Positions 1 to 32,323 of a stretch of DNA of 32,323 bases are shown here, one piece after another. The notes beneath the pieces were generated by a model that saw only the letters and a list, made by a program, of their open reading frames with translations, was not told where the DNA came from and did not search any database. How positions within the stretch are numbered: the first letter of the stretch is position 1; every line of letters starts with the position of its first letter. The position numbers and the translations under genes were made by a program. Location: NCBI GenBank assembly GCA_025360485.1, contig JANYCB010000090.1, positions 1 to 32,323 on the forward strand. The letters run 5' to 3'. The stretch is from Methylotenera sp. (lineage in GTDB: Bacteria; Pseudomonadota; Gammaproteobacteria; Burkholderiales; Methylophilaceae).

Positions 1-192
1 GTCACGCTGGATAACGGTCACAAGCTAGTAGCTTATACCGGCGGTAAGATGAAAAAAAATCATATCCGCATTCTGGCTGGCGACAAGGTGACCTTAGAGT
101 TATCACCTTACGATATAAATAACGGTCGTATTACATTTAGACATATTGAATCTAAAACAGCTTATAGCCCGCCTAAAAGACGCACATATTAA
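1..192 (+). CDS. infA: Translation initiation factor IF-1 (3' portion; 5' end outside window)
   Basis: Frame +1 translation [63 protein letters not shown] matches the S1-fold IF-1 core ([32 protein letters not shown]). Confidence 0.93.
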
Positions 193-204
193 GTATTTCT
201 GCTT

Positions 205-232
205 AAAGCCAGCGTCAATGCTGGCTTTTTTG
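205..232 (+). terminator. Rho-independent terminator after infA
   Basis: AAAGCCAGC-GTCAAT-GCTGGCTTT stem followed by a T run. Confidence 0.85.
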
Positions 233-273
233 TTGTCTATACATGAATAGTTAAGATTTATTAAGAAATTGGT

Positions 274-1767
274 ATGAAAAATATACAGACCGATATATTG
301 CTAGTGGGCGGCGGCATTATGAGCGCCACGCTTGGTATGTTGCTACACAAGCTGGACCCTAGTTTAAGCATCACCATGGTGGAACAGCTACCCGATGTAG
401 CATTAGAAAGCTCTGCGGCGCTTAACAATGCTGGGACGGGCCATGCGGGTTACTGTGAGCTCAATTACACACCACAAGCCGCTGATGGAAGCATTTCCAT
501 TGATCGCGCACTAGAAATCAATGCCGCATTTGAGCTTTCGCTACAATTTTGGTCACACCTAGTAGAAACCAATGCCTTGCCTGAGTCCAGTCAATTTATT
601 AGCAAAACCCCGCATTTAAGCTTTGTATGGGGCGACAAAAATATTGCTTTTTTAAAACATCGATACGAACTACTTAAACAGCACCACTTGTTTGAAGACA
701 TGCTATTTAGCGATAGTTTTGCTCAGCTGCAAGCATGGATGCCCTTAATAATGGCAAATAGAAATGCTAAAGAACATGTGGCTGCAAGCTATGTGAGTAA
801 TGGCTCTGACGTTGATTTTGGCGCGCTAACACGGCATTTGGTAGCACACCTCAAAGCGCAAGCAAACTTTAACTTACTCACCAATACGCAAGTGCGAAAA
901 CTAGATAAAGTAAAAAACCGCACTAAAGATAATAGCTGGCACGTAAAACTGTATGACTTAAAAACTCAGCACACTAAAACCATCAACGCTAAATTTGTAT
1001 TTTTAGGTGCAGGCGGTGGCGCTTTGCCACTATTACAAAAAGCAGACATCGATGAAAGCAAAGGCTATGGCGGCTTTCCCGTCAGTGGGCAATGGTTAAT
1101 TTGCAACAATCCAGACACCATCCAGCAACACCAAGTTAAAGTGTATGGCAAAGCCGCTATAGGCGCACCACCAATGTCTGTACCGCATTTAGATACGCGT
1201 ATGATTGATGGCAAACCTGCCCTGCTGTTTGGCCCATTTGCTGGATTTACCACCAAGTTTTTAAAAACGGGCTCAAAGTTAGATTTGGCAAAATCAGTAA
1301 AAGCAAATAATTTCAAGGCGCTAGTGGGCGTGGGCAGGCACAATTTAGATTTGACTAAATACTTAATGAAAGAAGCCACACAAACACATGAGCAGCGCAT
1401 GAATGCCTTACGTGCATTTTTGCCAGAAGCAGTGAGCGCCGATTGGAAACTGGAAAATGCTGGCCAACGCGTACAGATCATCAAAAAATGTAACAAAAAA
1501 TGGGGTAAGTTAGAATTTGGTACAGAGATTGTTGCCTCAAAAGATGGTACTTTAGCTGCATTACTTGGCGCCTCTCCAGGTGCTTCTACCAGCGTACAAG
1601 CCATGATAACCGTTATTGAACGCTGTTTTGAGAACCAAATTAACTCGCAAGGTTGGCAGGATAAAATTAAACAGCTAGTGCCCTCTTATGGCGAATCGCT
1701 GATTGAAAACGCAACATTGCTAAAACAAGTGCGTCAACGTACTTTGGTAACACTCAAATTGATTTAA
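274..1767 (+). CDS. mqo: Malate:quinone oxidoreductase
   Basis: 497-aa ORF with N-terminal FAD-binding motif [15 protein letters not shown] and [34 protein letters not shown], typical of Mqo. Confidence 0.95.
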
Positions 1768-2519
1768 ACTTTAATTAGACTGCGTTGCCGACGTGCTTCA
1801 TACAAGCAAATTCCGCTGGCCACGCTCACGTTAAGGCTTTCTACCGAGCCAAACATTGGAATTGTCACCAACGCGTCACACGTCTCCGCCGTTAAGCGGC
1901 GTATACCGTCACCCTCAGCGCCTAATACAATCGCAATTGGACCGTCTAGCTTGGTGTTAAGCAGGCTGGAAGGCGCGTCCATAGTCGTTCCAACAATAAA
2001 CACGCCAGCGTCTTTTAGCTCACGCAAAGTACGCGCCAAATTGGTTACCGCGATAAACGGCACAGTCTCGGCTGCGCCGCAAGCAACCTTGCGTACAGTC
2101 GCGTTCAAGCCTACTGCGCGGTCTTTAGGTGCTATAACGGCATGTACGCCCATGGCATCGGCCACTCGCAGGCAGGCACCAAGGTTATGCGGATCTTCCA
2201 CGCCGTCTAGCACCAAGAAAAATGGTGGTTCTTTCAGATCAGATTCCAAAATATCATGAATATCTTTGTATGGAATCGGTGTGTCGATGACGAGTGCAAC
2301 CACGCCTTGATGCCGACCATTCAAGCCAGCCAATCCATCCAAACGACTTCGCTCTACTTGCATCACACGCACGTTAGCGCATTCCGCCATATTGAGTAGA
2401 TCTTTCATGCGTGCATCGATTCTATCTTTATCGATCAAAATTTCTTCAATACTTGTTGCGTGTTGGCGCATGCGACTTAAAACCGCGTGAAAGCCAAATA
2501 ATATACGTGCGTCGCTCAT
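1764..2519 (-). CDS. rlmB: 23S rRNA (guanosine-2'-O)-methyltransferase RlmB (SpoU/TrmH family)
   Basis: 251-aa ORF with SpoU motifs ([56 protein letters not shown]). Confidence 0.95.
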
Positions 2520-4924
2520 CGTTTGGGCTTGCCTTTATTTTTGCTGTGTTTTGTGTGTTGTTTGTTTGCAGGCTTGGTTGGCACTTTTTTCTTTCCGCCA
2601 GAGCGGTCGTGCTTCGCTTTTTCTAGCGCCCGCGTGCTTAGCGGTTTAAAATCTGCCGGAACCTTATCTTTATTGGCACTTAATGTTCTTTTATGAGCAT
2701 TGCCAGAAGCCGCATGGATATTGGCTTGTGGCTTAACACTTAAATGTGAAGAATGACTTACTAAACTAAAATCAATCTTGCTAGTTTCTAAATCTACACG
2801 GGCGACTTTAACTGTCAGCCTATCGCCTAACCTAAATCTCACGTGCGTGCGTTCCCCAACCATTTCGTGACGCGCTTTGTCATAATTAAAGTAATCGTTG
2901 CCCAATTCCGTCACATGCAACAAACCTTCCACATACACGCCATCTAACGCTACAAATACGCCGAAACTGGTAACCCCCGCCACCGTTCCTTCGTATATTT
3001 CGCCAATTTTGTCTTGCATGTAATAGCATTTAAGCCAATTGTTCACATCGCGTGTGGCTTCATCGGCCCGTCGTTCGGTCATCGAGCAATGCACGCCTAA
3101 ATTATTCCAATCTTTTGCCTTATATTTTTCGCCACTCACCACGGCTTTTATGGCGCGGTGGGTTAATAGGTCAGGGTAACGGCGAATTGGCGAAGTAAAG
3201 TGCGCATAAGCCTCATAGGCAAGACCAAAGTGACCGACGTTATCTGGGCTGTAAACCGCTTGCTGCATAGATCTTAGCAACACTGTTTGCAGCAACTGTG
3301 CGTCAGGTCTGTCTTTAATTTGTTGCATTAACTTACCATAATCTTTAGCGTGCGGCTTTTCGCCACCGCCCACACTAAAACCAACCTCACCCATAAAAGT
3401 ACGCAACGCTTCTAATTTCTCGGGTGTTGGGCCTTCGTGGATGCGGTATAGAGCCGCATGTTCGTGCGTTTTGAGGAAATCAGCGGCACAAACATTGGCC
3501 GCCAACATACACTCCTCAATGAGTTTATGCGCATCGTTACGCTGAACAGGAATGATTTTATCAATTTTGCCATTATCATCAAAAATCATCATGGTTTCGG
3601 TCGATTCAAACTCGATTGCGCCACGTTTTTCGCGCTGCGCCAGCATCAATTTAAATAGCGCATAAAGATTTTGCGCATGCGGCATCAGCCAAGCATATTC
3701 TTTAGCTAACTCACCTTGCGGATTTTCCAGCATATCCGCCACTTTGGTGTAGGTCATGCGCGCTTTGGATCGCATTACTGAAGGGTAAAATTTGTATTGT
3801 TTGACAATCCCCAAGCCATCAATTTGCATGTCACACACCATGCATAAGCGCTCCACATCTGGGTTGAGCGAGCATAAACCATTCGACAAAGCTTCTGGCA
3901 ACATAGGAATCACGCGACGCGGGAAATACACCGAATTACCTCGCTCAAACGCTTCTTTATCCAATGCGTCATCAGGCTTTACGTAAAAACTCACGTCTGC
4001 AATCGCCACCACCAAGCGCCAGCCAGCGCCATGTTTTTCCGCGTACACTGCATCATCAAAATCGCGCGCAGTTTCGCCATCGATAGTAATCAGCGGCAAC
4101 TCGCGCAAATCAATGCGGCCTTTATAATCTGCCGCTTGGACTAGCTTTGGAATACTTTCTGCCTGATGGATTGCCGCAGGCGAAAACTCGTGCGGCAATT
4201 TATGCTTACGCAGTGCAATTTCGATCTCCATGCCACTATCAGCATAGTTGCCCAAAATCTGCACCACTTTGCCCATAGGGTGCGCACCAGAGGATGGCTG
4301 CGCGGTCAACTCTACCATCACCACCTGACCTGGCTTAGCGCCCATGTCGAGGTGATAAGGTATCAGAATATCTTGATTGATGCGTCTATCTTCGGCCGCT
4401 ACAATGGTGACGCCCTGACCTTGTATGACGCGTCCAACTAACGATTTGGTACTACGTTCTAAAACCTCAACGATTTTGCCTTCAGGTCTGCCTTTTCTAT
4501 CTAGTCCGCTCATGCGCACCATGGCACGATCACCATGCATCACTTGCGCCATCTCACGCGGCCCTAAAAACAAATCTTCAGGATGCTTGACCTTGTCATC
4601 TGGCACCAAAAAACCAAAGCCATCTGGATGGCCTTGCACCGTGCCTGCAATCGCATGGATTTTTTCCGTCAAGCAAAGCGCGCCCTTACGATTGCGCATA
4701 ATCTGCCCTTCACGCTCCATCGCATTCAGGCGCTTATTAAAGTTGTCACGCTCAACATCTTTGATATCCAACAAGGTATAAACCTGCTCTAGACTTAATG
4801 GAACTCCTTGGTCGGTAAGCAACTGTAACACTAGTTCACGACTAGGCAACGGTGCTTCGTATTGCGCGGCTTCTCTGCCTGCGTGAGGGTCGTTATGTCG
4901 TTGATTATGCTTTTTTGTTGACAA
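2516..4924 (-). CDS. rnr: Ribonuclease R (RNB-family exoribonuclease)
   Basis: 802-aa ORF with RNB domain ([46 protein letters not shown]), S1 domain and basic C-terminal tail; adjacent to rlmB. Confidence 0.96.
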
Positions 4925-4974
4925 GTTATTTGCTTTCTATAAAATTCGGCGCATTATTAAGTGTTTAAATGATT

Positions 4975-5059
4975 GCCCAGATGGCGGAATTGGTAGACGC
5001 GCAGGTTTCAGATACCTGTATCGAAAGATGTGGAGGTTCGAGTCCTCTTCCGGGCACCA
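4975..5059 (+). tRNA. tRNA-Leu (anticodon CAG)
   Basis: GCCCAGATGGCGGAATTGGTAGACGCGCAGGTTTCAGATACCTGTATCGAAAGATGTGGAGGTTCGAGTCCTCTTCCGGGCACCA: class II variable arm, loop TT-CAG-AT in the CAGGT/ACCTG stem, GGTTCGAGTCC T arm, encoded CCA. Confidence 0.95.
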
Positions 5060-5421
5060 AATATTTTACTTTAAACAACATTGAGACTACATTAAATGCT
5101 TATTTGATTAATTGTTACCAATAAAAAATCCACTAGCCTACTCATTTAGCTAATGTGCTATTCTACTCTCGTACCTGCCATCTTTACTATCTAACTAAAC
5201 ACTACTCTAAACCTACCCTATAGGCAAAGTCATCTCTGGGCAGAATCTTAGATGCTCAACAGCAAGACCCATATTGAATATTGGAAAAAGAACCCCAAAT
5301 TCTGAGTTGGTTACAATATTTCTATAGATAATGATTTATATGACTTAAGTCAACATTAAAACTCCAAACTGAAATGATAATGAACTTGCTGAAACTGAGA
5401 TAAATATAAAAAATCTAGTGA

Positions 5422-5439
5422 TTGGCATGTTTTTTGCTT
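5422..5439 (+). promoter_or_regulatory. Candidate sigma-54 (-24/-12) promoter upstream of the EpsA-like regulator
   Basis: TTGGCATGTTTTTTGCTT; GG (5424-5425) and GC (5436-5437) have the canonical 12-nt register of TTGGCAcgNNNNTTGCw; about 55 nt upstream of the CDS start. Confidence 0.65.
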
Positions 5440-5493
5440 AAGATTATACTTTAGAGTTAATGTTTAAATTAAAAATGAATGGAGCATACTTGA

Positions 5494-6255
5494 ATGGCCA
5501 CTGTAATGGATAATCAGAACTGGGATATACTGATTGAAGTTATTCGACGCTCTTATACAATCAAGAAGCATATTGATTTTTTTAGCTGGCAGCAAAACTA
5601 TCTATCGAGCATTTTTCCGCATGACGTTTTAATCGCTGTATGGGGTGATTTTAATAATAATCAACTTAGCTATGATATTTCCTCAAAAATTCCTGGAATT
5701 CGTACACAGGCCTTACAAAAATCTCCAGGCCGCATGGATAGCCTAATGGCCGATCTTTATCATAAATGGCTTATAAACGGCGAGAAATGGTATCGGATCA
5801 ACAATTTTGTTACCGATAGTGATGCTTACACATTGCCAGCATTTCTAAATAATAAACTATCCAATATGCAATCACTGTTGGTCTATGGAGTACGCGATGA
5901 ACGCGGAGATAATGATTGTTTGTATGTCTTCATGGATCAAAGCAAAGAGTTTCCAGTCACCCCCCCCGTATTGGGAATGTTAATGCCTCACCTTGATACA
6001 GCTTTGCGTCGAATTGAAAATATTGAAGGTAAAAATGAAGACGAGCTGTTAGAAGAACATCTACAAGGAATTTCTGACAGAGAGCAAGAAATAATTCACT
6101 GGTTGAGATTAGGCAAGACTAATTTTGAAATCAGTATTATTCTTGGCATAAGTACCAATACGGTAAAAAATCACTTAAAACGAATTTTCAAAAAATTGGA
6201 TGTTTCTTCTCGCGCACAAGCAGTTGCGACTTGCTTTCCATCCAAGCTAAATTAA
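5494..6255 (+). CDS. epsA: LuxR-family transcriptional regulator, EpsA-like (EPS-locus associated)
   Basis: 253 aa with C-terminal GerE/LuxR HTH (LSDREQEIIHWLRLGKTNFEISIILGISTNTVKNHLKRIFKKLDVSSRAQAVA, first residues ISDREQ), start of an EPS locus. Confidence 0.8.
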   Translation: MATVMDNQNWDILIEVIRRSYTIKKHIDFFSWQQNYLSSIFPHDVLIAVWGDFNNNQLSYDISSKIPGIRTQALQKSPGRMDSLMADLYHKWLINGEKWYRINNFVTDSDAYTLPAFLNNKLSNMQSLLVYGVRDERGDNDCLYVFMDQSKEFPVTPPVLGMLMPHLDTALRRIENIEGKNEDELLEEHLQGISDREQEIIHWLRLGKTNFEISIILGISTNTVKNHLKRIFKKLDVSSRAQAVATCFPSKLN

Positions 6256-6304
6256 GTCAATTTGATTGCCAAAAATCTTTAAAATGAACTATCAGAAAAG
6301 CTAA

Positions 6305-7744
6305 ATGGCGTACACACAAACCAATTCAAAAACTCTACTGCGAAGACGCAGCAACTTGAGTCAAACAATTCAGCAACTCCTTGATAGCGCAGCTATTGTC
6401 GGGGTTACTTTGGGACTTGTGCAATATCATTTTGAAGATATCGGGAGATCAACCGCCCGTTATACGGTTATGTTGTTAGTATTACTTGGCATACTTGCAC
6501 TAACCTATGACAAATTTGCCATTTATAGAAGTAATGCACACTTTATAGACAAAGCACTCAATTTATTGAAAGCTTGGACGCTATCTTTCCTATTGCTAAT
6601 TGTAATTGCCTTTTTAACAAAGCACAGTGCAATATATTCCAGATATTTGATTGGCCAACTATTTGTTTTAGGCTATTTTATTCAATTATTATTGCATTTT
6701 CTGTTCAGGGTTGTTTATCAAAAAATAATTCTACGTGCACAGCAAAATGAAAATGTACTTATAGTTGGGCAAAGTAGATTGGCCTATTACCTACAAAATA
6801 AAATTTCTAGTAACCCATGGATTGGTGAGCAAGTGATTGGATTTATTCCGCTGCCTGATGACAATACCCCTGAGTCTGGAAGAACAGCGTCCGGAAGATC
6901 ACGCGATCCAGAAGCACTGGGAAATATTGAAGATTTACCTGCCATAATTGACCAACATGCTATAAGCACAATCTATATCGTCACGCCACTTAAGTCCTCA
7001 AAAGCGCTAGAAAATATCTATATGAATACATTGGATAAACACGTTTCTATTCACTGGATCCCAGATATTTTTTCATTACGACTGGTCAATCATAGTGTTA
7101 GAGAAATTTCTGGAATTCCTGTCATTACACTTTCAGAAACTCCGCTAATAGGTATGCGCATGCTTCAGAAAGCGCTAGAAGATAAAGTGTTATCTATTCT
7201 AATTTTAATAGCAATTAGTCCGATACTAGTTCTTGTAGCCATCGCCGTCAAACTGAACAGTCCAGGGCCCATATTTTTTAGACAAAACCGAGCTGGATGG
7301 AGCGGAAAGTCATTCAGAATTTGGAAATTTCGTAGTATGTATGTTCATCAAGAAGAAGCTGGGAAGCTAAGACAGGCTGAAAAAAACGATAGCAGAATAA
7401 CCAGTGTGGGCGCTTTTATTCGCAAAACCAGCTTAGATGAACTGCCGCAGATATTCAATGTTCTAGCTGGGGACATGTCTTTAGTTGGTCCACGACCCCA
7501 TGCTTTACAACACGACGAAGAGTATTCGCGAAGAATTTTTGATTATTATGCGCGACATCATATTAAGCCAGGCATTACAGGTTTGGCTCAGGTGCGTGGA
7601 TTAAGAGGTGAAACCAAGGATATTAGTCAAATGATTCATCGCATTGAGTCAGACATCGAATACATCAACAACTGGTCTGTATGGCTAGATATTACTATAA
7701 TATTCCGTACCGTTTTTGCATTCACAGGTGAACAAGCTTTCTAG
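6305..7744 (+). CDS. Undecaprenyl-phosphate sugar-1-phosphate transferase (priming glycosyltransferase, WbaP/WcaJ type)
   Basis: 479 aa with multiple N-terminal TMs and C-terminal bacterial sugar transferase motifs (PGPIFFRQNRAGWSGKSFRIWKFRSM, TSLDELPQIFNVLAGDMSLVGPRPHA, PGITGLAQVRGLRG). Confidence 0.95.
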   Translation: MAYTQTNSKTLLRRRSNLSQTIQQLLDSAAIVGVTLGLVQYHFEDIGRSTARYTVMLLVLLGILALTYDKFAIYRSNAHFIDKALNLLKAWTLSFLLLIVIAFLTKHSAIYSRYLIGQLFVLGYFIQLLLHFLFRVVYQKIILRAQQNENVLIVGQSRLAYYLQNKISSNPWIGEQVIGFIPLPDDNTPESGRTASGRSRDPEALGNIEDLPAIIDQHAISTIYIVTPLKSSKALENIYMNTLDKHVSIHWIPDIFSLRLVNHSVREISGIPVITLSETPLIGMRMLQKALEDKVLSILILIAISPILVLVAIAVKLNSPGPIFFRQNRAGWSGKSFRIWKFRSMYVHQEEAGKLRQAEKNDSRITSVGAFIRKTSLDELPQIFNVLAGDMSLVGPRPHALQHDEEYSRRIFDYYARHHIKPGITGLAQVRGLRGETKDISQMIHRIESDIEYINNWSVWLDITIIFRTVFAFTGEQAF

Positions 7745-7783
7745 CTTTAGTGAGCTTGCTGCATATTACCATTTACACAAAAT

Positions 7784-8887
7784 TTGTTTTATACCAATAG
7801 GGAATTCGTTATACTGAACGCTATTAATGGTCGCACTTCAAACTTGAATCTGTCAATATTAAAAACCATAAAACCATTACTGCGTGACGCACTTGCCGAG
7901 TGGCTGTTTTTATCTGAAATTAGCAATCCTGATAAACGAGCTAAGGGCAAGCTAACTGTAGTTACCTTTCACCGCGTCTTGCCCGAAAACCTGCGTCAGC
8001 AATACCCTTATCCAGGCATAAGTGTAACGCCTGAGGAGCTACGTTGGTGTTGTGGCTTTTTTAATACTTACTTTTCAGTAGGCCCACTCACTAGCATTTA
8101 TGAACGATGGTTAAATGGAGAACTACCTGAAAAACCGTTTTTGGCAATCACTTTTGATGATGGGCAGCTGGATAATTTTCAATACGGCTTACCCATACTG
8201 GATGAGTTTGATTTCAAAGCCACATTTTATATCCCTGCATCGAATATCGATGAAGAGATCATACTTTGGCATGACCAAATTGGGTATTGTGCACTTGCCG
8301 CCAGAAACAATGGTGAAAAAGCCATGCAAAAAACGCTTGAACTAGCACAGACCTATGGTGTTCCAGTTAAACCTACCAGTGCATTTGAAAATCACATTAT
8401 CCAACATTCAAAGCGTATCTCACCTGAAAAACGCAAACAATTCATCGAAGCGCTTGAGCATATGCTGAAAACTTCACCTCCCGAATGGGGAAGACTAATG
8501 ACCTGGGATGAGATTCGTCTTATGCATCAACAAGGACATGAGATTGGGTCACACTCGATGACACATTCACTGATGCCTCAATGTAAGGATAAGGAGTTAG
8601 AATACGAGACTATCGAATCAAAACGACGGCTGGAAGAAGAACTCAATACTGAAATAGCATCATTTTGCTACCCCAATGGCAATTGCGATGCTCGCTCTGA
8701 GAACGCTGTCCGCATAGCTGGCTATACAAATGCAGTCACCACACAATGGGGCAAGAACCAGCCATGGCAACCCCATTTACAGCTTAAGCGTTGTGATGTG
8801 AATATATTCAACAACCAAAATCGTAAACAACAACTTTCTGCTGCTCGCTTTTCTTTACGTTTAAGTGGCTTACAGCCAGGACTTTAG
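7784..8887 (+). CDS. Polysaccharide deacetylase family protein (NodB homology)
   Basis: 367-aa ORF: FLAITFDDGQLDN, EIGSHSMTHSLM, SFCYPNGNCDARSENAVRIAGYTNAVTT. The ORF-track start is TTG, so the true start is uncertain. Confidence 0.85.
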   Translation: MFYTNREFVILNAINGRTSNLNLSILKTIKPLLRDALAEWLFLSEISNPDKRAKGKLTVVTFHRVLPENLRQQYPYPGISVTPEELRWCCGFFNTYFSVGPLTSIYERWLNGELPEKPFLAITFDDGQLDNFQYGLPILDEFDFKATFYIPASNIDEEIILWHDQIGYCALAARNNGEKAMQKTLELAQTYGVPVKPTSAFENHIIQHSKRISPEKRKQFIEALEHMLKTSPPEWGRLMTWDEIRLMHQQGHEIGSHSMTHSLMPQCKDKELEYETIESKRRLEEELNTEIASFCYPNGNCDARSENAVRIAGYTNAVTTQWGKNQPWQPHLQLKRCDVNIFNNQNRKQQLSAARFSLRLSGLQPGL

Positions 8888-8950
8888 CTGATGCCATCAC
8901 CCTCGTCACTAAAACCAAACTAATGGGGCAGATTTAGAAAGATAACTATA

Positions 8951-10183
8951 GTGAAGTTAGCCTATTTTTGCAGTGAATACCCATCACGTTCACACACTTT
9001 CATTCGACGTGAAATCAATGAACTACGTCGTCGTGGCGCATCTATTGATGTCTATGCCTTACGCCGACCCAAACCAGAGGATCTCATATCAGCGCTTGAT
9101 CATCAGGAATTTGAACAAACGGTCAATATTTTGCCTGTCAAGCCTTGGCAACTTATCCTTATTCATACGCAAATGTTTATCCGCAAACCGCTGAGATATC
9201 TGCACACACTGAAGACCGCACTAGGACATCATCTTCCGGGTTCTAAAAATACTTTGTGGTCTTTGTTTCAATTTGCTGAAGGCATCTTACTAGCTCACCA
9301 TCTACAACAAAAACCAGTTCAACATTTACACATTCATTTTGCCAATACTGGTGCAAATGTCGGAATGATTGCTTGTAATTATTTACAACTTGGCTGGTCG
9401 ATGACCCTACACGGAACTTCCTGCTTTGATTACCCTTACGGACCTCTACTAGGATCAAAACTTAAAAGATGCACATTTGCCAATTGCATTTCATATTTTG
9501 GCTTATCTCAGGCATTTCGCGCAATCGACCGACAATATTGGCATAAACTGTTTGTGTCACGTTGCGGCATCGAATTAGATGCAGTCAATCTCGCCAAATC
9601 TAATCGGGCTAATTATCAAAAAAATCATTCTATCATTCGCATCATTTCAGTTGGCCGTCTGCATGTCGAAAAAGGCTACCCAGTGATGATTGACGCTTTT
9701 TTTGACGCCTTGAAAGTTGTTCCAGATATGGAACTTGTTCTTCTGGGTGATGGTCCTTATCGGAATGAACTAGAAGCTTATGTCAAAGAAAAAGGCATTG
9801 CAGATAAGGTGACTTTCCGAGGATCGGTACCAGAGCAAACCGTTCTTGATGAAATGGTACATGCCGATATTTTTGCGCTTTCTTCCTTCATGGAAGGCAT
9901 TCCCATGGTGCTAATGGAGGCCATGATTCTTGAGATTCCAGTGATAGCACCGCGTCTAGCAGGCATACCAGAATTGGTCATCGATAAGAAAAATGGCTTG
10001 TTGTTTGATCCAGCATGCTCATCACAAATGGCGGAATTTATCATCGAACTTGCTCAGGATAAGAAAAAACGTCTGCGCTACGGTAGAGCTGGTAAGCAGA
10101 AAGTACTGGCTGAGTTCACTATTGAAAAAGGTGTGGGGAATTTATGGCAACGCTTCCTTGAATTGGATAAAATCAAAAGCTAG
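8951..10183 (+). CDS. Glycosyltransferase family 4 (colanic-acid/WcaL-like)
   Basis: 410 aa (GTG start) with ISVGRLHVEKGYPVMIDAF, LVLLGDGPYRNELE, FALSSFMEGIPMVLMEAMILEIPVIAPRLAGIPELV. Confidence 0.9.
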   Translation: MKLAYFCSEYPSRSHTFIRREINELRRRGASIDVYALRRPKPEDLISALDHQEFEQTVNILPVKPWQLILIHTQMFIRKPLRYLHTLKTALGHHLPGSKNTLWSLFQFAEGILLAHHLQQKPVQHLHIHFANTGANVGMIACNYLQLGWSMTLHGTSCFDYPYGPLLGSKLKRCTFANCISYFGLSQAFRAIDRQYWHKLFVSRCGIELDAVNLAKSNRANYQKNHSIIRIISVGRLHVEKGYPVMIDAFFDALKVVPDMELVLLGDGPYRNELEAYVKEKGIADKVTFRGSVPEQTVLDEMVHADIFALSSFMEGIPMVLMEAMILEIPVIAPRLAGIPELVIDKKNGLLFDPACSSQMAEFIIELAQDKKKRLRYGRAGKQKVLAEFTIEKGVGNLWQRFLELDKIKS

Positions 10184-10220
10184 TCGTTGACCAATGCTTT
10201 TTATAGCGCGTACTTAGCTA

Positions 10221-11252
10221 TTATGTTTCCTTATATCCTTGAGGATTTTTGGATTGCCAACGCCACGCGTCTTGACACATGGCGCTTATATCGAGTTTTG
10301 CTCTCCAGCCCAATAATGATTCCGCAAGACTTGGGTCTGCAAAACAAGTAGCAACATCCCCTGGACGGCGCGCAACAATACGGTACGGTATAGCCTTGCC
10401 ACTAGCTTTTTCAAACTCCCTTACCAATTCAAGCACACTACAACCTTTTCCAGTTCCCAAATTAACTGTAATCAACCCAAAATGATTATCTAATGCCTGC
10501 AAAGCAGCAAGGTGACCAAGTGCTAAATCTACCACATGAATATAATCACGTACGCCGGTACCATCTATCGTAGGATAATCTGAGCCAAACACATTAAGTT
10601 CAGCCAGTCGCCCAATAGCTACCTGCGTTATATATGGCATCAGATTATTAGGTATACCACTCGGGTCTTCTCCTATCATGCCACTCTCATGTGCCCCAAC
10701 AGGGTTAAAATAGCGCAAAATTGCAATTTTCCATTGTTCATCTGATGCTGAAAGATCCTGGTAGACTTGCTCTACCATTAGTTTAGATCGTCCATATGGG
10801 TTAATTGGCCCTAGAGGACAATCCTCTCTGATTTGAATGTCGTCGGGCATATCATATACTGTAGCAGATGAGCTAAACACGATACGTTTGACATCGAACT
10901 CTGACATTACCTCAACTAATGCAATACTGCCTGAAACATTATTGTCGTAATAAGTAAGAGGTTTTCTAACGGATTCACCCACGGCTTTATGTCCTGCGAA
11001 ATGAATTACTGCACTAATATCATGTTTCAAGAACAATTCCCGTAATGCGGTGCGGTTACGAACATCACCATTCCTGATTACAAGAGAACGTCCTGCTAAT
11101 TTCTCTACGCGTTTGAGAGACTCCATTTTACTATTGCTGAAGTTATCCAGAACAACAACTTCAAACCCAGCATTCAACAGCGCAAGAGAGGTGTGGGAGC
11201 CTATGTAACCAGCACCACCAGTAACGAGTATGCTCATGGGAATATATCCCAT
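10221..11252 (-). CDS. galE: UDP-glucose 4-epimerase
   Basis: SILVTGGAGYIGSHTSLALLNAGFEVVVLDN Rossmann motif, INPYGRSKLMVEQ (YxxxK), GTGVRDYIHVVDLA. More likely start is MSILVTGG at 11237. Confidence 0.95.
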   Translation of the reverse strand: MGYIPMSILVTGGAGYIGSHTSLALLNAGFEVVVLDNFSNSKMESLKRVEKLAGRSLVIRNGDVRNRTALRELFLKHDISAVIHFAGHKAVGESVRKPLTYYDNNVSGSIALVEVMSEFDVKRIVFSSSATVYDMPDDIQIREDCPLGPINPYGRSKLMVEQVYQDLSASDEQWKIAILRYFNPVGAHESGMIGEDPSGIPNNLMPYITQVAIGRLAELNVFGSDYPTIDGTGVRDYIHVVDLALGHLAALQALDNHFGLITVNLGTGKGCSVLELVREFEKASGKAIPYRIVARRPGDVATCFADPSLAESLLGWRAKLDISAMCQDAWRWQSKNPQGYKET

Positions 11253-11276
11253 AATTTGTAATTTACGCCATCCAAA

Positions 11277-12107
11277 TCATTGATCATTTGTATATGCAAG
11301 TACACCAAACTCCTCTCTATCTCGCAAAACCTCATTAACCAAATCTATACCTATCTTTTCAGCACCACTTGAAAAACCATACACTAGCACCATATCACAC
11401 AAGATATTTATGCTTCGTGGTATTCCCTTGCTAGCTTCAGCAATACGTTCTATAGCTCGAATAGTAAACAGACTTTTTTCACGCCCTGCTCTGCTTAGAC
11501 GATGCGTAATGTATTTAGCAACTTCCATAGCAGGTAAAGGTGGGATAAAATAATCAACTGCAACACGCTGTATAAATTGTTGCATATCAGGCCTGCGAAG
11601 AAGATCTCTTAATTGAGGCTGTCCAACAAGAATAATTTGTAACAACTGATCCTTATCTGCATTGATGTTGGAAAGCATTCGTAATGACTCCAAAGCTCCT
11701 GGACTCAAATTCTGCGCCTCGTCTATGATTAAAACCACTCTTTGTCCAGTAGCATAACTGGAAATCAAAAAATTCTGAAACGCATCATATAATGCCAACT
11801 CAGACAATCCTTCATAAGACTGTCCAAAAGCCAGCATGATCCAGCCTAACATATCATCAATATTCTGGTGCGTGTTATAGACAATGCCCACCTTTATATC
11901 GGAATCAATATTATTAAGTAAATGACGAACTAATGTCGTTTTCCCGCAGCCAATTTCACCGCATATCACGATAAATCCTGCGCGATTCGCAATACCATAT
12001 TCAAGCATGGCGTAGGCCATGCCATGTCGATGACCAAAAAATAGAAAATCTGGATCAGGTTGGATAGAAAATGGCTTCTCTTTCAATCCATAAAATTCTT
12101 CATACAT
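11277..12107 (-). CDS. ExeA/GspA-like AAA+ ATPase of the PEP-CTERM/EPS-locus 'secretion ATPase' type
   Basis: MYEEFYGLKEKPFSIQPDPDFLFFGHRHGMAYAMLEYGI; Walker A GEIGCGKTTLV, Walker B VVLIIDEAQNLS. Start placed at MYEEFYGL because the longer ORF would run into wecB. Confidence 0.85.
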   Translation of the reverse strand: MYEEFYGLKEKPFSIQPDPDFLFFGHRHGMAYAMLEYGIANRAGFIVICGEIGCGKTTLVRHLLNNIDSDIKVGIVYNTHQNIDDMLGWIMLAFGQSYEGLSELALYDAFQNFLISSYATGQRVVLIIDEAQNLSPGALESLRMLSNINADKDQLLQIILVGQPQLRDLLRRPDMQQFIQRVAVDYFIPPLPAMEVAKYITHRLSRAGREKSLFTIRAIERIAEASKGIPRSINILCDMVLVYGFSSGAEKIGIDLVNEVLRDREEFGVLAYTNDQ

Positions 12108-12177
12108 ATCAAAAATCCCTATATTTTTTGTATATTCTTTAGCAAACCGTAATACAGTTAAGAAATTATGCTTACTG

Positions 12178-13293
12178 TCATGTTGGATACATAAATAGTG
12201 CGTCCAGAATGCGTTCTGCTGCATGTCCATCGCCAAACGGATTAATAACTTGTGACATAGCGTTATAAGCATCTTGATTATCGAGCAGATTGGAAACCGC
12301 ATCAACGATACACGCACGGTCGGTTCCCACCAAAATTGCTGCGCCAGCAGCTGCAGCTTCTGGTCTTTCTGTACTTTCGCGCAACACCAGTACTGGCTTC
12401 CCTAATGAAGGCGCTTCCTCTTGCACCCCACCCGAATCAGTCAATATAAGAGTGGCTTTGTCCATGGCTAATACAAACTCTTCATAATCAAGCGGCTCTA
12501 GCAGTGACACTCGAGAATGCTGTCCTAACAAAGGCATGACGGTTTCCCTTACTCGCGGACTCAAGTGTACTGGAAAAGTAACTTCAACATCAGGATAACG
12601 ATCAAGAATTTCTAACAATGCTCGGCACACATTACCAATCGGTTCGCCTTGATTTTCACGGCGGTGGGCTGTCACTAAAATATTGCGTGGCTTGTCAGTT
12701 TTTATATCAAGTTTTGTTTCGCTCTTTCCCTTACGCTCAAGAATCCAAAGCAATGCATCTATCGAAGTGTTTCCTGTGACCAAAATTTTGGACGGATCTA
12801 TTCCTTCGCGCAGGAGATTCTGTTTTGCTCCTTCGGTTGGGGGGAAATGCATTTCTGCCAGCCTAGCAGTTAAGCTACGGTTGATTTCTTCCGGAAATGG
12901 CTGGTAGCGATCACCAGTACGAAGGCCTGCCTCAACATGGGCAACGGGAATTTTGTGATAAAAAGCAGCCAATGCCCCGGCAAATGTCGTTGTAGTATCC
13001 CCCTGTACAATCACCCAGTCTGGCCTATGAGATTCTATTGCATCATACAATCCTCGCAGACTAGCATTGGTGACATGCACCAGATCTTGATTAGCTTGCA
13101 TAATATCCAAGTCAATATCCGCTTCTATATCAAACACTTTCATCATTTGATCCAGCATTTCTTTATGCTGACTGGTGCGTACAACAGTGACCTTGAAGCG
13201 ATCAGGTAGGGCTCTTGCTGCAAAAATAACGGGGGCGAGCTTAACAGCTTCAGGACGGGTGCCAATAATTACCATAAGTTTTTTTTGTGACAT
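12178..13293 (-). CDS. wecB: UDP-N-acetylglucosamine 2-epimerase (non-hydrolysing)
   Basis: MSQKKLMVIIGTRPEAVKLAPVI, VQGDTTTTFAGALAAFYHKIPVAHVEAGLRTGD, TDSGGVQEEAPSLGKPVLVLRESTERPEA. Start chosen at MSQKK rather than the longer ORF. Confidence 0.95.
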   Translation of the reverse strand: MSQKKLMVIIGTRPEAVKLAPVIFAARALPDRFKVTVVRTSQHKEMLDQMMKVFDIEADIDLDIMQANQDLVHVTNASLRGLYDAIESHRPDWVIVQGDTTTTFAGALAAFYHKIPVAHVEAGLRTGDRYQPFPEEINRSLTARLAEMHFPPTEGAKQNLLREGIDPSKILVTGNTSIDALLWILERKGKSETKLDIKTDKPRNILVTAHRRENQGEPIGNVCRALLEILDRYPDVEVTFPVHLSPRVRETVMPLLGQHSRVSLLEPLDYEEFVLAMDKATLILTDSGGVQEEAPSLGKPVLVLRESTERPEAAAAGAAILVGTDRACIVDAVSNLLDNQDAYNAMSQVINPFGDGHAAERILDALFMYPT

Positions 13294-13300
13294 GATTTTC

Positions 13301-14047
13301 CTAATTACTTTTTGGTTGTACAAGCTCGGCAAATAAACACCTTATGAATTGCAGGTTCGTCACTAAATACCGCATAAATAGGCGACGTGGTTCTTGTAGC
13401 ATTCTGTATGTCCACTCTAGACCTAAACTCTGCACCCAGCTTGGTGCCCGACGGCGCAAGCCAGCTAGAACATCAAAGCTACCGCCAACCCCAATAGCCA
13501 TACCCACACCAAGACGCTCCCACTGTTCCTCTATGAATAACTCTTGCCTAGGAACACCCATCCCAACCAGTAGGATACTGGCTCCGCTTTGCTTTACCTT
13601 ATCAGCTCTTGTTGCCGCATCATTAGAGGAAAAATAACCATCTGCATAGTCCACTTGAAGTCCAGGAAATTTATTCCGTAGTCGGTTAGCTAATACTTCC
13701 ACGATGCTGCTGGTCGCACCAAGTAAGTAAATGCCTTTTTTCTCCACAACAGCCCGCTCGCAAATCGATTCAACAAGGTCAACACCTGTGACTCGCTCAG
13801 GCAGCGGCTTATCCAACCATGGAGCAATCCACACAAGAGGCTGTCCATCAGCAACAATGATTGAAGCATTATCAACAAATTTTTGCAGCTTGGCGTCGCC
13901 CCTCATCATCATCAATATGGCCACATTGACTGTACATAGCCAACCCCTCTTACCTTCGGCAAGATCTTTAAAAATAGCATCTGTTGTTTGAGACAGGGTA
14001 AATGGGTCGAACTTACTGTTCAACAAGGTAACTCGATTTTTCATCAT
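13301..14047 (-). CDS. WecG/TagA/CpsF family glycosyltransferase
   Basis: IIVADGQPLVWIAPWLDKPLPERVTGVDLV, ILLVGMGVPRQELFIEEQW, AIGVGGSFDVLAGLRRRAPSWVQSLGLEWTYRMLQEPRRL. ORF-track start at 14053 is TTG; ATG at 14047 overlaps the upstream stop. Confidence 0.93.
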   Translation of the reverse strand: MMKNRVTLLNSKFDPFTLSQTTDAIFKDLAEGKRGWLCTVNVAILMMMRGDAKLQKFVDNASIIVADGQPLVWIAPWLDKPLPERVTGVDLVESICERAVVEKKGIYLLGATSSIVEVLANRLRNKFPGLQVDYADGYFSSNDAATRADKVKQSGASILLVGMGVPRQELFIEEQWERLGVGMAIGVGGSFDVLAGLRRRAPSWVQSLGLEWTYRMLQEPRRLFMRYLVTNLQFIRCLFAELVQPKSN

Positions 14048-15159
14048 AACCAACGATTTCTCAACATCATGGCGTCGACGAAAAATTTCGTTGCCCAGTT
14101 TGGAAAACTAAATGGAGCATAGCGCCCCCATATAGGCTGTGAGCCTTTGATTGCCCCGCGTATATCAAGGTTGGTCGTATTGATATCTTGGCATCCCATT
14201 ACATAATCTGTTGCCTTAATCACACTGGTACGATAAATCTCTTCATTTGTTCGAGCGAATAGCTTTGCCCAGATGATAGAAAATTGACAATTTCCGGTAA
14301 GGCAACAATATTTCGTAATTGTTTTCCCATCTACACTGATTTGCCCCGGCAGAAAACCATCATCCCCCACATACTTAAGCGCCGCATCAGCACAACGTTT
14401 AGCTGCATCTAAATATCTCTGTTCATTCAACAATAAACCTGACTCAAGCAATCCTCGTGTAGTGTAAGCAATCGTGTGTGTGTATGGCGCTACACCTTTT
14501 TCAAATGAACAATTATCAAAGAAACCAGTGGCCTGTTGTTCTACGACTGCCCAATCAAGATTGGCACGAGCCACCCGTTCTCGTTCTGAATCGTATTCGA
14601 CCTGGTTCATGCGAAGTACCGCCCATGCTGACCGCGTATTGTAAGTATGCGGAGTGTTCATGTGCTCAAAACGCGTCCACCTACCTTGGTCGTCGGCTAC
14701 ACGCACAAGCCAGTCTGCTGCTCGCTTCGCTGCGTCTTTAAAAGTAGTGTCTCCAGTTTTCTCATAAGCGCGTACTAGTCCAAACAAGTCCTGACCAGTA
14801 TCAAATACAATCCCATCAGTACCGTATTTTGGGTTAGCAAATGACCCATCCTCGTTTTGTACACTGATCAACCAACGACAGATTTCTATAGCGCGATCAA
14901 AATAATCCTGATCACTTAGCTCGTCAGCTAACTGAAAAAAGGTAGTAGCTATATAGCCTGACGTTTCGCGATAAGACGGGAGCCAACCGCCACGCAATGA
15001 GTATCCATAACTTACACCACCATCTAGGCTTTTATCATGGGCATGTTTAAGCCAGTTCTGAGCTGCCGCAAGATGTTCCTGTGGACTACCTCTTTTAGGC
15101 TTCGAAGCAATTGCGTCCTTAAATACAAGTGAATTGAAATTTAGTAATGTTGTAATCAA
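14044..15159 (-). CDS. Alpha/alpha-toroid protein (putative glycan-active enzyme of unknown specificity)
   Basis: 371-aa ORF in the EPS operon with repeated helical-hairpin units rich in W/G/D (ETSGYIATTFFQLADEL.., WLISVQNEDGSFANPKYGTDGIVFDTGQDLFGLVRAYEKTGD.., HTIAYTTRGLLESGLLLNEQRYLDAAKRCADA). Confidence 0.6.
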   Translation of the reverse strand: MITTLLNFNSLVFKDAIASKPKRGSPQEHLAAAQNWLKHAHDKSLDGGVSYGYSLRGGWLPSYRETSGYIATTFFQLADELSDQDYFDRAIEICRWLISVQNEDGSFANPKYGTDGIVFDTGQDLFGLVRAYEKTGDTTFKDAAKRAADWLVRVADDQGRWTRFEHMNTPHTYNTRSAWAVLRMNQVEYDSERERVARANLDWAVVEQQATGFFDNCSFEKGVAPYTHTIAYTTRGLLESGLLLNEQRYLDAAKRCADAALKYVGDDGFLPGQISVDGKTITKYCCLTGNCQFSIIWAKLFARTNEEIYRTSVIKATDYVMGCQDINTTNLDIRGAIKGSQPIWGRYAPFSFPNWATKFFVDAMMLRNRWL

Positions 15160-15238
15160 GATTGAAGTCTCTAGTCAAATTGAGGAATAACTTGTATTCC
15201 CGATGTTAGTTAATTTATTAAACCCGTAATTATAAATT

Positions 15239-16417
15239 TTATTTTCTATCAGTTCTTACCCAGTTTTTCTGTCTGTTCCAGAGAAACTTCAAGTAATGCG
15301 GCACCTTAGATAGTACATACACTGGCAACACTAAAAATGCAGAGATAGATATGATTTGTCTGCCCCAACCCAGCCAAGCAAGCAAAATTGAGCTTCCCAA
15401 CAAAATCATCGAGAACAAAGCTATTTGAAAAGGCAAAGCAGACAAGCCAGCCAGACTAGCAATACCAGTCAGCACTATCAATCCAACCAAAAAGACAACC
15501 AGCAGCGCTAAGGGAGGCACACATAAATCAAATGCCATGGCAAGCAAACCAATGTTGCAGCCGGCAATAGCCTGCTTGAACATATCAGGCGCCTCAGAAA
15601 GAATCATTCCAAGATGTCCGTGTTCCCAACGTGTACGCTGTCCTGATTGAGCTTCGGATGTGGTAGGAAAGTAACTTGTGACAAGAACCTCCGGGAAAAA
15701 TAATGGTGGCTTACCCAGTTTTGTCAAATCAATTCCCAGTTTCATATCTTCTACAATATTACCATTCGCCAAACCTGCACTTGAAATTATACCCCATGGG
15801 AAGGCCATTCCTGCCCCCATCAGCTCGCAGGGGAGGTCCAATCTCAAATTTCCAAGCGGTCGTACTAGATTCTTGACTAACCAGGCAAATTCTGCGACAC
15901 GGGTTTTCAAACTTGCACCATCAGGGGACTTCATCAAATACAGAGACTGTACTGGCCTATCAAGATGGAGCGCTCGAGCCGCCAAGCGCCCCAGTGAATC
16001 TGCTTCGAGCGTGCAATCGGCATCGATAATAACCACCACATCGGGCGCTTTCTTTAACAAATGACGAATGCCAAAATCCAGAGCAAAACCTTTCCCTCGG
16101 TTTTTGCTATCGTGACGCTCGATTACTTCCGCACCACTTGCTGTGGCAATTTCCGCCGTGTCGTCACTGCAGTTATCTGCAACCACAAGCAGACGGTCTG
16201 TTGATTTCAACTGAGGCTTAACCGAATTGAGAGTGGTGATTATTCCTGAAGACTCGTTATGAGCAGGAATTAATACTGCTACAGTGACGTCGCCTACTGG
16301 AATATCGCTATTATCATTTTTAGAAAAAAAAGCGAATATAACTTGTACGAATATAACTAAAGTAGGAATTAACAAGATAATAGAGATTACGACAAGTAAA
16401 ATATCAATATAAATCAT
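15239..16417 (-). CDS. Membrane-associated glycosyltransferase family 2
   Basis: 392 aa: VAVLIPAHNESSGIITTLNSVKPQL, DRLLVVADNCSDDTAEIA, VVVIIDADCTLEADSL, QRTRWEHGH (Q/RxxRW) plus N- and C-terminal TM segments. Confidence 0.92.
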   Translation of the reverse strand: MIYIDILLVVISIILLIPTLVIFVQVIFAFFSKNDNSDIPVGDVTVAVLIPAHNESSGIITTLNSVKPQLKSTDRLLVVADNCSDDTAEIATASGAEVIERHDSKNRGKGFALDFGIRHLLKKAPDVVVIIDADCTLEADSLGRLAARALHLDRPVQSLYLMKSPDGASLKTRVAEFAWLVKNLVRPLGNLRLDLPCELMGAGMAFPWGIISSAGLANGNIVEDMKLGIDLTKLGKPPLFFPEVLVTSYFPTTSEAQSGQRTRWEHGHLGMILSEAPDMFKQAIAGCNIGLLAMAFDLCVPPLALLVVFLVGLIVLTGIASLAGLSALPFQIALFSMILLGSSILLAWLGWGRQIISISAFLVLPVYVLSKVPHYLKFLWNRQKNWVRTDRK

Positions 16418-16548
16418 TCAGCATTCTCACGAAATTCACCTCAGTATCAGCACACCAAACATATGCACAATTCTTGTATAAGCGGAATCTAGCATTGACT
16501 TTAAGCACTGATACCGAATTTTCACTTTTCCAACTCGCATTAGTTTCA

Positions 16549-17532
16549 TCATTTATATTCTATTAATTGCTCAACTCTTCCAAAAAGCCGAGAGTAATAA
16601 AACCTCAACTGGCCTTGCATCTCAGCAAACTTACCTAATACACTAAAACTTGCCGACAAACAGGCTAGCAATTTTAATTCCCTTTTATTTCTTAACGACA
16701 ATCGAATGATCTGTAATGGATAAATTAAAGCAATTATCAGGCCACAATGTAAACAAAATAATCCAGTTACAATTGCAATAACAGGAATTACTAATCCCCA
16801 AATCAGGCAACGTCTGGACTCTTTAACCCAATGCCGTTCTGGCGGTGCGCCATGTAAAAATGCACCCTCGGCAAACGCATAGCCGGCACGTACATTTCGT
16901 TTCCACCATTGAGAAAATCTAGTTATCGCGGCATCATGCAGCGTCATTTCTTCATCCAGTCGCCAAATTTTCCAGCCAGTAGCACGTAGTCTTACACATA
17001 GCTCAGGCTCCTCGCCCGCGATCAAGTCAGGGCGAAAACCATGCACATTTTCGAAGGCAGCCACTCGCATCAGTACATCGCCCCCACATGCTTTAGTTTC
17101 CCCTACTGGTGTATCCCATTCCATATCACACAACATATTGTAAATAGTTTTCTCAGGGAAACGTTCACGACGACGTCCACAAACTGCAGCAACTTCTGGA
17201 TGCTGATCTAGACATGCAACAGAATGGTCAAGCCAACCGTCGACTATTTCGCAATCACCATCCACAAACTGAACATATTCGGTTTCAGGATAAAGCCTTT
17301 CCATCCACTCGAATCCTTCATTTCTAGCGCGTGCAGCAGTAAAAGGCTTAGTCATGTCTAAAGCAACAATGTCAGCACCCATGCTGCTCGCGGCTCGCAC
17401 CGAATTATCGGTTGAGCCAGAATCCACATAGACGAGTTGAATCCCCTGGCCTTTCAGAGATTCAAGGCAACGTACTAGGCGATCGCCCTCATTGCGACCA
17501 ATAATAACAGCACCCACACGAAGCATATTCAT
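16549..17532 (-). CDS. Glycosyltransferase family 2
   Basis: AVIIGRNEGDRLVRCLESLKGQGIQLVYVDSGSTDNSV, EYVQFVDGDCEIVDGWL, FRPDLIAGEEPELCVRLRATGW. Confidence 0.92.
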   Translation of the reverse strand: MNMLRVGAVIIGRNEGDRLVRCLESLKGQGIQLVYVDSGSTDNSVRAASSMGADIVALDMTKPFTAARARNEGFEWMERLYPETEYVQFVDGDCEIVDGWLDHSVACLDQHPEVAAVCGRRRERFPEKTIYNMLCDMEWDTPVGETKACGGDVLMRVAAFENVHGFRPDLIAGEEPELCVRLRATGWKIWRLDEEMTLHDAAITRFSQWWKRNVRAGYAFAEGAFLHGAPPERHWVKESRRCLIWGLVIPVIAIVTGLFCLHCGLIIALIYPLQIIRLSLRNKRELKLLACLSASFSVLGKFAEMQGQLRFYYSRLFGRVEQLIEYK

Positions 17533-17534
17533 TA

Positions 17535-18056
17535 CTAGGTGCCGTTCAAATGCGCTAGTTTTTTGGCTTTAATTACGGCAGGAACTCCCACAGCAATTGA
17601 ATTATCAGGAATATCACAAATGACAACTGCATTAGCACCAATCAGCACGTTATTTCCAATCCTGATCTTGCCAAGCACTTTGGCCCCTGCACCGATATCT
17701 ACATTATTCCCAATTATTGGCGCTCCAGGCTCCTCTACATTTTTAAGCCCAACGACAACGCCATTTCGTATGCGGCAATCATCTCCAAACCTAGCATAGC
17801 CACTCACTACGATACCGCCAAAATGATCAATAATAAAATTCTTGCCAATTTCGACTTCACAGGGCAACTCAATTCCAGTGATAATTTGAATCAATTTATA
17901 TAGAATTTTGTAGATAAGTGAGAAAAGTTTGCGCAATAATGCAGGACGAACAGCATATCTCCATCGGCCAAAGCGATACACCAGCATAACCCAAAAACCC
18001 TGCGCTCCAAGATTTTTTTGGTATATGAAAAAATCCTCTTTTATGTTATTAAACAT
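17535..18056 (-). CDS. Serine O-acetyltransferase-like hexapeptide acyltransferase
   Basis: 173 aa with left-handed beta-helix repeats (IELPCEVEIGKNFIIDHFGGIVVSG, PIIGNNVDIGAGAKVLGKIRIGNNVLIGANAVV). Confidence 0.88.
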   Translation of the reverse strand: MFNNIKEDFFIYQKNLGAQGFWVMLVYRFGRWRYAVRPALLRKLFSLIYKILYKLIQIITGIELPCEVEIGKNFIIDHFGGIVVSGYARFGDDCRIRNGVVVGLKNVEEPGAPIIGNNVDIGAGAKVLGKIRIGNNVLIGANAVVICDIPDNSIAVGVPAVIKAKKLAHLNGT

Positions 18057-18088
18057 TGGCTTATGTGCAATAAAAAAATAAACGATAA

Positions 18089-19066
18089 CTAACGGGTTGA
18101 TACTTTAGCTAAATTTGTACGAAAATACATCTTCCATACATACAAAGCTCGTCTCAAATGAAACATGATTTCTGCAACAGGTTTTAATTTGATCAGGTCT
18201 TTAAGAAATAAGATGAAGTCAGCCAGACTATTGAGTAACAAGTGGCTCAAAACCCCCATCAATCCATGATTTTTATAAAAATAAAGCAACTCGCTCTCTA
18301 TCTGCAATGATTCAATCTGCTGGCTTTTGGAAGAAATCGTACCTTCATGTTTTGCGCTTTCGCCCCCGATATGCACCACCGGAGTATCCGGATAATAGAC
18401 CACTTCCCATCCCACCCGTTTTGCCGCAAGGCAATGGTCAACTTCTTCGTAATACAGAAAATAGCGCGGATCAAATAACCCAACCTGATCAATCACCTCT
18501 TTGCGAATTAAATAGTAACAACCAGGAACCCAGTCGCAAGATTTAACAGAAGCATGATCCCAAGACATGTCATCCATCATTTTTGCATATTTAAAAAAGC
18601 GTTTGAGATTGGTACGCTCAAGAAAGATATTCCAAGGTGTAGGAAAATATCGACACGAAGGCTGCAAAGTTCCATCACTCCCTAATAGTTTAACCCCAAG
18701 AATACCGCATTTAGAATGTGTTTCCATATATTGCACTGTCTTGCTTATAGTATCTGGCTTTACGAACGCATCTGTATTCAATAACAACACATAGCGGCCA
18801 CGGATAAGCGGCAAGGCCTGATTATTGGCACGACCAAACCCCACATTTTTCTTGTTTTCTATAAGAGTGATATTTGGATATTCTCTACGAAGAATTTCAG
18901 CTGAATTATCAACAGAAGCATTGTCGATAATAAAAACTTCCATCTGAAGGCTTCCCACAGATGAAAAAAGATTACCTAATGCTTTCTTGGTCATCTCTAT
19001 CGTATTATAACTAACAAGAATAACTGAAATATCCAAACTTAAGCCTTCCACAATTACTAAATACAC
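18089..19066 (-). CDS. Glycosyltransferase family 2 (rhamnosyltransferase-like)
   Basis: ISVILVSYNTIEMTKKALGNLF, VFIIDNASVDNSAEILRREYP, NKKNVGFGRANNQALPLIRGRYVLLLNTDAFV, FDPRYFLYYEEVDHCLAAKRVGWEVVYYPDTPVVHIGGES. GTG start. Confidence 0.93.
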   Translation of the reverse strand: MYLVIVEGLSLDISVILVSYNTIEMTKKALGNLFSSVGSLQMEVFIIDNASVDNSAEILRREYPNITLIENKKNVGFGRANNQALPLIRGRYVLLLNTDAFVKPDTISKTVQYMETHSKCGILGVKLLGSDGTLQPSCRYFPTPWNIFLERTNLKRFFKYAKMMDDMSWDHASVKSCDWVPGCYYLIRKEVIDQVGLFDPRYFLYYEEVDHCLAAKRVGWEVVYYPDTPVVHIGGESAKHEGTISSKSQQIESLQIESELLYFYKNHGLMGVLSHLLLNSLADFILFLKDLIKLKPVAEIMFHLRRALYVWKMYFRTNLAKVSTR

Positions 19067-19287
19067 TTTCTTTACTTGTACAGGCTTTCATCTCAGTTTA
19101 GCCCCTATTTAATAGCAACACGCAGTTAATTAACAAGCTAAACACTAGCGATGGGCCCAAGCGGGCTAATGATTGCTTCAGCTTAAAATTCAGCTGTTTA
19201 TCTCTACCCCCATTTAACTGTGTCTATTTCAATTTCGACATTATGACAAAGCTATCAGAAGGGAGGGGAAATCCAGTCAGAATAATT

Positions 19288-20025
19288 CTACGAGGGCCAT
19301 GCTGTATGAAGAAGGCCAAAAAATATTCCTAGCAAAATACAAATGGGAGAAAAAATATTAATATAAACGCCTATTTTTTTACCCTTATCATTCGACGCTA
19401 GCCAATATTCTGACAAAAAGAAAAAGAACATTCCAACAGAAATAAAAGTTTCAGCAATCTCGGTCATCTGAGTGTCTGTTCTATGGAGTATCCCTCGATC
19501 ATAAACCATGACTGATATCCCAATTATCATCACAAGTTCACCCCAAATAGGGTAAACAGGCAACTTAAACTTGGCAATAAAATTACGAACTTTTGCAAAA
19601 TATTCGTTTAAGAATGGAATAACAACAAAATAAAAAATGCAGAAGAGAACACCCGCCAACCGGATGTGTTGATGTATCCCGTTGATATTGTGAAGGTTCA
19701 TTTCACCTTGAACATTATCTTTCAACTCCCATGCGGGACTCGCAATTGCAAAAATCCGTTGCCCCCAGCTAATCTCCTCACCTGCCAATGCAATTAAAAG
19801 CATTGAGAGTGCTAAGTACCACAAATTCCTCGAGTTTTTTATATAAATTAGAACAAAGCCTAAGCCTGATAGAAAGAACAAGACCGCCTGGATATTTTCA
19901 AAAGGTCCATCCTCCTGAAGGATTGCCCTCAACAGCGGAGAATTGGTACTCCTTACCCACAAAAGAATGCAGGCAAGTAAAAATAACATCGCATTTATTA
20001 AGTTTAATTTTTTTATTTTTCCCAA
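19288..20025 (-). CDS. Polytopic membrane protein of unknown function
   Basis: 245 aa with about 6-7 hydrophobic segments and a conserved-looking polar signature (AGEEISWGQRIF...NVQGEMNLHNINGIHQH). TTG start preceded by GGAGAG. Confidence 0.7.
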   Translation of the reverse strand: MGKIKKLNLINAMLFLLACILLWVRSTNSPLLRAILQEDGPFENIQAVLFFLSGLGFVLIYIKNSRNLWYLALSMLLIALAGEEISWGQRIFAIASPAWELKDNVQGEMNLHNINGIHQHIRLAGVLFCIFYFVVIPFLNEYFAKVRNFIAKFKLPVYPIWGELVMIIGISVMVYDRGILHRTDTQMTEIAETFISVGMFFFFLSEYWLASNDKGKKIGVYINIFSPICILLGIFFGLLHTAWPS

Positions 20026-20219
20026 TTATTCTCTCCTTATTTAAGGTATAAGAGAATTATAGCGGATTTAACCTAAACACGAGTCAAATTTGAATGCAAA
20101 TCCCTATCTAGCTTGGTGGAACTGCGATTCGACGAGCTTACACACGGCCAAAATCTTAGTTACCAGCAAGTTCAATACGCACAATCTGCTAATAGATAAT
20201 CTATTCGATGAAAGGATTG

Positions 20220-20235
20220 GAAGGTTTCAACCTTC
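20220..20235. promoter_or_regulatory. Perfect inverted repeat, candidate operator in divergent intergenic region
   Basis: GAAGGTT-TC-AACCTTC between divergently transcribed genes (20025- and 20331+). Confidence 0.35.
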
Positions 20236-20284
20236 TGGCATAAAATGGGTTCTTTAGATATTGACTAATGAATGCCTAATCAGC

Positions 20285-20314
20285 TTGCAGGGATTTCAAA
20301 TAGTGGGCTATTAT
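20285..20314 (+). promoter_or_regulatory. Candidate sigma-70 promoter for the phosphoesterase gene
   Basis: TTGCAG-N18-TATTAT ending 16 nt before ATG at 20331. Confidence 0.35.
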
Positions 20315-20330
20315 TATTTTTGGATTAAAA

Positions 20331-21251
20331 ATGACCCCTTCTAACAAAACATTATCCAGAATATTTATAACGTTTATTGGCATTTTGATAGTAAGCTTTT
20401 CACAACTTGCAATGTCAAAAACTTTCGTCAATGACAATGGAGACATAGCCTCTTCACTAAATCAATTACCTCGACCTGATCATATTGTTATTGTCATTGA
20501 AGAAAATAAGTCATACAAGCAAATCATCGGCAATCAAGAAGCGCCGTATATAAACCAACTCGCAAATGAGGGTGCTCTGTTTATAAACTCTTTTGCGATT
20601 ACACACCCCAGCCAGCCAAATTATTTAGCTTTGTTTTCAGGTTCAACCTATGGGGTGCAAGATAATCGATGCCCAGTTTCCTTATCTGGGGGAAACCTTG
20701 CTAGCCTGCTTCAGGCAAAGGGATTGAGCTTCGCCATCTATTCGGAATCGATGCCTTCGGTTGGTTATGACGGATGTTCATCAGAAGACAATTATTATGA
20801 AAGGAAACATAACCCCGCCGTAAATTGGCAAGATACCAACATATCGCCAAAAGTTAACATACCATTTGCAAATTTTCCAACTGATTACGCGAGCCTCCCG
20901 ACCGTTTCGATGGTCGTTCCTAATCAGATCAACGACATGCATGGTGACGACCAGAACCACTCAGACCTAATCAGTCATGGAGACGCATGGTTAAAAAGCA
21001 ATTTAGTCGCTTACGTGCAATGGGCAAAAACAAATAACAGCTTATTAATCATCACATGGGACGAAGACGATGGTTCAATGAACAATCACATTCCGACTAT
21101 ATTTATTGGCCCTATGATTAAGCCTGGACAATATACCAGTCATATAGATCATTATAATGTCTTGCGCACCATTATTGACATTTATGAATTGTCAACAATC
21201 GGCCATAGTGCAGGTAGGGAGCCTATCATTGACGTTTGGAAAATTGATTAA
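20331..21251 (+). CDS. Secreted phosphoesterase/acid phosphatase family protein (phospholipase C/AcpA superfamily)
   Basis: 306 aa with N-terminal signal sequence; DHIVIVIEENKSYKQIIGN, SFAITHPSQPNYLALFSGS, LIITWDEDDGSMNNHIPTIFIGP, DHYNVLRTIIDIY. Confidence 0.85.
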   Translation: MTPSNKTLSRIFITFIGILIVSFSQLAMSKTFVNDNGDIASSLNQLPRPDHIVIVIEENKSYKQIIGNQEAPYINQLANEGALFINSFAITHPSQPNYLALFSGSTYGVQDNRCPVSLSGGNLASLLQAKGLSFAIYSESMPSVGYDGCSSEDNYYERKHNPAVNWQDTNISPKVNIPFANFPTDYASLPTVSMVVPNQINDMHGDDQNHSDLISHGDAWLKSNLVAYVQWAKTNNSLLIITWDEDDGSMNNHIPTIFIGPMIKPGQYTSHIDHYNVLRTIIDIYELSTIGHSAGREPIIDVWKID

Positions 21252-21254
21252 GTA

Positions 21255-22268
21255 CTATAAATTAGCATTCATTTCCATGGCTTTAATAACTGATAGATCT
21301 AAATACTCCAAGTTTATTCGAAGCGTTTCATCAAGTTTATCAAAAGGACAAAAATCCGGATTTAGCAAGAAAAACCCAAAAGCACTCAGTAAATAATATC
21401 TCAGCTGTAATGGATTACAATTAAGTAGTTCGCAGTGGATTTTGAGCTGCGGCGCAAGCTGGACGGGGGGAAGTTTTAAGTCTCGCGCTAGCTGGATGAG
21501 ATCATTGACAGCATAGCCAGCCAAGCGCAATCCACCCCAATCAATAATAACAAAAGGCCAACTATGCGCCTCTCGCTCTGGTGTTTTTAATATATTGCCT
21601 CTATGTAGATCATTATGCATCAGCACTAAGCGAGGACGCCAACGTTCTGACTTAAGTTCGGATAAGGCCTCTTGTACGGCATCCCGCCCTGCTTGCTGGA
21701 GCTGATCATACTTTAATAAGGCGCTGAGCGGCTGTACAAACTCATGCTCAATTTCTTGTGGCAAAGGGTCAACTACAGTGCGCCGCGTGGCCTCACTCAA
21801 CCATGTTAAAACTTGCCCACTTTGTCGATATATTTCCCAGCGGTTACGAGGTTGGCAATATCGTGTTATTGTGAAATACACTCCATCAGACACTCCCATC
21901 TCTAGGGGCGCTGGTACAGTTGCACCAAGCCGCGCATGGGCCTGCACGGCGCATTCTGCAGCTACCCTGAGTAATTCTGGGTACTCTGGTAATGAAATCG
22001 CTATAATGATAATCGGCGACCCAGCCAAATCGAACACTACAAATCTTTTTTGGCCGTCGCCCTTGCGATCTGTTCGTATTAATTCTTTTATTTGGCCTGT
22101 ACCACCATATGGCCGCATGATCCGATCTATCGCATTGGAAATGACTGGGCTAAATTGTCCCTCCATTGGAAAGGATATAAAGCATGACCCAGGCCACCAG
22201 AGCTTATGTACATAGCTATGCACATGTTTGGCTTTTATTTTTAAATTACTAAATATTGCACTTGTCAT
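21255..22268 (-). CDS. Aminoglycoside phosphotransferase (APH)/choline-kinase-fold small-molecule kinase
   Basis: Catalytic loop VLMHNDLHRGNIL and metal-binding VIIDWGGLRLAGYAVNDLIQLA. Confidence 0.8.
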   Translation of the reverse strand: MTSAIFSNLKIKAKHVHSYVHKLWWPGSCFISFPMEGQFSPVISNAIDRIMRPYGGTGQIKELIRTDRKGDGQKRFVVFDLAGSPIIIIAISLPEYPELLRVAAECAVQAHARLGATVPAPLEMGVSDGVYFTITRYCQPRNRWEIYRQSGQVLTWLSEATRRTVVDPLPQEIEHEFVQPLSALLKYDQLQQAGRDAVQEALSELKSERWRPRLVLMHNDLHRGNILKTPEREAHSWPFVIIDWGGLRLAGYAVNDLIQLARDLKLPPVQLAPQLKIHCELLNCNPLQLRYYLLSAFGFFLLNPDFCPFDKLDETLRINLEYLDLSVIKAMEMNANL

Positions 22269-22408
22269 ATCTTAATCATTATTAAAACGAGCCTAGTTAG
22301 ACTATCTTTTCCTACAATGAAATGTGCCGCAAACGATGCCAAAGCACATACAACTTCTGTCACAGTTGAAAATAATGTTTCTGGAAGTGGCTGAAAACCG
22401 AACCAAAC

Positions 22409-23020
22409 TCATTCTTCTGGGTAAAAAAACTTGACCCTCATGGCTATAAGTTCTTGTTCAACTTTTGGGTCAAATGATCCTTCGCGATTCTTTATAATAT
22501 GCGCCCAGGGTAACTGCTCAGTTTCTTCCTTTAGGCGACTTGCTAGATCCTCTGTGCGGCCAATCGGCTTTGCAGGAACGCCCCCAACGATATCCCCAGG
22601 AGCGACATCTTTGGTCACAACAGACCCGGCAGCAACAACAGCATTCTGCCCAATGGTCACATTGGGCAACACAATGGTCCCATGGCCGATGAAAACATTA
22701 TCCTTGATCACGATCTTACCAACTGAGTCTAGTTTCATCTGATAGGCCAGATTCAGTACCCCTATCACGCCATCGTGGCCGATTAAGCTACAGTCAGACA
22801 AAGTTACATTATTACCAATTTGAACATACTCTGGATCAGTAATGATAACTCCGTTGTTTATTCTGCAATTTTCGCCAATTGCATGTAGCTTTCCATGGAT
22901 TTTCAGAAAGGCGGCATATTCATCGTTTGTTGGACAACAAACCATGATGTACAAACCCACTAAACGCCCTTTTTTGAAAGCGCAATAACGGAGTATCTTT
23001 TGCAATAGCGTTCTTAACAT
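22409..23020 (-). CDS. Left-handed beta-helix acyltransferase
   Basis: Hexapeptide repeats (GENCRINNGVIITDPEYVQIGNNVTLSDCSLIG, IVIKDNVFIGHGTIVLPNVTIGQNAVVAAGSVVTKDVAPGDIVGGVPAKPIG). Confidence 0.9.
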   Translation of the reverse strand: MLRTLLQKILRYCAFKKGRLVGLYIMVCCPTNDEYAAFLKIHGKLHAIGENCRINNGVIITDPEYVQIGNNVTLSDCSLIGHDGVIGVLNLAYQMKLDSVGKIVIKDNVFIGHGTIVLPNVTIGQNAVVAAGSVVTKDVAPGDIVGGVPAKPIGRTEDLASRLKEETEQLPWAHIIKNREGSFDPKVEQELIAMRVKFFYPEE

Positions 23021-23208
23021 TATTCACCCTGAACTCTTTTATCCAATCGACGGGAGATAGGAAACCGCATTATGCAAAACCTTCCTAAAAAGTGCTGCTG
23101 GACGCTCCCATTATTGCTTGCTACCCTCTCAGAATCAATAGCCAATTTAGGACAACCTGACTGGCGGCGTCTCTTTGTCCGAATTAATTTAAGTTGGATT
23201 TTATTCAT
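23020..23208 (-). CDS. Small basic ORF (62 aa), possible translationally coupled protein
   Basis: Starts in an ATGA overlap with the flippase stop and ends in a TAATG overlap with the acyltransferase start; no recognisable homology. Confidence 0.4.
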   Translation of the reverse strand: MNKIQLKLIRTKRRRQSGCPKLAIDSERVASNNGSVQQHFLGRFCIMRFPISRRLDKRVQGE

Positions 23209-24530
23209 AGATAGTTAATGGATCTTGAGACTAAAAGGACTATTAGCGATGAAAGCGCCAAAAGCGGGATATCAATTTTAGGTTGCCACACACCGGCTTT
23301 AAAATGCACATAAGAATATGCCGGATAAAGTAACAAGCTAGTCGCGGCTAGGGCGATTATCACACCATGATCTTTATAAAAGTGATATCCAACCAGAATT
23401 GTAAATAACTGAACCACTATCCGAAGTGCTAATACGGCCGTGCTGGCCCGTACCATACCCTTTGCTATTAGAATACCAGAATATGACCACTCAACGATTC
23501 CTGCTAATGAGCCCATCGCCAGAATACGCAGCATGATTCCTGACTCACTATATCGATGGTCATAGACTAAACTCATGAACTGATTACCAAAAAAAACAAA
23601 AAATAAGGCTACCGTCCAACCAGGAACGATCATTGCCAAGCGCGTTTTTGTTAACACATTATTTATCCGTTCAGGCCTATCGCGCAAAACTTCTGAATAA
23701 GCTGGCAATAGAATTTTACTGGCCAATTGTGCGATAGTTTGCCAAAAAACCATACACATGGTACTGGCAAGTGTATAGAAAGATAACATCCGGACATCCA
23801 AAAATTTTGCTACAACCAGTTTATTGCCCTCGTCTGCAAGAAATGTGAGTGCAGAACTGACGAATATCCAGCTACCAAAACCAAAAAGAGCTTTCACTGA
23901 GGTTTTATCCCAAGCGAAACGATTACGTTCACCTGGCAACAAATAATGACTAGCTAGCGTTTTTAAGAAACTGCCCAGTAGCGTCCCCCATACCAGCGAC
24001 CAGATGGATTTGTACAGCCAAGCGAGCAATAACATTACAATTATACTGATTACAAAGGTCACCAGATCTATCAAAGTAACCTTAGCCATGCTTAAATCTC
24101 TATTTGCTGTAGCCAGTTTCGTTGATTGAAATCCAGCAATCAACGCTCCCAATCCTACAACTGGTAATAATTGCGACAGCAAAGGTTGACGATAAAATTC
24201 TGTGAAAAATGATGTGCTTGCCAAAATGGCAAGATAAATCAAGATTCCTTGAATCACCTGAATCGTCCAGGCCGTATTTAAAAAGTCGGGTTCTCTACCA
24301 CTTTTATGTTGAACAATACTGGGCTGAATGCCAATATCTGACATCATTATCAAACCAAAGATAACTGTCTGTACAATGGCCATCAGGCCAAATGCCTCAG
24401 GAAACAAAAGCCTAGTTAAAATCAGGTTCGACCCTAAGCGTAATAACTGCTTGAATCCATAACCTACGCTAACCCAAAGACCTGAATTAATTGCTCGTTT
24501 TTTAAGATTTAAAGTCTCTGGTTTTTTCAT
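23205..24530 (-). CDS. Polysaccharide flippase (Wzx/MOP superfamily)
   Basis: About 440 aa, many TMs; LKKRAINSGLWVSVGYGFKQLLRLGSNLILTRLLFPEAFGLMAIVQTVIFGLIMMSDIGIQPSIVQHK is typical of Wzx/WzxC-type transporters. Start taken at MKKPETLN; ORF track extends to 24548. Confidence 0.92.
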   Translation of the reverse strand: MKKPETLNLKKRAINSGLWVSVGYGFKQLLRLGSNLILTRLLFPEAFGLMAIVQTVIFGLIMMSDIGIQPSIVQHKSGREPDFLNTAWTIQVIQGILIYLAILASTSFFTEFYRQPLLSQLLPVVGLGALIAGFQSTKLATANRDLSMAKVTLIDLVTFVISIIVMLLLAWLYKSIWSLVWGTLLGSFLKTLASHYLLPGERNRFAWDKTSVKALFGFGSWIFVSSALTFLADEGNKLVVAKFLDVRMLSFYTLASTMCMVFWQTIAQLASKILLPAYSEVLRDRPERINNVLTKTRLAMIVPGWTVALFFVFFGNQFMSLVYDHRYSESGIMLRILAMGSLAGIVEWSYSGILIAKGMVRASTAVLALRIVVQLFTILVGYHFYKDHGVIIALAATSLLLYPAYSYVHFKAGVWQPKIDIPLLALSSLIVLLVSRSINYL

Positions 24531-24628
24531 AATATTGTTACAATACAATTCTTATTTATGTTTTCTGTTAGCCAAGCTGTGGCAGACTACTCAGATATTT
24601 TATATAAGTTATTTCATAAGCACATATT

Positions 24629-26161
24629 ATGCCAGAACAGTACAGAGCGCTCGCAGTTATTCTTACACTTGCATTTTTTGCGTTCTATTTTTCCAAAAAA
24701 ATCGTAGAGCCTCAAACTTCATCTGATCAATTCAAAAGTTGGCGCAATGCGTGGTTTACAATCACCTTGGTTGCATTCCTGGCAAATAATTTTTGGGTTT
24801 ATATTGTTGTAGATGGAATGTTTATTTGGTACGCTGCAAAAAAAGTAGATAACAAAGTGGCGTTTTTTTTGGCAGTTCTGTTCGCCGTACCAATGATAGA
24901 TCAATATATCCCGGTAGTCGGCTTAGATAAATTTATTTCCATCCATTACGCAAGGCTGCTCTCACTTACCATTCTTTACCCTGCGTACCTGGCTTTACGC
25001 AAAATGCCCGACACACCAGTATTCGGTCGCAATTTGCCCGATAAATTACTATTGACGTATATGATGTTGACTGTTGCTCTCCTCCTGCGTAACACTTCTT
25101 TCACGGATATGTTGCGAGGTGGAATTTATGCTTTCATTGACATTTTCTTGCCTTACTACGTCGCCAGTCGTGGAATAAAGAATCTTCAGCAGCTTAAAGA
25201 GGTCATAGTTGCATTTACTCTTGCCGGCATTATTACTGGCACCATTGCATTTTCTGAATTCGGTATGCACTGGCTACTTTACTCTTCGCTTGCCAATGCT
25301 TTGAATGTTGACTGGTATTTGGGAAACTATCTTGGACGTGGCAGTGACCTTAGAGCGCTTGCGTCTGTAGGACAACCTATTGTATTAGGCTATGTGATGA
25401 TGTTAACTTTAGGTACCTATCTGTTTATGACAAGCACTATCAAAAGCAGAACTTTATCTTTACTTGGACTCTTGCTGGTACTTGTTGGGCTATTTGCCCC
25501 ATTATCACGAGGACCTTGGATTGGGGCCGTAATTTTAGTTACTATATTTATTGCAACCGGGCCCAAGGCAATCAAACGCCTAACTATATTAGGCGTGGCC
25601 ATGCTACTGCTACTTCCCACGCTGGCAGTGATTCCAGGAGGTGAGAAAATAATAAACCTGTTGCCTTTCGTCGGTGAAGTGGATGCAGAGAATGTCGATT
25701 ATCGTAAGGATTTATTTAACAATTCCATCATTGTGTTTCAACAAAATCCATTGTTAGGATCGGTAAATTTTCGTGATGAACTGGCAAATATGGGCATGAC
25801 ACAGGGCGAAGGTATTGTCGATATTGTCAACTCCTACATTGAAATAATTCTTGAATACGGACTAATTGGCCTAGCGCTATTTCTTGGATTTTTCTCGCTG
25901 ATTTTATTAGCCATTCATAAAAGCATGCGGAAAATATCCGATAAAAAAAGTCAGCAATATTTGTTCGGCCGCACGCTAATTTCCTGCCTAATCGGCATTC
26001 TATTTACCATCTTCACAGTCAGTAGTATCCAATTTATTCCCGTTATTTATTGGACATTCGCTGGCCTTGGCATTACCTATGCCCGCCTAGCTAACATTAA
26101 AGAAGAAGAAGAAGAAGAAGAAGCTGCCCTACCAACATCTCATATTGCGTTCAAACTATGA
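24629..26161 (+). CDS. O-antigen ligase/polymerase family membrane protein (Wzy-like)
   Basis: 510 aa, about 11 TMs; periplasmic-loop region and ..APLSRGPWIGAVILVTIF.., NSYIEIILEYGLIGLALFLGFF typical of the Wzy_C family. Confidence 0.87.
   Translation: MPEQYRALAVILTLAFFAFYFSKKIVEPQTSSDQFKSWRNAWFTITLVAFLANNFWVYIVVDGMFIWYAAKKVDNKVAFFLAVLFAVPMIDQYIPVVGLDKFISIHYARLLSLTILYPAYLALRKMPDTPVFGRNLPDKLLLTYMMLTVALLLRNTSFTDMLRGGIYAFIDIFLPYYVASRGIKNLQQLKEVIVAFTLAGIITGTIAFSEFGMHWLLYSSLANALNVDWYLGNYLGRGSDLRALASVGQPIVLGYVMMLTLGTYLFMTSTIKSRTLSLLGLLLVLVGLFAPLSRGPWIGAVILVTIFIATGPKAIKRLTILGVAMLLLLPTLAVIPGGEKIINLLPFVGEVDAENVDYRKDLFNNSIIVFQQNPLLGSVNFRDELANMGMTQGEGIVDIVNSYIEIILEYGLIGLALFLGFFSLILLAIHKSMRKISDKKSQQYLFGRTLISCLIGILFTIFTVSSIQFIPVIYWTFAGLGITYARLANIKEEEEEEEAALPTSHIAFKL
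26102..26122 (+). repeat. (GAA)7 trinucleotide repeat
   Basis: Seven consecutive GAA codons encoding EEEEEEE near the Wzy-like C terminus. Confidence 0.98.
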
Positions 26162-27276
26162 CATTTATGGTTCAATTCTTCAGAAATTACATGAAACTCG
26201 CACACTTTACACAGGGGCGAGATAATAACTTTAATTTAATACGCTTTGTCGCCTCACTTTCAGTTCTCGTTACGCATAGTTTTGCACTTGCGCTTGGAAC
26301 GCCAGACGCAGAACCATTTCGAAAGTCTTTAGGAATGACCATTGGGAATATCTCAGTAGATGTCTTTTTTATTACGAGTGGATTTTTAGTAACCGCAAGT
26401 TTACTTTACCGAAAAAATATCGTTGAATTTATTTGGGCTAGATTTCTAAGGATTTTCCCAGCATTGCTAGCGATGTTATTACTCACTGTTTTAGTTCTTG
26501 GATCAGCTTTTACTACACTCTCTCTTTCAAACTACTTAACGCATAGAGATACGTTTAAATACTTTGCCAAATGCTTAACATTATTTTTTGGTATCGAGTA
26601 CAGGTTACCTGGAGTATTTAATCAAAAAGCCATTAATGGCTCACTTTGGACCATGCCCTATGAGGTTAGAATGTATGCCACTTTAGTCATCTCTTGGTTG
26701 ATGTTAGGGGTTTTTTATGTACAAAAACTCAAATTATTCAAAGCTTGTATTTTAATTTTCGCAATTTGTGGGGCCACCTACCTTTTATGGAATCACTTTT
26801 ATTCCGAATATCCTGATAATACGACTCGATTGTTTTTTATGTTCTTTTCAGGTGCCAGCTTTTTTGTCTTGAAAGAAAATATTGTTTTATCAAAACCATT
26901 GTTTACAATTCTATTAGCCTGTCTCGCCTTAGCTACTATTCATATCCAGCTTTTCTTTATGGTTTATACCCTAACCATTGCCTATCTTTTATTCTATTTG
27001 GCGTATATTCCTGCTGGTTTTATTCGCAACTACAATTTGATTGGAGATTATTCGTACGGAATATATATTTATGCTTTTCCAGTACAACAATTGGTTGCTT
27101 ATTTAATCCCAGGCGTATCAGTTATTAAAATGATATTTATTTCTTTTAGTATCACTATCACACTTGCAGTTCTTTCATGGCATTTGTTAGAAAAAAAAGC
27201 ACTTGGTATGAAAGAGTATTTCATCAAAAAATGTAACGATCTAATCAGATATCGAAAGCATCAAAAATGGGGATGA
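26158..27276 (+). CDS. Acyltransferase family 3 (OafA/YrhL-like) membrane O-acyltransferase
   Basis: 372 aa; FNLIRFVASLSVLVTHSFAL, SVDVFFITSGFLVTASLLYRK, FIWARFLRIFPALLAMLLL, GSLWTMPYEVRMY. ATGA overlap with the upstream gene. Confidence 0.93.
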   Translation: MTFMVQFFRNYMKLAHFTQGRDNNFNLIRFVASLSVLVTHSFALALGTPDAEPFRKSLGMTIGNISVDVFFITSGFLVTASLLYRKNIVEFIWARFLRIFPALLAMLLLTVLVLGSAFTTLSLSNYLTHRDTFKYFAKCLTLFFGIEYRLPGVFNQKAINGSLWTMPYEVRMYATLVISWLMLGVFYVQKLKLFKACILIFAICGATYLLWNHFYSEYPDNTTRLFFMFFSGASFFVLKENIVLSKPLFTILLACLALATIHIQLFFMVYTLTIAYLLFYLAYIPAGFIRNYNLIGDYSYGIYIYAFPVQQLVAYLIPGVSVIKMIFISFSITITLAVLSWHLLEKKALGMKEYFIKKCNDLIRYRKHQKWG

Positions 27277-27371
27277 TGATGTAGTATCGGGTCATATCCA
27301 TGGGCTGCAGGTTGCTTGCTGGACTGCTAAGGTGTTGATTTATTAATTTACAGCAAGATTTCTTGCACTAC

Positions 27372-28196
27372 TTAATAATAATAGGTTTTAAGTTCATCTT
27401 CAGCGCGGTTAACCACCATTCCCAATACGTTAGATTTTGCTAGCAACCGCATGCTTTGGGTAAGTTCAGGCTCAGTGTGTAACCCGTCTCCTACAACTAA
27501 AAGTACACAATCAACTTGAGGTAGAAAAACCATTGCATCGTCAGCATTAAGAACAGGCGGCAAATCAAAAATCACAATCCGCGAATCATATCTTTCTCTT
27601 AATTCGATGACTAAATTTTGGATGATATTCGACGATAGTGTTTCTGAAGATTGTTTTACAGGTTTATTTGTAGGCAATATCGTCAGGCGGGGAATTCCAG
27701 GATTGACAATTATTTCAGGTATCTTCGCATTCCCAGTGAGAAAATCATTGATAGACTTTTCTTGCCTGAGTCCAAGATATCGAGCGACACTTGGCCTGCG
27801 CAAATCAAAATCAACCAGCATTGCGGTTTTTTGAGGTAGTTTGGCTATGCTAATAGCAAGGTTTATTGCAACGACAGATTTACCCGCAGTTGGCGTTGGA
27901 GAAACAATCGCAATCGTGTGCCAACCGTGTTCTTCCATTTTTTGCAACACTTGTGTACGAAGCGTATCAAAAATCCAACCCGTCGGATCATTACTATTTT
28001 GTGCAACAATACGCTTGTCCTCTAAATATTTTTTATCTAATTTAACTACTTTGGTAGTGCTGTAAACGATGGACTTAAGCTCGTCTTCAATTTGCGGAAG
28101 TTTATTGGTATGCTTATTCCGTATTATGGATAACTTTCGGCCCGAGCCCTTTTGCTGAACCTTGGCTTTATTTAAAGCATCTTTAATCTTTTCCAT
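27372..28196 (-). CDS. epsG: EPS tyrosine autokinase (BY-kinase / EpsG-like)
   Basis: Walker A VSPTPTAGKSVVAINLA, Walker A' TAMLVDFDLRRPS, VIFDLPPVLNADDA, terminal Tyr cluster KTYYY. Confidence 0.85.
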   Translation of the reverse strand: MEKIKDALNKAKVQQKGSGRKLSIIRNKHTNKLPQIEDELKSIVYSTTKVVKLDKKYLEDKRIVAQNSNDPTGWIFDTLRTQVLQKMEEHGWHTIAIVSPTPTAGKSVVAINLAISIAKLPQKTAMLVDFDLRRPSVARYLGLRQEKSINDFLTGNAKIPEIIVNPGIPRLTILPTNKPVKQSSETLSSNIIQNLVIELRERYDSRIVIFDLPPVLNADDAMVFLPQVDCVLLVVGDGLHTEPELTQSMRLLAKSNVLGMVVNRAEDELKTYYY

Positions 28197-28208
28197 AAAG
28201 CATTCCCA

Positions 28209-29777
28209 TTAAAATCTTGCTAAAATCTTTGTTGTTAACGCACCAAGCGGCATCACTAATAAATGCACCAATAACAAAGAAAAAAACAAAACCGACAAAA
28301 TGCTAAAAAACGTATAACTCACAAGATGCTGCTTTCGTTTTAATTCTGCTGTATTTGTAATATATGGAATTGTGGCTATCGGCTGAAGCTTTATGATAGA
28401 AGCCAAAGCATCCACGCCTCTTACCCGTTTATCCATGGCATCCATTAAAACCACCAAGCCAATCGCACTGGCAATGGCCCCAAAAAAACCCGCAAACATA
28501 AGCAATATCCGATTCGGTTTGATAGGTCTTTCTGGATAAATGGGGGCTTCGATCAGAACAAAACGTTCCCCTTTGTTTTCCATCTGAATATTTTTTGCTA
28601 TTTTTGAATTGTCTTGCTTAACTTGTATCTCTGCATAAGCGGCTTTGGCGCTGTCATAATCACGTTGCAATGCATCAAGCTCGCCTTCAGTTTGAGAGCT
28701 CTGAATTACACGCCCTTCTGTTTGACTTAGTTTTGCACGGATACTTACTTCATCCATTTCCAATGCTTTGAGGCGTGCATTAGATGTATCAATTTGTGCT
28801 TGTAGCTTTGCCACCATAACAGACTGTGGTGTTACTGGCTTATCAGAACCAGATCCTGCAGCAGACATGCTATTTTTTTCAATGGCATCAATTTTACGCT
28901 GTAATGCTCTTACAGAAGGGTGATTGTCGCTATATATAGCTTTTTGATTAGCCAGATCCTGTTTAAGTTTTTCCAAATCTGTAGGGCCTGAATTTTGTCC
29001 CTGAGGAATATTCAAGCCAATTCCAGCCTTAGCACCTTCTAAACTCACATCTAATGATCGCAATTCCGCTTGGGTTGTACTGTATTCGCGTTGGTTTTCT
29101 CTCAAATCATTTTGCAAACGATCAAGACTAGTAACTTGCATCATTTTGTTTTCTGGAAGAGAGTTGGCGTGACCTTGTTTGTATTTTGCAACTTGCTTTT
29201 CTATTTTTTCTAAAATAATTCTACGTCTCTCAGCCTCTTTACTAAAAAAATCTGCTGTTTCAGTTGCTTTTTCTTTACTAGCCCTGTCATTTTCATCCAA
29301 AAATAATTTCACCAAATCATTGGTAATATCATATGTGTCTTTAGCTTTGTAGTTCGTAAAGACAATCTGAAATGCGAAAGTAGATTTACCTCCCCATTGG
29401 TCAGCATCAGCCTTTAGTGGAATCACCACAATGTGACTACGTGCAGCCATCACCAATTTTTCTCGAGGTAAATTAGGTTTTTTATCCAGGCCGTAAAGTT
29501 TGTATTTTTCAGCAATCTTGGTTAGATTTTCATTGCTAAGTACAATCTGCTTTAGCGCTGCAAAACGGTCAGCAGCATACTTTTCTATTGGCTGATCGGG
29601 TTGAACTTGTTGTGATTCGATGAGAATTGTACCCGATGATTGATAAACTGGAGACATCCATAATGCCAATACAATTGAGGCCAAAAACACCAAAAAGAAA
29701 AAAACAATAGCATATGGGAACCTACGCTTAATGATATTTACATAATCATTAAGCGACTTCTCGCTTTCTAAAGACAT
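28209..29777 (-). CDS. epsF: Chain-length determinant (Wzz/GumC, EpsF-like)
   Basis: 522 aa; N-terminal Wzz domain (YVNIIKRRFPYAIVFFFLVFLASIVLALWMSPVYQSSGTILIE), long coiled coil, and C-terminal PERPIKPNRILLMFAGFFGAIASAIGLV. Confidence 0.9.
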   Translation of the reverse strand: MSLESEKSLNDYVNIIKRRFPYAIVFFFLVFLASIVLALWMSPVYQSSGTILIESQQVQPDQPIEKYAADRFAALKQIVLSNENLTKIAEKYKLYGLDKKPNLPREKLVMAARSHIVVIPLKADADQWGGKSTFAFQIVFTNYKAKDTYDITNDLVKLFLDENDRASKEKATETADFFSKEAERRRIILEKIEKQVAKYKQGHANSLPENKMMQVTSLDRLQNDLRENQREYSTTQAELRSLDVSLEGAKAGIGLNIPQGQNSGPTDLEKLKQDLANQKAIYSDNHPSVRALQRKIDAIEKNSMSAAGSGSDKPVTPQSVMVAKLQAQIDTSNARLKALEMDEVSIRAKLSQTEGRVIQSSQTEGELDALQRDYDSAKAAYAEIQVKQDNSKIAKNIQMENKGERFVLIEAPIYPERPIKPNRILLMFAGFFGAIASAIGLVVLMDAMDKRVRGVDALASIIKLQPIATIPYITNTAELKRKQHLVSYTFFSILSVLFFSLLLVHLLVMPLGALTTKILARF

Positions 29778-29796
29778 TAGCTTCTATTGCCCTTTT

Positions 29797-30966
29797 TTAA
29801 AATTTCAAGGTGTCATAAACCAATGAGACGCCAACAGCCTCACTATTGCCTGATTTGCCTAGAGAATCTATTTTCCTGAACGTCGTTGATAAACGGGTTT
29901 TCCAATGGTTGGATAAACTACGTTCATAAAATGCACCAAGTTGTTGATAGTCTAAGCCATCCAATCCGATAGTCGCGTCTCTTATGTATTTATTAAAACT
30001 ATAGTCTGCACCAAACTGGTCTAGCTCAGATCTAGCATATGCCCACCCAAGTATAAGGCCGTCTGTCTTCTGAAACCCCCCATTTGGAGAGACTTTGATT
30101 TGTCTAACTAGCGCTGAACTATAACTCACACGCTGTAATGTATATTTGGCATTTATGCCGCCGTCCCAGGAAGTATAAGATTGCCGACCAGAAAGGTCAT
30201 AAATTTCCGCATTGGCGCCAAGAGTTAAATTTTCATTTACATTATAATCAGCGCCCCCCCCTAAACGCACCTTGTCTGTACTTTCAAAAGTATCATTTGG
30301 GTTTATCTGCGCGTAGCCTAATTGAACATAGGTATCAAGTTTTTCGCTATTTGTGTATATTAACTTTGATCCAATATCGCCAAACTTGTAGCTTGCAAGG
30401 CCGCCTGGGGTCGATATAGAAAAGCTTACATTATCATAAACTGCATTGGTGAGCGCAGACCATTTGGAGTTGATAGTTTGCTGCCAGTTGGCTGCCAGCT
30501 CCCTGGTTGTTTGCGTATTGTTGTTTTGGGTAAATTGGCCCGTAGTTGTTAATTGACTGTTGAGAGTCGTGCCCTGCGTAAAGTTAGCATTAATACCAAA
30601 TGACCCTGTTTCATAAGTATGATTCCAACCTGCATTAAGCGTTGGATCTTCACGGTTAATGAGCACTGTTTGGTTTGAAGGCCTTTCTATATCAAATGAA
30701 CCGTCCAAAAACCATTGATTGACTTCGCTTGTGACATCCACACGAAAATATGGGATAAGTGAAAATATCCAAGCTGGATTTTTCTGAATGCTTGAAACTG
30801 CGGGATTTGAATCGTATATCAGTCCCGTGGTCAGCATTGCCCTCTTGGTAACTTCAGCTGCATTTGCTTGAGGTAACAACAAAATACAAGTAAGCCCAGA
30901 TAATAGATGTAATACAGTCTTATTGTATCTTGGATGCCTAATTGGCAATTGTTTTTTAATTTTCAC
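29797..30966 (-). CDS. epsL: Outer-membrane beta-barrel EPS protein (EpsL-like)
   Basis: 389 aa, signal peptide (LLSGLTCILLLPQANA/AE), alternating beta-strand pattern, located between epsE- and epsF-like genes. GTG start. Confidence 0.75.
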   Translation of the reverse strand: MKIKKQLPIRHPRYNKTVLHLLSGLTCILLLPQANAAEVTKRAMLTTGLIYDSNPAVSSIQKNPAWIFSLIPYFRVDVTSEVNQWFLDGSFDIERPSNQTVLINREDPTLNAGWNHTYETGSFGINANFTQGTTLNSQLTTTGQFTQNNNTQTTRELAANWQQTINSKWSALTNAVYDNVSFSISTPGGLASYKFGDIGSKLIYTNSEKLDTYVQLGYAQINPNDTFESTDKVRLGGGADYNVNENLTLGANAEIYDLSGRQSYTSWDGGINAKYTLQRVSYSSALVRQIKVSPNGGFQKTDGLILGWAYARSELDQFGADYSFNKYIRDATIGLDGLDYQQLGAFYERSLSNHWKTRLSTTFRKIDSLGKSGNSEAVGVSLVYDTLKF

Positions 30967-30974
30967 TGTAAACC

Positions 30975-31017
30975 CCTGAATATAGAGACAATGCGTGCAT
31001 TATACCAAATATTCAGG
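30975..31017 (-). promoter_or_regulatory. Nested inverted repeat over the epsL ribosome-binding site, with extended -10 element in its loop
   Basis: Minus strand CCTGAATAT-TTGGTATAATGCACGCATTGTCTCT-ATATTCAGG followed by GGTTTACAGTG (epsL start); inner AATGC-AC-GCATT; TGGTATAAT in the loop. Confidence 0.55.
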
Positions 31018-31033
31018 CATTTTATAAACAAAA

Positions 31034-31597
31034 TTATGGTACTACGATGGTATCACCTGGATTCAATGTTATGTTACTTTCTAACCGCTCGCCGCGGAGA
31101 AGTTGATCGTAGTAAACTGGTATGGCTTTTTGCCCTTGAGGAGTGTTTCGTATCACCTTAATACCACCATGATCAGCGAATTTATCCAACCCGCCAGCCA
31201 CGCTTAGCGCATCAAGAACAGTCATTGGTCCCATCATCGTAACCTGCCCTGGCTTCAAAACCTTGCCGAGTACATGCGCAATATTACCTGTTATGTTAAC
31301 TATAACCACTGACACCTGTGGATCGGGAATAAAGGGTTTTAATTTCTCAGCGATTTTTTTCTCCGCCTCAGTAGAAGTCAGTCCTACCACCTCTACCCTG
31401 CCAGCGAGGGGATAGGTAATACTGCCATCTGGCAACACAAGACTTTGGTTTTGCAACTTGTCTTCACCCCAAACGGATACCTGAATCGAATCCCCTTGAC
31501 GAAGCCTGTAGCCTTGTGGGGCCTCGGCGTTAGCTATCGATATTGACATCAAAAATAATTGACCAATTATCAGCCATAAAAGTGTTTTAATTTTCAT
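31034..31597 (-). CDS. epsE: Polysaccharide export protein (Wza/EpsE-like, poly_export + SLBB)
   Basis: 187 aa with signal peptide; GYRLRQGDSIQVSVWGEDKLQNQSLVLPDGSITYPLAGRVEVVGLTSTEAEKKIAEKLKPFIPDPQVSVVIV, HVLGKVLKPGQVTMMGPMTVLDALSVAGGL, NPGDTIVVP. Confidence 0.93.
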   Translation of the reverse strand: MKIKTLLWLIIGQLFLMSISIANAEAPQGYRLRQGDSIQVSVWGEDKLQNQSLVLPDGSITYPLAGRVEVVGLTSTEAEKKIAEKLKPFIPDPQVSVVIVNITGNIAHVLGKVLKPGQVTMMGPMTVLDALSVAGGLDKFADHGGIKVIRNTPQGQKAIPVYYDQLLRGERLESNITLNPGDTIVVP

Positions 31598-31634
31598 GTT
31601 TATTATTCCCTTCAGGATATGATATTAAAGAAAT

Positions 31635-31667
31635 TGCCACGGCAGATAATCTCAAGGACGTTAACGT
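31635..31667. promoter_or_regulatory. Paired palindromes upstream of epsE, candidate regulator-binding region
   Basis: TGCC-AC-GGCA (31635-31644) and perfect ACGTTAACGT (31658-31667) in the 159-bp gap between the small tailed-protein gene and epsE. Confidence 0.3.
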
Positions 31668-31756
31668 TGGCAGAACAACTTGAGCTGATACGCTATGTTT
31701 TACCAGTGTCTATTTCTGTTCTCAAAATGGTTTGCCGAAAAAAGATAGCCTAAGAA

Positions 31757-32059
31757 TCAAACACCACTTCGGTTAGAAATCATCACAAATCCAAATAAAG
31801 CCATTATTAATAGCCATCCAGTGGACAAAATTGGCTCAACTTTATCTTTAACCTGCACTATCGTTGTTTTAGCTTCTTCATTACTATTGCTTACAATCGG
31901 TTTTAGAGTTTCCTTTTTGATTGCGCTATTTGTGGTGATGTTGGATGAGACTTTTGCAGATCCAGCGGGTTCGTTATCTGTTGCTAAAGCTGTTATTGTT
32001 ACCGTCGAAATCACACCCAAAAACACCAGCGTAACAATTTTTTTCAACATATTACCCAC
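31757..32059 (-). CDS. Small secreted protein with C-terminal TM tail (possible atypical sorting signal)
   Basis: 100 aa: signal peptide MGNMLKKIVTLVFLGVISTVTITALA, S/T/N/K-rich middle, then VEP-ILSTGWLLIMALFGFVMIS-NRSGV tail. Confidence 0.65.
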   Translation of the reverse strand: MGNMLKKIVTLVFLGVISTVTITALATDNEPAGSAKVSSNITTNSAIKKETLKPIVSNSNEEAKTTIVQVKDKVEPILSTGWLLIMALFGFVMISNRSGV

Positions 32060-32121
32060 CTTCTATGACGCCAAAAACAACTTATTTCAAGCGTTCAGTC
32101 TATGAAATACAAGTCTAATTT

Positions 32122-32145
32122 GCAATAGCCCATAAGGGCTATTGC
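32122..32145. terminator. Strong 10-bp hairpin in the gap between the LuxR gene and the small tailed-protein gene (terminator or leader structure)
   Basis: GCAATAGCCC-ATAA-GGGCTATTGC, perfect 10-bp stem with tetraloop; weak T tract. Confidence 0.5.
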
Positions 32146-32196
32146 TTTGCTTGCTCACCTTAGATTTGTAAAATAAACTTTTAAAAATCAATTGGT

Positions 32197-32228
32197 TAAA
32201 AATAACCACACCACTTTAAAGTCTGTGG
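32197..32228 (-). terminator. Rho-independent-like terminator of the right-edge LuxR gene
   Basis: Minus strand CCACA-G-ACTTTAAAGT-GG-TGTGG followed by TTATTTTTA, about 20 nt after the stop codon. Confidence 0.5.
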
Positions 32229-32248
32229 ACTCTGAAAAAACTTCAAAA

Positions 32249-32323
32249 TTAAGCTAATCTTTGCGGGATATATTTAGCCACTGCCTGTGCGCGGCTGGAT
32301 ACATCAAGTTTTTGAAAAATACG
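32249..32323 (-). CDS. C-terminus of a second LuxR-family regulator, paralogous to the 5494-6255 EpsA-like protein (5' part beyond window)
   Basis: Reverse-strand translation RIFQKLDVSSRAQAVAKYIPQRLA* aligns with the end of the first regulator, RIFKKLDVSSRAQAVATCFPSKLN*. Confidence 0.85.
   Translation of the reverse strand, partial: RIFQKLDVSSRAQAVAKYIPQRLA

Follow-up and report, generated by a model that had tools for sequence, protein, structure and literature searches.

A hairpin over the epsL ribosome-binding site, with a predicted promoter in its loop, in the epsE-epsL gap of a Methylotenera-like genome

The window, i.e. the whole stretch of 32,323 nucleotides that was analysed, comes from a 2.0-Mb Methylotenera-like (Methylophilaceae) genome assembly and carries an exopolysaccharide export cluster on the minus strand, in the order epsE, epsL, epsF, epsG. 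The epsE-like gene (31034..31597) encodes a polysaccharide export protein of 187 aa with Poly_export and SLBB domains (Pfam PF02563, E=1e-24), the best NCBIfam match of which, TIGR03027, reached 131 bits, under the cutoff of 180. The epsL-like gene (29797..30966, 389 aa) has a GTG start codon (30964-30966) and was named from its position after epsE together with a sub-threshold match to the beta-barrel family OMP_b-brl of Pfam (21.4 vs 28.7 bits). Its orthologue in one relative (L004) weakly matches the YaiO OMP domain, and judged from these matches the product is probably an outer-membrane beta-barrel protein. The epsF-like gene for a chain-length determinant (28209..29777; TIGR03007, E=1.8e-61) begins 19 bp after epsL and is probably co-transcribed with it, and the epsG-like tyrosine autokinase gene (27372..28196; TIGR03018, E=6.4e-46) probably lies in one transcription unit with both. 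The families matched by the EpsF- and EpsG-like proteins are those of the XrtA system; as each match falls below its family cutoff, and EpsL was named by position and a sub-threshold match, the eps gene names are provisional.

The stop codon of epsE and the GTG of epsL are separated by 67 bp (30967-31033). Read on the minus strand, the gap contains two perfectly complementary arms of 9 bp, the 5' (left) arm CCTGAATAT at 31009..31017 and the 3' (right) arm ATATTCAGG at 30975..30983, which enclose a loop of 25 nt. The right arm overlaps AGGGG (30973..30977), the Shine-Dalgarno sequence (SD) of epsL, situated 6 nt before the GTG. The gap length, the perfect arms and the overlap with the SD of a GTG-start epsL had been described in the first-pass annotation, and all were borne out by direct reading. 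Within the loop, 4 nt after the 5' arm, TATAAT (30999..31004, minus strand) is the predicted -10 of an internal promoter for epsL, and the predicted transcription start, deduced from the -10 position, is an A at 30992 (minus strand), 7 nt after TATAAT. The -35 candidate, TTTATA at 31023-31028, is weak and leaves an 18-bp spacer to TATAAT; together with it, the promoter scored 10/12 in a consensus scan. The consensus extended -10 reported earlier stands for the window alone, where TATAAT is preceded by TGG (31005..31007, minus strand; motif TGn); relatives have AGG or GGG at this place, i.e. AG or GG for TG. An inner AATGC/GCATT repeat, likewise pointed out before, is present in the window and turned out to be species-specific.

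By itself, the 9-bp repeat is only mildly unusual. When the gap was shuffled 5000 times with dinucleotides preserved, 45 of the resulting sequences had a perfect inverted repeat of 9 bp or more, the RNA fold of the gap has a z value of -2.5, and the 32-kb window holds seven perfect repeats of this kind (spacer 3-40), the epsE-epsL repeat having the longest spacer. The hairpin is regarded as significant because it is conserved across genomes, and not from the 9-bp repeat alone. The terminator scan found no terminator between the co-directional epsE and epsL, which are 67 bp apart, and the hairpin, unlisted by that scan, was rejected as an intrinsic terminator: its stem is AU-rich and is followed by GGTTTACA, with no U-tract. 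An Rfam covariance-model search gave no significant match at the gap. An intergenic mini-ORF, ATGCCTGAATATTTGGTATAA (MPEYLV), was discarded as it occurs in the window only, lacks an SD and has no counterpart in relatives. Action as an RNA thermometer was rejected as well, a melting sensor being unlikely because the arms are perfect and opening still costs about 11 kcal/mol at 37 C.

Homologues of epsE at E<1e-40 were present in 24 of 187 Methylophilaceae genomes. A common layout was read in the gaps of the window and of L072, L073, L074 and L015 (the same as L003, L004, L005 and L013, respectively): CCTGAATAT, 3-4 nt, TATAAT, 13-17 variable nt, CTATATTCAGGGG and the start codon, of which the last is cut off in L074 by the end of the contig. 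These five genomes represent two genera and share both arms letter for letter, and the left arm is preserved at 9/9 positions amid varying neighbouring positions. The loop in turn cannot be aligned among them, and EpsL of L003, L013 and L004 is 38-47% identical to that of the window. Hairpin and -10 are conserved together, and GGTATAAT does not vary among the seven closest gaps. Covariation of the arms, suggested in the first-pass annotation as a check, found no support within this close group, where no column covaries because the arms do not vary. The paired arms occurred at the epsE-epsL gap and nowhere else in 150 Methylophilaceae genomes searched, which marks them as a cis element confined to one site, rather than an operator shared between loci. 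Strong covariance-model matches were likewise confined to the epsE-epsL gap among the 187 Methylophilaceae genomes; weaker ones (L091-L093) were -10-like or AT-rich sites without an SD hairpin and were dismissed. A pattern search over 399 genomes of the order returned the window itself as the sole match.

The gap of L002, whose EpsE is 88% identical to the window's, has altered arms with imperfect re-pairing and keeps GGTATAAT, and that of L075 has lost the left arm and keeps TATAAT and the right arm. In L016 (78% EpsE identity) the gap is otherwise unalignable; TATAAT lies 42 nt before the start (-42), and an unrelated arm pair, UUGCCC/GGGGCAA, lies over the GGGG SD. L078 has a layout like that of L016 and is a weaker case. 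The weak re-pairing in L002 and the wholesale arm replacement in L016 and L078 make up the whole of the evidence for structural substitution. Apart from the arms that bury its SD, the L078 gap contains another near-perfect hairpin, TATAGCGTTG-TTC-CAACGCTATA, directly upstream of TATAAT. The L002 contig (JAMXAE010000048.1) is filed under a Nitrosomonas MAG, owing to either mis-binning or recent transfer. In L077, L079-L083 and L023 the epsE-epsL gaps are short (ca. 27-42 nt), lack TATAAT and have a less buried ribosome-binding site (RBS), which is what simple co-translation would lead one to expect. An internal promoter seems to be limited to some Methylophilaceae lineages.

Computed folding agreed with two further claims of the first-pass annotation, that read-through RNA buries the SD and that RNA started in the loop frees it, both for the window and for the orthologues with identical arms. 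In the window, opening the SD costs 10.8 kcal/mol in read-through RNA vs 3.4 kcal/mol with a start 7 nt after TATAAT (p=0.003; here and below, read-through burial is compared with that of shuffled upstream sequence). The corresponding costs are 11.3 vs 0.7 kcal/mol in L072 (p=0.007), 7.2 vs 0.6 in L073 (p=0.003) and 9.4 vs 3.2 in L015 (p=0.020). The contrast between the two RNAs persists for start sites placed at +5 to +9 and at 10-37 C, and replacement of the left arm abolishes it, lowering the opening cost to about 4 kcal/mol. In the computed long RNA the RBS is thus part of the 3' strand of a stable hairpin, and in the short one it is open, as is expected of RBS hiding of the T4 gene e type. 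Among mechanically called starts in the window, epsL ranks second of 30 for burial; others are similar, and several of these similarly buried starts are probably wrong calls.

Among the more divergent gaps, burial was computed for L016 (9.5 kcal/mol in read-through vs 2.8 with an internal start, p=0.037) and L078 (9.6 vs 3.5, p=0.040), and folding gave no SD burial in L076 and L017; by a hand Fisher estimate the four distant gaps combine to about p=0.07. L002 folds weakly (3.7 vs 3.1 kcal/mol), and in L075 the burial is no more than partial (6.0 kcal/mol, p=0.26). When orthologous gaps were compared, burial of the RBS was higher in the seven where an internal TATAAT precedes the start by 38-46 nt than in 14 others (Mann-Whitney p=0.0007), a comparison in which gaps count as independent despite shared ancestry, L017 and L078 are left out as their TATAAT is further off, and some start calls of the 14-gap group are doubtful.

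The reading which we favour, and consider somewhat more probable than its alternatives taken together, is that epsL has an internal promoter, with its -10 in the loop of a hairpin that sequesters the SD; mRNA reading through from epsE would be silent for epsL, and internally started mRNA would be translated. The model builds on sequence, conservation and computed folds, from which we infer promoter activity, start site, translational effect and any regulation. A sigma-70-type promoter of epsL would lie in the epsE-epsL gap, within the loop of the hairpin whose 3' arm holds the SD. An mRNA started upstream and running through epsE would carry both arms, fold and hide the SD, and epsL would be poorly translated; epsF-epsG on the same message would probably suffer polarity. 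An mRNA from the internal promoter, beginning ca. 7 nt after TATAAT, would lack the 5' arm and have a leader of ca. 26 nt with a more open SD, permitting translation. In the window and L073, 17-18 nt separate the epsE stop from the beginning of the 5' arm, and the distance is larger in L072 and L015; with the arm out of reach of terminating ribosomes, translational coupling should leave it closed. Chiefly, such an arrangement would insulate the expression of epsL from read-through and tie it to its own promoter. Insulation is the simplest function and is better supported than the regulated promoter-choice switch originally proposed, which would need an additional signal. A bolder version, which we rate as rather doubtful, is an isoform-selective translation lock: co-transcription would yield EpsE and not EpsL, EpsF or EpsG, only the internal promoter would give the outer-membrane barrel and chain-length proteins, promoter choice would set assembly of the export machine, and arm sequences would have been replaced among lineages with the design kept.

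The main rival is a DNA operator, in which a regulator bound to CCTGAATAT half-sites flanking the -10 and the start would repress or activate the epsL promoter, the RNA hairpin being a by-product; it is the main rival because a binding site would also show invariant arms, and no covariation is seen in the close group. The arms do flank the promoter, their sequence is invariant in five genomes beyond the strict need of pairing, and the spacing from left arm to -10 is nearly fixed (12-13 bp). The outer distance of the arms, however, takes values of 43, 45, 46 and 47 bp, a range of ca. 0.4 helical turn and not the fixed half-site spacing of an operator, and the 150 Methylophilaceae genomes hold no other copies of the paired sites such as a regulon would have. 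L016 and L078 moreover keep the SD-burying layout with unrelated arms, L075 does without the left arm, and the position of the right arm coincides exactly with the SD, all of which speaks against an operator and makes this explanation unlikely. A regulon operator was also rejected at the level of single sites: the one other exact CTATATTCAGGGG (right-arm match) in the genome sits in a coding gene on another contig.

It is less likely still that the promoter alone matters, with epsL having its own -10 and the arms being mainly passive, i.e. a constrained SD leader and a chance or decaying complement. Conservation of the right arm is expected on this account as it includes the SD, and GGTATAAT persists in L075 (there with the right arm), which has lost the hairpin, and in L002, which has a weak one. 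Such an account does not foresee the identity of the left arm, which lies outside the standard promoter hexamers, nor a burial that exceeds the one obtained with shuffled upstream sequence. An intercistronic hairpin between operon genes is a usual place for segmental stability elements, and a stable fold in this position could protect the epsE 3' end or set a cleavage site between epsE and epsLFG. We find an mRNA processing or stability element the least probable of the three, as it leaves the invariant -10 in the loop and the precise SD overlap unexplained; besides, the missing U-tract denies the hairpin a role as intrinsic terminator.

Hairpins which silence read-through messages are known from several systems. 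In IS10 and IS50, read-through mRNA folds back and hides the transposase start, the native transcript does not fold, and the arms derive from the transposon end; unlike these, the epsE-epsL element is non-mobile, with a single copy in each genome. In phage T4, leader hairpins precede gene e (lysozyme), soc and 49, those of gene e with embedded late promoters (PMC3014915). Long early transcripts of gene e fold and hide the RBS, which lowers lysozyme synthesis about 100-fold, and late promoters just upstream of the RBS give transcripts without the 5' strand that are well translated; in T4-related phages a late promoter is also found within the region encoding the 5' strand (PMC3014915). The epsL gap resembles gene e in the computed RBS-hiding hairpin of the long RNA, and its predicted promoter, if transcription starts where expected, would likewise omit the 5' strand. 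It differs in that gene e belongs to a phage with a timed sigma switch, whereas epsL lies in a chromosomal operon and has an ordinary sigma-70-like -10 and no known timing signal. For I-TevI, I-TevII, I-TevIII, segB and Aeh1 mobE, the RBS-sequestering hairpin forms on upstream-initiated transcripts only, and the downstream promoter, a late one for I-TevI, segB and mobE, is so placed that its transcript leaves out the 5' arm (PMC2988022). These are mobile homing endonucleases insulated from transcription of host genes, and epsL in contrast is a structural export gene. Listeria lmo0514 is a chromosomal gene with two promoters and a long 5'-UTR, and its long isoform has a predicted occluded SD (PMC4214639). 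There, opening of the long form is attributed, as a proposal, to the sRNA Rli27, and occlusion is predicted for the short form too, whereas the short form of epsL is computed to be open.

The kind of mechanism is accordingly already known, its logic being shared by T4 gene e, I-TevI, segB and mobE. In the literature searched, no paper dealt with the epsE-epsL gap, and a conserved single-site element of this kind in a chromosomal polysaccharide operon seems to be unreported. What is a well-known trick of phage T4 has its parts conserved here at a chromosomal operon; if the favoured model is true, cells too use T4-type silencing of read-through messages, inside an ordinary operon. Adjacent co-directional genes without a terminator between them then need not be co-expressed, which would call for caution in reading co-expression from operon RNA-seq coverage. 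A simple genome screen suggests itself, i.e. for a -10 in the loop of an SD-burying hairpin within an intergenic gap.

Minor features were observed upstream of epsE. A protein of 100 aa with a C-terminal anchor is encoded just upstream of the gene (31760-32059, minus strand) and weakly matches EppA, the EPS-associated small membrane protein (19.7 bits, cutoff 90). In the gap upstream of this small EppA-like gene, a perfect 10-bp hairpin, GCAATAGCCC-TTAT-GGGCTATTGC, lies at 32122-32145; as only the plus strand has the T-rich tail, the hairpin is no terminator for the flanking minus-strand genes. Ca. 50-60 nt before the epsE start, a TGATATKCT motif aligns in L002, L003 and L015, and could represent an extended -10 from which epsE is transcribed. 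The L015 copy of the motif overlaps the palindrome CACGTTTACGTG.
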